A model generated the notes under the pieces. The model worked only from the letters and a program-made list of their open reading frames with translations. It was not told the DNA's origin and searched no databases. 64,000 nt of DNA. Source: Rhodocyclaceae bacterium (GTDB taxonomy: Bacteria; Pseudomonadota; Gammaproteobacteria; Burkholderiales; Rhodocyclaceae). Below, piece by piece: positions 1-64,000 of this stretch (position 1 is the stretch's first letter; each line of letters starts with the position of its first letter). The stretch spans positions 88,605-152,604 of the forward strand of contig JAGRGB010000028.1 in the NCBI GenBank assembly GCA_020445745.1, in the 5' to 3' direction. Position numbers and translations under genes: made by a program.

Positions 1-1725
1 GCAGACGACGAATCGGGCCCGGCCGCTGGCGGTCGGGAAACGGCCATCCTCGTAGAGCCGGGTCTGGCCGGCCGCGTCACCCGGTCGGAAAGGCCATTGC
101 TGCGGCCCCTGGTGTTCGAGCAGGGAATAGCTCAGTCCGCTGATGTCGAGATCGCGTCCTGCGGTGCTGTCACGGTGCTCGTTCCAGACCGCTTCCGCGC
201 AGTCGTACGGGAACATCCGCTCGGCGTCGCTGCCGCGGCCGAGCGCGGCCCCGAGCCGCCGCGCGAAGTCGACGCCGATCGCCCAGTCGGCGCGGGCTTC
301 GCCGGGAGCCTGCACGGCCGCGCGGACGCGGGTGATGCGTCGCTCGGAGTTGGTGACGGTGCCTTCCTTTTCGCCCCATGTCGAGGCCGGCAACAGCAAA
401 TCCGCGAACGCGCAGGTCTCGGTGCCGGCGAACGCTTCCTGGACGACGACGAACTCCGCCTTGGCCAGAGCACGCTGGACCAGTCCCTGGTCCGGCATCG
501 ACTGGGCGGGATTGGTGCAGGCGATCCACACGGCCTTTACCGTGCCGGCGTCGATCGCCTTGAAGAGATCGACCGCGCTCTTGCCGGGCTCCGCGGGCAC
601 CTCATCGACACCCCACAGCCGCGCCACCTCGGCGCGGTCCGCGGCGCTGGCCAGATCACGGTGAGCCGGCAGCAGGTTGGCCAGCCCGCCGACTTCGCGC
701 CCGCCCATTGCGTTGGGCTGTCCGGTCAGCGACAGCGGTCCCGCGCCCGGGCGGCCGATCTGGCCGGTGGCCAGGTGCAGATTGATCAGCGCGGAGTTGT
801 TGTGGCTGCCGAAGCGATACTGGTTGAGCCCCTGGCAGTACATCGACAGGGTGGCGTTGGCGCTGGCGAACCATTCGGCCGCCTGCTCGATGTCCTTTGC
901 CGGGATGCCGCAGATGCTCGCCGCCATCGTCGGCGTGTACTCGCGCACGACGCGCTTGACGGTGTCGAAGCCTTCGGTGTGGGACGCGATGTACTCGCGG
1001 TCCACCCAACCTTCCCACAGCATCAGATGCAGCATCGCATTGAACAGCGCGATATCGGTCCCGGGCAGGATCGGCAGGTGGAGGTCGGCGGCCTCGGCGG
1101 TGTCGGTGCGCCGCGGATCGACCACCACCAGCTTCATGTCAGGGCGCGCCGCGCGGGCGTCCTCGACGCGGCGGAACACGATCGGGTGCGCATAGGCGGT
1201 GTTGCTGCCGGCGATGAACAGGCAGTCGGCGTGATCGATGTCCTCGTAGCAGGCCGGCGGCGCGTCGGCACCGAGCGAGAGCTTGTAACCGGAGACCGCG
1301 CTCGACATGCACAGCCGCGAGTTGGTGTCGATGTTGTTGGTGCCGATCAGGCCCTTGGCGAGCTTGTTGAAGACGTAGTAGTCCTCGGTCAGCCACTGTC
1401 CGGCGCCGTAGAATGCGACTGCGTCGGCGCCGTGCTTCGCGATCACCGCGGAAAATTCCTGCGCGGCGTGGTCGAGCGCCTGCTCCCAGCCGACCCGCTG
1501 GCGGGCCTCGCTGCGGTTGGTCCGCAACTCGGGGAACTGCGCGCGGGCCTGCAGGATCTCGTCGGTCGCGGTCAGGTGCAGCGTCGACCCCTTGGTGCAC
1601 AGCCGACCAAAGTTGGCCGGATGGTCGGGGTCGCCGCGCACGCCGGTGATGCGGCCGTCTCGGTGTTCGATGATGACGCCGCAACCGACGCCGCAATAGC
1701 AGCAGGTGGATCGGGTTTCGGACAT
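1..1725 (-). CDS. nasA: Assimilatory nitrate reductase, catalytic subunit (3' end outside window)
   Basis: Molybdopterin oxidoreductase of the NasA type, reducing nitrate to nitrite in the cytoplasm for nitrogen assimilation. It reads from an ATG at 1725 leftwards for 575 codons and is still open at base 1, so the C-terminus is missing. The N-terminus has the 4Fe-4S ligand pattern CCYCGVGCG (residues 8-16) with a fourth cysteine in LCTKG (about 43). Further on are NSRLCMSSAV, CTNPAQSMPD and ASTWGEKEGTVTNSERRI, typical of the Nas/Nap/formate dehydrogenase superfamily. There is no Tat-like signal, which favours a cytoplasmic NasA over periplasmic NapA. A GGAG lies 9 bases before the ATG. The upstream region carries NtrC and sigma-54 elements, as expected for nitrogen control. 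Confidence 0.93.
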   Translation of the reverse strand, partial: MSETRSTCCYCGVGCGVIIEHRDGRITGVRGDPDHPANFGRLCTKGSTLHLTATDEILQARAQFPELRTNRSEARQRVGWEQALDHAAQEFSAVIAKHGADAVAFYGAGQWLTEDYYVFNKLAKGLIGTNNIDTNSRLCMSSAVSGYKLSLGADAPPACYEDIDHADCLFIAGSNTAYAHPIVFRRVEDARAARPDMKLVVVDPRRTDTAEAADLHLPILPGTDIALFNAMLHLMLWEGWVDREYIASHTEGFDTVKRVVREYTPTMAASICGIPAKDIEQAAEWFASANATLSMYCQGLNQYRFGSHNNSALINLHLATGQIGRPGAGPLSLTGQPNAMGGREVGGLANLLPAHRDLASAADRAEVARLWGVDEVPAEPGKSAVDLFKAIDAGTVKAVWIACTNPAQSMPDQGLVQRALAKAEFVVVQEAFAGTETCAFADLLLPASTWGEKEGTVTNSERRITRVRAAVQAPGEARADWAIGVDFARRLGAALGRGSDAERMFPYDCAEAVWNEHRDSTAGRDLDISGLSYSLLEHQGPQQWPFRPGDAAGQTRLYEDGRFPTASGRARFVVC

Positions 1726-1755
1726 TTCGGCTCGCTCCGTTCGGTCTCGACCTTG

Positions 1756-1771
1756 AGCAAGCGACATGCCA
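1756..1771 (-). promoter_or_regulatory. Sigma-54 (-24/-12) promoter of nasA
   Basis: On the minus strand the sequence reads TGGCATGTCGCTTGCT, matching the RpoN consensus TGGCAC-G-N4-TTGCW with one difference. The implied transcription start near 1745 leaves a leader of about 20 bases before the nasA ATG at 1725. Together with the NtrC palindrome upstream this indicates nitrogen-regulated expression. Assignment is by motif only. Confidence 0.75.
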
Positions 1772-1833
1772 GTGGCAGCAACGGGCGTGTCCGGCGCGAA
1801 AACGTCGCAGGGCGATCGGATTGGCGCGCAATT

Positions 1834-1850
1834 TGCACCAGCGAGGTGCA
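1834..1850 (-). promoter_or_regulatory. NtrC-binding palindrome upstream of nasA
   Basis: TGCACC-N5-GGTGCA is a perfect inverted repeat and a full match to the NtrC enhancer consensus TGCACY-N5-RGTGCA. It is centred about 95-100 bases upstream of the predicted sigma-54 start, a normal enhancer distance. No second site is obvious between 1851 and 1985. Confidence 0.75.
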
Positions 1851-1985
1851 GGATGCCCGCTGATGGGGCCAACTCGCGCGCCGAACAGGGTCCGGTGCGC
1901 GGGCGGCGGGGGATTGGTCAGGGAAGTCCGGTGGCGGCCGTGCTGGTGATTCCGGGACCGATCCGTGGGTGGCGGGTCTGGGTTA

Positions 1986-2294
1986 CTACAGCCCGGGCCA
2001 GCCGTGTTGCCAGGCCAGCGGACCGGCGGTGCTCGCGGTCGCCATCAGCGTCAGCGGCGCGAACGCCAGGCCGACGCAATCCCGATAGAAACCCAGTACC
2101 TGGACCGGCGCCCTGGGGAACGGCGACGCGACGCCGTCTCCCATCATTTCCAGCAGGCGCCGCGAGAATTCCACGCCCGCAGCGACGTTGAGCCGGAGCA
2201 TGTCGTGCTGCATCTCGCAAAGGCTCAACAGCGGAGTCAGGGACAATCGGTGGATGTTCGCATCGGCACGGTAAGGTGCCTCGATCATGTTCAT
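1986..2294 (-). CDS. Small unknown protein, possibly phasin-like
   Basis: A 102-residue reading frame whose product I do not recognise with confidence. It has a helical centre (HDMLRLNVAAGVEFSRRLLE) followed by a hydrophobic stretch ending FAPLTLMATAS, loosely resembling short phasins or polyhydroxyalkanoate-associated proteins; that likeness is inference. Three in-frame ATGs cluster at 2300, 2294 and 2288. An AGGAG abuts the first directly, so the ATG at 2294, six bases from the AGGAG, is the best start. The gene lies upstream of nasA on the same strand, but the 260-base gap contains nasA's own promoter, so they need not be co-transcribed. Confidence 0.5.
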   Translation of the reverse strand: MNMIEAPYRADANIHRLSLTPLLSLCEMQHDMLRLNVAAGVEFSRRLLEMMGDGVASPFPRAPVQVLGFYRDCVGLAFAPLTLMATASTAGPLAWQHGWPGL

Positions 2295-2543
2295 CTTCAT
2301 CTCCTAGCGGCGGCACCGGCCCAGCTCCTGGAGGAGCCGGCGGCATGACCAGTGTACGCAAGTCCCGTGCGAATTGCTGCCCTGTTTCTTTCCGGCAGGC
2401 ATCGGCCCGGGTAGAATTCCGCCACCGCACCTGCGGAGTTCGCGCCCTGCGAGGCGCCGTGCCGGCGTCGCTCCGGGGCCCGGCCGAGCACTTCGGCAAG
2501 GCCTTTCGCCGTTATCGTGGCGGGCGTACAAGGGCATGTTTTC

Positions 2544-4316
2544 ATGGGGCAGTTGAGCCGCATCGCTTCGCGATATTCCCTGCGTCAAGTACTGACAGCG
2601 CCCTACGTGGTGCTGGTTCTGGTGCTGACACTGGCGCTCGGCGCGATGTCCTACATCGCGGGCAGTCGGGCGGTGGACGCGGTGTCGGTGACGCACCTGC
2701 GCGAAATGGTCGGGCGCATCGGTCAGGCCGTCGATCGCCACATCGTCGGATCGGCAGCGGTGCTGGAGGCGGCGTTCCCGGAAGGGGTGCACGCCCCCAG
2801 GTCGCTGACCTCGGATCTGGACGAGCTGCGCACGCGATTCTGGATTGCCACCTCCCTGCACCGGGATCCGAACAACTACGTCTATTACGGCAACCAGCAG
2901 GGCCAGTTCATCGGGCTCTATCGCCACTCGGAGCACGAGGCCGAACTGAGGTTCAAGGAAGCTGCCGGCGATACCCGCACGATCTTCCGGTTCTCCGGCA
3001 TCGATGGCTATCTCGACTTCAGTGCCCGCGAAAAGCGCGTCTACAATCCTCGCGAGAGGCCCTGGTACCTGGCCGGACAGACTGCGCCGAGCCATACGTG
3101 GACGGAAGTCTATATCGATTTCACGACCTTCGAGCTGGTCGCCACGCGGGCCCGGCGGGTGCTCGACGAGGACGGCGCGTTCGCCGGCGTGGTCGCCACC
3201 GACGTTTCCCTGAAGGATCTCAACGAGTTCGTCGGCAGCCTGAAGATCTCCGAGCACGGGCTGGCGTTCATCATCGAGCCCGGTGGCCTGCTGATCGCCT
3301 CGACGGTCGGCGCGAACGTGCGGCTGCTGCCGGACGGCACGTCGGCGAGGGTCAATGCCAGCGACAGCGAGGACCCGCTGGTGCGGCGCGCCTACGAGGT
3401 GATCCGCGAGGCCGGAGCCGCGAGCGGAGGCCGGCTCGAAGGTCCGGTGGCCCGCACCCTGGAAGGGCCGCTCGGCGATGCCGTGTACATCGCCTTCGAC
3501 CGCATCAAGGACGATGCCGGTCTCGATTGGATCACCGCGGTGGTCGTGCCCCGCAGCGACTTCATGCACGGGGTCAGCGACAATCTGCTGCAGGTCGGCG
3601 CCGCCGGTCTGACGGCTGCCGTCCTGGCGCTGGTGATCGGCATGCGGGTGGTGGAGTGGGTGGCAAGGGATCTGCGCCGGGTGGCCGACGCTGCTCGCCG
3701 TCTCGGCGAAGGCGAGAGCCTTCCCCCGCTCGGCATCGAGCGCCAGGACGAGATCGGCGACCTGGCGCGCAGCTTCGAGGTGATGCAATACCGCTTGCGG
3801 ACCGACCGCCTGACCGGGCTCGCCAATCGCGAAACCTTCACCCGTGAACTCGAGCGCCGCATCGGCCGACGCCTGGCGAGCGGACGCAAGGGCGACGGCT
3901 TCGCGGTCCTGTTCGTCGATCTCAACCACTTCAAGGACGTCAATGACGCCCTCGGCCACGACGCCGGGGACAGCGTGCTGGTGGAAGTGGCGCAGCGGAT
4001 TGCCGGGCAGGTGCGCAGCGGGGACCTGGTGGCTCGCTACGCCGGGGACGAGTTCGTGGTGTTGCTCGATTCGGTCGACAACGCCGACGAAGTGCAACGG
4101 GTGCGGGCCGAGATCGAGATGGCGCTGGCTGCACCCTACGCCGGTGATCGCGAGGTCACCCTGAGCCGCATCGGCTTCGGTGGTGCGGTGGGCATGGCCC
4201 TCTATCCGCATGACGGTACCGCCGCCGATGAACTGGTCCGTCACGCCGATCGCGAGATGTACGACCGCAAGTTCGCGTCGCGGTCGCCGCTCTCCGGCCG
4301 CTCGGCGAGGGGGTGA
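2544..4316 (+). CDS. Membrane diguanylate cyclase with Cache sensor, HAMP and (A)GDEF domain
   Basis: Predicted to make cyclic di-GMP from GTP in response to a periplasmic ligand. Order of parts: membrane segment about residues 18-39, a large periplasmic double-Cache-like sensor to about 340, a second membrane segment about 348-370, HAMP, then a GGDEF domain beginning LTGLANRETF. The signature is AGDEF (about 500-504) instead of GGDEF; AGDEF is tolerated in some active cyclases. An RxxD inhibitory site (RSGD) sits exactly five residues before it, suggesting product feedback. There is no EAL domain. An in-frame ATG at 2517 would add nine residues; neither start has a strong ribosome site. It is transcribed divergently from the small gene at 1986-2294. 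Confidence 0.88.
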   Translation: MGQLSRIASRYSLRQVLTAPYVVLVLVLTLALGAMSYIAGSRAVDAVSVTHLREMVGRIGQAVDRHIVGSAAVLEAAFPEGVHAPRSLTSDLDELRTRFWIATSLHRDPNNYVYYGNQQGQFIGLYRHSEHEAELRFKEAAGDTRTIFRFSGIDGYLDFSAREKRVYNPRERPWYLAGQTAPSHTWTEVYIDFTTFELVATRARRVLDEDGAFAGVVATDVSLKDLNEFVGSLKISEHGLAFIIEPGGLLIASTVGANVRLLPDGTSARVNASDSEDPLVRRAYEVIREAGAASGGRLEGPVARTLEGPLGDAVYIAFDRIKDDAGLDWITAVVVPRSDFMHGVSDNLLQVGAAGLTAAVLALVIGMRVVEWVARDLRRVADAARRLGEGESLPPLGIERQDEIGDLARSFEVMQYRLRTDRLTGLANRETFTRELERRIGRRLASGRKGDGFAVLFVDLNHFKDVNDALGHDAGDSVLVEVAQRIAGQVRSGDLVARYAGDEFVVLLDSVDNADEVQRVRAEIEMALAAPYAGDREVTLSRIGFGGAVGMALYPHDGTAADELVRHADREMYDRKFASRSPLSGRSARG

Positions 4317-4344
4317 GTGCGTTCGGACGGATGGCGGAACCCCG

Positions 4345-4710
4345 TCAGTGGGTGGTCAGGAAGCACTCGCTGCGGGCCCCGCCCGCGTCGCGGTGCTCGA
4401 GCACGATCGCATGTCGCCGGCCGGTCGGCGCGTCGCCGGACGGCGAATAGTAGCGTCCGCCCGGATACTCGGCGGCAAGTTCCCCGTCGATCCAGGTAAG
4501 CCGGCCGGTGTCGGCATCGTAGCGGTAGCGGGCAGGCTCGCCCCCCTGGAACAGGTAGCGCCCGTCATCACGCAGATCGAACCATCCGGTGACCTGGTAA
4601 CCGGGTGGCAGGTAGCAGCGGTAGCGGCCGCTCGGCGGTGCGGCGGCAGCAGCCAGCGGCACGGCCAGCGCGATGCAGACAGACAGTGTTCGGGTACGGC
4701 GCAGGCTCAT
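4345..4710 (-). CDS. Small secreted hypothetical protein
   Basis: A 121-residue product with a clear signal peptide: basic MSLRRTRT, a hydrophobic core and an AAAAAP cleavage region. The mature part (about 95 residues) is rich in Tyr, Gly and Arg and has two cysteines, one in GRYRCYLPPG and one near the end (SECFLTTH), which could form a disulfide. I do not recognise the family; the G-R-Y-x-C opening and WFDLRDDGRYLFQGG resemble small periplasmic lipocalin/beta-barrel-like proteins. The start at 4710 is chosen because it places the signal peptide at the N-terminus; an upstream in-frame start would bury it. It converges on the diguanylate cyclase gene. Confidence 0.6.
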   Translation of the reverse strand: MSLRRTRTLSVCIALAVPLAAAAAPPSGRYRCYLPPGYQVTGWFDLRDDGRYLFQGGEPARYRYDADTGRLTWIDGELAAEYPGGRYYSPSGDAPTGRRHAIVLEHRDAGGARSECFLTTH

Positions 4711-4830
4711 GTCGCGTGTTCGGCGGTGGGCCGGCGAAGCATGCGACGCCGCCAACGATGCGACGCCGCCAACGGGCGACGATGCCCGCGCTCGGCGGCG
4801 AGTGTCAGTCGGCGATCCGTGGGCTGGGGT

Positions 4831-5262
4831 TCAGCCGAGGATCTCGGAGATGTTCTCGCGAACCTGAAGGTCGGATTCGAACTCGATCAGGTCGGCGCCG
4901 AGCGCGTCGCGTGCCGAGATCACGCCGATCGGCGTACCGCCGTCGACCACCGGCACGTGGCGATAGCCGTTCTCGTACATCAGGTGCAATGCATTGCGGA
5001 AGGGCTTGTCGGCAGTGATCGTCTGCGGGTTCGGCGTCATCACTTCCGACAGTTTCGTGACGGCCGGGTCGGCACCGGCGGCAAGTACCCGATAGAGCGC
5101 GTCGCGCTCCGTGAAGATGCCGACCAGTTGATCACCTTCGACCACCAGCAATGCACCGATGTTTCGCTCCTTCATGCGTTCGGCCGCTGCAAGTACGGTG
5201 TCGGACGGCTTGGCGGTGGTGACGGACTGTCCGTCGATGATCTCGGAAATCGATCGATGCAT
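4831..5262 (-). CDS. CBS-domain pair protein
   Basis: A 143-residue soluble protein made almost entirely of two CBS motifs (a Bateman module), which usually bind adenosine nucleotides. Visible signatures are IGALLVVEGDQLVGIFTERD in the first repeat, then VMTPNPQTI and GYRHVPVVDGGTPIGVISAR in the second. There is no attached enzyme or transporter domain, so it would act as a stand-alone nucleotide sensor; partner unknown. The start at 5262 is fixed by AAGGAG six bases upstream; the longer frame to 5301 lacks a ribosome site and adds a charged tail that does not belong to the fold. Confidence 0.87.
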   Translation of the reverse strand: MHRSISEIIDGQSVTTAKPSDTVLAAAERMKERNIGALLVVEGDQLVGIFTERDALYRVLAAGADPAVTKLSEVMTPNPQTITADKPFRNALHLMYENGYRHVPVVDGGTPIGVISARDALGADLIEFESDLQVRENISEILG

Positions 5263-5412
5263 CTGGTTCTCCTTCTCTTCTTCTTTCAGGTAACTCGGCA
5301 TGATATGCCCGGCCTCGCTCCAGCCGCCAGCGTATGGTCAATGCGCCGAGTGCATCCGCGACTCCCGCTCGCACGCCCGCAGGTGTCCGCCGGCGACCGC
5401 GGCCGCACGCCC

Positions 5413-5865
5413 TCAGCACAGCTCGGCGGGCAGCACGGCCCAAAGTACGACCTCGCTGCGGTGGTTGCGCACGCGGCTGCGAAGCCACCACAGGGCGCCC
5501 TTCTTGACCGACCAATTGGCCGCGTGGCCGGAAACCAGCAGTGCGGCGAGTTGCCCCAGGGTCGGTTGGTGGCCGACGATCAGCACTGCGCTCGGCGCGT
5601 TCGGCCAGCCGCTGGCGGCAACGATGTCGGTGGCCGATGCGCCGGTGCCGATGCGTTCGTCGATGTGATAGTCGTCGGTCAGCGCTTCGGCGGTCATCCG
5701 CGTACGCAAGGTCGGGCTTGCCAGTACCCGCAACCCCGGTGGCTGGTTGTTTGCCAACCAGTCGGCCATGTGTCGAGCCTGATGACGGCCGCGGTCGGTC
5801 AATGGCCGGTCGGCGTCGGGCACGCCGTCGAGGGCTTCGGCGTGGCGCCACAACAAGAGATCCAT
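5413..5865 (-). CDS. sixA: Phosphohistidine phosphatase SixA
   Basis: A 150-residue histidine phosphatase (phosphoglycerate-mutase-like fold) that removes phosphate from phosphohistidine, classically on HPt domains or PTS proteins. The product opens MDLLLWRHAEA, giving the catalytic RH(A/G) motif at residues 7-8. The usual SASPxxRxxxTA block appears as LASPTLRTRMTAEAL and the second active-site histidine as LIVGHQPTLG. A GGAGGAG three bases before the ATG supports this start. The length is normal for SixA. It diverges from the PfkB-family kinase, with about 140 bases between the two starts. Confidence 0.88.
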   Translation of the reverse strand: MDLLLWRHAEALDGVPDADRPLTDRGRHQARHMADWLANNQPPGLRVLASPTLRTRMTAEALTDDYHIDERIGTGASATDIVAASGWPNAPSAVLIVGHQPTLGQLAALLVSGHAANWSVKKGALWWLRSRVRNHRSEVVLWAVLPAELC

Positions 5866-5974
5866 GGACTCCTCCGCTTGGTGGTTGGCACGGGGCTCTG
5901 CGCCGCGTCGCGCGGGTTCCGGCCCTTGCAATTGCTTACTCCGAAGGGCCGCGGCAGGTTCGACGATTGACCAA

Positions 5975-5980
5975 TATAAT
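5975..5980 (+). promoter_or_regulatory. Consensus -10 box upstream of the PfkB-family kinase
   Basis: A perfect TATAAT lies 27 bases before the kinase ATG at 6007, in an A/T-rich patch (ATTGACCAATATAATGACG). No convincing -35 box is found at 16-18 bases upstream, so the promoter may be activator-dependent or use an extended element. Confidence 0.4.
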
Positions 5981-6006
5981 GACGAGCTTTGCCACCGGGA
6001 AGTTCG

Positions 6007-6942
6007 ATGACCGTCCTCGTTTGTGGATCGCTAGCCTTCGACACGATCATGGTATTCGGCGATCGTTTCCGTGACCACATCCTGCCCGAGCAGATCCACA
6101 TCCTGAACGTCGCCTTTCTGGTGCCGGACATGCGCAGGGAGTATGGCGGTTGCGCCGGCAACATCGCCTACAACCTCAAACTTCTCGGTGGTGATCCGCG
6201 CATCATGGCGACCGTCGGCGACGATGCCGGGCCGTACCTCGAGCGCCTGGACGCGCTCGGACTGAGGCTCGATCACGTGCAACGGGTGGCCGGCACGTTC
6301 ACCGCTCAGGCATTCATCACGACGGATCTGGACGACAACCAGATCACGGCATTCCATCCGGGGGCAATGAGCCATTCCCATCTGAATCGGGTCGCCGATG
6401 CCGGGGCCGTCGGCCTCGCCATCGTCGCACCGGACGGACGCGACGGCATGCTCGAGCACTGCCGCGACCTTGCCGCGGCGGGGATTCCGTTCGTCTTCGA
6501 TCCAGGCCAGGGCCTGCCGATGTTCTCCGGCGAGGAATTGCTCGCGTGCCTGCGCATGGCCACCTATTGTGCGGTCAACGACTACGAGGCGCGGATGCTG
6601 TGCGACAAGACCGGCCTCGAACTGCCGGCGATCGCCAGGATGGTCGATGGCCTGATCGTGACGCGCGGCGGTGAAGGGTCGGAGGTGCACCGCGATGGCG
6701 AATGTATCTCGATTCCGTGTGTCGAAGCAGAGGCCATCGTCGACCCCACCGGCTGTGGCGACGCCTATCGTGGCGGTCTGCTGTTCGGAATCGCCAACGG
6801 CATGCCGCTCGATCGTGCAGCCCGGCTGGCGGCAGTGATGGGATCGATCAAGATCGCCCATCGGGGCGGTCAGAACCATGTGCCGACGCGCGACGACATC
6901 GCCGCCCGCTACTCGGCAAGCTTTGGAGAATCGCCATGGTGA
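6007..6942 (+). CDS. PfkB-family carbohydrate (ribokinase/adenosine kinase-like) kinase
   Basis: A 311-residue sugar or nucleoside kinase. The glycine-rich N-terminal signature is present (EYGGCAGNIAYNLKLLGGDP). The C-terminal ATP/anion-hole motif reads DPTGCGDAYRGG, where the family usually has D-T-x-G-A-G-D; the catalytic aspartate is kept but the second residue of GAGD is cysteine. The substrate cannot be told from sequence; adenosine or a simple sugar are both possible. The ATG at 6007 begins MTVLVCGSLAFDT, where the Rossmann-like fold starts; six more codons upstream are open. The 3' end overlaps the next gene by seven bases, so the two are probably coupled. Confidence 0.87.
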   Translation: MTVLVCGSLAFDTIMVFGDRFRDHILPEQIHILNVAFLVPDMRREYGGCAGNIAYNLKLLGGDPRIMATVGDDAGPYLERLDALGLRLDHVQRVAGTFTAQAFITTDLDDNQITAFHPGAMSHSHLNRVADAGAVGLAIVAPDGRDGMLEHCRDLAAAGIPFVFDPGQGLPMFSGEELLACLRMATYCAVNDYEARMLCDKTGLELPAIARMVDGLIVTRGGEGSEVHRDGECISIPCVEAEAIVDPTGCGDAYRGGLLFGIANGMPLDRAARLAAVMGSIKIAHRGGQNHVPTRDDIAARYSASFGESPW

Positions 6943-7409
6943 CGGACAATTTTCGTGCCGGCCTGGGAGCGCTGCTGGCGCTGATGGCGTTGTCGCTGAT
7001 CACTGGTTGCGCCTCGGATCTTGGTGGCGGCAGCTACGAGCGCACCGAAGCACGCGGGGTGATGTCGGTGCGTTTTGGCGAAGTCACGACGGTTCGTCCG
7101 GTCAAGCTGGAGGGCACTGAATCCGGCGTCGGCATAATGTCCGGCGCTGCGGTCGGTGGCATCGCCGGCAGCGGTGTCGGTGGCGGCCGCGGAGCGGCGA
7201 TCGCAACGGTGATCGGGGCTGTGGCCGGCGGCATGGCGGGGGCGGCGATCGAGGACAGCTCCACCCGCCGGGCCGGTGTCGAGATCACCGTGAAGCTCGA
7301 CAGCGGCCAGTACATCGCCGTCGTCCAGCAGGACGGCGGCGAGAACTTCCAACTCGGTGAACGGGTGCGCGTGCTGGATGGTCGCGGCACCACGCGCGTT
7401 GCGCGCTGA
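6936..7409 (+). CDS. Glycine-zipper outer-membrane lipoprotein (SlyB/Pcp family)
   Basis: A 157-residue lipoprotein. The signal peptide ends LITGCAS, a lipobox with the modifiable cysteine near residue 27. The middle holds glycine-zipper repeats (GAAVGGIAGSGVGG and GAVAGGMAGAAIED) characteristic of SlyB/PcP/OsmB-like envelope proteins. The C-terminal part (ITVKLDSGQYIAVVQ, FQLGERVRVLDG) is the conserved SlyB tail. Likely a structural protein of the outer membrane or periplasmic face. The ATG at 6936 overlaps the end of the upstream kinase gene. It ends 18 bases from the convergent zinc-ribbon gene. Confidence 0.85.
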   Translation: MVTDNFRAGLGALLALMALSLITGCASDLGGGSYERTEARGVMSVRFGEVTTVRPVKLEGTESGVGIMSGAAVGGIAGSGVGGGRGAAIATVIGAVAGGMAGAAIEDSSTRRAGVEITVKLDSGQYIAVVQQDGGENFQLGERVRVLDGRGTTRVAR

Positions 7410-7427
7410 CGCCGGTCGGCGCCAGCG

Positions 7428-8843
7428 CTACGGGTAGAAGGCGTACACCCGATAGCCGACCGGCTGCAAGCCGTCCGCCATGAAAGGAATCGTCGCCTCG
7501 ATCTGGCCGCCGGCGGGAAACGGGTCGCCCGCCGCGGCCTGCGGCAACCATTCCCCCGGCGCCAGGACGCGCCGCGCGATCGCCCGGTCGCGGGCGTCGG
7601 TCAGGGTCAGTTCGATGTGTGGCAGGGCCTGGTCGAAACGGGCGCGATTCTCGATCGTGGTGCTCAGCATGAACAAGCCGGGGCGGCGCTCGTCCGGATG
7701 CAGATCCGAACTGGCGATCGCGATCTGCGTCGCTTCCGCCGGCAGCGGCATGTCGCAGCCGAGGCGCTCGCACAGGCCGGTGTAGAAGGTCTGCGTGGCC
7801 GGCATCCACTGCACTGCCGAATGCCGGAACAACAGCACCGACTGCACTGCCAGCAGCATCAGCAAGGTACCGATGCCGATGCTCCAGAAGCCCGGTCCGG
7901 CCGCTGTCCGCGGCCGACCCATGGTGAGGCGCGAGCGCTCGTCGTCGAGCAGCAGGGCCGCGTCGTCTTCGTCGCGGATCCGTGGGATCACCGCGGAAAT
8001 TTCCGGATTGCCGGCGTCGGGGGCGGCAGCGGCCGACGGCGATCCGTCTTCCGACACGATCGCCGGCACCAGGCGGTCGGCTTCGAGTTCGCGGTCGATG
8101 GCGGTCGGCCCGGCCGGCGGATCCGGCCGGTCGGCGCCGTGTGAGTGCATGGCGGCGTCAGCCTCGTCGCGTGCCCCGGCGGCGACCGCAGCGGTGTCGG
8201 CCGACCGGCCTGTGGCGTCGTCGGCCTGCCGGTCCGGATCGACGAACTCGATGCCGAATTCCGGCACCTGTACGGCGGCGGCATCGTTGCCGGCAGCTTC
8301 CCGGGGCAGACCGTCATGGGCAGGCTGCGGGGCGTCGGGTTCGTCGGCGCCCGATAGCGGCCCGTCCGCCCGCGGCGGGCCCTCCGGCACGTCGCGCGAC
8401 GCGGATCCGGCGGGTTCCTCTGCCGCGTTCCCGGGCGGCGCCGCGAGCAAGTCCTGGTCGCTGCCGTGATGCCCGGCGTCGCCGCCGATCGGGGCGTTTA
8501 CCCGATCGTCGTCCTTGCGGCGCCACGCCCAGCCTTCGATGATCAGTTCCGGTATCTCGTCATCGTCGTCATCGTCGTCCGCCCAATGGCGGCCGCCGTC
8601 CGCTTCTTCGAGCATGAACAGCGGCGCAGCATTGCTTTCCGGGCGAACTCCGTCTGTGGACACCGACGCGGGATCTTCACCGGCCAGCGCCGCCGGCGTG
8701 CTTCCGTCTTCTTCGAGCAGTGCTTCCAGTGCGTTGAAGGGCTTGCTGCAATGGCCGCAACGCACGCGACCCCCGCGCAGCCGGAGCTGTTCGGGCCGCA
8801 CCCGGAAGCCGGTCCGACAGTGGGGGCAACGGGTCAGCATCAT
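7428..8843 (-). CDS. Zinc-ribbon / DUF3426 membrane protein
   Basis: A 471-residue protein with an N-terminal MJ0042-type zinc ribbon: CPHCRTGFRV and RCGHCSKPF supply two CxxC pairs (residues about 6-32). A long acidic, Ala/Asp/Pro-rich and probably disordered region follows, then one membrane segment (GIGTLLMLLAVQSVLLF) and a C-terminal DUF3426 domain placed outside the cytoplasm. Function is unknown; the family commonly sits beside prmA in Betaproteobacteria, as here. Its ATG overlaps the prmA stop codon (ATGA), so it is likely translated from the same message. An adjacent second ATG could also serve as start. Confidence 0.82.
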   Translation of the reverse strand: MMLTRCPHCRTGFRVRPEQLRLRGGRVRCGHCSKPFNALEALLEEDGSTPAALAGEDPASVSTDGVRPESNAAPLFMLEEADGGRHWADDDDDDDEIPELIIEGWAWRRKDDDRVNAPIGGDAGHHGSDQDLLAAPPGNAAEEPAGSASRDVPEGPPRADGPLSGADEPDAPQPAHDGLPREAAGNDAAAVQVPEFGIEFVDPDRQADDATGRSADTAAVAAGARDEADAAMHSHGADRPDPPAGPTAIDRELEADRLVPAIVSEDGSPSAAAAPDAGNPEISAVIPRIRDEDDAALLLDDERSRLTMGRPRTAAGPGFWSIGIGTLLMLLAVQSVLLFRHSAVQWMPATQTFYTGLCERLGCDMPLPAEATQIAIASSDLHPDERRPGLFMLSTTIENRARFDQALPHIELTLTDARDRAIARRVLAPGEWLPQAAAGDPFPAGGQIEATIPFMADGLQPVGYRVYAFYP

Positions 8844-9727
8844 CCCCGGCGGCCCTCCAGCCGTACCCAGCCGTCATCTGCGTCGCCGACCGACAGCGTG
8901 ACCCACGGTGCGTACGCGTCGATGACCTGGGCCGCCTGGCCGGCGAGGACGCCGGCCAGCGCCAGTTGCCCGCCGGGGACGACGCTGGCCGCAATCGCCG
9001 GCGCCAGCGCACACAGCGGATTGGTCAGAATGTTGGCGACGACGATGTCGAAGCTGCCCGCAAGCGGCTGGTCGGCACGCTGCAGCGCGATCGCGACGCC
9101 GTTGGCGTCGGCGTTCGCGCGAGCCGCATCGATCGCCTTGTCGTCGATGTCGATGCCCATCACGTGGCGCGCGCCGAGGCGCGCCGCGGCGATGCCGAGG
9201 ATGCCGGAGCCGCATCCGTAGTCGAGCACCGTCGAGCGCCCGTCGATCACTTGTTGCAGCCACTGCAGACATAGCCGCGTGGTCGGGTGACTGCCGGTGC
9301 CGAAAGCCATGCCGGGGTCGAGCCGGATGTTGATCGCATCCGGATCCGGGGGCTCGCGCCAACTCGGCACGATCCACAGCCGTCCACCAACGTGGATCGG
9401 CGCGAACTGGTCCTGGCTGAGCCTGACCCAGTCCTGTTCGGCGAGTTCTTCGACGCGAAAATACGGCAACTGCTCGTAACCCGCCTGCCGGGCGGCGCCG
9501 GCGAGAGCTTCCTCGGGATCCCGATCGTGGTCGAAAAGCGCGACCAGCCGGCTGTGATCCCATGGCGCGACGGCTTCGCTGCCGGGTTCGCCGAACTGCG
9601 GGCGCTCGGCATCGGTGCCGGCGTCGGCATCCTCGATGCTGACGGTGAGCGCGCCATGGTCGAGCAGGGCATCGGACAGCGGTTCGGCCCGCGTCGCATC
9701 GGCGAGCACGGTCAGCGACAGCCACAT
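8840..9727 (-). CDS. prmA: Ribosomal protein L11 methyltransferase
   Basis: A 295-residue SAM-dependent enzyme that methylates lysines and the N-terminus of ribosomal protein L11. The N-terminal substrate-recognition domain begins MWLSLTVLAD. The methyltransferase domain shows GMAFGTGSHPTTR, the SAM-binding VLDYGCGSGILGIAA, the acidic MGIDIDDKA and the N6-methylase-like VVANILTNPL. The length matches the family. The start at 9727 is the ATG that opens the first conserved strand. It lies four bases downstream of accC and overlaps the DUF3426 gene, giving an accB-accC-prmA-DUF3426 operon. Confidence 0.95.
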   Translation of the reverse strand: MWLSLTVLADATRAEPLSDALLDHGALTVSIEDADAGTDAERPQFGEPGSEAVAPWDHSRLVALFDHDRDPEEALAGAARQAGYEQLPYFRVEELAEQDWVRLSQDQFAPIHVGGRLWIVPSWREPPDPDAINIRLDPGMAFGTGSHPTTRLCLQWLQQVIDGRSTVLDYGCGSGILGIAAARLGARHVMGIDIDDKAIDAARANADANGVAIALQRADQPLAGSFDIVVANILTNPLCALAPAIAASVVPGGQLALAGVLAGQAAQVIDAYAPWVTLSVGDADDGWVRLEGRRG

Positions 9728-9731
9728 CGTT

Positions 9732-11093
9732 TCAGTCCTGGACGTCACCGGGCTGGTTTTCCAGCTTTTGCTCCAGGTAGTGGATGCTGGTGCCACCGGC
9801 AATGAATCCGGCGTCCAGCATCAGTTCCTGATGCAGGCGGATGTTCGACTTGATGCCTTCGATGACCATCTCGGACAGCGCGATGTGCATGCGCCGTATC
9901 GCCTGCTCGCGGCTGTCTCCGGCGGCGATCAGCTTGCCGATCATCGAATCGTAGTACTGGGGCACCGTGTAGCCGTTGTAGGCATGGGAATCGACGCGGA
10001 TGCCGGGACCGCCGGGCACGTGCCAGTTGGTGATCCGTCCCGGACTCGGTGTGAACCGGAAGGGGTCCTCCGCATTGATCCGGCATTCGATCGCATGGCC
10101 GCGAAATCCGATGTTCTTCTGTCGCAGCCACAGCTTTTCGCCGGCAGCGATCCGCACCTGCGCCTGGACGATGTCGACACCGGTGATCAGTTCGGTGACC
10201 GGGTGCTCGACCTGGACGCGGGTGTTCATTTCGATGAAGTAGAACTCGCCGTTTTCGTACAGGAATTCGAAGGTGCCGGCGCCCCGATAGCCGATCTTGC
10301 GGCAGGCCTCGGCACAGCGATCGCCGATCCTGGCAATCACCTTGCGGTCGATCCCCGGCGCCGGCGCCTCCTCGATGACCTTTTGGTGGCGTCTTTGCAT
10401 CGAGCAATCGCGCTCGCCCAGATGTACCGCATTGCCGTGCTGATCGGCCAGCACCTGAATCTCCACGTGGCGCGGATTTTCGAGGTACTTCTCCATGTAC
10501 ACCACCGGGTTGCCGAACGCCGCCTCGGCTTCGGCCCTGGTCGTCGTCACCGCGTTGAGCAGCGCCGCCGCAGTATGCACGACCCGCATGCCGCGGCCGC
10601 CGCCGCCACCGGCAGCCTTGATGATCACCGGATAGCCGATCCCGTTGGCGATGCGCATGATCTCCTTCGGGTCGTCCGGCAACGCCCCGTCGGAACCCGG
10701 CACGCAGGGGACCCCGGCGGCCTTCATCGCGTCCTTGGCCGAGACCTTGTCGCCCATCAGGCGGATGGTCTCGGCCCGCGGCCCGATGAAGACGAAGCCA
10801 GACTGCTCGACCCGCTCGGCGAAATCGGCGTTCTCGGAGAGAAATCCGTAGCCCGGGTGGATGGCCTCGGAGTCGGTGACCTCGGCCGCCGAAATGATAG
10901 ACGGCACGTTCAGGTAGCTCTTCGCCGACGGCGGCGGACCGATGCACACCGACTCGTCGGCCAGCTTGACGTACTTGGCCTCCGTGTCGGCCGTCGAGTG
11001 GACGGCGACGGTGCGGATGCCGAGTTCGCGGCAGGCGCGCAATACGCGAAGCGCGATCTCCCCGCGGTTGGCGATCAGTATCTTGTCGAACAT
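9732..11093 (-). CDS. accC: Acetyl-CoA carboxylase, biotin carboxylase subunit
   Basis: A 453-residue ATP-grasp enzyme that carboxylates the biotin carried on AccB, the first half of the acetyl-CoA carboxylase reaction in fatty acid synthesis. It opens [20 protein letters not shown] and carries the glycine-rich ATP loop ([12 protein letters not shown]), [12 protein letters not shown], the catalytic region [14 protein letters not shown] and a biotin-carboxylase C-terminal domain. An in-frame ATG two codons earlier (11099) is an alternative start; neither has a clear ribosome site, so translation is probably coupled to accB, whose stop is only a few bases upstream. Confidence 0.96.
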
Positions 11094-11103
11094 GGCCATG
11101 GGC

Positions 11104-11556
<453 letters not shown>

Positions 11557-11601
11557 CGCGGTTCTCCTGGAGTTTTTCCGGTGCCCGCTCGGCACCGCGT
11601 G

Positions 11602-12114
11602 TCATTCGCTCTTGAGTTGGGCCAGCACGTAGTCGAGGGCCGCCATGTAGCCGTGGGCGCCGAGCCCGCAGATCACGCCGATCGCCTGATCCGAGAAGTA
11701 GGAGTGGTGGCGGAACGGCTCGCGGGCATGGATGTTCGACAGATGGACTTCGACGAAGGGGATCGCGACGCCGGCCAGGGCGTCGCGCAGGGCGACACTG
11801 GTATGGGTGTAGCCGCCCGGGTTGATGATGATGAAGTCGACGCCTTCGGCAGCCGCGGCCTGTACCCGGTCGATCAACTGGCCTTCGTGGTTGCTCTGGA
11901 AGGATTCGATCTGCACGCCCGATGCCCGCGCCAGGCTTTCCATCGCGGCGTGGATGTCGGCCAGCGTGGTGCGCCCATACACGTCTGGTTCGCGCGTCCC
12001 CAGCAGGTTAAGATTGGGTCCGTGCAGCACCAGAATGCGCGCTTGGCCGATGTTTCCAGGGGTGGCGTCGGCAGTCGACTCCTGTTTGGCCTTCTTCTTG
12101 TTACTTGAATGCAT
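11602..12114 (-). CDS. aroQ: 3-dehydroquinate dehydratase, type II
   Basis: A 170-residue type II dehydroquinase, which dehydrates 3-dehydroquinate to 3-dehydroshikimate in the shikimate pathway. Signatures: [18 protein letters not shown] with the catalytic tyrosine at its end, [25 protein letters not shown] and [15 protein letters not shown]. It carries a basic, low-complexity N-terminal extension of about 24 residues ([13 protein letters not shown]...) before the fold. The ATG at 12114 is preferred over a TTG seven codons upstream. It lies directly upstream of accB. Confidence 0.93.
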
Positions 12115-12150
12115 GATCGCGGGAGTTTGTCGCAATTGAATGCATTTTGT

Positions 12151-12738
12151 CTAGCCCGGCCTTGCAGTTGCCGTTCCGGCGCCGCGGCCTAGCAGGCGAT
12201 CCAGCGTGTTTCTCAGGGCCTCGCCGTCCATCGGCCCGAGCCTGCTGTAGCGGATCTCGCCGGCATCGACCATCAACGTGTAGGGCAGTGCCATCGACGG
12301 ATTGCCGAGGGCCGACATGATCGGCAACGAGCCGACGCCGGCGACGAGCAGAGGGTAGTCCACGCGCTGCTCGTCGGCAAAGCGACGCACATTTGCCGGG
12401 CTGTCGATGCCGAGCCCGACGAACTGGACGCCCCGGTCGGCATATTCCCGGCTCACTTCGACGAATTCGGGAATCTCCTTGCGGCAGGGGGGGCACCAGG
12501 TCGCCCAGAAGTTGACGACCAGCAGCTTGTCGCGCCATTGACCGAGTTTGCGCCAGTGGCCGTCACTGTCGGCAAATCCGAGACTGTAGAACTGCTCGAC
12601 GGAAAGCGTGATGCCTTCTCGCTGGTCTCCCTCGCCGGCGGCCGGCAATGGCGGCGGTCCGCCGGCAGCGAGCCAGCCGGCCAGCGCGGCGGCTGTCAGC
12701 AGGGCAATGATGAAGACACGTCGTCCGCGCGCCGTCAC
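12151..12738 (-). CDS. TlpA/ResA-like periplasmic thiol-disulfide oxidoreductase
   Basis: A 195-residue membrane-anchored thioredoxin-like protein. An N-terminal hydrophobic segment (about residues 8-26) serves as signal anchor, and the redox centre reads FWATWCPPCRKEIPEF with cysteines at 82 and 85. The cis-proline region follows later (MALPYTLMVD). Such proteins reduce or oxidise periplasmic disulfides, often for cytochrome c maturation; a c-type-cytochrome-rich genome fits this, but the specific partner is unknown. The start is a GTG at 12738 with only a weak ribosome site. It precedes aroQ on the same strand. Confidence 0.88.
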   Translation of the reverse strand: MTARGRRVFIIALLTAAALAGWLAAGGPPPLPAAGEGDQREGITLSVEQFYSLGFADSDGHWRKLGQWRDKLLVVNFWATWCPPCRKEIPEFVEVSREYADRGVQFVGLGIDSPANVRRFADEQRVDYPLLVAGVGSLPIMSALGNPSMALPYTLMVDAGEIRYSRLGPMDGEALRNTLDRLLGRGAGTATARPG

Positions 12739-12945
12739 AACGCAACCGTCCTGTCGCGGTAGGCTGCGGCTCCGGACCGTCGCGGCCGAACGGTCCTGCC
12801 GGCGTCGCGCCCGGCACTGTCGGGCACGTGCGGCCCGCTGCAGCCTGCCGAAGGGGAGCGTCTCACCGGACTACCCGCCTGTCGCTGCGCGACATTCTCC
12901 CCAGGGGAGGATGCGTGCCCCCTTCGGCCGACCTGGCGGGGCCAG

Positions 12946-13548
12946 TCATGCGGCCGGGTCTGCGAGCGGGCGCAACAGGGCTTCGACGCCGGGCAGTCTC
13001 GCCCGCTCGGTTCCCTTGCGCGCGACACGTTCGAGGTGGCCGGGGTAGACCGACAGTCGCACCGGCACGTCGTTCCATTCGAAGTCGAGCACCGCCTCGG
13101 GGGCGTCCGGCCCCTGGCGGCGAACCTCGCGGTGCTCGTAGCGCAGGCCGCCGTTGAGAAAATGGATCTCGACGTCCTTGGCGCTGTCCGCGAACAGGTC
13201 GATGTCGATCTGCGAGAAGCGTCCGGCAGTGCCGTCGAGGACGCCGCCGGTCAGGTAGGGCCGGAATTGCTCCAGCTCACGCATCAGGGAGATCGCCGCG
13301 GCGCGCATCTCGTGCAGACGTTCGGCGTGCTCCTCGTCCTGGTACAGGGCCTGCCAGGCGCGCAGTTCGGCCTCTACCTCGGCATTGGTGGGCAGCGCCT
13401 CGGTCTCGCTGGCACCGAGCTGGCGTGCCGCCTTGCGCTTGGCGAATCCGTAATCCTGGATGCCGTCCTCGGCCATCATGCGGGCGGCGAGTGCCGCGAT
13501 TTCCCGGCGCAGCGGGTTGTAGCGATGGGTCGAGCCGCGGTGGTTCAT
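12946..13548 (-). CDS. Conserved hypothetical protein, nucleotidyltransferase-like
   Basis: A 200-residue soluble protein. A helical N-terminal half starts MNHRGSTHRYNPLRREIAAL and is followed by a segment resembling the nucleotidyltransferase active site: GGVLDGTAGRFSQIDIDLF, a GG then a D-x-D pair. I know no assigned function; it is conserved next to mpl in Betaproteobacteria. It diverges from mpl, the starts being 111 bases apart. The same frame stays open far upstream only because it lies antisense to mpl; the real start is taken at the ATG at 13548, where sequence with normal composition begins. Confidence 0.72.
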   Translation of the reverse strand: MNHRGSTHRYNPLRREIAALAARMMAEDGIQDYGFAKRKAARQLGASETEALPTNAEVEAELRAWQALYQDEEHAERLHEMRAAAISLMRELEQFRPYLTGGVLDGTAGRFSQIDIDLFADSAKDVEIHFLNGGLRYEHREVRRQGPDAPEAVLDFEWNDVPVRLSVYPGHLERVARKGTERARLPGVEALLRPLADPAA

Positions 13549-13659
13549 CGGGGCACCTGTCCGCCATCGTTTAGAATTGGCGCCCATTCTACACAGCGCC
13601 TGGCGACAGTCGCGCAAAAGCGCGGCGCCCGTGCCGCGGCGGCCGACAACGGAGATCCG

Positions 13660-15045
13660 ATGCACATCCATATCCTCGGCGTTTGCGGCACCTTCATGGG
13701 CGGGGTCGCTTTGCTGGCCAGGGCCACCGGCCACCGCGTCACCGGTTGCGACGCCAACGTCTATCCGCCGATGAGCACCCAGTTGCAGGCCCAGGGCATC
13801 GAACTGATCGAAGGCTACGAGCCGTCCCAGGCAGCGATCGGCTGCGATCTGTTCGTCGTCGGCAACGCGATCTCCCGCGGCAATCCCCTGCTCGAGGAGA
13901 TCCTCGACCGCGGCCTGCGATATACCTCCGGGCCGCAATGGCTGGCCGAGGAGGTGCTCGCCGGTCGCTGGGTGCTGGCCGTGGCCGGTACCCACGGCAA
14001 GACCACGACCACCTCGATGTTGGCATGGATGCTCGAGGATGCGGGTTTGTCTCCGGGCTTTCTGGTGGGCGGTGTGCCGGCCAATTTCGGTGTCTCTGCA
14101 CGGCTCGGCGAAAGCCCGTTCTTCGTCATCGAGGCGGACGAATACGACACCGCCTTCTGCGACAAGCGATCCAAGTTCGTCCATTACCGGCCCCGTACCG
14201 CCATTCTCAACAACCTGGAGTTCGACCACGCCGACATCTTTGCCGATCTGGCCGCGATCGAGACGCAGTTCCACCACCTGATACGGACGATGCCGGCCAG
14301 CGGCCGGGTCATCGCCAACCGAGCCGAGCCGAGCCTGCAACGGGTGCTGGAACGCGGTTGCTGGTCGCAGCTGGAGTGGTTCGACGACGCCGACGGCTGG
14401 CACGCGGGCGATGGTGTGCAGGCGGAACACGCCTGGTTCGCACTCGGCGGCGACGTGTTCGGCGAGTGCCGCATGCCGCTGCCGGGGCGTCACAATCGTG
14501 CGAACGCGCTGGCGGCGATCGCCGCCGCCAGGCACGTCGGCGTGCGTCCCTCCGACGCCATCGCGGCCCTCGAGCGATTCGAGGGCATCCGGCGGCGGCT
14601 CGAGCTGCGGGGACTCGTCGACGGCGTCGCGGTGCTCGATGATTTTGCCCACCACCCGACGGCGATCGCGTTGACGATCGAGGCGCTGCGCAGGCAGCAG
14701 CCCCGGAACCGCATTCTTGCGGTCCTGGAACCGCGCTCGAACACCATGAGGCTCGGCACCATGAAGGCCCGGCTGGCCGACAGCCTGGCGGCGGCCGACC
14801 GCGTCTTCTGCTACTCGAACGGGATCTCCTGGGACGTCGCCGACGCCCTCGCGCCGATCAGCGAACGCAGCGTGGTGGCGGACGATCTCGAGCGGCTGGT
14901 CGGTGCCATCGCCGCCGAAGCCCGGCCTGGAGACCGCGTGCTGGTGATGAGCAACGGCGGTTTCGGCGGCATTCACCAGCGCCTGCTCGACGCCCTCTCG
15001 GCCCGGGCCCGAAGCGCGGGTTGCGCACCCCGGGCCGGCGCCTGA
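13660..15045 (+). CDS. mpl: UDP-N-acetylmuramate:L-Ala-gamma-D-Glu-meso-diaminopimelate ligase
   Basis: A 461-residue Mur-ligase-family enzyme that recycles the cell-wall tripeptide by joining it to UDP-MurNAc. It opens MHIHILGVCGTFMGGVALLA and carries the ATP loop [17 protein letters not shown], the EADEYDTAFCDKRSKFVHY block characteristic of Mpl, NNLEFDHADIF, and LDDFAHHPTAI near the C-terminal domain. These distinguish it from MurC, which is encoded separately at 32241. GGAG five bases upstream fixes the start. A TAGAAT at 13572-13577 may be its -10 box. It faces dolP, ending six bases from it. Confidence 0.93.
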   Translation: MHIHILGVCGTFMGGVALLARATGHRVTGCDANVYPPMSTQLQAQGIELIEGYEPSQAAIGCDLFVVGNAISRGNPLLEEILDRGLRYTSGPQWLAEEVLAGRWVLAVAGTHGKTTTTSMLAWMLEDAGLSPGFLVGGVPANFGVSARLGESPFFVIEADEYDTAFCDKRSKFVHYRPRTAILNNLEFDHADIFADLAAIETQFHHLIRTMPASGRVIANRAEPSLQRVLERGCWSQLEWFDDADGWHAGDGVQAEHAWFALGGDVFGECRMPLPGRHNRANALAAIAAARHVGVRPSDAIAALERFEGIRRRLELRGLVDGVAVLDDFAHHPTAIALTIEALRRQQPRNRILAVLEPRSNTMRLGTMKARLADSLAAADRVFCYSNGISWDVADALAPISERSVVADDLERLVGAIAAEARPGDRVLVMSNGGFGGIHQRLLDALSARARSAGCAPRAGA

Positions 15046-15051
15046 CGCGCC

Positions 15052-16355
<1,304 letters not shown>

Positions 16356-16769
16356 TCAACCGGCGTCGAAAGCGCCCCGCATCCAGTGCGGGCTGCCGAG
16401 TCTGCCGCCTTCGAACACCAGCGCGTCGAAGCGGCAGGCACGGTGGGCGTGGTCGCGTCCGTCGGTGGCCAGCCAGTGGCGGGCGGCGCGCACGATGCGG
16501 GCCTGTTTGGTGCGCGTGATGCTTGCCGCCGCGCCGCCATGGGAGCCGCCACTGCGAAAGCGCACCTCGACGAAGGCGATGGTGCCGCGATCCTCCACCA
16601 CCAGGTCGATCTCGCCGCCACGACAGCGCACGTTGCGGGCGAGGATGCGACCTCCGTGCAGGCGCAGATGGCGCGCCGCGCGGGATTCGGCGGTGGCACC
16701 GGCGGCTTGCGGGGCAGGCGCGCCGGGGCAGACAATGCGCCGGAATCGATCGCCGAGCCAACGGAGCAT
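16356..16769 (-). CDS. yraN: UPF0102 family protein YraN
   Basis: A 137-residue member of the YraN/UPF0102 family, which has an endonuclease-like fold and no firmly known role. The family core is visible as LHGGRILARNVRCRGGEIDL and VEDRGTIAFVEVRFRSGGS, holding the conserved E-D-x-E type residues. A cysteine- and alanine-containing N-terminal extension precedes it. GGGAGG lies about ten bases before the ATG. That ATG shares the four bases CATG (16767-16770) with the rsmI start codon on the other strand, so the two genes diverge with overlapping initiation codons. Confidence 0.88.
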   Translation of the reverse strand: MLRWLGDRFRRIVCPGAPAPQAAGATAESRAARHLRLHGGRILARNVRCRGGEIDLVVEDRGTIAFVEVRFRSGGSHGGAAASITRTKQARIVRAARHWLATDGRDHAHRACRFDALVFEGGRLGSPHWMRGAFDAG

Positions 16770-17649
16770 GAGCACCCCCCCTCCCGTGCTGAGCAACACA
16801 GCGTCATTGTATGTGGTGGCCACCCCGCTCGGGAACCTGCGCGACATCGGACTGCGTGCCCTCGACGTGCTGGCGGCGGTGAGCGTGGTGGCGGCCGAGG
16901 ACACCCGCCATACGCGCGTCCTGCTCGCTGCCCACGGCATCGACGCCCGCTTGATCGCGGCGCACCAGCACAACGAGCAGGAAGCCGCTGCCAGGATCTG
17001 CGATCTGCTCGCGCAGGGCAGGCACGTGGCGTTGGTCAGCGATGCCGGCACGCCGGCGATTTCGGACCCCGGCGCGCGCATCGTGCGCGCGGTGCAGGAG
17101 GCCGGATACCCGGTGGTGCCGGTGCCGGGCGCCTGTGCGCTGGCCGCGGCGCTGTCGGTGTCCGGGCTGATCGACGGGCGCTTCCTGTTCCAGGGATTCC
17201 TGCCGGCGAAGGCCGCGGCTCGGCGCAGCGCCCTCGAGGCCCTGCGCGAGCAGGCGACGACCCTGGTGTTCTACGAGGCACCGCATCGGGTGGGCGAAAC
17301 GGTGGCCGACATGCTGGCGGTGTTCGGCCCCGGGCGGGAACTCGTCGTCTGCCGGGAGCTGTCCAAGCTGTTCGAGCAGATCAGCCGGATGCCCTTGGCC
17401 GAGGCGCCGGCCTGGTTTGCCGGCGATGTCCATCGTTCACGGGGCGAGTTCGTGTTGCTGGTGTCTGCGCCCCCTGCCCACCAGGGTCTTTCGCCGGAAG
17501 CGGACCGGGTGCTGCGGCTGCTGCTCGGCGAACTGCCGGTCAAGTCCGCGGCCCGGCTTGCGGCGGAGATCACCGGGCTCGGGCGCAATCCGCTGTACCA
17601 GCGTGCGCTCGAGCTGCGTGACGGGTCGCAAGGCCCCCGGCACCGATAG
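16768..17649 (+). CDS. rsmI: 16S rRNA (cytidine1402-2'-O)-methyltransferase
   Basis: A 293-residue SAM-dependent enzyme that 2'-O-methylates C1402 in the 30S decoding centre. Family signatures: LYVVATPLGNLRDIGLRALD, AAEDTRHTRVLL, ALVSDAGTPAISDPGARIV, VPGACALAAALSVSGL and the FYEAPHR block. The start is uncertain: the ATG at 16768 overlaps the yraN start and has a GGAG only one base away, while a GTG six codons later (16786) would still include the conserved part. It is separated from pyrC by 36 bases. Confidence 0.92.
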   Translation: MSTPPPVLSNTASLYVVATPLGNLRDIGLRALDVLAAVSVVAAEDTRHTRVLLAAHGIDARLIAAHQHNEQEAAARICDLLAQGRHVALVSDAGTPAISDPGARIVRAVQEAGYPVVPVPGACALAAALSVSGLIDGRFLFQGFLPAKAAARRSALEALREQATTLVFYEAPHRVGETVADMLAVFGPGRELVVCRELSKLFEQISRMPLAEAPAWFAGDVHRSRGEFVLLVSAPPAHQGLSPEADRVLRLLLGELPVKSAARLAAEITGLGRNPLYQRALELRDGSQGPRHR

Positions 17650-17685
17650 AATCGCTACGACCACCACCACCGACTGGCGAAATCC

Positions 17686-18720
17686 ATGGACACCCTGACC
17701 ATCACCCGGCCCGACGACTGGCATCTGCACCTGCGCGATGGCGACGCGCTGGCCGCCGTCCTGCCCGACAGCGCGCGCCGTTTCGCGCGGGCGATCGTGA
17801 TGCCGAACCTGAAGCCGCCGGTGACGACCGTCGCAGACGCTGCCGAATACCGCGAGCGCATCCTCTCGGCACTGCCCGTCGGCCTCAAGTTCGAACCCCT
17901 GATGACGCTATACCTGACCGACAACACGTCGCCCGACGAGATCCGTCGGGCGCGGCACAGCGGCTTCGTACGGGCAGCCAAGCTGTACCCGGCGGGGGCG
18001 ACGACCAATTCGGATGCCGGCGTCACGGCGATCGAGCGGCTCACGCCGGTCTTCGAGGCGATGCAGGACTGCGGGCTGGTGTTGTGCGTACATGGTGAGG
18101 TGACCGATGCTGATGTGGATATCTTTGATCGCGAGCGTGTCTTTATCGATCGCACTCTGGCGCCACTTGCGGCGCGTTTCCCCGATCTCCGTATCGTCTT
18201 CGAGCACGTCACGACCGCGGAGGCGGTGGCATTCGTGAAGGGGGCGGGCGGCCGGATCGGCGCAACCATCACTGCCCACCATCTGCTGCTCAATCGCAAT
18301 GCCATTCTGGTGGGCGGCATCCGTCCGCACCATTACTGCCTGCCGGTCCTCAAGCGGGAAGGCCATCGCCAGGCGCTCGTCGCCGCCGCGACCTCCGGCG
18401 ATCCCCGCTTCTTCCTCGGCACCGACTCGGCGCCCCATGGACGGGCCACGAAGGAGGCGGCCTGCGGTTGCGCCGGCTGCTACAGCTCGCATGCCGCGAT
18501 CGAACTCTATGCGGAAGCCTTCGAACTGGCCGGCGCCCTCCACCGTCTGGAAGCGTTCGCCAGTTTCCACGGCGCCGACTTCTACGGCCTGCCGCGCAAT
18601 TCGGATACCGTGACACTGCTACGGGAGCCCTGGCGGGTGCCGGAAACCCTCGAATATCTTGCCGGCGAGGGGCTTGTGCCGCTGCGGGCCGGTGAATCGG
18701 TGGCGTGGCGCCTGGCATGA
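17686..18720 (+). CDS. pyrC: Dihydroorotase
   Basis: A 344-residue zinc amidohydrolase of the PyrC (class II) type, which cyclises carbamoyl aspartate to dihydroorotate in pyrimidine synthesis. It begins with [11 protein letters not shown], the metal-binding HxHxR motif, then [13 protein letters not shown]. The carboxylated-lysine region is [19 protein letters not shown]. Later metal ligands appear in CVHGEV and FEHVTT, and a substrate/active-site aspartate in [15 protein letters not shown]. Length matches E. coli PyrC. A TAGAAT at 17647-17652 upstream may be its -10 box. Confidence 0.95.
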
Positions 18721-18727
18721 TCGGAAC

Positions 18728-19168
18728 ATGGCGATGAATCTGCCGCGCCGTCGATGGCTGACGCTGCTGCTGGCGGCACTGTTGGCCGGCTGCGAGAACG
18801 CCGCTGCGCCGTTCATGGTGGACGGCAGCCAGCACGCGATTTCACTGATTCGCGAGCAACGCTACTTCTGGCGATCGGAAGTGGAGCAATCCGTGGTGGT
18901 GTCGCGGCTTCCAGCCTGCCAGCGTCGATATCCGATCGCCGCCGGCAGCACCGACTCGGTGAATATCGAGGTCTACGAGGCCGGCCATCTGCTGTGGGCG
19001 CTGCGTCAGCAGCAACACTGGTATCTCGCCGGCACCGAAAAATGCCTGCTGCAGGAATGGCAGGACCCACCCGCAGAACCGCCGGGTCGAGAGGTCGGCC
19101 GCTTCCTTCGCCGCGACGGCGAACTGGTGTTCGCGCCTGCCGGAGGGGCCAGCGGCAGCATCCGATGA
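18728..19168 (+). CDS. Hypothetical lipoprotein
   Basis: A 146-residue protein with a signal peptide ending LLAALLAGCEN, a clear lipobox. The mature part contains two further cysteines (RLPACQRRYP and EKCLLQEW) and an aromatic-rich stretch HLLWALRQQQHWYLAG. I do not recognise a named family; similar small lipoproteins follow pyrC in Rhodocyclales, which is inference from context. An ATG two codons downstream (18734) is an equal alternative start. It sits between pyrC and the DUF3025 gene on the same strand, eight bases after pyrC. Confidence 0.65.
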   Translation: MAMNLPRRRWLTLLLAALLAGCENAAAPFMVDGSQHAISLIREQRYFWRSEVEQSVVVSRLPACQRRYPIAAGSTDSVNIEVYEAGHLLWALRQQQHWYLAGTEKCLLQEWQDPPAEPPGREVGRFLRRDGELVFAPAGGASGSIR

Positions 19169-19199
19169 CCGCGACCGCAGCGCGCCGGCGGGCTGCCCG

Positions 19200-20015
19200 G
19201 TGAGTTTCGAACTGCCGCGATTGTCCGCCGGACTGCGCCGCCTGTACGCTCCCTACCGCCCGCTGATCGGTGAATCCGCGATGGAGCAGCCGCCGGAACT
19301 GGCCGAAGTGAATGTGCTGTTCGCTCGTCACCGACCGACGAGCGCTGTCGGTCGGCCGCTCCGCGTCGTCGGCAGCGACGGCTTGTCGGCGCTCGAGTAC
19401 GAGCGGCGGGTCCTCGAGCACGGCGAGTTGGAAACGCGGGCATGCTGCTGGCACGACTACTTCAATGCACTGGTGTGGCTCGTGTTTCCGGCCACCAAGG
19501 CGGCCATCAACCGCCGCCACTGCGAGGCCGCGGGCGGCGATGTCGGGCGCGGCGCGGTGCGCGATGCACTGACCCAGTTCGACGAGTGCGGAACCCTCGT
19601 CGTGTCACCGGATGCCGATTTGCTCGATGGCCTTCGCGGGCACCGCTGGGAAGCTACCCTGTGGCAGCAGCGCGCCCGCTTCCTTCGCGATTGCCGCGTG
19701 CTGGTCATCGGGCACGGCACGCTGGACGCGCTCCGCCAGCCGTTTCCAGGGCTGTGTGCGAAGGCGCTGTTCCGCCAGGTGCCGGCCGACTGGCTGTCAC
19801 GGTCGCCGGCGCAGCGCTGGCGCGACGCCGACGCGTGGCTGGCCGGCTGGATCTGCCGCCAGGGCGATCGGCTGGCGCCCCCGGCCTTCTCGCCACTGCC
19901 GCTGTTGGGCTTGCCGGACGTCGTCGCCGACAACGCGTGCGCGAGCTACTACCGCGACAGCGCGCAGTTCCGTCCGCGGCGCGCGCCGGGGCTGGGCGGA
20001 CTGCGCTGCAGTTGA
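19200..20015 (+). CDS. DUF3025 domain protein
   Basis: A 271-residue soluble protein of the DUF3025 family, of unknown function. Recognisable parts are ETRACCWHDYFNALVWLVFP and TKAAINRRHCEA, then FDECGTLVVSPDADLLDGL, VLVIGHGTLDALRQPFPG and, near the end, LLGLPDVVADNACASYYRD. The start is a GTG at 19200. It is the last coding gene before rnpB and follows the small lipoprotein by 31 bases. Confidence 0.78.
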   Translation: MSFELPRLSAGLRRLYAPYRPLIGESAMEQPPELAEVNVLFARHRPTSAVGRPLRVVGSDGLSALEYERRVLEHGELETRACCWHDYFNALVWLVFPATKAAINRRHCEAAGGDVGRGAVRDALTQFDECGTLVVSPDADLLDGLRGHRWEATLWQQRARFLRDCRVLVIGHGTLDALRQPFPGLCAKALFRQVPADWLSRSPAQRWRDADAWLAGWICRQGDRLAPPAFSPLPLLGLPDVVADNACASYYRDSAQFRPRRAPGLGGLRCS

Positions 20016-20157
20016 TCCCGGTGCCGGCCGTGCCGGCAGGTTGATGAGCCGATGCGCGCGGGCGCGAGCCGCCGCCTCGAGCGTGGTCGACTGCCAGCCG
20101 GCGATGCCGGACGGCCTGCCGGAAGCGAACTCCGGCACACCCGGACGCGGATTCCTG

Positions 20158-20163
20158 GATAAT
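20158..20163 (+). promoter_or_regulatory. Predicted -10 box of rnpB
   Basis: GATAAT lies eight to nine bases before the first paired base of the RNase P RNA P1 helix (20172), exactly where a -10 element should be. The region 17 bases further upstream (GCACAC at 20135-20140) is a poor -35. Confidence 0.5.
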
Positions 20164-20171
20164 CCCGGGCG

Positions 20172-20624
20172 GGAAGTTCGCCAGGCAACCGCGGCGCACA
20201 AGTCGAGGAAAGTCCGGGCCCCTCAGAGCAGGATGCCGGCTAACCGCCGGGCGCCATAGGTCGCATGACCGAAAGCGACGGAAAGTGTCGCCCGCAGGGG
20301 CGACCCGCAGCGACCATCGACCCGGGCCGGCATCGCCGGTGGGGCGACCCGAGGTGGTCTCTGCCGGCAACAGAAAGGATACCGCCGACGGCACCGGGTG
20401 CCGGGCAAGGGTGAAATGGTGGGGTAAGAGCCCACCGCGCGGCTGGCAACAGTCGCGGCACGGCAAACCCCATCCGGGGCAAGGCCAAATAGGGGAGCAA
20501 GGGCGTGGCTCGCGTCGCTCCCGGGTAGGCCGCTTGAGCGGCCCGGTAACGGGTCGCCCAGAGGAATGGTTGCCCGACGCCCGAAAGGGCGTCCGACAGA
20601 ACCCGGCTTATCGGCGGACTTCCC
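20172..20624 (+). ncRNA. rnpB: RNase P RNA, bacterial type A
   Basis: The catalytic RNA that trims 5' leaders from tRNA precursors. The ends pair as helix P1: GGAAGTTCGCC at 20172-20182 with GGCGGACTTCC at 20613-20623 (11 pairs, one G-U). The universal core elements occur in order: GAGGAAAGTCCGGGC at 20205-20219, ACAGAAAGGATACC near 20370, the block from GGGTGAAATGGTGGGG to AAGAGCCCACCGC around 20409-20438, AGAGGAATGGTTGCC near 20560, and ACAGAACCCGGCTTA around 20596-20610. Length about 450 is typical. It lies just upstream of mraZ on the same strand. Confidence 0.95.
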
Positions 20625-20675
20625 ACTTTCCCCCACTTCCCGCCGTTTTGCGGTTTTCCGCCCCACTTTTCCCCA
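20621..20675 (-). promoter_or_regulatory. MraZ-box-like TGGGN repeats, opposite orientation, at the rnpB 3' end
   Basis: Read on the minus strand there are TGGGG boxes at 20671-20675, 20661-20665 and 20631-20635 and a TGGGA at 20621-20625. All lie on one 10-bp register, and the 20641 and 20651 positions are skipped. Box plus spacer reads TGGGGAAAAG, like the array in the mraZ promoter about 190 bases downstream. The first box overlaps the rnpB P1 helix. A weak hairpin with a T tract (CCGC-CGTTTT-GCGG-TTTT, about 20642-20656) between the pairs could terminate rnpB. The rest of the 20625-20827 gap shows nothing recognisable. Confidence 0.4.
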
Positions 20676-20827
20676 CCTTCACCCCTTGTTTCGCCCTGCA
20701 ACTAAGGTGATTTATCCCCTTTTCGGCGATTGGGCTTGATTTGAAAGGCTTTTTCGTGTGGGCTCACACCCTTTGCGGCGGCGTTGCTAAGTCATTGTGT
20801 CAACGAGAGAAATTCCAATTGCGTGGC

Positions 20828-20856
20828 TTGACCGGGGGAGGTCTTTACACTAGAGT
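20828..20856 (+). promoter_or_regulatory. mraZ (dcw cluster) promoter
   Basis: TTGACC (20828-20833), a 17-base spacer, then TAGAGT (20851-20856): a good sigma-70 promoter facing mraZ. The last base of the -10 box is the first base of the MraZ operator array, so bound MraZ would block RNA polymerase. Confidence 0.65.
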
Positions 20857-20890
20857 GGTGATTGGTGGAGAAAAGTGGGTAAAAGTGGGC
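20856..20890 (+). promoter_or_regulatory. MraZ operator: four TGGNN boxes with 10-bp period
   Basis: TGGTG at 20856, TGGAG at 20866, TGGGT at 20876 and TGGGC at 20886, each separated by five bases (mostly AAAAG). E. coli MraZ is known to bind TGGGN direct repeats with 5-bp spacers in its own promoter; this layout fits with one extra repeat. It implies autorepression of the dcw cluster. The array ends 35 bases before the mraZ ATG. Confidence 0.75.
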
Positions 20891-20924
20891 GGCAGTGTCG
20901 TCCGCCGGGAGGATCGTCGCAGGC

Positions 20925-21371
20925 ATGTTCCAGGGAGCGTCACAGCTTACGCTCGATGCCAAGGGTCGCGTCGCGATTCCGGCCAAGCATCGCGACGCGC
21001 TATCGACCCTGTCGGGCGGCCGTCTGGTGCTGACCGCCCACCCCCACCGCTGCCTGTTGTTGTATCCGGAACCGGCCTGGGAGCCCAAGCGCGACGAAGT
21101 GCTGCGCAAATCGAGCTTCGAGCCGCGAGCTGCGTTGCTCAAGCGCCTGTTGGTGGGCTTCGCCCAGGAAGAGAGCATGGATGCGGCGGGGCGTGTACTG
21201 GTCTCGCCATCGCTGAGGCAGTTCGCGCAACTCGAAAAGCAGGTCTGGCTGGTGGGGCAGGGAAGTCATTTCGAACTCTGGTCGGACGAGGGCTGGCAGA
21301 GCCAGTTGGAGAAGATGGTGGCTATCGGTGTCGATCTGTTGCCGCCGGGCATGGAGGATTTCTCGCTGTGA
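20925..21371 (+). CDS. mraZ: Transcriptional regulator MraZ
   Basis: A 148-residue AbrB-like regulator with two MraZ repeats: [20 protein letters not shown], and later [19 protein letters not shown] with [14 protein letters not shown]. The conserved D-x-K/A-G-R DNA-binding motif occurs in both repeats (DAKGR, DAAGR). It represses the dcw promoter by binding the array just upstream. The start is the ATG at 20925, with GGGAGGA about ten bases before it; a GTG ten codons upstream is unlikely because it would put the ribosome site inside the gene. It overlaps rsmH by four bases (GTGA). Confidence 0.95.
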
Positions 21372-22303
21372 GCGCCCCGTCCGGACATGTCACGGTGCTG
21401 CTCGAGGAGGCGGTCGAGGCTCTCGCCGTCCGTGGCGACGGCATCTACGTGGATGGCACCTTCGGACGCGGTGGCCACAGCCGGGCGATCCTCGCACAGC
21501 TCGGCCCCGGCGGACGTCTGATCGCACTCGATCGTGACCCTTCCGCAGTCGCGGCTGCCGCGGCGATCCGCGATTCGCGATTCACGATCGTGCATGCGCC
21601 CTTCAGCGATCTCGGTCGTGCCCTCGACGAGCACGATGTCGGACTGGTGCAAGGGGTGCTGCTGGACCTCGGCGTCTCTTCACCGCAACTCGACGAGCCC
21701 GTGCGGGGCATGAGTTTTCGCTTCGATGCGCCACTCGACATGCGCATGGATACCAGCCGCGGTCGGACCGCGGCGCAATGGCTGGCCGAGGCGCCGGTGG
21801 GTCGGATCAGGGAGGTGCTCAGGGACTATGGGGAAGAACGGTTTGCTCATGCGATTGCAAAGGCGCTTGTTGCTGCTCGGGCAGGGCAACCTGTTGCAAC
21901 CACTGGACAGCTTGCCGCTATCGTGGAGAAAGCGGTCCGTACACGTGAGCCGGGCCAGCACCCGGCGACTCGCACCTTCCAGGCTCTACGGATTCTCGTC
22001 AATCAGGAACTCGAGGAGCTCTCGCTAGTCCTGCCGCAGTGCGTGGATCGACTGGCGCCGGGCGGCCGCCTGGTGGTTATCAGCTTCCATTCGCTGGAAG
22101 ACCGCATCGTCAAGCGCTTCATGCGCGACGCGGCGCGGCCGCCGCAGCTACCGTCGCGGCTGCCGCTGCGGGCGTGCGAACTGCCGCCGCCGGCGCTGAG
22201 CCTGGTGGGTCGCGCGAGGCGGCCGAGCGAAGCCGAACGCAGTGCCAACCCCCGCGCACGCAGTGCGGTGATGCGGGTCGCCGAACGGCGGGAGGCGGCA
22301 TGA
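21368..22303 (+). CDS. rsmH: 16S rRNA (cytosine1402-N4)-methyltransferase
   Basis: A 311-residue SAM-dependent enzyme (formerly MraW) that N4-methylates C1402 of 16S rRNA, the same nucleotide whose ribose is methylated by RsmI (16768). Signatures: [82 protein letters not shown] and [17 protein letters not shown]. The start is a GTG overlapping the mraZ stop. It is followed by a 38-codon open frame that overlaps its stop by ATGA. Confidence 0.95.
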
Positions 22304-22416
22304 CCGGGCAGCGCTGTCGAGCGGCGCATCAGGCTCGCCGGCGAGGTATCGCCGACGCGAATGCGGCCGGTCGCGCCGATCGCCGGGCGCGCGGCGGCAG
22401 GGCGGCGGCGCCATGA
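22300..22416 (+). CDS. Possible bridging mini-ORF between rsmH and ftsL
   Basis: A 38-codon open frame whose ATG overlaps the rsmH stop (ATGA at 22300-22303) and whose TGA overlaps the ftsL ATG (22413-22416). GGGAGG lies four bases before its ATG, a better ribosome site than the one for ftsL itself. The product would be very Arg/Ala-rich (for example [11 protein letters not shown]) with no known domain. It may simply pass ribosomes from rsmH to ftsL rather than make a functional peptide, or it may be coincidence. Confidence 0.3.
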
Positions 22417-22679
22417 GCCGGGTCCAGATCCTGCTGGTCGCGCTGGTGGTGCTGAGCGCCCTCGGCGTGGTTTCGGCGCAGCACGAATCGCGCAAGCTGG
22501 TCTCGGCCTACGAGCAGGAGCGCTCGCGCATGCAGCAACTCGAGATCGAATGGGGCCAGCTGCAACTCGAGCAGAGCACCCTCGCAAACCACTCGCGCGT
22601 CGAGCGCATCGCCCGTGAGCAGCTCCGCATGGCGGTCCCCGATCCCGCCAGTGTGTTGCTGCTGGAGCGTCGCAGATGA
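22413..22679 (+). CDS. ftsL: Cell division protein FtsL
   Basis: An 88-residue bitopic inner-membrane protein. One membrane segment (residues about 4-22) is followed by a leucine-heptad coiled coil (EQERSRMQQLEIEWGQLQLE) and the family-typical RVERIAREQLRM. FtsL forms the FtsQLB complex that activates septal peptidoglycan synthesis. It is short, as FtsL usually is. There is no good ribosome site of its own (the preceding bases are GGCGGCGGCGCC), and it overlaps ftsI by four bases, so translation is presumably coupled on both sides. Confidence 0.9.
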   Translation: MSRVQILLVALVVLSALGVVSAQHESRKLVSAYEQERSRMQQLEIEWGQLQLEQSTLANHSRVERIAREQLRMAVPDPASVLLLERRR

Positions 22680-24445
22680 GGCGAAATTCGAAAAGCGTAA
22701 CCTTCAACCGCAATCCTCTGCTCGCGCGGGACCTGCCGATCTGGCGCCCGCGCGTCGTGCTGCTGGCCCTGCTGGCGGGCTCGTTCGCGCTGGTCGGGCG
22801 GGCCGCCTATCTGCAGGGCGTCAATGACGATTTCCTGCAGGCCAAGGGTGAATCCCGCTTCTCGCGCGTCCTGACGATGCCGGCCAATCGCGGTCGCATC
22901 CTCGACCGCAGCGGCGACGTGCTGGCGATCAGCACGCCGGTGAAGTCGGTCGCGTGGTCGCCGCCGTTGCCGGAACGGGAGGGCGCTGAAGTCGTGCGCC
23001 CTCAACCGGCGCAGCTGCGCAAGCTCGCCGGCTTGCTGCAGATGGACGTACACGAGCTCACCCGCAAGCTCGACGGCGCCACAGATTTCACCTATCTGAA
23101 ACGACAGCTGTCGCCGGACGACGCCAGCCGGGTCGCGGCGCTCGCGATCCCCGGCATCCATCTCGAACAGGAATTCCGGCGCTACTACCCCGGCGGCGAA
23201 GCGACCGCCCACTTGCTGGGCTTCACCGGCGATGGCGACAGCGGCCAGGAAGGCGTCGAACTCGCGTTCGACGACCGCCTGGCGGGTGTCGATGGGTCGC
23301 GCCGGGTGATCAAGGATCGCCGTGGACGGATCGTCGAGGACGTCGAGTCGATCCGGCTTCCCCAGGAGGGCACGGACCTGCAGCTCTCGATCGACGGCAG
23401 GATCCAGCATCTCGCCTACACTGCCCTAAAGGAGGCTGTCGCCCAACACAAGGCGCGCGCTGGCGGCGTCGTCGTCCTCGACGCCCGCAGCGGCGAAGTG
23501 CTGGCCCTGGTAAACAGCCCCAGCTTCAACCCCAACGATCGGCGTGAGCTGTTCGGTGCACGCCTGCGCAATCGCGCGCTCACCGACACCTACGAGCCCG
23601 GTTCGACGATGAAACCGTTTACCGCAGCCATGGCCCTCGACCTGGGCACGTACCGTTTCGACACCGTCGTCGACACCGGCGAAGGGCGCATGACGATCGG
23701 CAACAGAACGATCCGCGACACCAAGAAGCATGGCCTGCTTACCGTCGCAGAGGTGATCCAGAAATCGTCCAACGTCGGTGCCGCGACGATCGCATTGAGC
23801 TTCGATCCGAAGGTGATGTGGGGCTATTTCGACCGGCTCGGCTTCGGTGCGCCGCTCGATCTCGGCTTCCCCGGCGAAGCGGGCGGCCGGCTGCGGCCGC
23901 CGGCCAGCTGGAAGCCGATCGAACAGGCGACGATGTCCTACGGCCACGGCCTGTCGGTGACGCTGATGCAGATGGCTCATGCCTATCTGGCGCTTGCCCG
24001 CGAGGGCGATCTGATCCCGGTCAGCCTGCTCCGGTCGCCGGGCGCTCCGGCCCATGGCCGGCAGGTGTTCTCGCCGCAGACCGCGCAGGCGATCCGCAGC
24101 ATGCTGGAGCTGGTCGTGCAGGAAGGCGGTACTGCGCCGATGGCCCAGGTCGCCGGCTACCGGGTCGGCGGCAAGACCGGCACCGCCCACAAGATCGAAG
24201 ACGGTCGCTACGCGGACAAGTACGTGGCCTCGTTCGTCGGTGTCGCGCCGATGTCGGATCCGCGGCTGGTGGTGGCAGTGATGATCGACGAGCCGGGCAA
24301 CGGCAAGCATTACGGCGGCACGGTGGCCGGGCCGGTCTTCGCACAGATCGTCGCCGGCGCCTTGCGCAGCCTCGGGGTGCCTCCGGACGCGCCGCTGACG
24401 CCGGTGCGCGTGGCGCAACAAGCTTCCCCCGCGGAGAGGATGTGA
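22676..24445 (+). CDS. ftsI: Septal peptidoglycan transpeptidase FtsI (PBP3)
   Basis: A 589-residue class B penicillin-binding protein that crosslinks septal peptidoglycan with FtsW. It has a cytoplasmic N-terminus, one membrane segment (about 25-45), a pedestal domain (RGRILDRSGDVLAIS) and a transpeptidase domain with all three catalytic motifs: STMK in YEPGSTMKPFT, SSN in IQKSSNVGA and KTG in VGGKTGTAHK. Length is usual. Its ATG overlaps the ftsL stop and its own stop overlaps the GTG of murE. Confidence 0.96.
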   Translation: MRRNSKSVTFNRNPLLARDLPIWRPRVVLLALLAGSFALVGRAAYLQGVNDDFLQAKGESRFSRVLTMPANRGRILDRSGDVLAISTPVKSVAWSPPLPEREGAEVVRPQPAQLRKLAGLLQMDVHELTRKLDGATDFTYLKRQLSPDDASRVAALAIPGIHLEQEFRRYYPGGEATAHLLGFTGDGDSGQEGVELAFDDRLAGVDGSRRVIKDRRGRIVEDVESIRLPQEGTDLQLSIDGRIQHLAYTALKEAVAQHKARAGGVVVLDARSGEVLALVNSPSFNPNDRRELFGARLRNRALTDTYEPGSTMKPFTAAMALDLGTYRFDTVVDTGEGRMTIGNRTIRDTKKHGLLTVAEVIQKSSNVGAATIALSFDPKVMWGYFDRLGFGAPLDLGFPGEAGGRLRPPASWKPIEQATMSYGHGLSVTLMQMAHAYLALAREGDLIPVSLLRSPGAPAHGRQVFSPQTAQAIRSMLELVVQEGGTAPMAQVAGYRVGGKTGTAHKIEDGRYADKYVASFVGVAPMSDPRLVVAVMIDEPGNGKHYGGTVAGPVFAQIVAGALRSLGVPPDAPLTPVRVAQQASPAERM

Positions 24446-25944
24446 CGACCGAAGGCGCACGGCGACTGCTCGGCCGGCTGGAGGCCATCGGTGCCCGGCC
24501 GGAGGGCATCAGCGCCGATTCACGGGCGATCTCGACCGGCGACCTGTTCGTCGCCTATCCCGGCTTCAGCAACGACGGTCGTCGCTTCATCGGCGACGCC
24601 CTCGCGCGTGGCGCAGCGGCGGTGCTGTGGGAAGCCGAGGGCGGGGAATGGCCGGCACAGTACGAACTGCCGAATCTGCCGGTGCGGGGGCTGCGAGACC
24701 AGGTTGGCGATCTCGCCGACCAGATATTCAACGAGCCGAGCCGCCGCCTGTGGGTCGCCGGCGTCACCGGCACCAACGGCAAGACCACGGTCAGCCAGTG
24801 GCTTGCCCGCGCAATGCAGGAACTGGGCGGGCGCTGTGCGATCATCGGCACCCTCGGCTGGGGATTCCCCGGCAGCCTCGAGGCCGGGCTGCATACCACG
24901 CCGGACGCGGTGGACGTGCATCGCCAGCTCGACCGCTTCGGGCGTGCCGGTGCCGATTCGGTGGCGATGGAGGTGTCGTCGATCGGCCTCGACCAGGGCC
25001 GCGTGAACGGCGTGCGCTTCGATCTCGCGATCTTCACCAACCTGACCCGCGATCACCTCGACTACCACGGCGACATGGCGTGCTATGCGCGTGCCAAGGC
25101 GCAGCTGTTCGAATCCAAGGACATCGGCGCCGCGGTGATCAATGCCGATGACGCCTTCGGCCGCGAACAGGCGCGGAAGCTGATCGGCCGTGGCGTGCGG
25201 GTCATCGCCTACGGCCTCGAGCGCGCCCGCGAGGCGCAGCTCCCAGGCGCTGAATTCGTACTCGCCGACGCCTTGAGGAACACCCTTGCGGGCCAGCAAT
25301 TCCGCCTGTGCTGGAGACACCACAGGCTGCCGATGAGCCCGCAGAGCATCGGCAGCTTCAACGTATCGAACATGCTCGCGGTGATCGCCTGCCTGCTGGC
25401 GCGGGGCGTCGACATCGACGCCGCGGCGCGGGTGGTCGGCCACCTGAATGCGCCGGAAGGGCGGATGCAGCTCATCGGTGGCATCGCCGAGCCACTGGTG
25501 GTGGTCGATTACGCCCACACTCCGGATGCGCTGACCCAGGTGCTGAGCGCAACCCGGTCCACCGCCGATACCCGCGAAGGCCGCCTGATCTGCGTGTTCG
25601 GTTGTGGTGGTGATCGCGACACCGGCAAGCGGCCGCTGATGGGAGAGGTCGCGGCACGCCTGGCCGACAAGGTGATCCTGACCAGCGACAATCCGCGCGG
25701 CGAGGATCCTGAGCAGATCCTGTCGGACATCGCCGCCGGCGCGCCGGCAGCCGACCGCATCCTCGATCGCAGCGAGGCGATCCGTCATGCATTGCTCGGC
25801 GCTGCGGCCGACGACGTCGTCGTGCTCGCCGGCAAGGGACACGAGGACTACCAGGAAGTCGGTGGCGTGCGCAGACACTATTCGGACATCGAGCAGTCCC
25901 GCGAGGCGCTGGCTGCCTGGCGCGACGCCAGGAGCGAGGCATGA
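24442..25944 (+). CDS. murE: UDP-MurNAc-L-Ala-D-Glu:meso-diaminopimelate ligase
   Basis: A 500-residue Mur ligase adding the third stem residue. The ATP loop is [15 protein letters not shown], followed by TTPDAVDV, the carbamylated-lysine region YARAKAQLFES and the central LVVVDYAHTPDALTQVL. The substrate-choosing motif is DNPR (TSDNPRGEDP), the mark of diaminopimelate-specific rather than lysine-specific enzymes. It begins with GTG at 24442, overlapping the ftsI stop by four bases, preceded by GGAGAGGAT. Confidence 0.95.
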   Translation: MTTEGARRLLGRLEAIGARPEGISADSRAISTGDLFVAYPGFSNDGRRFIGDALARGAAAVLWEAEGGEWPAQYELPNLPVRGLRDQVGDLADQIFNEPSRRLWVAGVTGTNGKTTVSQWLARAMQELGGRCAIIGTLGWGFPGSLEAGLHTTPDAVDVHRQLDRFGRAGADSVAMEVSSIGLDQGRVNGVRFDLAIFTNLTRDHLDYHGDMACYARAKAQLFESKDIGAAVINADDAFGREQARKLIGRGVRVIAYGLERAREAQLPGAEFVLADALRNTLAGQQFRLCWRHHRLPMSPQSIGSFNVSNMLAVIACLLARGVDIDAAARVVGHLNAPEGRMQLIGGIAEPLVVVDYAHTPDALTQVLSATRSTADTREGRLICVFGCGGDRDTGKRPLMGEVAARLADKVILTSDNPRGEDPEQILSDIAAGAPAADRILDRSEAIRHALLGAAADDVVVLAGKGHEDYQEVGGVRRHYSDIEQSREALAAWRDARSEA

Positions 25945-27329
25945 TGAGCGATCTGCCGTTCCTCGCGAAGGCCAGCGGGGGGCGCGCGACGACCGGCGCA
26001 AGCTTCGACGGAATTGCCACCGACAGCCGTTCGGTGGCTGCCGGGCAGCTGTTCGTCGCGCTGCGCGGCGAGCGCTTCGACGGTCACGGATTCGTCGAAG
26101 CCGCCCTTGCCCGCGGTGCGGCGGCGGCGGTCGTCGACCAGCACTGGTTCGACGGCGCGCCGGAAGCGGCGCGCGCCTGGCCGCTGCTGGTGGTGGGCGA
26201 CACGCGGAGTGCGCTCGGCGACATCGCCCGCCGTTGGCGGGCGTGCTTCGAGATCCCGGTGATCGGGGTCACCGGCAGCAACGGAAAGACCACCGTCAAG
26301 GAGATGTGCGCCGCCATTCTGCGCGCCCAGGCGGCCTTGGACGGAGCCGATCCGGCAACTTCGGTGCTGGCCACCGAGGGCAACCTCAACAATGACATCG
26401 GCCTGCCGCTGACCGTATCGCAGATGGCGCCGCAGCACCGCTTCGCGGTGATCGAGATGGGCATGAACAGGCCCGGCGAGATCGCCCGGCTGGCGTCGAT
26501 CGCCGCACCCACCGTGGCAGTCGTGACCAATGCCCAACGGGCCCACCTCGAGGGCATGGGTGGAATCGACGCGGTTGCCGAGGAGAAGGGCGCCATCTAT
26601 GGCGGCCTGCGGCCGGACGGCATCGCGGTGATCAATGCGGACGATCCCCATGCCGACCTGTGGCGACGTCAAAGCTCAGGTTTCGCGTGCCGCTCGTTCG
26701 GTGTCGCCCATGCCGCCGACATCCACGCCACTTACATCCTGAAAGGGCACGGCGCAGAGCTGTCGGTGCACACTCCGGCAGCCACGTTCGAGCTGGCGCT
26801 GCAGGTGCCGGGACGCCACAACGTCCTCAATGCCCTGGCCGCGACCGCCGCGACCCTTGCTGCGGGTGCCGCCGTGGAGGCGGTTCGTCGCGGGCTCGAA
26901 AGCTTTCGCGGCACCAAGGGGCGGCTCGAACGCAAAGCCGGCGTCAATGGCGCGGTCGTGATCGACGACAGCTACAACGCCAACCCGGATTCGCTGATCG
27001 CCGGCATCGACGTCCTGGCGGCCACCCCCGGGCGAACGATCCTGGTGCTCGGTGACATGGGCGAGGTCGGATCCAACAGCGCCCAGTTGCACGACGAGGT
27101 CGGCGGCTACGCCAAGAGCGCAGGGGTCGACCAGTTGTTCGCCCTGGGGGAGATGAGCGAGGTCGCGGCCCGCAACTTCGGAGAAGGCGGGCGCCATTTC
27201 GGGCGCCCTGAGGACCTCGTGAGCGCGCTGCGCAATGCCATGAACGCGGACACCGTGGTGCTTGTCAAGGGCTCCCGCTTCATGCGCATGGAACGGATCG
27301 TGGACGGCATCGTGGTGCCGAAACCCTGA
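25941..27329 (+). CDS. murF: UDP-MurNAc-tripeptide:D-Ala-D-Ala ligase
   Basis: A 462-residue Mur ligase that adds D-Ala-D-Ala to give the pentapeptide precursor. Signatures: [20 protein letters not shown], the ATP loop [43 protein letters not shown] and [13 protein letters not shown]. Two adjacent ATGs open the gene; the first overlaps the murE stop. It is followed by 49 bases before mraY, one of the longer gaps in this cluster. Confidence 0.95.
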
Positions 27330-27378
27330 CGGAGATCGGGTCGCGGGTGACCGGCGACCAGGGAGAGCGCAACAACAA

Positions 27379-28467
27379 ATGCTGCTGGAAGTCGCCAACT
27401 GGCTGGGTCAGGACATCAGGGCCTTCAATGTGTTCGGCTACATCACGCTGCGCACGGTGCTGGCCGCCCTGACCGCGCTGGTGATCTCCTTCATCTTCGG
27501 TCCGGCGGTGATTCGCTGGCTGGCAGCCAAGAAGATCGGGCAGGCGGTGCGCGACGACGGGCCGAAGTCGCACCTCACCAAGGCCGGCACCCCGACGATG
27601 GGTGGCGCCCTGATCCTGATCGCGATCGCGATCACGATGCTGCTGTGGGGCGATCTCGGCAATCGATACATGTGGACGGTGCTGGTGGTGACCCTGGGCT
27701 TCGGCACGGTGGGTTGGATCGACGACTGGAAGAAGGTCGTGCACCGCGATCCGAGCGGCCTCGCCAGTCGCTGGAAATACCTGTGGACCTCGCTGATCGC
27801 GGCCGGTGCGGCGGCCTACCTGGCGCTCACCGCATCCGAGCCGGCGCAGTTCGAGCTGATCGTCCCGTTCTTCAAATCGGTGGCCTATCCGCTCGGCGCA
27901 TTCGGTTTCGTCATCCTGTCGTATTTCGTCATCAACGGTACCAGCCACTCGGTCAACCTCACCGATGGCCTCGACGGCCTGGCGATCATGCCGACGGTGA
28001 TGGTCTCGGGCGCCCTCGCGGTGTTTGCCTATGTCGCCGGTCATGCCGGCTTCTCCAAGTACCTCGGGCTGCCCTACATCGCCGGTGCAGGCGAACTGGC
28101 GGTGTTCTGTGGCGCGATGTGCGGCGCCGGGCTCGGCTTCCTGTGGTTCAACGCCTACCCGGCCGAGGTCTTCATGGGCGACGTCGGCGCTCTCGCCCTC
28201 GGCGCGGCGATGGGCACCGTCGCAGTGATCGTGCGTCAGGAAATCGTGCTGTTCATCATGGGCGGCCTGTTCGTCGCCGAGGCGCTGTCGGTGATGGTGC
28301 AGGTGATGTATTTCCGCGTTACCGGCGGCCGGCGAATCTTTCGCATGGCGCCGCTGCACCACCACTACGAACTGGGCGGCTGGAAGGAGACCCAGGTGGT
28401 GGTCCGTTTCTGGATCATCACGATCATGCTGGTGCTGTTCGGTCTGTCCACCCTGAAGCTCAGGTAA
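27379..28467 (+). CDS. mraY: Phospho-MurNAc-pentapeptide transferase
   Basis: A 362-residue polytopic inner-membrane enzyme that transfers phospho-MurNAc-pentapeptide to undecaprenyl phosphate, forming lipid I. About ten hydrophobic segments are visible. Conserved cytoplasmic motifs: [14 protein letters not shown], the Asp pair in [20 protein letters not shown] (catalytic region), [11 protein letters not shown] and the histidine cluster [13 protein letters not shown]. Length and topology match the family. Spacing of three bases to murD. Confidence 0.96.
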
Positions 28468-28470
28468 GCG

Positions 28471-29868
28471 ATGAAAGGACGCTGGCAAGACAAGTCGGTT
28501 CTGGTGCTCGGGCTCGGTGAATCCGGCCTGGCGATGGCGCGCTGGCTGGCACGCTGCGGCGCTCGCCTGACCATCGCCGACAGTCGCCCGACGCCGCCCG
28601 GCGCCCAGGCCCTGCAGCGGGAACAGCCCACCGTCCACACCACCTTCGGACCGTTCGCGCCGAGCCTGCTCGACGGCATCGCATCCCTGGCAATCAGTCC
28701 TGGTCTGGATCCGCGCATGCCGCTGGTGGTCGAGGCACGCAGCCGTGGCATCGAGGTCACCGGCGAAATGTCGCTGCTGGCCCAGGCCCTCGACGATCTC
28801 GGCGTGCGCGGTGGCACGCAAATCATCGCGATCACCGGCACCAATGGCAAGACCACGACCACTGCGCTGGCCGGCGAGATGTGCCGCGCGGCCGGACGCC
28901 GAACCACCGTTGCCGGCAACATCGGGCCGACCGCCCTCGACGCGCTGGGCACGGCACTGGACGGGGGGAGCGCCTTGCCCGAGGTGTGGGTGCTCGAACT
29001 GTCGAGCTTCCAGATCGAGACCATGCAATGCCTCGCTGCCGACGCGGCGGTGGTCCTCAATGTCAGCGACGATCACCTCGACCGCTACAGCGACCTGGGC
29101 GCGTATGCCGCGACCAAGTCGCGGATCTTCGACGGATCGGGCGTCATGGTGCTGAATCGGGAGGACCGACGCGTCATGGCGATGCGACGCGCCGGACGCG
29201 AAACCGTGACCTTCGGTTGCGACTGCCCGGCCCACGGCGACTACGGGCTCGACGGCGAAGGCGACGACCTGTCCCTGGTGCTGCCGGGACATCCGCGGGT
29301 CGCGGCCGCCCGGCTGTCCCTGGCGGGTACCCACAATCTCGCCAACGCGCTCGCGGCGCTGGCCCTGTGTCGCGCCATCGGACTGCCGTGGGAACCTCTG
29401 ATCGACGCCCTGTGCCGCTTCGAAGGCCTGCCCCATCGCGTTCAGCCGGTGGCCCGCCGCGACGACGGGGTGGTTTTCTACGACGATTCCAAGGGCACCA
29501 ACGTCGGCGCCACGCTGGCGGCGATCGCGGGCCTGCGGCGGCCGGTGGTGCTGATCGCCGGCGGTGACGGCAAGGGTCAGGATTTCGCGCCGCTGGCGCC
29601 GGCGCTCGGCCGGCATGGCCGGGCCGTGGTGCTGATCGGGCGGGACGCGCCGCTGATCGAACGCGTCCTCGGCGCTTGCGGCGTGCCGCTCGAGCGCTGC
29701 GCCAGCCTGGAGGCTGCGGTCGGCCGCGCCGACGCGCTCGCCCAGGCCGGCGACGCAGTGCTGTTGTCGCCCGCCTGCGCGAGCCTCGACATGTTCCGCA
29801 ACTATGCGCACCGGGCAGAAGTGTTCGTCGCAGCGGTACGTGCCCTCGACCGGGTGAGCGCCCCATGA
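28471..29868 (+). CDS. murD: UDP-MurNAc-L-alanine:D-glutamate ligase
   Basis: A 465-residue Mur ligase adding D-glutamate to UDP-MurNAc-L-Ala. It opens with a Rossmann-type loop ([18 protein letters not shown]). The ATP loop is [16 protein letters not shown], then [27 protein letters not shown]-equivalent [18 protein letters not shown] and [15 protein letters not shown]. Its stop overlaps the ftsW ATG (ATGA). Confidence 0.95.
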
Positions 29869-31094
29869 AGCTCGCGCTCCCCCTCCCGCTCGGCCGCTCT
29901 GCAGGCGAAACCAGCAGCATCGCCACGTCGCGCGCGGTCGGACGGCTGACGCGGCCCGGAAAGCCGCCGGCGGAACTCGACATGGTGTTGATCTGGTCGG
30001 CGATGGCCCTGCTGCTACTGGGTCTGGTGATGGTCTATTCGTCGTCGATCGCGACCGCCGAGGGCAGCGACTTCACCGGCCACCGTTCGAGCTATTTCCT
30101 GGTCCGCCATTCGACCTTCCTGATGATCGGCGTGGTCGCCGGCACCCTGGCCTTCCAGCTGCCGGTACGGGTCTGGCAGCAGTGTGCGCCGTGGCTTTTC
30201 GGCATCGGCGTGCTGTTGCTGGTGGCGGTGCTGGTGCCGAACCTCGGGCGCGAGGTCAACGGCGCCCGCCGCTGGCTGCCGCTAGGGCCGCTCAACCTGC
30301 AGCCGTCGGAGCTGATGAAGCTGTTCGTCGCCCTCTATGCCGCCGACTACACGGTGCGCAAGCTGCCCTACATGTCGAGCCTGCGCCGCGCCTTCCTGCC
30401 GATGGCGGCGGTGATCCTGTTCGTCGGCGCGCTGCTGCTGCGCGAGCCGGATTTCGGCGCCTTCGTCGTGATCACCGCGATCGCCTTCGGCATCCTGTTC
30501 CTCGGCGGCATCAACGTGCGCATCTTCGTGCTGCTGCTGGTCGTGGCGGTGATCGGCTTCATGTTGCTGATCTGGTGGTCGCCGTACCGGCGCGACCGCA
30601 TCCTCGGCTTCATGGACCCGTGGCGCGATCCGTACGGCAACGGCTATCAGCTCTCCCACGCGCTGATCGCCTTCGGCCGCGGCGAATGGATCGGCGTCGG
30701 CCTCGGTGCCAGCATCGAGAAGCTGTTCTACCTGCCGGAGGCCCATACCGATTTCCTGTTGGCGGTGATCGCCGAGGAACTGGGCTTCGTCGGTGTCCTG
30801 ACGGTGGTCGTGCTGTTCGCGCTGGTGGTGCAGCGCGCCTTCGCGATCGGCCGCCAGGCGATCACGCTGGAGCGCTTCTTCGCCGGCCTGGTGGCGCAGG
30901 GCATCGGCCTGTGGTTCGGCGTGCAGTCCTTCATCAACATGGGGGTCAACACCGGCCTGCTGCCGACCAAGGGGCTGACCCTGCCGCTGATGAGCTTCGG
31001 CGGTTCCGGGATCCTCGCCAATTGCGTGGCACTCGCGGTGCTGCTGCGCATCGACTGGGAAAACCGCCAAATCATGCGCAGGGGTGGTGCATGA
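29865..31094 (+). CDS. ftsW: Septal peptidoglycan glycosyltransferase FtsW
   Basis: A 409-residue SEDS-family polytopic membrane protein that polymerises septal glycan together with FtsI. About ten hydrophobic segments follow a basic cytoplasmic N-terminus of some 40 residues. Conserved blocks: [68 protein letters not shown] (containing the catalytic Asp region of SEDS proteins) and [13 protein letters not shown]. It starts inside the murD stop. Its own stop overlaps the ATG of a 28-codon open frame leading to murG. Confidence 0.95.
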
Positions 31095-31177
31095 CGCGGC
31101 GCTTCGGGCGAAGCGGCGCGCCGCGGCCGGGCTCGTTCGCGAGCGACGGCAGGCGAGTCGTGCGGGGGCAGCCATGA
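31091..31177 (+). CDS. Possible bridging mini-ORF between ftsW and murG
   Basis: A 28-codon open frame whose ATG overlaps the ftsW stop (ATGA, 31091-31094) and whose TGA overlaps the murG ATG (31174-31177). It repeats the arrangement seen between rsmH and ftsL. The product would be basic ([14 protein letters not shown]...) without a recognised domain. Like the other, it may serve translational handover, or be chance in GC-rich DNA where stops are rare. Confidence 0.28.
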
Positions 31178-32244
31178 AGAAGCTGCTGGTCATGGCGGGC
31201 GGTACCGGCGGCCACATCTACCCCGGCCTTGCGGTTGCCGAGGTACTCGGTGCGCGGGGCTGGCAGATTGCCTGGATGGGCAATCCGGACGGCATGGAAG
31301 CGGGCCTGGTGTCGCCGCGCGGCTACGACATGGCGTGGATCCGCTTCGCGGCGCTGCGCGGCAAGGGCCTGTTGCGCAAGTTGCTGCTTCCGGTGAATCT
31401 GCTGCGCGGCTTCTGGCAGGCGCTCGGCCACATCCGTCGCCTGCAGCCGGACGTCGTGCTCGGCATGGGCGGCTATGTCAGCTTTCCGGGCGGCATGATG
31501 GCGGCGGCGCTTGGCCGGCCGCTGGTGCTGCACGAGCAGAACTCGGTAGCCGGCCTCGCCAACCGCGTCCTCGCCGGCGTCGCCGACGAAGTCCTCAGCG
31601 GTTTCCCGGATGTCTTGCCGAAGGCTCGCTGGGTAGGCAATCCGGTGCGCCGCGAGATCGCCGAGCTGGCCCCTCCGGGCGAGCGCTACGCCGGGCGCAG
31701 CGGCCCGCTGCGTCTGCTCGTCGTCGGCGGCAGCCTGGGCGCCAAGGTGCTCAACGACGTGCTGCCGGCCGCCCTCGCGCTGATGCCGGAGACACGCCGT
31801 CCGCGAGTCGTACACCAGGCCGGTCGCCGGCAGATCGATGCGCTCGAGGAGAACTACGCCGCGGCCGGGGTCAGGGGCGAACTGCTGCCGTTCATCGAAG
31901 ACATGGCCGCGCGCTACGCCGAGGCGGACCTCGTGCTGTGCCGCGCCGGTGCACTGACCGTCGCCGAACTGGCCGCCGCCGGCGTCGCCAGCATCCTGGT
32001 GCCGCTGCCCCACGCGGTGGATGACCACCAGACCGGCAACGCGCGCTTCCTGGCCGATCGCGGGGCGGCGTTGCTGTTGGCCCAGGGCGAGCTCGGTGCG
32101 GCGCAGCTTGCCGCGCTGCTCGACCGTCTCGACCGTCCCCAACTGCAGGTGATGGCCGAAAAGGCCAGGGCGCTGGCCAGGGCCGACGCGGCCGAAGCCG
32201 TCGCCGCCGCCTGTGAGGCGCATGCAAGGAGCCAGGCGAAATGA
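31174..32244 (+). CDS. murG: Lipid II synthase: UDP-GlcNAc transferase MurG
   Basis: A 356-residue GT-B glycosyltransferase that adds GlcNAc to lipid I at the inner membrane. The N-terminal G loop is [20 protein letters not shown], then [16 protein letters not shown] and [16 protein letters not shown]. The C-terminal half shows [15 protein letters not shown] and the nucleotide-sugar site [27 protein letters not shown] before the ATG is a weak ribosome site. The stop overlaps the murC ATG. An in-frame extension to 31084 exists but lacks family sequence. Confidence 0.95.
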
Positions 32245-33635
32245 AACACAAGGTCAAGCACATCCACTTCGTCGGCATCGGTGGCGCCGGCATGAGCGGC
32301 ATCGCCGAAGTGCTGGTGAACCTCGGATACATGGTCAGTGGTTCGGACCTCGGCAGCAATGCGGCGACCCGGCGGCTGACGGCGATGGGGGCGCGGGTGG
32401 TCAGCGGCCATGCCGCCGAGAACGTCGCCGGTGCCGACGCGATCGTGACCTCGACCGCGGTGCGCGGCGACAACCCCGAGGTGGTGGCGGCGCGCGCGGC
32501 CCACGTGCCGGTGGTACCGAGGGCGCAGATGCTGGCCGAACTGATGCGACTCAAGCAGGGCATCGCGATCGCCGGTACCCACGGCAAGACCACCACCACC
32601 TCGCTGGTCGCCAGCATCCTGGCCGAGGGCGGCATGGATCCCACCTTCGTGATCGGCGGCCGGCTCAATGCCGCCGGTGCCAATGCGCGGCTCGGCAAGG
32701 GCGACTTCCTGGTCGCCGAGGCCGACGAGTCGGATGCCTCCTTCCTGCTGATCAATCCGGTGATCTCGGTGGTCACCAACATCGACGCCGATCACATGGA
32801 GACCTATGGCCACGACTTTGCGCGGCTCAAGCAGGCCTTCGTCGACTTCCTGCAACACCTGCCGTTCTACGGCGTCGCGGTGCTGTGCGAGGACGACCCC
32901 CACGTGCGCTCGATCATGCCGCTGGTGTCGAAGCAGATCGTGCGCTATGGCATCTCGCCGAGCGCGGCGGTGCGCGCCGAGAACGTCCGCGCGGAGGCTG
33001 ACCGCATGCGCTTCGACGTGGTGCGGGAGAACGGCAGCATCTCGCGTTTCCCGGCGGTGTTGAACCTGCCGGGCGTCCATAACGTCCGCAACGCGCTGGC
33101 GGCGGTCGCGGTGGCGACCGAGGTCGGCGTGCCGGACGAGGCGATCGCCAAGGCACTGGACGAGTTTCACGGTGTCGGCCGGCGCTTCCAGCGCTACGGC
33201 GAGGTGCCGCTACCGGGGGGTGGCGGTTTCACGCTGATCGACGACTACGGCCACCACCCGGCCGAGATGGCGGCGACCCTGGAGGCCGCCCGCGGCGCCT
33301 TTCCCGGGCGCCGGCTGGTGCTGGCCTTCCAGCCCCACCGCTACACCCGCACGCGCGACTGCTTCGAAGACCTGGTGCATGTCCTGGAGGCCGCCGATCT
33401 GGTCCTGCTGACCGAAGTCTATGCCGCCGGCGAGGCGCCGATCGTGGCTGCCGACAGCCGCTCGCTGGCGCGCGCGATCCGGGTCGCCGGCAAGGTCGAG
33501 CCGATCTTCGTGGAGGACGTCGCGCAGATGCCGCAGGCGGTCATCGACAGCGCCCGCGACGGTGACGTCGTGATCACCATGGGCGCCGGTTCGATCGGTT
33601 CGGTGCCGGGCCGGCTGGCGAACCGGGAGGACTGA
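32241..33635 (+). CDS. murC: UDP-N-acetylmuramate:L-alanine ligase
   Basis: A 464-residue Mur ligase that attaches the first stem residue. It opens with [20 protein letters not shown], has the ATP loop [17 protein letters not shown], then [47 protein letters not shown] and [15 protein letters not shown]. It is clearly distinct from mpl at 13660. Unlike in enteric bacteria, no murB follows; the next gene is ddlB, as is usual in Betaproteobacteria. Confidence 0.96.
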
Positions 33636-34555
33636 TGGCGATGTCACGGCGGTTCGGCAGGGTGGCGGTTCTGTTCGGCGGCTCGTCGGCCGAGCGCGAT
33701 GTCTCGCTGATGTCCGGGCGGGCGGTGCTCGAGGCGCTGCTCGCCGAGGGCGTGGACGCCCACGCCTTCGATCCGGCCGAGCGCGAACTGTACGAACTGA
33801 AGCGCGACGGCTTCGAGCGGGCCTTCGTGATCCTGCACGGTCGGGGCGGCGAAGACGGCACGGTGCAGGGGGCGCTGGAACTGATGGGCATTCCCTACAC
33901 CGGCAGCGGTGTCATGGCGTCGGCGCTGTCGATGGACAAATGGCGTACCAAGATGGTGTGGCAATCGGTCGGCCTGCCGACGCCGCGCTACGCGATCCTC
34001 GAAGAGACCACCGACTGGGATGCCGTGGTTGCCGAACTGGGGCTGCCGATCTTCGTCAAGCCGGTGCATGAAGGCAGCAGCATGGGCGCCACCAAGGTGA
34101 CCCGGGCCGAGGATCTGGCGGCGGCCTGGGAACTCGCGGCACGCTTCGACCGGCTGGTGCTGGCCGAAGAGTTCGTCACGGGCGAGGAGCTGACCGGGCC
34201 CTTTCTCGCCGACCAGGCCCTACCGCTGGTGCGCATCGTCGCGCCCGGCGGCAACTACGACTACCAGAACAAGTACTTCACCGACGACACCCGGTACTAC
34301 TGCCCGGCCGGTCTGCCCGAGGACCTGGAGCGCCGCATGCGCGAGGCGGTGCTGCAATCGGCACGGGTGCTCGGCTGTCGTGGCTGGGGGCGCGCGGATC
34401 TGATCATGAAGGCGGACGGCAGCTTCACGCTGCTGGAGATGAACACGGCCCCCGGCATGACCAGCCACTCGCTGGTGCCGATGTCGGCGCGCGCCGCCGG
34501 ACTGGAATTCGGTGCCCTGTGCCTGCGCATTCTCGAGGAGGCCCGCGTTGGCTGA
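33635..34555 (+). CDS. ddlB: D-alanine:D-alanine ligase
   Basis: A 306-residue ATP-grasp ligase making the D-Ala-D-Ala used by MurF. Signatures: VAVLFGGSSAERDVSLMSG, HGRGGEDGTVQGALELMGIP, YTGSGVMASALSMDKWRTK, IFVKPVHEGSSMGATKV and LLEMNTAPGMTSHSL. The ATG shares one base with the murC stop (TGATG). A second ATG two codons later is possible. The end overlaps the TTG start of ftsQ by eight bases. Confidence 0.95.
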   Translation: MAMSRRFGRVAVLFGGSSAERDVSLMSGRAVLEALLAEGVDAHAFDPAERELYELKRDGFERAFVILHGRGGEDGTVQGALELMGIPYTGSGVMASALSMDKWRTKMVWQSVGLPTPRYAILEETTDWDAVVAELGLPIFVKPVHEGSSMGATKVTRAEDLAAAWELAARFDRLVLAEEFVTGEELTGPFLADQALPLVRIVAPGGNYDYQNKYFTDDTRYYCPAGLPEDLERRMREAVLQSARVLGCRGWGRADLIMKADGSFTLLEMNTAPGMTSHSLVPMSARAAGLEFGALCLRILEEARVG

Positions 34556-35378
34556 CGCGCGTCGCCGGCGAGCGCCCGGCACCACTTCCCGCAAACCGGC
34601 GCGCGACGCCCGCGGAGATCGCAGCGGCTTGTGGCACAACCCGGCGATGCTCAACCTGATCGCCGACATCTGCCTGCTGTTCGGATCTACCGCGCTGGCC
34701 TACGCCGCCTTCTCGTGGTTCCTCCGGCAGCCGCTGTTTCCGCTCGACGAGGTGGTGCTGGTGACGCCCCCGGCCCAGGTCACCGAGGCGCAACTCGAGT
34801 ACGCCGCCCTGAGCGCCGTCGACGGTGGCTTCTTCACGGTGGATCTCGACCGTGTCCGGGAAACCTTCGAGAAGCTGCCGTGGGTGCGCCGCGCGGAAGT
34901 GCGCCGACGCTGGCCGGCCAGCCTCGAACTGCGCCTCGAGGAGCATGTCGCGGTGGCCTACTGGAGCCCGGCCGGCAGCGGCGAGACGCGGCTGGTCAAT
35001 CGCCAGGGCGAGGTCTTCGTCGCCGCCAGCGACGCGACCATGCCGAAGCTGTCCGGGCCGGAAGGTTCGGCGGCCTACGTGCTGAACCGCTTCGGCGCAT
35101 TGGTCGAGGCGGTGGCACCGCTCGGCGATCCGCTCACCGACGTCAGCTTGTCGGCGCGCGAGGCGTGGCAACTGAAGCTCGCCGGGGGGCTCGTCATCGA
35201 GCTCGGCAGGGACCAGGAGTCGGCGCCCAGCGACCGCCGGCTGCGGGATTTTGTGGCCACCTTCCCCGGCGTCCGGGAGAGGGCGGGAGTCGAAGTGGCG
35301 GTGGCCGACCTGCGCTACCCCAGTGGATATGCGCTGCGCGATGCGCAGCAGGAGAAGCCCGCAGAGGGCAGCAAATGA
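34548..35378 (+). CDS. ftsQ: Cell division protein FtsQ
   Basis: A 276-residue bitopic protein of the divisome. A basic, proline-containing cytoplasmic tail of about 35 residues, one membrane segment (IADICLLFGSTALAYAAFSW), then a POTRA domain (FPLDEVVLVTPP...FFTVDLDRVRETFEKLPWV) and the FtsQ beta domain. I take the start as TTG at 34548: GAGGAG sits seven bases upstream and the reading gives ADARRRRAPG as the start of the tail. The upstream in-frame ATG lies deep inside ddlB. The stop overlaps the ftsA ATG. Confidence 0.9.
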   Translation: MADARRRRAPGTTSRKPARDARGDRSGLWHNPAMLNLIADICLLFGSTALAYAAFSWFLRQPLFPLDEVVLVTPPAQVTEAQLEYAALSAVDGGFFTVDLDRVRETFEKLPWVRRAEVRRRWPASLELRLEEHVAVAYWSPAGSGETRLVNRQGEVFVAASDATMPKLSGPEGSAAYVLNRFGALVEAVAPLGDPLTDVSLSAREAWQLKLAGGLVIELGRDQESAPSDRRLRDFVATFPGVRERAGVEVAVADLRYPSGYALRDAQQEKPAEGSK

Positions 35379-36604
35379 GCAAGGAACAGAAGGATCTGAT
35401 CGTCGGACTCGACATCGGCACGTCGAAGATCACCTGCATGGTGGCGGAATCGCTGCCGGACGGCAGTCTCGACGTGGTTGGCCTCGGAACCCAGGGGACC
35501 AACGGCCTGAAGCGGGGCGTGGTGGTCAATATCGAGGCCACCGTGGAAGCCATTTCACGGGTCGTGCAGGAAGTCGAGCTGATGGCCAACTGCAAGATCC
35601 GCGACGTGTTCACCGGCATCGCCGGCAGTCACATCCGCAGCTTCAACTCCAACGGAATGGTCGCGATCAAGGACCGCGAGGTGACGCCGATCGATGTCGA
35701 GCGGGTGATCGAGGTGGCCCGGGCGATGCCGATCCCGGCCGACCAGCAGATCCTGCACATCCTGACCCAGGAATTCATCATCGACGGCCAGGACGGCGTG
35801 CGCGAGCCGATCGGCATGAGCGGGGTCAAGCTCGAGACCAAGGTGCACATCGTCACCGGCGCGGTGTCGGCGGCCCAGAACGTGGTCAAGTGCGTGCGCC
35901 GCTGCGGCCTGGAGGTCGTCGATCTGATCCTGCAGCCGCTGGCGTCGAGTTACGCGACGCTGTCCGACGACGAGAAGGAGCTCGGCGTCTGCCTGGTGGA
36001 CATCGGCGCCGGCACCACCGACATCGCCGTGTTCACCCGCGGTGCGATTCGCCATACCGCCGTGCTGCCGGTGGCCGGTGATCAGATCACCAACGACATC
36101 GCGATGGCGCTGCGCACACCGACTGCCGAGGCGGAGGAGATCAAGATCCACCACGGCGTCGCGATGCACACCCTGGCCGACCCGGAGGACATGATCGAGG
36201 TGCCGGGCGTCGGTGACCGGCCGTCGCGAAAGCTGTCGCGCCAGGCTCTGGCCGACGTCATCGAGCCGCGGGTCTCGGAAATCTACGAGCTGGTCCAGGC
36301 CGAGCTGCGCCGCAGCGGCTACGAGGAATTGTTGTCGTCGGGAATCGTGCTGACCGGTGGCTCGGCCGACATGGCAGGCATGGTGGAACTCGGTGAGGAG
36401 GTGTTCCACATGCCGGTGCGGATCGGCGTGCCGCACTACGCAGGCGGATTGGCGGACGTGGTGTGCCAGGCCCGTTATGCCGCGGCGATGGGCCTGGTGC
36501 TGGAGGGCGTGGTCCAGCGGCGGCGGGGATTCCAGGCGAGGGAGACGAGGAACGTGCGCGACCTGTTCTCGCGCCTGAAGGGATGGTTCGAGAAGAACTT
36601 TTGA
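35375..36604 (+). CDS. ftsA: Cell division protein FtsA
   Basis: A 409-residue actin-like ATPase that tethers FtsZ to the membrane. The phosphate-1 loop is VGLDIGTSKITCMVAE, the SHS2/1C domain follows (GIAGSHIRSFNSNGMVAI), phosphate-2 is CLVDIGAGTTDIAVF and the adenosine motif VLTGGSADMAGM. The C-terminus ends in the membrane-binding amphipathic helix (LFSRLKGWFEKNF). Length matches the family. The ATG overlaps the ftsQ stop; 148 bases separate it from ftsZ. Confidence 0.96.
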   Translation: MSKEQKDLIVGLDIGTSKITCMVAESLPDGSLDVVGLGTQGTNGLKRGVVVNIEATVEAISRVVQEVELMANCKIRDVFTGIAGSHIRSFNSNGMVAIKDREVTPIDVERVIEVARAMPIPADQQILHILTQEFIIDGQDGVREPIGMSGVKLETKVHIVTGAVSAAQNVVKCVRRCGLEVVDLILQPLASSYATLSDDEKELGVCLVDIGAGTTDIAVFTRGAIRHTAVLPVAGDQITNDIAMALRTPTAEAEEIKIHHGVAMHTLADPEDMIEVPGVGDRPSRKLSRQALADVIEPRVSEIYELVQAELRRSGYEELLSSGIVLTGGSADMAGMVELGEEVFHMPVRIGVPHYAGGLADVVCQARYAAAMGLVLEGVVQRRRGFQARETRNVRDLFSRLKGWFEKNF

Positions 36605-36658
36605 TCAGGGGTCGGCCCGGGGTCGATCCAATTTGAATGAACGTCTGTCGGAATCGGT

Positions 36659-36693
36659 TATTTAGTTGTAGTATTTTTTAGAACTACTAAATA
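36659..36693 (+). promoter_or_regulatory. A/T-rich hairpin and promoter-like element upstream of ftsZ
   Basis: Within strongly GC-rich DNA, 36656-36694 is almost pure A/T. TATTTAG (36659-36665) pairs with CTAAATA (36687-36693), and after a 3-base bulge TAGT (36669-36672) pairs with ACTA (36683-36686), leaving a ten-base loop. The same bases hold TTGTAG (36666-36671), a 16-base spacer and TAAATA (36688-36693), a plausible sigma-70 promoter for ftsZ. Whether it acts as promoter, as RNA hairpin or as protein site cannot be told. ftsZ itself has AGGAG upstream of the ATG. Confidence 0.5.
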
Positions 36694-36752
36694 GCCGGCG
36701 TCTGCGGGCGGTCCAACCAGCAGCAAGGTAGTTTCTGAAGGAGGCGAATCAA

Positions 36753-37895
36753 ATGTTTGAAATCGTTGAGAAGGTCGAAACCGGGACGATCATCAAGGTG
36801 GTTGGCGTGGGCGGCGCCGGCGGCAACGCTGTCGATCACATGATCCGCGAGGGTGTCCAGGGCGTCGATTTCATCTGCGCCAACACCGACGCCCAGGCAC
36901 TGTTGCGCAGCATGGCCCCGGTCAAGGTCCAGCTCGGCACCAGCGGGCTCGGCGCCGGCTCCAAGCCGGAGGCGGGGCGGGCCGCGGCGCAGGAGTCGCG
37001 GGACGAGATCGCCGCGGCACTCGACGGCGCGCACATGTGCTTCATCACGGCCGGCATGGGCGGTGGGACCGGCACCGGCGCGGCGCCGGTGGTCGCCGAG
37101 ATCGCCAAGGAACTCGGCATCCTGACGGTGGCGGTGGTCACCAAACCGTTCGATTTCGAGAACCGACTGCGGGTCGCCGAGAGCGGCGTCGAGGAACTGG
37201 CCAAGCAGGTCGACTCGCTGATCGTCGTGCTCAACGACAAGTTGCTCGAGGTGTTCGGCGATGACGCCGGCTTCGAGGACTGCTTCCGATCCGCCGACAA
37301 CGTGCTCCGCAGCGCGGTCGGCGGCATCGCCGAGATCATCAACGTGCCGGGCCTGGTCAATGTCGATTTCCAGGACGTGCGCACCGCGATGGCGGAGATG
37401 GGCCGGGCGATGATGGGTTCGGCGGAAGCCGAGGGCATGGACCGTGCCCGCATCGCCGCCGAGCAGGCCGCAGTGAGCCCGCTGCTGGAGGGCACCGAGC
37501 TGTCGGGCGCACGCTGCGTGCTGATCAACATCACCGCCAGCCGCACGCTGAAGATGTCCGAGGTGCGCGATGCGGTGCGGACGGTTCAGGCATTCGCAGC
37601 CCAGGAAGCCTTCGTCAAGTACGGCACGGTGTTCGAAGAGGCGATGGCAGACCGCATCCGGATCACCGTCGTCGCCACCGGCCTCGGGCTGCCGAGCCTG
37701 TCGAACAAGCAGCCGGTGATGCAGGTGGTCGCCGGCACCGGTACCTACGGCCCGGTCTCCGGCAACGTCGATTTCGGCAATCTGGACGTTCCGGCGGTGA
37801 TCCGCACCGGACGCCGCTCGGCAGTCGAGGCGATGAGTTCGAACGGCGTCGACACCTACGACATTCCGGCCTTCCTGCGCAAACAGGCCGACTGA
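36753..37895 (+). CDS. ftsZ: Cell division GTPase FtsZ
   Basis: A 380-residue tubulin-like GTPase that forms the Z ring. It opens [11 protein letters not shown], with the first nucleotide loop [16 protein letters not shown], the tubulin signature [19 protein letters not shown], and the synergy-loop region [18 protein letters not shown]. The C-terminal peptide [11 protein letters not shown], which binds FtsA and ZipA, is intact. An AGGAG nine bases upstream sets the start. It has its own leader with an A/T-rich element, so it may be expressed above the level of the upstream genes. Confidence 0.97.
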
Positions 37896-37918
37896 GGAGG
37901 CCGGGCGAAGGCCACGAC

Positions 37919-37963
37919 GGGCGCCCCGTGCGGACATCGCCTCCGCTCCGGCGGTGGCGCCCT
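37919..37963 (+). terminator. Possible terminator hairpin after ftsZ
   Basis: GGGCGCC (about 37920) and GGCGCCC (about 37956) can pair as the base of a larger structure that encloses an inner CGCC/GGCG stem; TTATTTT follows a few bases later. This overlaps the start of the lpxC promoter, so readthrough is plausible. Confidence 0.3.
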
Positions 37964-37969
37964 GGCTTA

Positions 37970-37998
37970 TTTTGCACTGCAACAAAACGTGCTATGAT
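37970..37998 (+). promoter_or_regulatory. lpxC promoter
   Basis: TTTTGC (37970-37975), 17 bases, then TATGAT (37993-37998), which matches the -10 consensus at five of six positions. The predicted start leaves a short leader before the ATG at 38026. This would let lpxC be expressed apart from the dcw cluster. Confidence 0.55.
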
Positions 37999-38025
37999 GC
38001 AGCCATCCTCCAAGAGGTGTATCCG

Positions 38026-38946
38026 ATGATTCGACAACGCACCCTGAAGTCCCTGGTCAGCGCCACCGGCGTCGGCCTGCATGGCGGCCGCAAGGTCAAC
38101 CTGGTGCTGCGGCCGGCCGCACCGGATACCGGCATCGTTTTCCGGCGCGTCGATCTCGACCCGCCGGTCGAACTCGCGTGTGACCCGTACGCGGTGGTCG
38201 ACACCCGCATGTGTTCGGGTCTGCAATGTGGCGGCGCCAAGGTCGGCACCGTCGAACACCTGATGTCCGCACTGTCCGGGCTCGGCATCGACAATCTCCA
38301 TGTCGACGTCGATGCGCCCGAGATCCCGATCCTGGACGGCAGCGCCGCACCGTTCGTGTTCCTGCTGCAGTCGGCCGGCATCGAGGAACAGAAGGCGCCG
38401 AAGCGCTTCCTGCGGGTGACCAAGCCGGTCGAGTACGTCGAGGATGACAAGTGGGTCCGGCTCGAGCCCTACGACGGCTTCCGCCTGAGCTTCGCGATCC
38501 AGTTCGACCACCCTGCCATCGACCGCACCGGCACCGAGGTCACGATCGATTTTGCCGAGCATGCCTACGTGCGCGACGTCGCCCGCGCTCGCACCTTCGG
38601 CTTCATGCAGGAGGTCGAATACCTGCGCGACAATGGCCTGGCCCAGGGCGGCAGCCTCGACAATGCGATCGTGATGGACGAGTACCGGGTGCTGAACGGC
38701 GACGGCCTGCGCTACGCCGACGAGTTCGTCAAGCACAAGGTGCTCGATGCGATCGGCGATCTCTATCTCTGCGGTCACCCGCTGCTCGCCGCCTATTCGG
38801 CCCACAAGGCCGGTCATGCACTCAACAACCAGATCCTGCGGGTGCTGCTCGAGGACGAGAGCGCCTGGGAGATCGTCACGTTCGAAAAGCCCGGTGGCGC
38901 GCCGCCGGATCTCGCGCGCCTGTGGGAGTTGCAGCCGGCGGCCTGA
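38026..38946 (+). CDS. lpxC: UDP-3-O-acyl-N-acetylglucosamine deacetylase
   Basis: A 306-residue zinc enzyme catalysing the committed step of lipid A synthesis. Family blocks: [37 protein letters not shown] (first zinc histidine), [60 protein letters not shown] (second zinc histidine and aspartate) and the catalytic histidine in [16 protein letters not shown] eight bases upstream fixes the start. The distance to the next small gene is 18 bases. Confidence 0.96.
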
Positions 38947-38964
38947 GCCCGAGACGGTTCGGAG

Positions 38965-39153
38965 ATGCTGATCCTCCGATTTCTCGGGGTCGCCTGCCTG
39001 ATCGGTGCGGCCGCGTCGTTGGCGGCCTACCTGCTGACCGGTGATCGCCGCTACCTGCGATGGATCGGCTGGATTCTGCGCTTCGCGGCCGGCGTGGTGT
39101 TGCTGTTCGTCGCGCTGTTGCTGCTCGAACGAATCCTGATGCCGATCATCTGA
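38965..39153 (+). CDS. Small two-helix membrane protein
   Basis: A 62-residue hydrophobic product with two membrane segments (residues about 3-24 and 38-57) joined by a short basic loop (GDRRYLRW). No family is recognised. GGAG abuts the ATG directly, which is too close for normal initiation, so the start may be a codon or two later. Codon composition is like the neighbours, and it sits right after lpxC, so I accept it as a likely gene of unknown role. Confidence 0.5.
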   Translation: MLILRFLGVACLIGAAASLAAYLLTGDRRYLRWIGWILRFAAGVVLLFVALLLLERILMPII

Positions 39154-39167
39154 GCGCAGCCGGCGAC

Positions 39168-39596
39168 TCAGGCGCTGCGCGTGATCAGGCGCCGCAACGC
39201 GACGCAGAGCGGAGAATCCGCCGGCAGGCTGTCGGCCAACGTGTCGATGGCGCGGTGCGCTGAAGGCGGAACGCTGCGGCGCGTGACCGGCGGGCGAGGC
39301 GCCGACCGCCGTGGCGGCCTGACCTTGACCGTGATCCGTTCCACCACGACTCCTGCGATGGCCAGCCCTTCGAGCAGGCTGGGAACCGCCTGCCGCAGCT
39401 TGGCCGCGGCCGCTCCGCTTTCAGCATGCACGACGAGACTGCCGGCGCGCAGATTGGCCACCGCGCAGGCGCCCGCCAGATGGGGCGGCAGGCTGCGGCG
39501 GAACAGCGCGTCGATGCGCGCCAGGCGCGCGGCATGGACATGCAACGCGGCCAGCGTGTCGGAATGTTCGAGGTAGCGATCGAGCGGGGCGGCCAT
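39168..39596 (-). CDS. DUF721 protein, DciA-like
   Basis: A 142-residue basic protein of the DUF721 family. The N-terminal KH-like part shows LEHSDTLAALHVHAARLARI, PPHLAGACAVANLRAGSLVV and AAAKLRQAVPSLLEG. The C-terminal third is rich in Arg and Pro and looks unstructured. DciA proteins of this family load the replicative helicase DnaB in bacteria that lack DnaC; assignment here is by family only. It converges on the small membrane gene and diverges from secA, a typical lpxC-DUF721-secA arrangement. Confidence 0.75.
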   Translation of the reverse strand: MAAPLDRYLEHSDTLAALHVHAARLARIDALFRRSLPPHLAGACAVANLRAGSLVVHAESGAAAAKLRQAVPSLLEGLAIAGVVVERITVKVRPPRRSAPRPPVTRRSVPPSAHRAIDTLADSLPADSPLCVALRRLITRSA

Positions 39597-39701
39597 GGCA
39601 TGGGTCGGTCGGCTTGCCGCCCATGGTAGCCAACTGCGGAGCCCGGGTCATCCGGCCATGCTACTATCCGCGCTTTGCCGCCATGCCCCGATCCCCCGCC
39701 C

Positions 39702-42428
39702 ATGATTCCCGGCCTTCTCAAGAAGATCTTCGGCAGCCGCAATGACCGGCTGATCCGGAAGTATGCCCAGACCGTCAAGCGGATCAACGCGCTCGAAGGC
39801 GACTTCGAAAAACTGTCGGACGAAGAGTTGCGCGCCAAGACGGACGAGTTTCGGCAGCGCGTGGCTGGCGGCGAATCGCTCGACGCCTTGCTGCCGGAAG
39901 CGTTCGCGGCGATTCGCGAGGCCGGCAAGCGGGTGCACGGCATGCGCCACTTCGACGTCCAGATGATTGGTGGCATGGTGCTGCACGACGGCAAGATCGC
40001 CGAGATGCGTACCGGCGAGGGCAAGACCCTGACGGCGACCCTGCCGGTATACCTCAATGCGATGTCGGGCAAGGGTGTCCATGTCGTCACCGTCAACGAC
40101 TACCTCGCCAGCCGCGACGCCGAGTGGATGGGGCGGATCTACAATTTCATGGGTCTGTCGGTCGGCTGCAACCTGTCGCAGATGCCGCACGAGCTGAAGA
40201 AGCAGGCCTATGCGGCGGACATCACCTACGGCACCAACAACGAATTCGGCTTCGACTACCTGCGCGACAACATGGTCTATGCGCAGGCGGACCGGGTCCA
40301 GCGGAGCCTCAACTACGCGATCGTGGACGAGGTCGATTCGATCCTGATCGACGAGGCGCGCACGCCGCTGATCATCTCGGGGCAGGCGGAGGACCACACC
40401 GAGCTCTACCTGAAGATGAACGAGGTCCCGCCGCTCTTGAAGAAGCAGGAGGGCGAGGACGACAACGTCACCGATCCGGGCGACTACACCGTGGATCTCA
40501 AGTCCCACCAGGTGCTGTTGACCGAGCAGGGGCACGAGCACGCCGAAGACATCCTGGCCCGGATGGGCATGCTGGGCGAGGGCTCGAGCCTGTACGAACC
40601 GGCCAACATCCTGCTGATGCACCATCTCTACGCTGCGCTGCGGGCCCATTCGCTGTACCACCGGGACCAGCACTACGTGGTGCAGAACGGCGAGGTCGTG
40701 ATCGTCGACGAATTCACCGGCCGCCTGATGGCCGGCCGGCGCTGGTCGGAAGGCCTGCACCAGGCGGTCGAGGCGAAGGAAGGAGTCGGCATCCAGGCCG
40801 AGAACCAGACCCTGGCGTCGATCACCTTTCAGAACTACTTCCGCATGTACGGCAAGCTCGCCGGCATGACCGGAACCGCCGACACCGAGGCCTACGAGTT
40901 CCACCAGATCTACGGGCTCGAGACGGTGGTCATCCCGACCAATCGACCGATGGTCCGCAAGGACCAGAACGACCTCGTCTATCGCACCGCCAACGAGAAG
41001 TACAAGGCGATCCTCGACGACATCAAGGACTGCCACGAACGCGGCCAGCCAGTGCTGGTCGGCACCACCTCGATCGAGAACTCCGAGCTGTTGTCGCGCA
41101 TGCTCGAAGTGGCCAAGGTGCCGCACCAGGTGCTCAACGCCAAGCAGCACGAGAAGGAAGCCTTCATCGTCGTCCAGGCCGGACGGCCGGGCGTCGTCAC
41201 GATCGCCACCAACATGGCCGGTCGCGGAACCGACATCGTCCTCGGCGGCAACGTCGAAAAGGAGATCGCCACCTTGCGCGACGACGGGTCGGTGCCGGAG
41301 GAGAGCAAGGAGACCCAGATCAGCGGTCTGCGCGATGAATGGAAGCAGCTTCACCAACAGGTCCTCGAGGCGGGCGGCCTGAAGATCATCGGTACCGAGC
41401 GGCACGAGTCCCGCCGCATCGACAACCAGCTGCGCGGCCGTTCCGGCCGCCAGGGCGACCCGGGTGCGAGCCGCTTCTACCTGTCGCTGGAAGATCCGCT
41501 GATGAAGATCTTCGCCGGCGAGCGCCTGAACGCGATCATGGTGCGGCTGAAGATGCCGGAAGGCGAAGCGATCGAAGCGGGCATGGTGACGCGTTCGCTG
41601 GAATCGGCGCAGCGCAAGGTCGAACAGCGCAACTTCGACATCCGCAAGCAACTTCTCGAATACGATGACGTCGCCAACGACCAGCGCAAGGTGATCTACC
41701 AGCAGCGCAACGAGCTGCTCGATGCCGACGACATTTCCGAGACCATCACGGCGATGCGCCAGGGGGTGATCTACGAAACCTTCCGCCGCTACGTGCCGGA
41801 CGAAAGCGTCGAGGAACAGTGGGAGATCGCTTCGCTCGAGCAGGCGCTGGAGTCCGAGTACGGCGTGCGCCTGCCGGTCGCCCAATGGATCGAAGCCGAG
41901 CCTCAGCTGGGCGACGACGAGATCGCCAAGCGCATCGTCGAAGCGGCGGACCAGGCCTATGCCGAGAAGATCGCGCTGGTGAACCCCGACGCCTGGCGCC
42001 AGTTCGAGCGCAACGTCATGCTGCAGAGCCTGGACTCCCACTGGCGCGAGCACCTCGCGGCCCTCGATCACCTGCGTCAGGGGATCCATCTACGGGGCTA
42101 CGCCCAGAAGAACCCGAAGCAGGAGTACAAGCGGGAAGCCTTCGAGCTGTTCGAGAGCCTGCTCGATCTGGTGCGCTCGGAAGTCACCAAGCTGTTGATG
42201 ACGATCCAGATCCGTACCGAGGAGCAGCTCGACGAGAGCGAGCCGCCGCCCGAGATGCACAATGTCCAGTATCACCACGCCGACTACGACGATGCGCTGG
42301 CCACTGCCAACCCCGATGCAGACAAGCAGCAGCCGCTGGTCAATGCCAGCCGCAAGATCGGACGCAACGACCCCTGCCCTTGTGGTTCGGGCAAGAAATA
42401 CAAGCACTGCCACGGTCGCCTGAGCTAA
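39702..42428 (+). CDS. secA: Preprotein translocase ATPase SecA
   Basis: A 908-residue motor that drives proteins through SecYEG. It begins [18 protein letters not shown]. Walker A is [15 protein letters not shown]; the DEAD-like box is in [18 protein letters not shown]; the second helicase domain has [28 protein letters not shown] and [15 protein letters not shown]. The C-terminal zinc-binding tail ([14 protein letters not shown]) that contacts SecB and phospholipids is present. An in-frame ATG nine codons earlier is unlikely. A TACTAT at 39662-39667 could be its -10 box. Confidence 0.97.
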
Positions 42429-42483
42429 ACCGGGGGCGCCGGGGCCGGGCAATCGGCGGCGCCGTTCTCAAGGGCCTGCGGCT

Positions 42484-43977
42484 ATGGCCGATAACGCAGG
42501 CATGATGTCAGATCTCGACTTCGAGGTGCCCCAGATGCCGCGCCCGGCGCTGCCGCAGGGGGCAGGCGGGTGGGTGCGGCGAATCGCCCAGCAGGAGATG
42601 CCGGCCTTCGGCATCACCGTCGAAGGGGTGCGCTGCGTCACCGACGACGAGAGCGCCTCGGCAGCGCGGCTGTCGCAGGTGATCCTCAAGGACGCGGCGA
42701 TGACCGCCAAGGTGCTGAAGCTGGCCAACAGCGCCTTCTACAATCCGACGCACCAGCCGGTGTCGACGATCAGCCGCGCGATCGTCGTGCTCGGCTTCAA
42801 TGCCGTCGCCGACATGGCGCTCGGCATCGCGCTGGTGGACGCGCTGCTGGCCAGCGGTGTCCGCCGCCGACTGGTGGACGAGATGGCTCGCGGCTTTCAC
42901 GCCGCCGTACAGGCGCGGGCGCTGGCGGTGTCGATCGGCGAGCGTCGCGCCGAGGAGATCTTCATCGCTGCCCTGTTGTCGCGTATCGGCGAGATGGCGT
43001 TCTGGTGCTTCGGCGAGGATCTGGCGGAACGACTCGATCAGGAACTGGACGTGGCAGGAACCGATTCCGACCAGGCCCAGCAGCGGGTGCTGGGTTTCCG
43101 TCTGCGTCAGCTCACCGCCGGCCTGGTCCGTGAATGGCACCTGGGCCCGCTGGTGCAGTCGGCGCTCGAAGCCAGTTCCACCGGCGGCAGGGCCGGCGAG
43201 CTGGTGCTGCGCTCGCACCAGCTGTGCGCCGCGGTGCAGGGCGGCTGGCATTCGCGGGAAGCCCGTGCGGCCGTGGCCGCGCTCGCCGGCCTGGTCGGCA
43301 GGCCGGATCACGAATTGCTGGAGGATCTCAAGAACCAGGCCGAGGAGGCGGCACGGGTCGCGACCAGCTTCGGCGCCGCCGAGGCGGCACGGCTGATCCC
43401 CCGCGGCGACAGCGCGACGCTCGACGAAGACGCGCAGGTCGACATGCAGCAGTCGGCCGATCCCCAGTTGCAGCTGCGGATTTTGCGCGAGCTGTCGGCG
43501 ATGATCGCGTCGCGGGCGCCGCTCAACGACGTCCTCCATCTGGCGATGGAGGGCCTGTATCGCAGCCTCGGCCTCGAGCGGGCGCTGTTCGCGCTGCTTG
43601 CGTCGAATCGCAGCCAACTGGTCGGCAAGGCCGCCCTCGGGCGCGGTGGCGAGCACCTCGCGCAGCGCTTCGTCTTCACGGTCGCCGCGGGACCGGCCAC
43701 GGATCCCATCCGCAGTGCCATCGAACATGCCCGGCCGGTGCGACTCGCCGCCGGGGAATCGCTGGGCGGAGGTGCCGACCGCCTGCGACGGGTGGTCGGC
43801 GAAGCTGCTCTGTGCGTCGTGCCGATCTGTGCGGCGGGCAGGCCGGTGGGCGTGTTCTATGTGGATAGCCGCGCCGAATCGATCGACGAGGACGCCTACC
43901 AGGGCCTGCTGCATTTCGCCCAGCAGGCCAGCATGGCGGTCACCCAGGTCGCCGCAGGTTCAGGCCGCGTGCGCTGA
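42484..43977 (+). CDS. HDOD domain signalling protein with C-terminal GAF-like domain
   Basis: A 497-residue soluble regulator. The HDOD domain (residues about 30-230) shows SQVILKDAAMTAKVLKLANS, the STISRAIVVLGFNAVADMAL block and a helical remainder; the catalytic HD pair of true phosphohydrolases is absent, as usual for HDOD. The C-terminal 170 residues resemble a GAF sensor (LQLRILRELSAMIASRAPLN, ALCVVPICAAGRPVGVFYVD). Ligand and partner are unknown; such proteins act in chemotaxis, cyclic di-GMP or stress signalling. It lies between secA and argJ. Confidence 0.83.
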   Translation: MADNAGMMSDLDFEVPQMPRPALPQGAGGWVRRIAQQEMPAFGITVEGVRCVTDDESASAARLSQVILKDAAMTAKVLKLANSAFYNPTHQPVSTISRAIVVLGFNAVADMALGIALVDALLASGVRRRLVDEMARGFHAAVQARALAVSIGERRAEEIFIAALLSRIGEMAFWCFGEDLAERLDQELDVAGTDSDQAQQRVLGFRLRQLTAGLVREWHLGPLVQSALEASSTGGRAGELVLRSHQLCAAVQGGWHSREARAAVAALAGLVGRPDHELLEDLKNQAEEAARVATSFGAAEAARLIPRGDSATLDEDAQVDMQQSADPQLQLRILRELSAMIASRAPLNDVLHLAMEGLYRSLGLERALFALLASNRSQLVGKAALGRGGEHLAQRFVFTVAAGPATDPIRSAIEHARPVRLAAGESLGGGADRLRRVVGEAALCVVPICAAGRPVGVFYVDSRAESIDEDAYQGLLHFAQQASMAVTQVAAGSGRVR

Positions 43978-44053
43978 CCGGGCGGCGCGCCGAATCCGCT
44001 ATCATGGGCGTCCGTCGGAGCTTGTCCGGCGGAATCCTGTCGAACGGTGAACC

Positions 44054-45292
44054 ATGCCTGTCAATCTTTCCACCCCCGCACCGTCGAGTCTGCATGCCGT
44101 GGCCGGCGTCCGGCTGGGCGTTGCCGAAGCCGGCATCCGCAAGCCTGGCCGCCGCGACCTGACCGTGATCGAACTCGTCCCCGGCTCCCGGGCGGCGGGC
44201 GTGTTCACCACGAATCGCTTCTGCGCAGCGCCGGTCCAGGTGTGCCGCGAGAACCTCGCCGGCGGCGAGCCGAGGGCGCTGGTGATCAACACCGGCATCG
44301 CCAATGCGGGAACCGGTGAGCGCGGGCTGGACGACGCCCGTGCCAGTTGCCAGGCACTGGCCGCGCAACTGGGCTGCGAGGCGCGGCAGGTGCTGCCGTT
44401 TTCGACCGGCGTCATCCTCGAACACCTGCCCATGGATCGACTGGTCGCCGGGCTGCCGCGAGCGGTGGATGCCCTGGATCGCGACGGCTGGCACGCTGCG
44501 GCGCACGCCATCATGACTACCGACACGATCGCCAAGGCAGCGTCACGACAGGTCTCGATCGATGGTGTCACCGTGACCATGACCGGCATCTCCAAGGGCG
44601 CCGGCATGATCAGGCCGAACATGGCGACCATGCTCGGCTTCCTGGCGACCGATGCGCGGGTCTCCCAGGAAGTGCTCGAGGTGCTGGTGCGCGAGGCCGC
44701 CGACGCGAGCTTCAACAGCATCACCGTGGACGGCGATACCTCGACCAACGACAGCTTCGTGCTGATGGCGACCGGCCAGGCGGAGCATGGCGAGATCACC
44801 GACATGGGTACCGAGGCCTATCGCATCCTCAGCGAGGCGGTGACCGGACTGGCGATCGAGCTCGCCCAGGCGATCGTGCGCGATGGCGAGGGGGCCACCA
44901 AGTTCATCACCTTGCAGGTCGAAGCCGGTGCGAGCCGCGATGAATGCCGCAAGCTCGCCTATGCGATCGCGCACTCGCCCTTGGTCAAGACCGCCTTCTT
45001 CGCGTCGGATCCCAACCTCGGCAGGATCCTCGCCGCGATCGGCTATGCCGGCATCGCCGACCTCGACGTCGCGCGGGTCCGCGTCTGGCTGGCGGCGGAC
45101 GGGCGCGAGGTGCTGGTCGCCGAATGCGGTGGCAGGGCCGGGAGCTATCGCGAGGAGGACGGCGCGGCGATCATGAAATCGGCCGAGATCGCGGTTCGGG
45201 TCGATCTGGCTCGCGGCGCGGCAAGTGCCACGCTGTGGACCTGCGATTTTTCGTACGATTACGTGAAGATCAACGCCGACTACAGGAGCTGA
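44054..45292 (+). CDS. argJ: Bifunctional ornithine acetyltransferase / N-acetylglutamate synthase
   Basis: A 412-residue N-terminal-nucleophile enzyme of arginine synthesis that moves the acetyl group from N-acetylornithine to glutamate and may also use acetyl-CoA. Conserved blocks: [52 protein letters not shown], and the autocleavage site [15 protein letters not shown], where the chain is cut before the threonine. [20 protein letters not shown] and [12 protein letters not shown] follow. A TATCAT at 44000-44005 may be a -10 box. Confidence 0.95.
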
Positions 45293-45327
45293 GGCTGGCC
45301 GCCGGCGCCACCGGCCGGACCCACCAG

Positions 45328-45882
45328 ATGCGCAAGACTCTCCGCCGATTCCTGCCGACCCGCGACTCGCTTCGCCAGAACCGTATGCTGAAGCCGGTTG
45401 CCGGCTGGCTCGAGAAGCACGGCAACTGGCGGCTCGACGCCCAGTCGGTCGGCCGCGGGGTCGCGCTCGGGCTGTTCTTCGGCTTCCTGATCCCGGTCGC
45501 CCAGATCGTCTTCGCGGTGATCGCCGCGCTGTTCCTGAGGGCCAATCCGCCCGTTGCCGCGCTGGCCACGCTGGTCACCAATCCATTCACGTTCCCGTTC
45601 GTCTATGTGCTTGCCCACCGCATCGGCAAGGCGGTGCTGGAGCCGTTGGCCGGACCGATTCAGCAGAACGCCGAGCAGGCCCATGCCCAGGTCCAGGCGG
45701 CGGCGGAATCGGTCAGCGGATTGATCGACTGGGTGACGGGCATCGGCGCGCCACTGGCCACCGGGCTGCTGATTCTCGCGGTCGGCTCGGCGGTGCTCGG
45801 CTACCTGCTGGTGCTGGCGGTGTGGCGCTGGAATTCACTGGCCCGGCTGCGCCGGCTGCGCCGTTCCCGCCGCGCCCCCTGA
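45328..45882 (+). CDS. DUF2062 membrane protein
   Basis: A 184-residue inner-membrane protein of the DUF2062 family. It begins with a basic amphipathic stretch (MRKTLRRFLPTRDSLRQNRM), then the family core: SVGRGVALGLFFGFLIPVAQ and NPPVAALATLVTNPFTFPFV, with a third hydrophobic segment near the C-terminus. Function is unknown; in some genomes the domain is joined to glycosyltransferases. The 3' end overlaps the convergent methyltransferase gene by 48 bases. Confidence 0.82.
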   Translation: MRKTLRRFLPTRDSLRQNRMLKPVAGWLEKHGNWRLDAQSVGRGVALGLFFGFLIPVAQIVFAVIAALFLRANPPVAALATLVTNPFTFPFVYVLAHRIGKAVLEPLAGPIQQNAEQAHAQVQAAAESVSGLIDWVTGIGAPLATGLLILAVGSAVLGYLLVLAVWRWNSLARLRRLRRSRRAP

Positions 45883-46476
45883 AGCACGGCGCAGCAGCCG
45901 GACGCGGCGAAACCAGCCGCCGGCGAGCGCGGCTTCGTCGAAAATCTTGTCGGCGCCGCTGTCCTCCAGCAAGTCCTCGAGGACGACGTCCAGGCGGGTC
46001 GCCAGGCGCCGTGACAACGGGTTCAGGAGGCGGCGCAGCGGCGCCGCCTGGCCGCTCCGGAGAAACTTGTCGAAGATCAGGATCTCGCTGCCCGGGCGCA
46101 CGACCCGCAACACCTCGTCGAGGCAGCGACGGGGATCCGGTACCACCGCCAGAATCAGATGCAGCACGGCGCAATCGAAGCTGTGGTCGGCGAACGGCAG
46201 GGCATGGACGTCGCCCTGGATCGCCCGGTAGCGAAGTTGGTCGGCGCGCCGATGGCTGCGGACCAGCATCGCGCGGGTCAGGTCGATGCCGACATAGTCG
46301 TGCTGGCTCGGCAGATGGGGAAGGTCGAGACCGGTGCCGACACCGGCGAGCAGCACCCGCCCGGGTGGCCGTGCGGCCAGATGGACGAGGCTCTCGGCCC
46401 GCGCCGCCCGGGTCGCGGCGGCCAGCACGCGATCGTAGAACGGGGCGATCAGCGTGTAGGTGTGTCGTAGCGACAT
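45835..46476 (-). CDS. Class I SAM-dependent methyltransferase (phospholipid/UbiE-like)
   Basis: A 213-residue methyltransferase. It opens MSLRHTYTLIAPFYDRVLA, then shows motif I VLLAGVGTGLDLPHLP, the acidic loop YVGIDLTRAML, GDVHALPFADHSFDCAVLHL and VLRVVRPGSEILIFDKFL. This layout resembles the PmtA-type phosphatidylethanolamine methyltransferases and UbiE relatives; the substrate is not certain. The start at 46476 begins the conserved sequence. It overlaps the DUF2062 gene at the 3' end and follows apaG by 19 bases on the same strand. Confidence 0.82.
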   Translation of the reverse strand: MSLRHTYTLIAPFYDRVLAAATRAARAESLVHLAARPPGRVLLAGVGTGLDLPHLPSQHDYVGIDLTRAMLVRSHRRADQLRYRAIQGDVHALPFADHSFDCAVLHLILAVVPDPRRCLDEVLRVVRPGSEILIFDKFLRSGQAAPLRRLLNPLSRRLATRLDVVLEDLLEDSGADKIFDEAALAGGWFRRVRLLRRASGGAAGTAQPAQPGQ

Positions 46477-46495
46477 CGCGACCCCGAGCGACGAC

Positions 46496-46879
46496 TCAAT
46501 GCAGCACCCGCGGAATCGACAGCGTGAATGCGGGGATCGCCGCGTCGAAACGGATGCCGTCGGCCGCGTGCATCTGGTAGCTGCCCTGCATCGTGCCGAC
46601 CGAGGTGGCCAGTGCGCAGCCGCTGGTGTACTCGAAGCGCTCGCCCGGCGCCAGCTCCGGTTGCTCGCCGACCACCCCCAGGCCTCGGACCTCCTGGACA
46701 TCACCGTCGGCGTCGGTGATGATCCAGTGGCGACTGATCAGCTTGGCGGCGACGGTGCCGGTATTGGTCAGCGTGATGTGGTAGGCGAAGACGTAGCGCT
46801 GCTGCGCCGGGTCGGAATCTTCCTCAAGATATTGGGCCACCGCCTCGATCGTGATCTCGTGCTTGTTCGCCTGCGTCAT
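46496..46879 (-). CDS. apaG: ApaG protein (Co2+/Mg2+ efflux-associated)
   Basis: A 127-residue immunoglobulin-like beta protein of the ApaG family. Visible family sequence: YVFAYHITLTNTGTVAAKLI, SRHWIITDADGDVQEVRGLG, VVGEQPELAPGERFEYTSG and VGTMQGSYQM. Genetic work in enterics links ApaG to divalent cation handling, but its biochemical role is open. The start at 46879 gives the family's usual length; an upstream in-frame extension overlaps the rpe promoter region. It diverges from rpe. Confidence 0.93.
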   Translation of the reverse strand: MTQANKHEITIEAVAQYLEEDSDPAQQRYVFAYHITLTNTGTVAAKLISRHWIITDADGDVQEVRGLGVVGEQPELAPGERFEYTSGCALATSVGTMQGSYQMHAADGIRFDAAIPAFTLSIPRVLH

Positions 46880-46970
46880 CACCTTCGCTCCGCGTTCCGG
46901 TGCCCATGATTGAATCGGATGCCGGGCCGCAGGGCAAGTCCGTGCCGCTGAGCCGAACCCGGCGATGGCT

Positions 46971-46998
46971 TTGGCGTGGGCCGCAAGCTGCGTAGAAT
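46971..46998 (+). promoter_or_regulatory. rpe promoter
   Basis: TTGGCG (46971-46976), a 16-base spacer, then TAGAAT (46993-46998), 29 bases before the rpe ATG. TAGAAT also occurs before pyrC and mpl, so it looks like a favoured -10 variant in this genome. Confidence 0.5.
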
Positions 46999-47027
46999 CG
47001 ACGGATCGCAACCGCCGGAGTCGAGCC

Positions 47028-47726
47028 ATGAGTGCCCCTTGCCGGATCGCACCGAGCCTGTTGTCCGCCGATTTCTCGCGGCTCGGCGAGGAGGTCAGGA
47101 ACGTCGTCGCCGCGGGCGCCGACTGGATCCACTTCGACGTCATGGACAATCACTATGTGCCGAATCTGACGATCGGGCCGCTGGTGTGCGAAGCCGTCCG
47201 CCGCTGCACCGAGGTGCCGATCGACGTGCACCTGATGGTGCGCCCTGTGGACCGGATCATTCCCGACTTCGCCAAGGCGGGCGCCGACATCATTACCTTC
47301 CACCCGGAGGCGTCGGAGCATGTGGACCGCAGCCTCGGCCTGATCCGCGAGCACGGCTGCAAGGCCGGTCTGGTGTTCAACCCGGCGACGCCGCTCAGCT
47401 GGATGGATCACGTCATGGACAAGCTCGACGTGGTGCTGCTGATGAGCGTGAACCCGGGTTTCGGCGGGCAGAAATTCATTCCTGGCGCGCTCGCCAAGCT
47501 GCGCGTGGCGCGGCAAAGGATCGACGCCTGCGAGCGCGAATCGGGGCGGCGCATCCTGCTCGAGATCGATGGTGGCGTGAAGATCGACAACATCGGCGAG
47601 ATCGCCGCCGCCGGCGCCGACACGTTCGTCGCCGGCTCGGCGGTGTTCGGGGCCGGGCGCGACGACGACCCCAATCGCTACGACACCGTCATTGCCGCGT
47701 TGCGGGCCGGAGCCGTCGGTGCGTGA
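47028..47726 (+). CDS. rpe: Ribulose-5-phosphate 3-epimerase
   Basis: A 232-residue TIM-barrel metalloenzyme interconverting ribulose and xylulose 5-phosphates in the pentose phosphate or Calvin cycle. It opens with [17 protein letters not shown], then [19 protein letters not shown] with the first metal ligands, [27 protein letters not shown] and [18 protein letters not shown] seven bases before the ATG supports this start. It overlaps the GTG start of gph by eight bases, a common pairing since rpe, gph and trpE form a frequent operon. Confidence 0.95.
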
Positions 47727-48405
47727 ACCACGCTTCGAGGTCGCCGCGGTACTGTTCGATCTGGACGGGACCTTGCTGGACACCATCCCCGATCTCGCCG
47801 AGGGTGCCAATCGCATGCTCGCCGAACTCGGGCGGCCGCTGCGTCCCCTGGCCGAGATCCACAGCTTCGTCGGCAAGGGCATTCCACATCTGGTTCGGCG
47901 CTGCATGACCGACAACGCCGATGCCGGCGAAGACGAGATCGCTCGCGCGGTGGAGGTTTTCAAGCGCCATTACGCCGCCGTCAACGGCCGCCGGACGCGC
48001 ATCTACGATGGCGTCGTAGACACCCTCGAGGCGTTGCGGGCGATGGGCGTCAGGTGCGCCTGCGTGACCAACAAGGCGGGCGATTTCACGCTGCCCTTGC
48101 TCGAGCGGATGGGCATCGCTGACCATTTCGACGCGGTGGTTTGCGGCGACACGTTGAGCGTCAAGAAGCCCGATCCGGCCACCGTCCAGCATGCCTGCGA
48201 GTTGCTCGGCGTTTCCGTCACGGAGGCACTGCTGGTCGGCGATTCGGCCAACGACGCCGGGGCCGCGCAGGCCGCCGGCATGCCGGTCGTGCTGATGCGT
48301 TACGGTTACAGCGAGGGGCGCCCGGTGGACAGCATCCCGTGTGATGCTCTGCTATCCTCGATGCCGGAGATCCTGTCGCTGATCGAAGTGGCGGTCCGGC
48401 GGTGA
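47719..48405 (+). CDS. gph: Phosphoglycolate phosphatase (HAD family)
   Basis: A 228-residue HAD hydrolase that dephosphorylates 2-phosphoglycolate. Motif I is [18 protein letters not shown], with the two catalytic aspartates; motif II threonine lies in [10 protein letters not shown]; motif III lysine in SVKKPDP; motif IV in [18 protein letters not shown] place the start at the GTG 47719, six bases after a GGAG, inside the last codons of rpe; an earlier TTG would overlap rpe further. It leads on to trpE after 167 bases. Confidence 0.92.
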
Positions 48406-48572
48406 GGAAACCAGGGACGAACCACGAGGCATTGCCGAACGAGGAGCGGGCGACGTTGCGCGCCCGCCGCTGGACAGGGCGCGGCGGACGGCCATGGCGG
48501 GGCTGCTAGAACCGTCGTCGCGGCCGGGCCGCTGCCGGCTCTCCTCGAATCCAGGCACTTTGTGGAGCACCC
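48406..48572 (+). other. trpE leader region with possible Trp-containing leader peptide
   Basis: The 167-base gap contains GAGGAG (48441-48446) followed nine bases later by TTG (48456), opening 17 codons that include two tryptophan codons (48471 and 48495) and stop at 48507-48509. A GC-rich inverted repeat (GCCGG/CCGGC, about 48522-48538) follows, but without a T tract. This resembles an attenuator in outline only, and may be chance. Confidence 0.25.
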
Positions 48573-50048
48573 ATGCTTGAATCAGACTTCCTGCGCCTTG
48601 CGGCCCAGGGCTACAACCGCATTCCGGTCACTCTCGAGACCTTCGCCGATCTCGACACGCCCCTGTCGATCTATCTGAAGCTGGCCAATCAGCCTTACAG
48701 CTATCTGCTGGAATCGGTCCAGGGCGGCGAGCGTTTCGGCCGCTATTCGATGATCGGACTCGCCGCGCCGACGCGCATCGAGGTCTATGAGCGCTCGGCT
48801 TTGCTGCTCACCGGCGACCGTCTGGTGGAGCGGCGCGACTACGGCGATCCGCTCAACTACGTCGCCGAGTTCATGGCACGTATCAAGGTGCCGCCCCGCG
48901 AGGGCCTGCCGCGTTTTGCCGGCGGCCTGGTGGGCTGCTTCGGTTATGACACGGTGCGCTATATCGAGCCGCGCCTGGCTGCGGGCATGAAACCGGACGA
49001 ACTGGGCACGCCCGACATCCTGCTGCTGCTGTCCGAGGAGATCGCGATCGTCGACAATCTCTCCGGCAAGCTGACGCTGGTGGTCTATGCCGAACCCGAG
49101 GTGCCCGGCGCGTACAAGCGTGCCAGGCGCCGGCTGTCGGAACTGCTGGCCCGACTGCGGGCGCCGGTGGCGGTGCCTGTGGAGCAGCCCGGCGAACCGC
49201 GCGCCGCGGTGTCGGGCTTCGGCGAGGAGCCGTTCAAGGCGGCGGTGCGTCGGGCCAAGGAATATATCGTCGAGGGCGACGTCATGCAGGTGGTGCTGTC
49301 GCAGCGCATGAGCAAGCCCTTCTCCGCCAGCCCGCTGGCGCTGTACCGGGCGATCCGCTCCCTGAACCCGTCGCCGTACATGTTCTTCTTCAATTTCGAG
49401 GAATTCCACGTCGTCGGCGCGTCACCCGAAATCCTGGTGCGGCTCGAGGACGACACGGTGACGGTGCGGCCCATCGCCGGCACCCGCAAGCGCGGCGCCG
49501 ATGCCGCCGAGGACCTGGAACTGGAGCGCGATCTGCTCGCCGACGAGAAGGAGCGTGCCGAGCACCTGCAACTGCTCGACCTGGGCCGCAACGACTGCGG
49601 GCGGGTGGCAGAGGTGGGCAGCGTCAGGGTAACCGACCAGTTCATCATCGAACGCTATTCCCACGTCATGCACATCGTGTCCAACGTCGAAGGTCGGCTG
49701 CGCGACCGTCTGGACGCGCTGGCGGTGCTGCGCGCCACCTTCCCGGCCGGCACCGTTTCCGGGGCACCGAAGGTGCGGGCGATGGAAATCATCGACGAGC
49801 TGGAGCCGACAAAGCGGGGCATCTATGCCGGCGCCACCGGCTACATCGGATTCCACGGCGACATGGACTTGGCGATCAACATCCGCACGGCAGTGCTCAA
49901 GGACGGCATGATCCACGTCCAGGCCGGTGCCGGCATCGTCGCCGATTCGGATCCGGACGCCGAATGGCAAGAGACCCAGAGCAAGGCACGGGCGATGCTG
50001 CGAGCCGCGGAAATGGCCGAGTCCGGCCTCGATACCCGGCTCGATTGA
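48573..50048 (+). CDS. trpE: Anthranilate synthase component I
   Basis: A 491-residue chorismate-utilising enzyme that with TrpG makes anthranilate. The N-terminal regulatory domain contains the LLES tryptophan-feedback motif (SYLLESVQGGERFGRYSMIG). The catalytic domain has VLSQRMSKPF, LNPSPYMFFFNFE, GASPEILVRLE, TVRPIAGTRKRGAD, DLGRNDCGRVAEVGSV, HIVSNVEGRL, FPAGTVSGAPKVRAMEIIDE and ADSDPDAEWQET. GGAG seven bases before the ATG. No trpG follows in this window. Confidence 0.96.
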   Translation: MLESDFLRLAAQGYNRIPVTLETFADLDTPLSIYLKLANQPYSYLLESVQGGERFGRYSMIGLAAPTRIEVYERSALLLTGDRLVERRDYGDPLNYVAEFMARIKVPPREGLPRFAGGLVGCFGYDTVRYIEPRLAAGMKPDELGTPDILLLLSEEIAIVDNLSGKLTLVVYAEPEVPGAYKRARRRLSELLARLRAPVAVPVEQPGEPRAAVSGFGEEPFKAAVRRAKEYIVEGDVMQVVLSQRMSKPFSASPLALYRAIRSLNPSPYMFFFNFEEFHVVGASPEILVRLEDDTVTVRPIAGTRKRGADAAEDLELERDLLADEKERAEHLQLLDLGRNDCGRVAEVGSVRVTDQFIIERYSHVMHIVSNVEGRLRDRLDALAVLRATFPAGTVSGAPKVRAMEIIDELEPTKRGIYAGATGYIGFHGDMDLAINIRTAVLKDGMIHVQAGAGIVADSDPDAEWQETQSKARAMLRAAEMAESGLDTRLD

Positions 50049-50139
50049 GCGCGGCACGGCGGATCGGCGGGGCATCAATCGGCGGCCTTCGGGGCCGCGA
50101 AGACCGGCGTCGCGCGACGGCGATGGTGCATGGTCGGCG

Positions 50140-50607
50140 GTGGCCGGGCCGGTTTCGATCTCCGCGGTGCCCACCGGGGCGTGCAGGCTGTTAGGCGATC
50201 ACCCGGCGATGCCGCAGGGGATCGACGAGTTCGCCGCCGGGGCGGTGAGCCGTGCGCGGGCTGGAGCGCTGATGCGCCATCGCCCGGTGCGCGGCGGGGA
50301 TGGCTGCCACGGCCCGGGTCCGGGCCACAATTGCGAAACCTCAGCAGCGGTCGGCGCGGCTTGCGATGTCGTCATCCGGCCGTCCGTCGGGCGCATCGGG
50401 CTGTTCGCGCCCACCGACATGATGGCGGTTCGCCACCTGCCGGGCCCCGGGTCGGTCAGCCTCGACCTGCAGCAACTGCTCGACCCCGACGACGGCTGCC
50501 GGGCCGCCCGGGTGCGAGGCTTCCCCGGCGCGGTCGGCTACCCGGTGGCCGGAACATGCGAGACCTGCCGGCAGCCCGGCCGCCGCGGCGATCGGATCAT
50601 GTCTTGA
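50140..50607 (+). CDS. Hypothetical protein, uncertain gene
   Basis: A 155-codon frame in the space between trpE and the chemoreceptor. I recognise no family. From about 50200 on, the third codon positions are strongly G/C and the translation has balanced composition ([33 protein letters not shown]), unlike the arginine-rich alternative frames, which argues for coding. It has several cysteines including a CETC pair near the C-terminus. The start is unclear (GTG at 50140 or 50164, ATG at 50206), with no good ribosome site. The end overlaps the convergent chemoreceptor gene by 11 bases. Confidence 0.38.
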
Positions 50608-52225
50608 AGCGGGCGATCTCGGTCTTCAGGTCCGCCGCCAGTCTCTCCAGTGCGGTCGCTGCCTCGGTCGCCTGATCGATGGAGTTGGCGGTCTTTCGGG
50701 AAAGATCGGCAATCTGCTCGACGCTGCCGGCCGCGTCGCTGCTGCTCTGGCGCTGCTCGTCCGTTGCCAGGGCGATGTCGTCCATGCCTTCGGAGACACG
50801 TCTGGCGGTGGCCATGTTCTGCTTCAATCCCTCGGCGACGCGCCCCATCGCCTCTCGGATCTGGCGCAGCGACTCGACGCCGCGGCTGATCGACTGATTG
50901 ACCTGGATCGATCCATCGTTGAGGTTGCTGGTCACCTGTTCGATGTCGCTGGCCGAGCGGGCCGACTTCTCGGCCAGCTTGCGCACTTCGTCGGCCACCA
51001 CCGCGAAGCCCCGTCCGTGTTCGCCGGCACGCGCCGCCTCGATCGCGGCATTGAGCGCGAGCAGGTTGGTCTGGTCGGCGATCTCCTTGACCTCGCCGGT
51101 CATCCGCGCGATTGCATCGGTGTGGTGGATGAAGTCCGCCACCGTCACGGTCATCAGCTCGACAGCCGACTCCACGTCGTGCAGACGCCCGGTGAGCTCG
51201 GTGACGTCCTGATTGCCTTCGCGGGCGCGGTCGAGGCTGGAACGGGCCAGTTCGAGCACGTCGCCGCTCGATTTCGCGACCGAGGTGATGTTGACCGCCA
51301 TCTGCTCCATCGCCGATGCCGCGGAAACCGAACGGTCCGATTGCTCGGTCGCGGTCTCTCGAACGTCACGAGTATTGTGCTGGAGCGCGGTCGCGGCGCC
51401 GGCGACCGCGTTCGACGATTGCGCGACGCGGCCGATGACGCCCTGCAACTTCTCCATCATCTGGTTGAAGTAGGTCGACGCCTCGCCGACCTCGTCCTTG
51501 CCGCAGACCGGCAGGCGCTGGGTCAGGTCGCCCTCGCCCGACGCGATGTCGCGGAGCCGCCCGGCCATGATGCGCAGCGGCGCCGACACCGCCCGCTGTA
51601 CGAGCACATAGATCGACAGCAGCACGACACCGAGAACACCCATCGTGGCGCCTGCCAGCTTGGCGCCGGAATTGTCGACGGCGGCCATCGCCCGGTCCAG
51701 CTTCACTTCCATCGTGACGGCGCCGAGCACGGTTCCGACCGGGTGTTCGTCGTGGCATTCGGTGCAGTCCTTGCCGAGATAGTCGGTCTGGTTGATGGCC
51801 GGAAAGACCGCCTTCAGGACTTCGCCACGGCTCTCGTCGCGACGTACCTCGAAGAACGGCCGCGAGGTCTGCTCGACGATCCTCTCGTCGGTTCCCACGT
51901 CCATCTCGTCCGGGTCGCCATCGCCGAACTGGGAAACCACCGGCTCGAAGCGCACCACCTTGAGGTCGGCGACGCCGCTGGACTGCTTGATCTGGTCGAG
52001 ATAGATGGCGCGCTTGTTCATCTTCTTGACCGACTTCATGAAGACCAGGGCGGCCATCGTCTGCTGGTTCGTCGTCTCGGCAAAGGCGCGGGACTGCTCG
52101 ATCGCCAGCTCCCGTTGTTCGGCCGCCACCCAGGCCACCAGGCCGACACCGGCCGCGAGCAGCAGCAGTCCGATGACAAGCATCAGCCGAACCCAGATCC
52201 GGGTATTGCGAATTCGTTCGATCAT
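50597..52225 (-). CDS. Methyl-accepting chemotaxis protein with periplasmic c-type haem motif
   Basis: A 542-residue chemoreceptor. Membrane segments at about 12-34 and 190-210 enclose a periplasmic domain of some 155 residues that contains one CXXCH haem-attachment motif, CTECH (residues 154-158; bases 51752-51766). HAMP follows, then the MCP signalling hairpin whose tip reads [20 protein letters not shown] and [16 protein letters not shown]. There is no C-terminal pentapeptide for CheR/CheB docking. A covalently bound haem suggests redox, oxygen or nitric oxide sensing; related haem-PAS receptors are known from Geobacter. It diverges from the cytochrome/porin genes at 52491-56657. Confidence 0.88.
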
Positions 52226-52490
52226 CGGAATTCCACCGTCCGTTCTCGGGCAGCCGTCGACGTGCCGCTAGCGCTTTCAAGACCTGGAAGTTCTACGGAC
52301 CGCGGGCGTGAAAATTGAGACTTTCCTTGTATTGCCAAAGCGATAGGCCGGCGTCATGGCGAGTGCCTCAAGGTTTTCCGCCGCGCTGCCGTACTTGAAC
52401 GTCGGGATCTTCGAACACCACACCAGGCCGGCGCCGGCGAGGGGCGGCACGGAGCCGGATTCGCCGCCGGCCGGCCTTCGGGAGCGACCG
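52226..52490. other. Divergent intergenic region between chemoreceptor and cytochrome genes
   Basis: 265 bases separating the two start codons. Around 52310-52345 it becomes A/T-richer (TGAAAATTGAGACTTTCC, TTGTATTGCCAAAG). TTGAGA at about 52315 could be a -35 box, but I find no matching -10, no sigma-28 site for the receptor and no clear operator. Confidence 0.4.
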
Positions 52491-52820
52491 ATGAAACGCC
52501 TTGTCCTTGCCTGCTGCCTCGTCTTGCCGCTGTTTCTGGCCGCGCCCGCTTCGGCCATCGATGCGGCGGCCGCCGACGCCCTGGTGCGCAAGAGCAAATG
52601 CATGACCTGCCATCACAAGGTCAAGGAAAAGGACGGTCCGCCGTTTGCAGAGACGGCAGCAAAGTATCGCGACAAGCCCGAGGCGATCGACAAGCTGACC
52701 AAGCACGTGACCGTGCCGAGCAAGGTCAAGGTCGACGGCGAGGAGGAGGACCACGAGACCCTCCGCACCGATGACCCGGCTGCGGTCAGGAACGTCGTGG
52801 AGTGGATTCTCTCGCTCTGA
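52491..52820 (+). CDS. Small periplasmic monohaem cytochrome c (MtoD-like position)
   Basis: A 109-residue precursor: signal peptide MKRLVLACCLVLPLFL...ASA, then a mature chain of about 87 residues with one haem site, KCMTCHHKVKEKDGP. The end NVVEWILSL is the usual C-terminal helix of class I cytochromes. The only methionine of the mature chain lies inside CMTCH, so the normal distal Met ligand is absent; a histidine (KHVTV or DHETL) is a candidate. It is likely the soluble electron carrier between inner membrane and the decahaem protein. GGGAG six bases before the ATG. It is first in the cytochrome/porin group. Confidence 0.87.
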   Translation: MKRLVLACCLVLPLFLAAPASAIDAAAADALVRKSKCMTCHHKVKEKDGPPFAETAAKYRDKPEAIDKLTKHVTVPSKVKVDGEEEDHETLRTDDPAAVRNVVEWILSL

Positions 52821-52913
52821 AGATGTCGTCCGTGCCGCCGAACCCGAGGGCCGGCCAGGGAACCGCAAGCGGTTGGTCGCGGCGGCGGCCAACCCGATTC
52901 CAGGAGGATCTGA

Positions 52914-53879
52914 ATGACCGTACTGCGTTCCGCAGCACTTTCACGAATCGTCTTCGTCATGGGCCTCCAGGCATTGGCGGCCGGCATGCCGGCCGACCTG
53001 CAGGCCCGGGAGGTCCATGACGTCTACATCGACGGCGACAAGGTCTGTACGCGGTGTCACGACGAAAACGAATTCAAGCCGCTGCTGTCGATCGCGCAGA
53101 CCCGGCACGGCACGGCCGCCGATGGTCGGGCGCCGAACTGCGTCAGTTGCCACGGCAGCAGCGAAAGCCACATCAACAAGCCCAAGGGCGCCGGCAGGCG
53201 GCCGGAGCCGACGATCAATTTCGGCCGCCGCTCGGGGACGCCGGTCGTCGAGCGCAACCGCGTGTGCATCGCTTGCCACCAGGGCGGCAAGTTCATTCAC
53301 TGGCAGGGCAGCCAGCATTCGGCGGCCGACGTCGAGTGCGGTGGCTGCCATACCATGCACAGCGCCCACGACAAGGTGCGCGACGCTGCGACGCAGCCGG
53401 AAGTGTGCATCGACTGCCACAAGGAGAAGCGCAGCGAGATCAACCGGCCCAACCATCATCCGCTGCGCGAGGGCAAGATGGCCTGCTCCAACTGCCACGC
53501 ATCCCATGGCAGCGCCGGCGACAAGCTGATGCTGCGCGACACCGTCAATGACACCTGTTACACCTGCCATATGGAAAAGCGCGGCCCGACCGTGCGAACC
53601 CACCAGCCGGTCGCCGAGAACTGCGCGATCTGCCACAACCCCCACGGCAGCGTGAACGACAATCTGCTGCGCCAGCGCCCGCCGCTGCTGTGCCAGCAGT
53701 GTCACGAGCCCACCGGCCACCGCGGGGCCATCCCGGGATTCGGCGACAGCCGCGGCAGCTTCAACTCGACATCGGGCATGGGGGCGACACAGGGCCGGGC
53801 CTGCCTGAACTGCCACACCAACATCCACGGGACCAACAATCCGGTCGACATTTCCAACGAGCGGACATTCCGCCGCTGA
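52914..53879 (+). CDS. Decahaem c-type cytochrome, MtrA/DmsE/PioA family
   Basis: A 321-residue precursor with a signal peptide ending near LQAREVHD and ten CXXCH motifs: CTRCH, CVSCH, CIACH, CGGCH, CIDCH, CSNCH, CYTCH, CAICH, CQQCH and CLNCH. The family blocks PNCVSCHGSSESHINKPKG, ACSNCHASHG and CAICHNPHGS are those of DmsE/MtrA proteins, which thread through an outer-membrane porin and carry electrons across it. AGGAG lies seven bases before the ATG. The porin partner gene follows after 17 bases, so the two form the transmembrane conduit. Confidence 0.94.
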   Translation: MTVLRSAALSRIVFVMGLQALAAGMPADLQAREVHDVYIDGDKVCTRCHDENEFKPLLSIAQTRHGTAADGRAPNCVSCHGSSESHINKPKGAGRRPEPTINFGRRSGTPVVERNRVCIACHQGGKFIHWQGSQHSAADVECGGCHTMHSAHDKVRDAATQPEVCIDCHKEKRSEINRPNHHPLREGKMACSNCHASHGSAGDKLMLRDTVNDTCYTCHMEKRGPTVRTHQPVAENCAICHNPHGSVNDNLLRQRPPLLCQQCHEPTGHRGAIPGFGDSRGSFNSTSGMGATQGRACLNCHTNIHGTNNPVDISNERTFRR

Positions 53880-53896
53880 TCGAGGGAGGCCACGAC

Positions 53897-55927
53897 ATGA
53901 ATCAGTACAAGATGCGCCGCGTCCTTCGGGCATCGGCAGCGAGCATGACGGTGGCTGCGTGCCTTGGCGCGCAGGCCGCCGACGACGACATCGACGAAGT
54001 GGTGCACCGGCTGATCACGCCGGCCAGCCAGGTGTCCTTCGGGCTGGGCTACCTGTTCGACGACAACATGCGCTTCGGACAGTACACCGGGCTCAACCAG
54101 CGCGGTGCGTCGGCAGCGCTCGACGTCGATATCCGCCGACGGGACGACGACAGCGGCACCTGGTGGCTCGTCAGCGGGCACGACCTGGGCCGCGATTCGC
54201 GGGACCTGCGCGTCGAGCATGCCCGCCAGGGGGCGTGGCGTTACTACATCGAGTACGCCGAACTGGTCCGTCACTCCCAGTACACGGTCAATACCGGTCT
54301 CGCCGGCGTGGGCACGTCGAGCCTCACCGTCGACGGCACCGCGCTGCGCGACGTCGATCCGCGCACCCGGCGCAAGAGCCTGGCGCTGGGCTTCGCCCAC
54401 AGCCTGCCGGCCGGTTGGGACCTCAGCATCCGGTTCAAGAACGAAGAGAAGGACGGTACGCGGCTGTTCGGCCGCGGCACCCCTGGCAGCCAGCAGTGGC
54501 TCGCCGAACCGATCGACCACACGATGCAGCAGGTGGACGTGATCCTCGGCTTCACCGGCGAACGTTTCCAGATGCAGACCGGCTACTACGGATCGTTCTT
54601 CCTCAATCGCCACCAGGCGCTGGGGATCGACGACCCGGCCGGGGATCCGAGCAATTTGCGCGACATCGCCTCGTTCTCGCCGATCGGTCTGCCGCCCGAC
54701 AATTACGCGCACCAGCTCTACGTCACCGGCGGCTACGACTTCACGCCGAGCACGCGTGGCACGTTCAAGGTGTCGCGCGCGCGGGCGGCCCAGGACGACC
54801 GCTTCTTCGTCGACCCGGCGCCGGGCATCACCGCCAACAGCCTCGACGGGCAGGTCGATACGACGCTGGTGCAGGCCGGCGTCACGGCCCGGCCGACCCC
54901 GGCGCTGTCCTTGCTGGCCAATGGTCGGTACCTGAACCGCGAGGACGACACGCCGATCCGGCAGTACTTCGACGAGGGCGGAAGTACCTACGATGGCCGC
55001 AACGAGCCGCGCTCGCTCAAATCGAAGGTCGGCAAGCTCGAGGGTACCTACCGCCTAGGATCGGGCATCGGCATTACCGGGGGCGTCGACTACGAGCTGC
55101 GCGAACGCAACACCTCGCCGCTGCGCGTCGTCAGCTTCCGCGAGGAGACCGAGGAGCGGGGCGTGCGTGTCGCCTTCAAGCGCATGATGTCCGAGACGGT
55201 CAATGGCACGCTGCTGCTGCAAAGGTCCTGGCGCGACGGCTCCGACTTCGCCACCAATCTGCTCGCCGATGGCTCGGAGGGCAGCAACCTGGTGGCACCG
55301 ATTCATCTGGCCGATCGCGACCGCGACAAGATCCGCCTGACCGGCGACTGGACGCCGACCCGGGACCTCGCGCTGCAGGGCATGGTCGAGTTCACCAGTG
55401 ATGACTACGGCGGCCGCGAACTGGGGCCGCGCGAAGGCGCCTCGCAGATGTTCGCCCTGGACGCGAGCTATGCCTTCGACGACTTCTGGAAGGGCACGGC
55501 CTGGGCGCAGCGCGGCGAAACCCGCCTCGAACAGGACAGCCTGAGCGGCGGCAGCACCTGGACCGCCCGGACTCGCTACAAGGATCGCGCCTTCGGACTC
55601 GGCGTCCGCGGCACTGTCGGCGACAGGCTGGAACTGGGTGCCGATTTGTCGGAATCCCACAGCGACGGCATGTTCCTGTTCTCGTCCGTCGACCAGACGG
55701 CGGAATCGCTGCCGGACGTCGGTTACCAACTGCAGTCGGTCAAGGTCTATGGCAAGTACCGCGCGCGTGCCGATTTCACGATGCGCCTGGACCTCGTCGC
55801 CGAACGCTGGACGACGAACGACTGGCAGTGGGCGGACTACGTCTATTCAGACGGCACCACGCTGTCCCAGGACGAAGACCAGAATGTCGTGTTCGTGGGG
55901 GTGATGGCGATCATCGGCTGGCGTTGA
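53897..55927 (+). CDS. MtrB/PioB-family outer-membrane porin
   Basis: A 676-residue outer-membrane beta-barrel precursor. A signal peptide ends near LGAQAADDD; the rest is alternating hydrophobic/hydrophilic strands with many Tyr, Trp and Arg, typical of the large barrel that sheaths an MtrA-type decahaem cytochrome. Recognisable family features: FGLGYLFDDNMRFGQYTGLN at the mature N-terminus, repeated GxDY/YxL strands and a closing strand ending MAIIGWR. The CXXC pair near the start of Shewanella MtrB is not present. GGGAGG seven bases upstream supports the ATG at 53897. Confidence 0.92.
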   Translation: MNQYKMRRVLRASAASMTVAACLGAQAADDDIDEVVHRLITPASQVSFGLGYLFDDNMRFGQYTGLNQRGASAALDVDIRRRDDDSGTWWLVSGHDLGRDSRDLRVEHARQGAWRYYIEYAELVRHSQYTVNTGLAGVGTSSLTVDGTALRDVDPRTRRKSLALGFAHSLPAGWDLSIRFKNEEKDGTRLFGRGTPGSQQWLAEPIDHTMQQVDVILGFTGERFQMQTGYYGSFFLNRHQALGIDDPAGDPSNLRDIASFSPIGLPPDNYAHQLYVTGGYDFTPSTRGTFKVSRARAAQDDRFFVDPAPGITANSLDGQVDTTLVQAGVTARPTPALSLLANGRYLNREDDTPIRQYFDEGGSTYDGRNEPRSLKSKVGKLEGTYRLGSGIGITGGVDYELRERNTSPLRVVSFREETEERGVRVAFKRMMSETVNGTLLLQRSWRDGSDFATNLLADGSEGSNLVAPIHLADRDRDKIRLTGDWTPTRDLALQGMVEFTSDDYGGRELGPREGASQMFALDASYAFDDFWKGTAWAQRGETRLEQDSLSGGSTWTARTRYKDRAFGLGVRGTVGDRLELGADLSESHSDGMFLFSSVDQTAESLPDVGYQLQSVKVYGKYRARADFTMRLDLVAERWTTNDWQWADYVYSDGTTLSQDEDQNVVFVGVMAIIGWR

Positions 55928-55994
55928 CGGGGTGCTGCCGTGGTCCGGCCGTCGCCGGCGGATGGTGCGGCATCACGCGAACGGAAACTGGCGA

Positions 55995-56657
55995 ATGGAC
56001 ACTGTGGCCGACAAGGCGGGCGATGATGGCAACCGGCGGCGATCGCCGCCGGCGCGAGGCGAGAAGACCGAGCTCGTCTGGGATCGCGTCGTCCGTCTGG
56101 GTCACTGGAGCCTGGCAGGCTGCGTGAGCTATTCGATGTTCGCCGAGCCGGACTTTCCCGGCCACGACATCTCCGGCTACGTCATCCTCGCGATCGTTCT
56201 CTGGCGCTGGGTGTGGGGATTCGTCGGTTCGCCGTACGCCCGCTTTCGGGCCTTCGTCTATTCGCCCGGCGAAACCCTGCGCTACATGCTGTCGGCGTTT
56301 CGCATGGGTGAGGCGCGAGAGTACTCGAGCCACAATCCGATGGGGGCGTTGATGGTCTTCGCGCTGCTGGTGTTCCTGCCGGTGACCTGCGGGCTCGGCA
56401 TCATGCTGCTGGCGGCACAGCAGCTGGCCGGCCCGCTGGCGGGCGTGGTGCCGGTCGAATGGGATTACGACCTGGAGATCCTGCACCAGTATGCCGCCTA
56501 CGCGATCGCCGGCCTGGTCGGCGTCCATCTGCTGGGCACCGCGTGGGCGTCGTGGTGGCACCGGGAGAATTACCTGATGGCGATGATCACGGGCCGCAAG
56601 AACCGCCACAAGCGGCGCCGCAAGCGCAGCTCCGCGGCGGATCGCCGCGGACCCTGA
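55995..56657 (+). CDS. Cytochrome b561-type membrane subunit
   Basis: A 220-residue four-helix membrane cytochrome of the bacterial b561 / hydrogenase cyt-b family. Candidate haem ligands are the histidines in RLGHWSLAG, PGHDISGY, EILHQYAAY and GLVGVHLLG. The N-terminus (about 30 residues) and the C-terminus (HKRRRKRSSAADRR) are strongly basic and cytoplasmic. In this setting it would exchange electrons between quinone pool and the periplasmic cytochrome, a role filled by CymA-like proteins elsewhere. An ATG at 55962 is an alternative start. It follows the porin gene by 67 bases. Confidence 0.83.
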   Translation: MDTVADKAGDDGNRRRSPPARGEKTELVWDRVVRLGHWSLAGCVSYSMFAEPDFPGHDISGYVILAIVLWRWVWGFVGSPYARFRAFVYSPGETLRYMLSAFRMGEAREYSSHNPMGALMVFALLVFLPVTCGLGIMLLAAQQLAGPLAGVVPVEWDYDLEILHQYAAYAIAGLVGVHLLGTAWASWWHRENYLMAMITGRKNRHKRRRKRSSAADRRGP

Positions 56658-56672
56658 GGGCCCGGGGTCCGC
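56647..56672. terminator. Possible bidirectional terminator between b561 and cysteine synthase genes
   Basis: GCGGACC (56647-56653) and GGTCCGC (56666-56672) form a 7-bp stem with a 12-base loop in the 26-base gap between convergent genes. The left arm includes the last codons of the b561 gene. There is no T tract on either side. Confidence 0.35.
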
Positions 56673-56683
56673 CGCGTCACCAC

Positions 56684-57616
56684 TCAGACTTCCAGATGGC
56701 TGTAGAGCGCAGTGCTGAGATAACGCTCGCCGAAGGACGGAATGATCACCACGATCAGCTTGCCGGCGTTGGCCGGATCGGCCGCCTCCTGGAGTGCGGC
56801 CCAGACCGCGGCACCCGATGAAATGCCGACCATCAGCCCCTCTTCGGTAGCCAGCCGGCGGGCCGTCTCGAAGGCATCGTCGTTCTTGACCCGTGTCACC
56901 GCGTCGTAGATGCCTGTGTTGAGGATCGGTGGCACGAAGCCGGCGCCGATTCCCTGGATCGGGTGGGGACCTTTCTGTCCGCCCGACAGCACCGGGCTGG
57001 CGTCGGGCTCGACGGCGACGATCCGCACGCCCGGCTTGCGCTCCTTCAGCACTTCGCCGACGCCGGTCACGGTGCCGCCGGTGCCGACCCCCGAGACGAC
57101 GATGTCCACCTGGCCGTCGGTGTCGCGCCAGATCTCCTCGGCCGTGGTCTTGCGATGGATCTCGGGATTCGACGGATTCTCGAACTGCTGAGGGATGAAG
57201 TAGCGGGGATCGGACTCGGCCAGCTCCCGTGCCTTCGCGATGGCGCCACCCATGCCGTCCGGCCCCGGAGTCAGGATCAGTTCCGCGCCGTAGGCCTTGA
57301 GCAGCAAGCGGCGCTCGCGGCTCATCGTCTCGGGCATCGTGAACGCGCACTTGTAGCCGCGCGCCGCGCACACCATCGCGAGTCCGATGCCGGTGTTGCC
57401 GGAGGTCGGCTCGAGCACGATCGTGTCCGCCTTGATCTTGCCGTCCCGTTCGGCGGCGTCGATCATCGCCGCGGCGATGCGATCCTTGACGCTATGGGCC
57501 GGATTGAAGAACTCGAGTTTCAGGGCCAGCGTCGCGGGGACGTCGCTGGCGACCCGATTGAGCCTGACCAGGGGCGTGTTTCCGATCAGTTCGGTGACGT
57601 CGTTGGCAATTTTCAT
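56684..57616 (-). CDS. cysK: Cysteine synthase A
   Basis: A 310-residue PLP enzyme that makes cysteine from O-acetylserine and sulfide. It opens with [17 protein letters not shown]; the PLP lysine is in [16 protein letters not shown]. The substrate loop is [14 protein letters not shown], the phosphate-binding glycine loop [17 protein letters not shown], and [12 protein letters not shown] follows. Length and motifs fit CysK rather than the longer cystathionine beta-synthase. It converges on the b561 gene; 113 bases separate its start from the large sensor gene upstream, with nothing visible between. Confidence 0.94.
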
Positions 57617-57729
57617 GGCTGTCCGTGGGCTGGTGGAGATCCATGGATTCTAGCCCGCATTGCCGTCAGGCTCACGCTCGGGGCGCACCAGCCCGGCCGT
57701 CGCGAATGTCCGCTGCGCCGGCCCGCGCT

Positions 57730-60700
57730 TCAGCCGACCGCCGTCGCCAGCAGGCGTGCGATGGCGTCGGGCGTCGTCGGGCGACCGTAGAGATAGCCCT
57801 GCATCTCGATGCAGCCATGGGCGCCGAGGAAGCCGGCCTGCGCCTCGGTCTCGACGCCTTCGGCCAGCACCCTCAGGCTCAGGCTGCGGCCCAGGGCGAC
57901 GATCGCATCGACGATCGCGCGATCGTTGTCGTCCCCCGGCAAGCCATCGATGAAGCTGCGGTCGATCTTGATGGTCTGGATCGGGAGCTTCTTCAGGTAG
58001 CTCAGCGAGGAATAACCGGTGCCGAAGTCGTCCATCGACACTGCGACGCCGAGGGCCCGGATCTCGGCCAGCGTCGCGATGGAATCCTGTGCCCGATCCA
58101 GCATGTCGGACTCGGTGACCTCGATTTCGAGCTGTTCGGCGCGACAGCCGGTTTCCGCGAGGATCTCCCGCAGCATCGACACGAAGTTCGCCCGCCGCAG
58201 TTGGTGGCCGGACACATTGACGGCAACCCGCGGCGGCTCGACGCCCTGCTGCCGCCAGGCGACCATCTGCGTGCACACGCGCCGCAGGATGAACTCACCC
58301 AGCGGCACGATCAGGCCGATGCTTTCGGCGAGCGGTATGAATTGGGAAGGCGGCACCTCGCCGAGCTGCGGGTCGTGCCAGCGGGCGAGGGCTTCGATGC
58401 CGACCAGGGACCGACCTCCGTGGCGGAACTGGGGCTGGTAGGCAACGTCGATCGCGCCGTGCGACAGCGCCCGACGCAGGGCGTTCTCCATCTTCGCGCG
58501 CTGCCGCACCTGGTCGGTCTGGTCGGCCGAATAGGCCTTCACGGTGTAACGGCCGGTCTTCTTTGCCTCGTACATCGCGGTGTCCGCATTGCGGATCAGT
58601 TCGCAACTGTCGTCGCCGTCGCCGGGGAAGATGCTGATGCCGATGCTGGCACCGATGTAGAACTCGCTCCCGCCCGCCAGCAGCGGTTCGGCCAGCGCGG
58701 CGAAGATGCGGTCGGTCAGCAGATGGGCGTCGGCGGGAGAGTCGAGCCGTTCGATCAGTACGATGAACTCGTCGCCACCAAGGCGCGCGACCGTGTCGCC
58801 ATCGCGCAGCGCGGTGCCGATCCGGGTGGCCGCCGACTTGAGCACCTGGTCTCCCACCAGATGGCCGTGGGAGTCGTTGATGTCCTTGAAATTGTCGAGG
58901 TCGATGAACACCAGGCCCACCATGTGGTGATCCCGGCGCGCGCGGCGCAGCGCAAGTTCGATCCGGTCCTCGAGCAGCACGCGGTTCGGCAGGTCGGTGA
59001 GTGCGTCGTGATGGGCCATGTGCTGGAGCTTGGCCTCGTGGGACTTGATCAACGAGATGTCGGAGAAGATGCCGACGTAGTGGATCGGCTTGCCCGCCGT
59101 GTCCCGCACCGCAGAGATGTTGAGCCACTCCGGGAACAATTCGCCCGACTTGCGTCGGTTCCAGATCTCTCCCTGCCATTGCCCGCAATCGAGCAGCAAG
59201 CGCCACAGCTTGCGATAGAACGCCCGATCCTGACGACCCGAGGCCAGCCGGTTCGGGCGCTGACCGACCACGTCTTCCGGCGAGTAGCCGGTGATCGTCG
59301 TGAAGGCAGGGTTGATGCGCTCGATCACGCCGTCGGGGTCGGTGATCATGATGCCCTCCGACGTGTTCATGAACACTTCCTCGGCCAGTTGCAGGCGTCG
59401 CATGCTGCGCTGATCCGCGGTGATGTCGCGGGCCACGCCGACCAGGCCCAGGCATTGGCCATTGCCGTTGCGCACCGGCGATTTCAGCGTGTCGTAGAGC
59501 ATCTCGGTGCCGTCCGGCAGCGGCAGTGCCTGCCGATAGCGCACGCTCTCGCCCTGTTCCATCACCCTGCGGTCATGGCGTTCGATGCTCTCGGACAACT
59601 CTCGCGGCAACAATTCCGTCGCCCGGCGCCCGACGATGTCATCCGCCGCGCGGCCGAGGGCGGCGGCACAGGCGCTGTTGCAGGCCAGGATGCGCCCATC
59701 TTCGGCCTTGAAGAAGATCGAGTCGGCGGTGGCGTCGAGCAGGGTCCTCAGCATCGCCTCGCCGCGCGTCGATTTGGCGAGGAGTCGGCGGCTCTCGCGT
59801 CCCTTGCGCACCAACAGGATCAGCAACAGGCCCATCAGCGACAGCGCCACGATCGCCGTGGCAACCTGCAGCGGGTAGCGCTCGATCAGGCCCGGCTCGC
59901 GACCGAGCAGCTCGGTATCGTCGGGCAGATCGGCCGGGTCGAGGCGAAAGCCCTGCAGGGTCGGCAGATGCGCGATCGGCAGGTTCGGGCTGGCTTCGAG
60001 CACCGGCATGTGCTCGGCCGGGATGCCTCTCCAGATGTCCAGGACCCGGCGCGCAGCCTCGATGGCATGGACGCGATGGCTCATCACGTAACCGCCCAGC
60101 AGGCCTTCGCCGATGCCGTGTTCCCACAGGTGGTAGATCGGAACCGCGGTGTTCTCGCGCAACAGCGCGAGTGATTCCTCGAAGCGCTTCGGCGCACCGT
60201 CGCGGTCGAGGTAGGCGGCCAGCAGCAGGACGGCGTCGCCGGCGTCCAGGCTGCGCAGCCTGGACGCCAGCTCCTTCCAGCTCAGCTCGGTCAGCAGCAG
60301 GTGCTCGACCGCGATCCCGCCAAACGCGCCCTGCTCGGTGCGCAGCGTCGCGAGGTCGCCGCGGCCGCCCGGCGTGGCGTCGCTGACCACCCACAGGCGC
60401 TTCAGTGCGGGCTGCAGCCTGCGGGCCATGCGCACGGTCTCGGTGATCGATACGTGCTCGACGACACCGGTGATTCCGGGCCGCCCGGACTGGCGTTGTG
60501 CCGCCCGGACGTTGTTGACACCGATGAATACGGTCGGCGCGTTGCCGAACATGTCGCGCTCGCGCGTCGCCAGCTCGAATGCGGCGTCGTCCGAGACGAT
60601 CACCGCATCGTAGGGCCGGCGGGTGGACAGCTTGAAGGCCAGCCAATCCCGGTATCGCTGTCGTCCACTTTCGCCGACCAGGTGACGGGCGTCGAGGTAC

Positions 60701-60942
60701 TCCTGGTCGAGCAGCAGGCCCGGCGCATTCAGAATCGCCCGCACACCGCTCAGGATCTTCGCCGAGGTCGGAAACGACGGGTCGTACGAATACAGCAACA
60801 GGACGCGCTTGCCGTCCTGCAGCGCCGACGTCTGCGCGAGGCCGGGCGACGCGATCGTGGCGAGCCACAGCACGATCAGCGCCGCACCCAGTCCGCGCGC
60901 CGGCCGTGCCGGGCGCCGATCTTTCGCGGGAAGGTCAGCCAT
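57730..60942 (-). CDS. Hybrid cyclic di-GMP enzyme: periplasmic sensor, two PAS, GGDEF and EAL
   Basis: A 1070-residue inner-membrane protein. Signal/anchor about 1-37; a periplasmic domain about 40-350 resembling ABC-type substrate-binding proteins (VLLLYSYDPSFPTSAKILSG, YDAVIVSDDAAFELATRERD); membrane segment about 356-377; two PAS domains (about 395-515 and 525-640); GGDEF at 722-726 with an RDGD inhibitory site five residues before; EAL at 850-852 (GIEALARW), then DDFGTGYSSLSYLKKLPI and EGVET. Both catalytic domains keep their key residues, so it could make and break cyclic di-GMP, with the periplasmic ligand setting the balance. QGYLYGRP replaces the usual QGYLFSRP. Confidence 0.9.
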   Translation of the reverse strand: MADLPAKDRRPARPARGLGAALIVLWLATIASPGLAQTSALQDGKRVLLLYSYDPSFPTSAKILSGVRAILNAPGLLLDQEYLDARHLVGESGRQRYRDWLAFKLSTRRPYDAVIVSDDAAFELATRERDMFGNAPTVFIGVNNVRAAQRQSGRPGITGVVEHVSITETVRMARRLQPALKRLWVVSDATPGGRGDLATLRTEQGAFGGIAVEHLLLTELSWKELASRLRSLDAGDAVLLLAAYLDRDGAPKRFEESLALLRENTAVPIYHLWEHGIGEGLLGGYVMSHRVHAIEAARRVLDIWRGIPAEHMPVLEASPNLPIAHLPTLQGFRLDPADLPDDTELLGREPGLIERYPLQVATAIVALSLMGLLLILLVRKGRESRRLLAKSTRGEAMLRTLLDATADSIFFKAEDGRILACNSACAAALGRAADDIVGRRATELLPRELSESIERHDRRVMEQGESVRYRQALPLPDGTEMLYDTLKSPVRNGNGQCLGLVGVARDITADQRSMRRLQLAEEVFMNTSEGIMITDPDGVIERINPAFTTITGYSPEDVVGQRPNRLASGRQDRAFYRKLWRLLLDCGQWQGEIWNRRKSGELFPEWLNISAVRDTAGKPIHYVGIFSDISLIKSHEAKLQHMAHHDALTDLPNRVLLEDRIELALRRARRDHHMVGLVFIDLDNFKDINDSHGHLVGDQVLKSAATRIGTALRDGDTVARLGGDEFIVLIERLDSPADAHLLTDRIFAALAEPLLAGGSEFYIGASIGISIFPGDGDDSCELIRNADTAMYEAKKTGRYTVKAYSADQTDQVRQRAKMENALRRALSHGAIDVAYQPQFRHGGRSLVGIEALARWHDPQLGEVPPSQFIPLAESIGLIVPLGEFILRRVCTQMVAWRQQGVEPPRVAVNVSGHQLRRANFVSMLREILAETGCRAEQLEIEVTESDMLDRAQDSIATLAEIRALGVAVSMDDFGTGYSSLSYLKKLPIQTIKIDRSFIDGLPGDDNDRAIVDAIVALGRSLSLRVLAEGVETEAQAGFLGAHGCIEMQGYLYGRPTTPDAIARLLATAVG

Positions 60943-60993
60943 GGCGCCGTTTAACGGCGCAGGCAGAAGGGTCTTTAGGCCATTCGCATGAAA

Positions 60994-61482
60994 TCAGCGG
61001 GTCGACCGGATGCGGTCGATCAGGGCGGTCGTCGATCGTTCATGGAGGAACGGTAGCGACACGACCTTGCCGCCCCAGCTGCCCACCTCGCGCCCTCCGA
61101 CGATGTTGTCGGGGTGCCAGTCGCCGCCCTTGACCAGGATGTCGGGCCGGGACTCGAGGATGCGGGCAATCGGCGTATCCTCGTCGAACCAGGTGACCAG
61201 GTCGACACTGGCGAGCGCCGCCAGCAGCGCCATGCGATCGCCGAGCCCATTGACCGGCCGGTCCGGCCCCTTGCCGAGGCGCCGGACCGATTCGTCGCTG
61301 TTGACGGCGACCACCAGCGATGCGCCCAGAGCACGGGCCTGGGCCAGGTAGGTGACGTGGCCGCGATGCAGCACGTCGAAGCAACCGTTGGTAAACACCA
61401 GCGGCCGGGGCAATCGCGCGACCGCCTCGCGAAACCGTTGTGGCTCGCAGATGCGATTCTCGAATTCGGGGGAGTCTGACAT
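60994..61482 (-). CDS. hldC: D-glycero-beta-D-manno-heptose 1-phosphate adenylyltransferase
   Basis: A 162-residue nucleotidyltransferase corresponding to the C-terminal half of HldE (RfaE2). It activates heptose 1-phosphate with ATP for lipopolysaccharide core synthesis. The cytidylyltransferase-like HxGH motif is in VFTNGCFDVLHRGHVTYLAQ; then AVNSDESVRRLGKGPDRPV, ILVKGGDWHPDNIVGGREV and LHERSTTALIDRI. As a stand-alone domain it implies a separate HldA kinase elsewhere; a bipartite arrangement known in Betaproteobacteria. Its start at 61482 faces the cox control region. Confidence 0.93.
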   Translation of the reverse strand: MSDSPEFENRICEPQRFREAVARLPRPLVFTNGCFDVLHRGHVTYLAQARALGASLVVAVNSDESVRRLGKGPDRPVNGLGDRMALLAALASVDLVTWFDEDTPIARILESRPDILVKGGDWHPDNIVGGREVGSWGGKVVSLPFLHERSTTALIDRIRSTR

Positions 61483-61779
61483 GGTGGTGCCGGATCGATC
61501 GGGCAGCGGATTCTAACCCGCGGGCCGGCGATCGGGGTGGCGCCGCGCCGCAGCGCGGGCAGGGGATCGTACGGCGCGGCCCCGCGGCCGAATTCCACCG
61601 CGCTGCCGTGGTCGGCCCGGAGGATGTGACCAGCGGCGGCGGCGGGTCGCGTCGTCGGCGACGCCGGTCGGCGGCCGGCTTGGCCATGCGTCACGATTGT
61701 GCACATGCAGCAAAACGGGAGCGAACTGCAGCGGCGGGCACATGATTGGGGCGCCTACCTGATTTTGCGGTGCAGTATT

Positions 61780-61793
61780 CTGATTTTTATCAA
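61780..61793. promoter_or_regulatory. FNR/Anr-type box upstream of coxB
   Basis: CTGAT-TTTT-ATCAA differs at one position from the FNR/Crp-family consensus TTGAT-N4-ATCAA. It sits in an A/T-rich island and is centred about 50 bases before the start predicted from the adjacent promoter, or upstream of it. It would allow oxygen-dependent control of the terminal oxidase genes; identity of the regulator is inference. Confidence 0.5.
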
Positions 61794-61801
61794 AATTCGT
61801 C

Positions 61802-61831
61802 TTGCGACGCGCAAAACGGGTGTGGCATGAT
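61802..61831 (+). promoter_or_regulatory. Candidate promoter for coxBA
   Basis: TTGCGA (61802-61807), an 18-base spacer, then CATGAT (61826-61831). The match is fair. It is the best sigma-70-like pair in this gap and lies just downstream of the FNR-like box. Confidence 0.35.
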
Positions 61832-62013
61832 CCGTCCGAATTCACGGAACGCCGCGCGGCGCAAGGTGCGCATTTGTGTTCCCTGATGGGTCGCTACCGG
61901 CGCAAGCGTGCAATCCGGTCTGCCGTACCCCGTGTCTGCCGCTCGCGGCGGACGGGGCAACCGGCGGCTCCCCGTGCTTTGCGCCCCCGCACACATAAGG
62001 TTGGAGGTTGTGC

Positions 62014-63141
62014 ATGAGCGTTCATGCTCGTCTCGCGGTATTCGTTCTGGCCGGCCTGGGCGCGTCCGCCGCGTGCGCAGGCGGAATCAATCTTCAGGCG
62101 CCGGTGACCGAGATCGCCGAGCAGATCTACGACATGCACACGCTGATGTTGCTGATCTGCCTGGTGATCTTCATCGCGGTGTTCGGCGTGATGTTCTGGT
62201 CCGTATACGCGCACCGCAAGTCGCGCGGCGCGGTGGCCGCAAACTTTCACGAGAACACCACGGTCGAGATCGTGTGGACGATCGTTCCGGTGCTGATCCT
62301 GCTGGGCATGGCCTATCCGGCGACCCGTACCGTAATCGCCATGAAGGACACCTCGGACCCGGATATCACGATCAAGGCGACAGGCTACCAGTGGAAGTGG
62401 GGATACGACTATCTCAAGGGCGAGGGTGAAGGCATCCGCTTCGTGTCGGCGCTGTCGACGCCCCAGGCCCAGATCGACGGCCGTGCCGCCAAGGGCGAGA
62501 ACTACCTGCTCGAGGTCGACAATCCGGTGGTGGTGCCGGTCGGCAAGAAGATCCGCATCCTGGCCACCGCCAACGACGTCATCCACGCCTGGTGGGTTCC
62601 GGCCTTCGGCGTCAAGCAGGATGCGATTCCGGGCTTCATCCGCGACACCTGGTTCCGGGCCGACAAGGTCGGCGTCTATCGCGGCAACTGCGCCGAATTG
62701 TGCGGCAAGGACCATGGCTTCATGCCGATCGAGGTTCGTGTCGTGACCGCGGACGAGTACTCCGCGTGGGTCGCCGAGCAGCACGCCCGGGTCGCGGCGA
62801 CCGCCGAGGATCCGGCGCGGCAATGGACGTTGCAGGAACTGATCGCCCGTGGCGAAACGGTGTTCGCGGGCAACTGCGCGGCCTGCCACCAGGCCGACGG
62901 CCAAGGCATGCCGCCGGCCTTCCCGCCGCTCGACGGCGCGGCGATCGTGCTCGGGCCGGCGTCGGAGCAGATCGCGACCGTCCTCAACGGCCGGCCGGGC
63001 ACCGCGATGGCGGCCTTCGGCAAGCAACTGTCGGACACCGATCTGGCCGCGGTGATCACCTATACCCGCAACGCCTGGAGCAACAGCACCGGCGAAATGA
63101 TCGCGCCTGCCGAGATCGGCACTGCGCGCTCGGCGAACTGA
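62014..63141 (+). CDS. coxB: Cytochrome c oxidase subunit II with C-terminal cytochrome c domain
   Basis: A 375-residue precursor. Signal peptide (cleavage after SAACAGG region), two membrane helices ([17 protein letters not shown] and [17 protein letters not shown]), then the cupredoxin domain with the CuA ligands [12 protein letters not shown] (C226, C230, H234, M237) and the aromatic electron-entry motif YQWKWGYD. A fused cytochrome c domain carries CAACH at 288-292 with AAFGKQLSD and [11 protein letters not shown] following. This makes it a caa3-like aa3 oxidase subunit. GGAGG six bases before the ATG at 62014 settles the start over an upstream TTG. Confidence 0.96.
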
Positions 63142-63187
63142 TTCTTCTTCAATCTGCACGCGGTCAAGACCGAGCCCAGGAGGCAGC

Positions 63188-64000
63188 ATGGCAGCCATAA
63201 CCCCGGACCAGTTGCACGGCCATCACCATGGCCCCACCGGCCTGATGCGCTGGATCACGACGACCAACCACAAGGACATCGGGACCATGTACCTGGTGCT
63301 GGCGTTGGTCATGTTCTTCGCCGGAGGGGTGATGGCGCTGACGATCCGCGCCGAACTCTTCCAGCCGGGCATGCAGGTGGTGCAACCCGAGTTCTTCAAC
63401 CAGCTGACGACGATGCATGGCCTGGTGATGGTGTTCGGCGCGATCATGCCGGCCTTCGTGGGCTTCGCGAACTGGCAGATTCCGCTGATGATCGGCGCTT
63501 CCGACATGGCGTTCGCGCGCATGAACAACTGGAGCTTCTGGCTGCTGCCGCCGGCGGGCCTGCTGCTGATCGGGTCGTTCTTCGTGCCGGGCGGGGCCAC
63601 CGCCGCAGGATGGACCCTCTATGCGCCGCTGTCGGTGCAGATGGGGATGGGCATGGACATGGCGATCTTCGCGGTCCACATCATGGGTGCCAGCTCGATC
63701 ATGGGGGCGATCAACATCGTCGTCACGATCCTCAACATGCGCGCGCCGGGCATGACGATGATGAAGATGCCGCTGTTCGTCTGGACCTGGCTGATCACCG
63801 CCTACCTGCTGATCGCGGTGATGCCGGTGCTGGCCGGCGCGGTGACGATGATCCTCACCGACCGGCATTTCGGCACTGCGTTCTTCAACGCCGCCGGTGG
63901 CGGTGACCCGGTGCTGTTCCAGCACGTGTTCTGGTTCTTCGGGCACCCCGAGGTCTACATCATGATCCTGCCGGCGTTCGGCATCGTCAGCCAGATCATC
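63188..64000 (+). CDS. coxA: Cytochrome c oxidase subunit I (3' end outside window)
   Basis: The first 271 residues of the haem-copper oxidase catalytic subunit, open at the end of the window. The N-terminus has a His-rich tract ([10 protein letters not shown]), then [20 protein letters not shown]; the haem a ligand histidine appears in [15 protein letters not shown]. The CuB ligand region is [21 protein letters not shown], with the histidine and tyrosine of HPEVY. AGGAGG four bases before the ATG. It follows coxB by 46 bases, so the pair is co-transcribed. Confidence 0.96.

Follow-up and report, generated by a model that had tools for sequence, protein, structure and literature searches.

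Chemoreceptors with a periplasmic c haem have been described in Geobacter, where GSU0582 and GSU0935 (PDB 3B47 and 3B42; PF21563, class 40H) carry a CXXCH-containing periplasmic domain between two transmembrane segments, followed by HAMP and MCP signalling domains. Their haems change spin and ligand with redox state (midpoints -156 and -251 mV), Met60 of GSU0935 is a distal haem ligand, and linkage to an electron conduit is not mentioned in the available portion of that report (PMC8396549). The related question of small-ligand sensing is raised by sCache_heme domains (DUF3365/Tll0287, PF11845), for which NO sensing has been reported where they are fused to a signalling module (PMC12889525). 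On the conduit side, the MtoAB, PioAB and MtrAB systems, among them the Mto cluster of Sideroxydans ES-1 (MtoA, MtoB, MtoD, PmcA, ImoA), share with the locus described here a decahaem cytochrome, an MtrB/PioB porin and a monohaem carrier.

In a 64,000-nucleotide stretch of a Rhodocyclaceae genome (the window), a receptor and a conduit of these types are encoded divergently (Table 1). We consider it somewhat better than an even chance that, within this co-inherited pair, the haem of a dedicated chemoreceptor reads the reduction of an MtrAB/MtoAB-type conduit and steers the cell. No earlier report of such a pairing was found in the literature searched.

Table 1. Features of the receptor-conduit locus (positions in the window).
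Feature	Position	Strand	Details or basis
Chemoreceptor	50597-52225	-	TM1, putatively Cache-like periplasmic domain with haem motif (sensor residues about 33-190), TM2, HAMP, MCP signalling domain
CTECH haem-c attachment motif, receptor residues 154-158	51752-51766	-	
Receptor Lys64 codon	52034-52036	-	Alignment to GSU0935 Met60
Divergent intergenic region, receptor vs conduit genes	52226-52490	none	Coordinates
Monohaem periplasmic cytochrome c, 109 aa	52491-52820	+	PF00034
Decahaem MtrA-type cytochrome, ten CXXCH	52914-53879	+	TIGR03508
MtrB/PioB-type outer-membrane porin, 676 aa	53897-55927	+	PF11854, TIGR03509
b561-type membrane cytochrome, 220 aa, conserved His set	55995-56657	+	PF01292
Block missing at the corresponding site in two sister genomes	50537-56683 (vs G104)	none	Genome comparison

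Coordinates, CXXCH counts and Pfam/TIGRFAM matches confirmed all five genes at the positions given in an earlier, sequence-only reading of this DNA. Its decahaem assignment likewise holds, as the MtrA-type protein scores 267.5 bits with TIGR03508 (cut-off 192.2), within the decahaem MtrA/DmsE family, and matches chain A of PDB 6r2q at E 8e-66. The product of the adjoining porin gene scores 449.5 bits with PF11854 and 358.8 bits with TIGR03509 (cut-off 240.05), and the b561 protein 61.1 bits with PF01292 (cut-off 30.1); four of its His columns are conserved in 10/10 and one in 9/10 of the proteins compared, a set in which three come from loci without MtrB and one has a cut N-terminus. The monohaem cytochrome c gene sits inside a longer ORF (52356-52820, + strand), and a distal Met is not obvious in its product. 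The receptor has two hydrophobic segments, matches HAMP and MCPsignal (PF00015), and carries its CTECH motif in the periplasmic domain, as had been claimed; this is the architecture of a c-haem chemoreceptor, and haem attachment is predicted from the motif. Both promoters presumably lie in the intergenic region, where the conserved stretches across three genomes compared are short only; the idea of a shared promoter motif was dropped.

Taken alone, the window's sensor domain has no Pfam family match at E up to 0.1, PF21563 included. PF21563 is matched by 17/30 relatives at that threshold (best 4.1e-8), and when relatives were scanned singly 7/10 matched, all under the 27-bit cut-off. Because direct PDB searches were fruitless (no relevant chain for sensor profiles A2 and A3, none for one relative), intermediate profiles were used: profile A3 aligns with A5 at an hhalign probability of 97.9 over 119 columns, and A5 matches 3b42 at E 4.4e-5. 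This indirect, whole-domain comparison makes the Geobacter receptors GSU0582 and GSU0935 distant relatives of the window's sensor domain. The window receptor has no PF11845 match at E up to 0.1 and its similarity to that profile is local (with the motif included, 39 columns align at probability 95; without it, 28 columns at 51); four PF11845 matches occur elsewhere in the window's genome. A low-confidence structure model of the sensor (mean pLDDT 58.7) suggests a Cache-type order with CXXCH before the last strand, as in the sCache_heme family, and its top Foldseek matches include WalK, CitA and PctC (best E 1.4e-3).

The pairing recurs. Among 395 sampled genomes of the family, a close relative of the receptor lies beside an MtrA/MtrB pair in at least 15 genomes of six genera, that is, in at least 14 besides the one at hand, so that the accidental link allowed for in the sequence-only reading, should no other genome have the receptor near this conduit, has fallen away. 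Three layouts were found: divergent, upstream on the same strand, and between mtrB and the b561 gene, the last in three genera with gaps of 4-44 bp. An MtrB gene adjoins 15/17 fetched receptors of the window receptor's clade, as compared with about 0.5% per receptor if receptors were placed randomly (assuming that each 4.8 Mb genome carries two MtrB genes, with 12 kb counted around each); receptor and conduit are thus paired far above chance. Sensors of other clades lie near a conduit in 1/26 cases, and that conduit also has a clade receptor, while among 40 control MtrB regions an MCP of any kind occurs in one, and this MCP, 4.8 kb away from mtrA, lacks the clade-type sensor. As for the two remaining clade members, one (G353) has a ccm operon as its neighbour, in a genome where PF11854 finds no match, and the other (G194:C663), on a long branch of unsure placement, lies away from MtrB. 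These two would suit a receptor that senses periplasmic redox state or oxygen in general, with no dependence on this conduit, a role discussed for DcrA-type and GSU-type c-haem receptors in the available text of PMC8396549; we judge this quite unlikely, as the adjacency to mtrAB of the Lys/CxECH clade, set against that of other-clade sensors, would be left unexplained.

All linked cases belong to one family and 8/15 to one genus, with near-identical sensors, and they are therefore not independent inventions. The region is also syntenic across the three genomes of genus g1, which are thus weak evidence alone; synteny as the sole explanation was ruled out by other genera with other gene orders. 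Beyond the family, CxECH was absent from 29 order-level loci (the best match per genome, from the higher-scoring among 65 matching genomes) and from six class-level loci, and phylum-level matches outside the family all scored below 80 bits. The linkage, for which a search across Betaproteobacteria had been proposed, was thus seen within one family and not beyond it in the samples searched.

The 15 linked sensor domains fall in one 17-member clade among the 43 fetched domains (support 100/99). In a quickly built MtrA tree, a branch with support 49 sets the 15 linked proteins apart, and one with support 97 does so for 14 of them; branching order differs between the receptor and MtrA trees. In both sister genomes, G104 and G170, the site is present and the five-gene block absent (bounds against G170, 50495-56682). 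The number of linked genomes, the shared sensor clade and this block-wise absence together ruled out an accidental neighbourhood. A receptor and a conduit placed together once and travelling since as a mobile or selfish cluster, with no functional coupling, would leave the same block-wise presence and absence at one site by hitch-hiking, and its confinement to one family would be natural. Such a passenger is nevertheless highly improbable in our view, the linkage having persisted through three gene orders (with the receptor even between mtrB and the b561 gene) and the receptor clade having kept its own pocket residues. The recurrence across six genera instead bears out receptor and conduit as a co-inherited unit.

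The pocket itself sets the clade apart. The residue aligned with GSU0935 Met60, through an intermediate profile, is Lys in 17/17 clade members and Met in the 55/55 other rows; the distal Met ligand of the GSU0935 type is thus replaced in the alignment, and Met63 of the receptor, next to Lys64, could be the ligand instead. The haem motif reads CxECH in all 17 members, which also disposes of the second doubt of the sequence-only reading, that CXXCH might not be conserved in close homologues. By its aligned residues, then, this is a receptor clade with its own haem-pocket signature, Lys plus CxECH. The signature bears on the main rival reading, in which the receptor senses nitric oxide or another small ligand and the linkage reflects a shared niche, for example nitrite or nitrate chemistry that depends on Fe(II). 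An sCache_heme protein associated with a HAMP module for signalling binds NO and gives no stable complex with O2 (PMC12889525), and GSU0582 and GSU0935 bind NO as well as CO, according to the available portion of PMC8396549. This chemistry may not transfer to a clade that has Lys for Met and a different CXXCH spacer, and NO sensing alone does not predict linkage to mtrAB across layouts; we therefore hold the reading to be unlikely.

Under the coupling of receptor and conduit that we favour, MtrA inside MtrB would pass electrons between the outside and the periplasm, and in the window's genome the monohaem cytochrome and the b561 protein would pass them between MtrA and the inner membrane. The periplasmic haem c of the receptor would exchange electrons with the carriers of the conduit, its oxidation and spin/ligand state would track the degree of conduit reduction, and this state would act through HAMP and CheA on the flagella, such that the cell would move along gradients letting the conduit run. 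We infer both the electron exchange between carrier and receptor and the taxis; steering by pathway redox state, as first suggested from the sequence, is plausible. The carrier's potential matters here. PmcA, a monohaem carrier of an Mto cluster, lies at about -143 mV, and MtoD, the other one, at +155 mV with bis-His ligation (PMC13390432); the window's cytochrome likewise shows no obvious distal Met, and an MtoD-like potential in it would keep a sensor haem of low potential in the oxidised state and count against the mechanism. More tentatively, and at somewhat less than even probability, the receptors may constitute a "wire-tap" clade in which the usual Met ligand of the haem has been swapped for Lys (or for a Met/Lys pair) and the haem connects electrically with the periplasmic carriers of a particular MtrAB conduit, letting the cell steer by the electron flow through its own outer-membrane wire.

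A CheA domain (PF02895) was found in 10/10 genomes tested, and two or more matches in 9/10. None lies near the receptor in the nine linked genomes tested (matches are on other contigs or at least about 490 kb away), and hence no dedicated array is encoded with the receptor. Three of the linked g45 genomes (G044, G213 and G298) are assembled into 1-2 contigs. The multiple CheA matches would leave room for the MCP to feed an array whose output is not swimming but control of biofilm, gene expression or attachment to surfaces, for which the EsnABCD network of G. sulfurreducens (MCP, CheA and cyclic dinucleotide), needed for electrode colonisation, offers a precedent in the available text of PMC5585712. 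EsnA, however, is without a periplasmic domain there, and the distance from PF02895 in the linked genomes also speaks against this reading, which we regard as very unlikely. RuBisCO (PF00016) was tried as a clue to the direction of electron flow: 8/10 genomes have a match at E up to 0.001 and five of the 10 searched have matches above 400 bits, while the match in the window's genome reaches 51 bits only and looks like a RuBisCO-like protein.

The b561 protein had been read as apparently taking the place of a CymA-like partner, which is not supported as a distinctive feature. Among the 15 linked clusters, the inner-membrane gene is b561 in six, a NapC/NirT cytochrome in one (L017) and none recognised in eight (the fetched stretch showing neither b561 nor a multihaem inner-membrane gene). 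Of the other MtrB regions sampled in the family, 16/40 encode an 8-9-haem protein (650-700 aa) carrying multiple membrane segments; in both of the two tested it ended in a weak b561 match. Moreover, a b561-bearing protein adjoining an mto operon is already in print: Cytbc of Gallionellaceae sp. in culture KS, proposed as a quinone-side Mto partner in the available portion of PMC5566968, in which b561 is fused to a dihaem c, as opposed to the free-standing protein of the window; that paper nowhere uses the word "chemotaxis". With 9/15 linked clusters lacking b561, and with these precedents, b561 was dropped as a novel element. The window cluster itself has no CymA/ImoA-type NapC/NirT tetrahaem gene and no MtrC/OmcA-like surface multihaem gene. 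That a surface cytochrome is missing thus holds for the locus and not for the genome, where an MtrC-type set lies elsewhere (G000:C50, locus L028).

Compared with Mto, Pio and Mtr, the linked clusters differ in having a receptor inside or beside the cluster and, by genus, a b561, a NapC/NirT or no recognised inner-membrane gene; the absence of MtrC from the window cluster is shared with that of Sideroxydans ES-1. Compared with GSU0582 and GSU0935, to which the window sensor is tied through intermediate family members, the receptor differs in its missing PF21563 match, in the Lys at the Met60 position and in CxECH, and the Lys/CxECH signature provides a genome marker for such receptors. The means by which bacteria locate electron donors and acceptors that are solid or lie outside the cell are an open question. 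In G. sulfurreducens, the MCP-type EsnABCD pathway is needed for the use of an extracellular acceptor, and a link of EsnA to conduit genes is not mentioned in the available text of PMC5585712. In Shewanella, the motility response to insoluble acceptors (congregation at minerals) needs both conduit genes (MtrBC/OmcA) and the Cache MCP SO_2240, for which the available portion of PMC5789149 describes neither a haem motif nor a gene linkage, nor explains how MCP and conduit are connected. Here, receptor and conduit are passed on together as a single small unit that has a defined signature in its haem pocket. The question thereby becomes testable with a receptor, a monohaem cytochrome and a conduit, one of each, and the joint inheritance suggests that such cells may steer by sensing the extracellular traffic of their own electrons.

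Gene calls, family matches, ten CXXCH in the MtrA-type cytochrome and CTECH in the receptor confirmed the five genes that the sequence-only reading had described as an electron conduit (MtrA decahaem cytochrome plus MtrB/PioB porin, for electron passage through the outer membrane) with a divergent haem chemoreceptor (see table). The window's MtrA and MtrB exceed the curated family cut-offs, and the best solved relative of this MtrA is chain A of 6r2q (molecule name in the search table: cystathionine beta-synthase), the Mtr complex of Shewanella baltica (PMC7198977). Histidines suited to haem binding are common to the b561 proteins of the window and of the fetched loci L004, L005, L019-L021 and L099. 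The window-type monohaem cytochrome of clusters where the receptor adjoins mtrA-mtrB ("linked" clusters) has conserved His residues and no obvious distal Met, and is possibly bis-His; on sequence alone, it recalls Sideroxydans MtoD, described as bis-His (PMC13390432). The window's genome also carries a second conduit, an MtrC-type set with no receptor beside it, encoding a monohaem cytochrome, a NapC/NirT tetrahaem protein, an 844 aa MtrC-like decahaem protein, MtrA and MtrB.

Location of the receptor-conduit block, its neighbours and other clusters discussed in the text
Feature	Location	Strand	Remarks
Chemoreceptor and four conduit-side genes	window 50597-56657 (within G000:C145:88605-152604)	receptor minus, other four plus	
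Chemoreceptor		minus	two hydrophobic segments, HAMP, MCPsignal; CTECH = residues 154-158
Monohaem cytochrome c	window 52491-52820	plus	
Decahaem MtrA-type cytochrome		plus	ten CXXCH
MtrB/PioB porin		plus	
b561 membrane cytochrome		plus	
Shortened gene next to block	window 50050-50607		130 aa
PAS-GGDEF-EAL protein beside cysK	window 57730-60942		1070 aa
Second conduit of the window's genome	L028 = G000:C50:1-16000		MtrC-type
Receptor-free cyt-mtrA-mtrB-b561 cluster	L099 2977-12334 (G169)		
Mto-type cluster without receptor	L092 4449-7167		
Mto-type cluster without receptor	L115 4909-7109		

We searched 395 genomes of the window's family for MtrB (match in 123) and, with a profile of the receptor's sensor domain, for the receptor (match in 246 at E up to 1e-5). 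Among the matches listed, the top sensor matches coincide with MtrB genes; linked pairs were counted among the matches listed in both searches, and these counts are lower bounds. In DNA fetched around the best sensor matches, with genes called by a simple codon model, the receptor adjoins an MtrA-MtrB pair in at least 15 genomes of six genera: the window's G000, G140 and G194 (genus g1), eight genomes of g45, G009 (g10), G129 (g23), G358 (g62) and G269 (g2). G140 and G194 were equated by matching coordinates with L004 and L005, both Rhodocyclaceae MAGs, and each counted once; the eight from g45 are almost identical copies and weigh little more than one. Three gene orders occur. In g1, the receptor and cyt-mtrA-mtrB-b561 diverge; in g45 and g10, it precedes the conduit genes on the same strand and is followed by the monohaem cytochrome, mtrA and mtrB (with a NapC/NirT tetrahaem gene between cytochrome and mtrA in g10 only); and in g23, g62 and g2, mtrB and b561 flank it, the gaps being 4-44 bp. 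Because linkage is kept through all three, chance is hard to invoke; on the assumption of two MtrB genes in each genome and a 12 kb zone around each of them, random placement would bring about 0.5% of receptors near MtrB. The co-occurrence that the sequence-only reading had named as possible support for a functional unit is found repeatedly within the window's family.

As controls we took 40 further MtrB regions from this family, selected from the listed places and spread over genera (744 kb, some bounded by contig ends). None of the 40 held a gene resembling the window sensor, and only one held any MCP (L082, 4.8 kb from mtrA). In place of a free-standing b561 protein like the window's, 16 of the 40 encode a larger protein (650-700 aa, 8-9 haems, several membrane segments); both examples tested end in a b561 match that falls short of the Pfam cut-off. 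In 11, by our own count, two genes stand upstream on the same strand, one of 500-700 aa and one of 213-230 aa; the larger was a sensor kinase in both cases tested, and the smaller was a LuxR-type regulator in the single case tested. Two Mto-type clusters without a receptor, L092 and L115, have a sensor kinase upstream, then a response-regulator-sized gene (LuxR-type in L092). The same match list supplied 26 sensors of other clades. One of them, the 809 aa receptor L020, is about 5 kb away from mtrB in G358, at a conduit that has a clade receptor as well; MtrB was absent from the stretches fetched for the other 25, some of these stretches being cut off near the receptor. Some other-clade receptors have haem-motif neighbours of their own: a small one-CXXCH gene and a b561-like gene at L037, L043 and L047, with no MtrB in the stretch, and, next to or near the receptor at L025, L026, L033 and L048, a protein of 370-380 aa that bears 2-3 CXXCH and may be a cytochrome c peroxidase.

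In a tree of 43 fetched sensor domains, a subset of the matches, the 15 linked receptors fall inside a 17-member clade (support 100/99). One unlinked member (G353, L167) neighbours a cytochrome c maturation operon, in which CcmF and CcmB were confirmed, and comes from a genome with no PF11854 match among those listed in the 395-genome search; the other, a second copy in G194, has a long branch and lies near small haem-motif genes. A quick-method tree of 57 MtrA proteins has a branch (support 49) that sets all 15 linked ones to one side, and 14 of them group at 97% SH-aLRT, the placement of L017 being uncertain; the two trees disagree on branching order inside the linked set. Altogether, receptor and conduit form a real, co-inherited pair that is conserved across several genera of one family. 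The receptor-free cluster of G169 adjoins genes whose sizes fit a ccm operon; this cluster and the orphan receptor of G353 perhaps reflect one ancestral arrangement.

Within g1, the whole set is present in three of the six sampled genomes (G000, G140 and G194). The corresponding site in G104 and G170 reads trpE, a 288-310 aa gene and cysK, all five genes being missing; nucleotide similarity between the window and G104 ends at window position 50536 and restarts at 56684. Both have an MtrB gene elsewhere, that of G104 in an MtrC-type cluster (L118). The sixth genome, G049, has different genes on one side of cysK, no MtrB match among the matches listed and no clade-level receptor (best sensor match 9.2e-31). 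The shortened gene next to the window's block is apparently decayed; compared with the G104 and G170 genes of 288-310 aa it is 42-50% identical, and L004 and L005 have a 276 aa open frame in its place. On the other flank, the PAS-GGDEF-EAL protein has a counterpart in the block-free sister genomes.

With E values up to 0.1 allowed, the window sensor domain had no match in Pfam, and none to PF11845 (sCache_heme). PF21563 (class 40H sensor) matches 17 of 30 relatives (best E 4.1e-8); scanned singly, 7 of 10 match, all under the cut-off. Across 119 columns, profile comparison gives a probability of 97.9% for a link between the sensor-family alignment A3 and the intermediate set A5; A5 reaches 3b42 over the whole domain (E 4.4e-5) and a second intermediate set, A4, reaches 3b47 and 3b42, the Geobacter c-haem receptors GSU0935 (3B42) and GSU0582 (3B47), as identified in a review (PMC8396549). 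In a low-confidence AlphaFold model from three sequences (mean pLDDT 58.7), the domain looks like such extracytoplasmic sensors as WalK, CitA and PctC, and the haem motif precedes the last strand.

The haem motif is conserved among close homologues, as the linkage proposal required: CxECH occurs in 17/17 clade members and in none of 55 other rows, which stand for 54 distinct genes because L045 and L060 are one gene. In the GSU0935 crystal, one haem is held by His144 and Met60 and a second by His144 and water (PMC8396549). Through the intermediate alignments, Met60 corresponds to receptor residue 64, which is Lys in all 17 clade members and Met in all 55 others. Three positions further, Gly is kept in 54 of the 55 and replaced by Lys or Arg in the clade, and an extra residue follows the haem motif in 16 of the 17 and in one outsider, L046 (alignment A3). 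The Lys-for-Met substitution is firm at the level of the alignment; residue 64 may act as a haem ligand. The neighbouring Met63, present in 17/17 clade members and 54/55 others, could be the ligand.

For related Geobacter sensors, the midpoints given are -156 and -251 mV, and the haem is described as mostly high-spin in the oxidised state and low-spin with Met bound in the reduced state (PMC8396549); for the monohaem carriers of the Sideroxydans Mto cluster, about -143 mV (PmcA) and +155 mV (MtoD) are given (PMC13390432), and the window's cytochrome may resemble either in potential. On the likeliest reading, a periplasmic receptor of the Geobacter-like kind could equilibrate with the conduit's carriers and could pass their redox state to CheA, whose domain (PF02895) is present in 10/10 genomes searched. 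The main rival is that the receptor senses NO: NO sensing is reported for a signalling-associated sCache_heme protein (PMC12889525), and both GSU0582 and GSU0935 bind NO (PMC8396549).

The linked-receptor profile was also searched in 399 order-level, 369 class-level and 359 phylum-level genomes. CxECH was absent from the best locus of each of 29 order-level genomes inspected (11 from the window's own family) and from six class-level loci, so the linkage is known only from the window's family. Judged by title and abstract, none of the papers brought up by searches of the open-licence literature describes a haem-motif receptor linked to mtrAB/mtoAB, and the word "chemotaxis" is absent from the main text of the comparative cluster papers checked (PMC5566968, PMC8805035, PMC10654088, PMC4245776, PMC13390432). 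A table of Gallionellaceae c-type cytochromes includes MCPs, apparently with one haem motif each, and the accompanying passage states no linkage (PMC10734462). Functional precedents are Shewanella congregation (PMC5789149), the Esn network (PMC5585712) and an expression link (PMC2886065). The receptor is a known receptor type in a new version, joined to a known conduit type.
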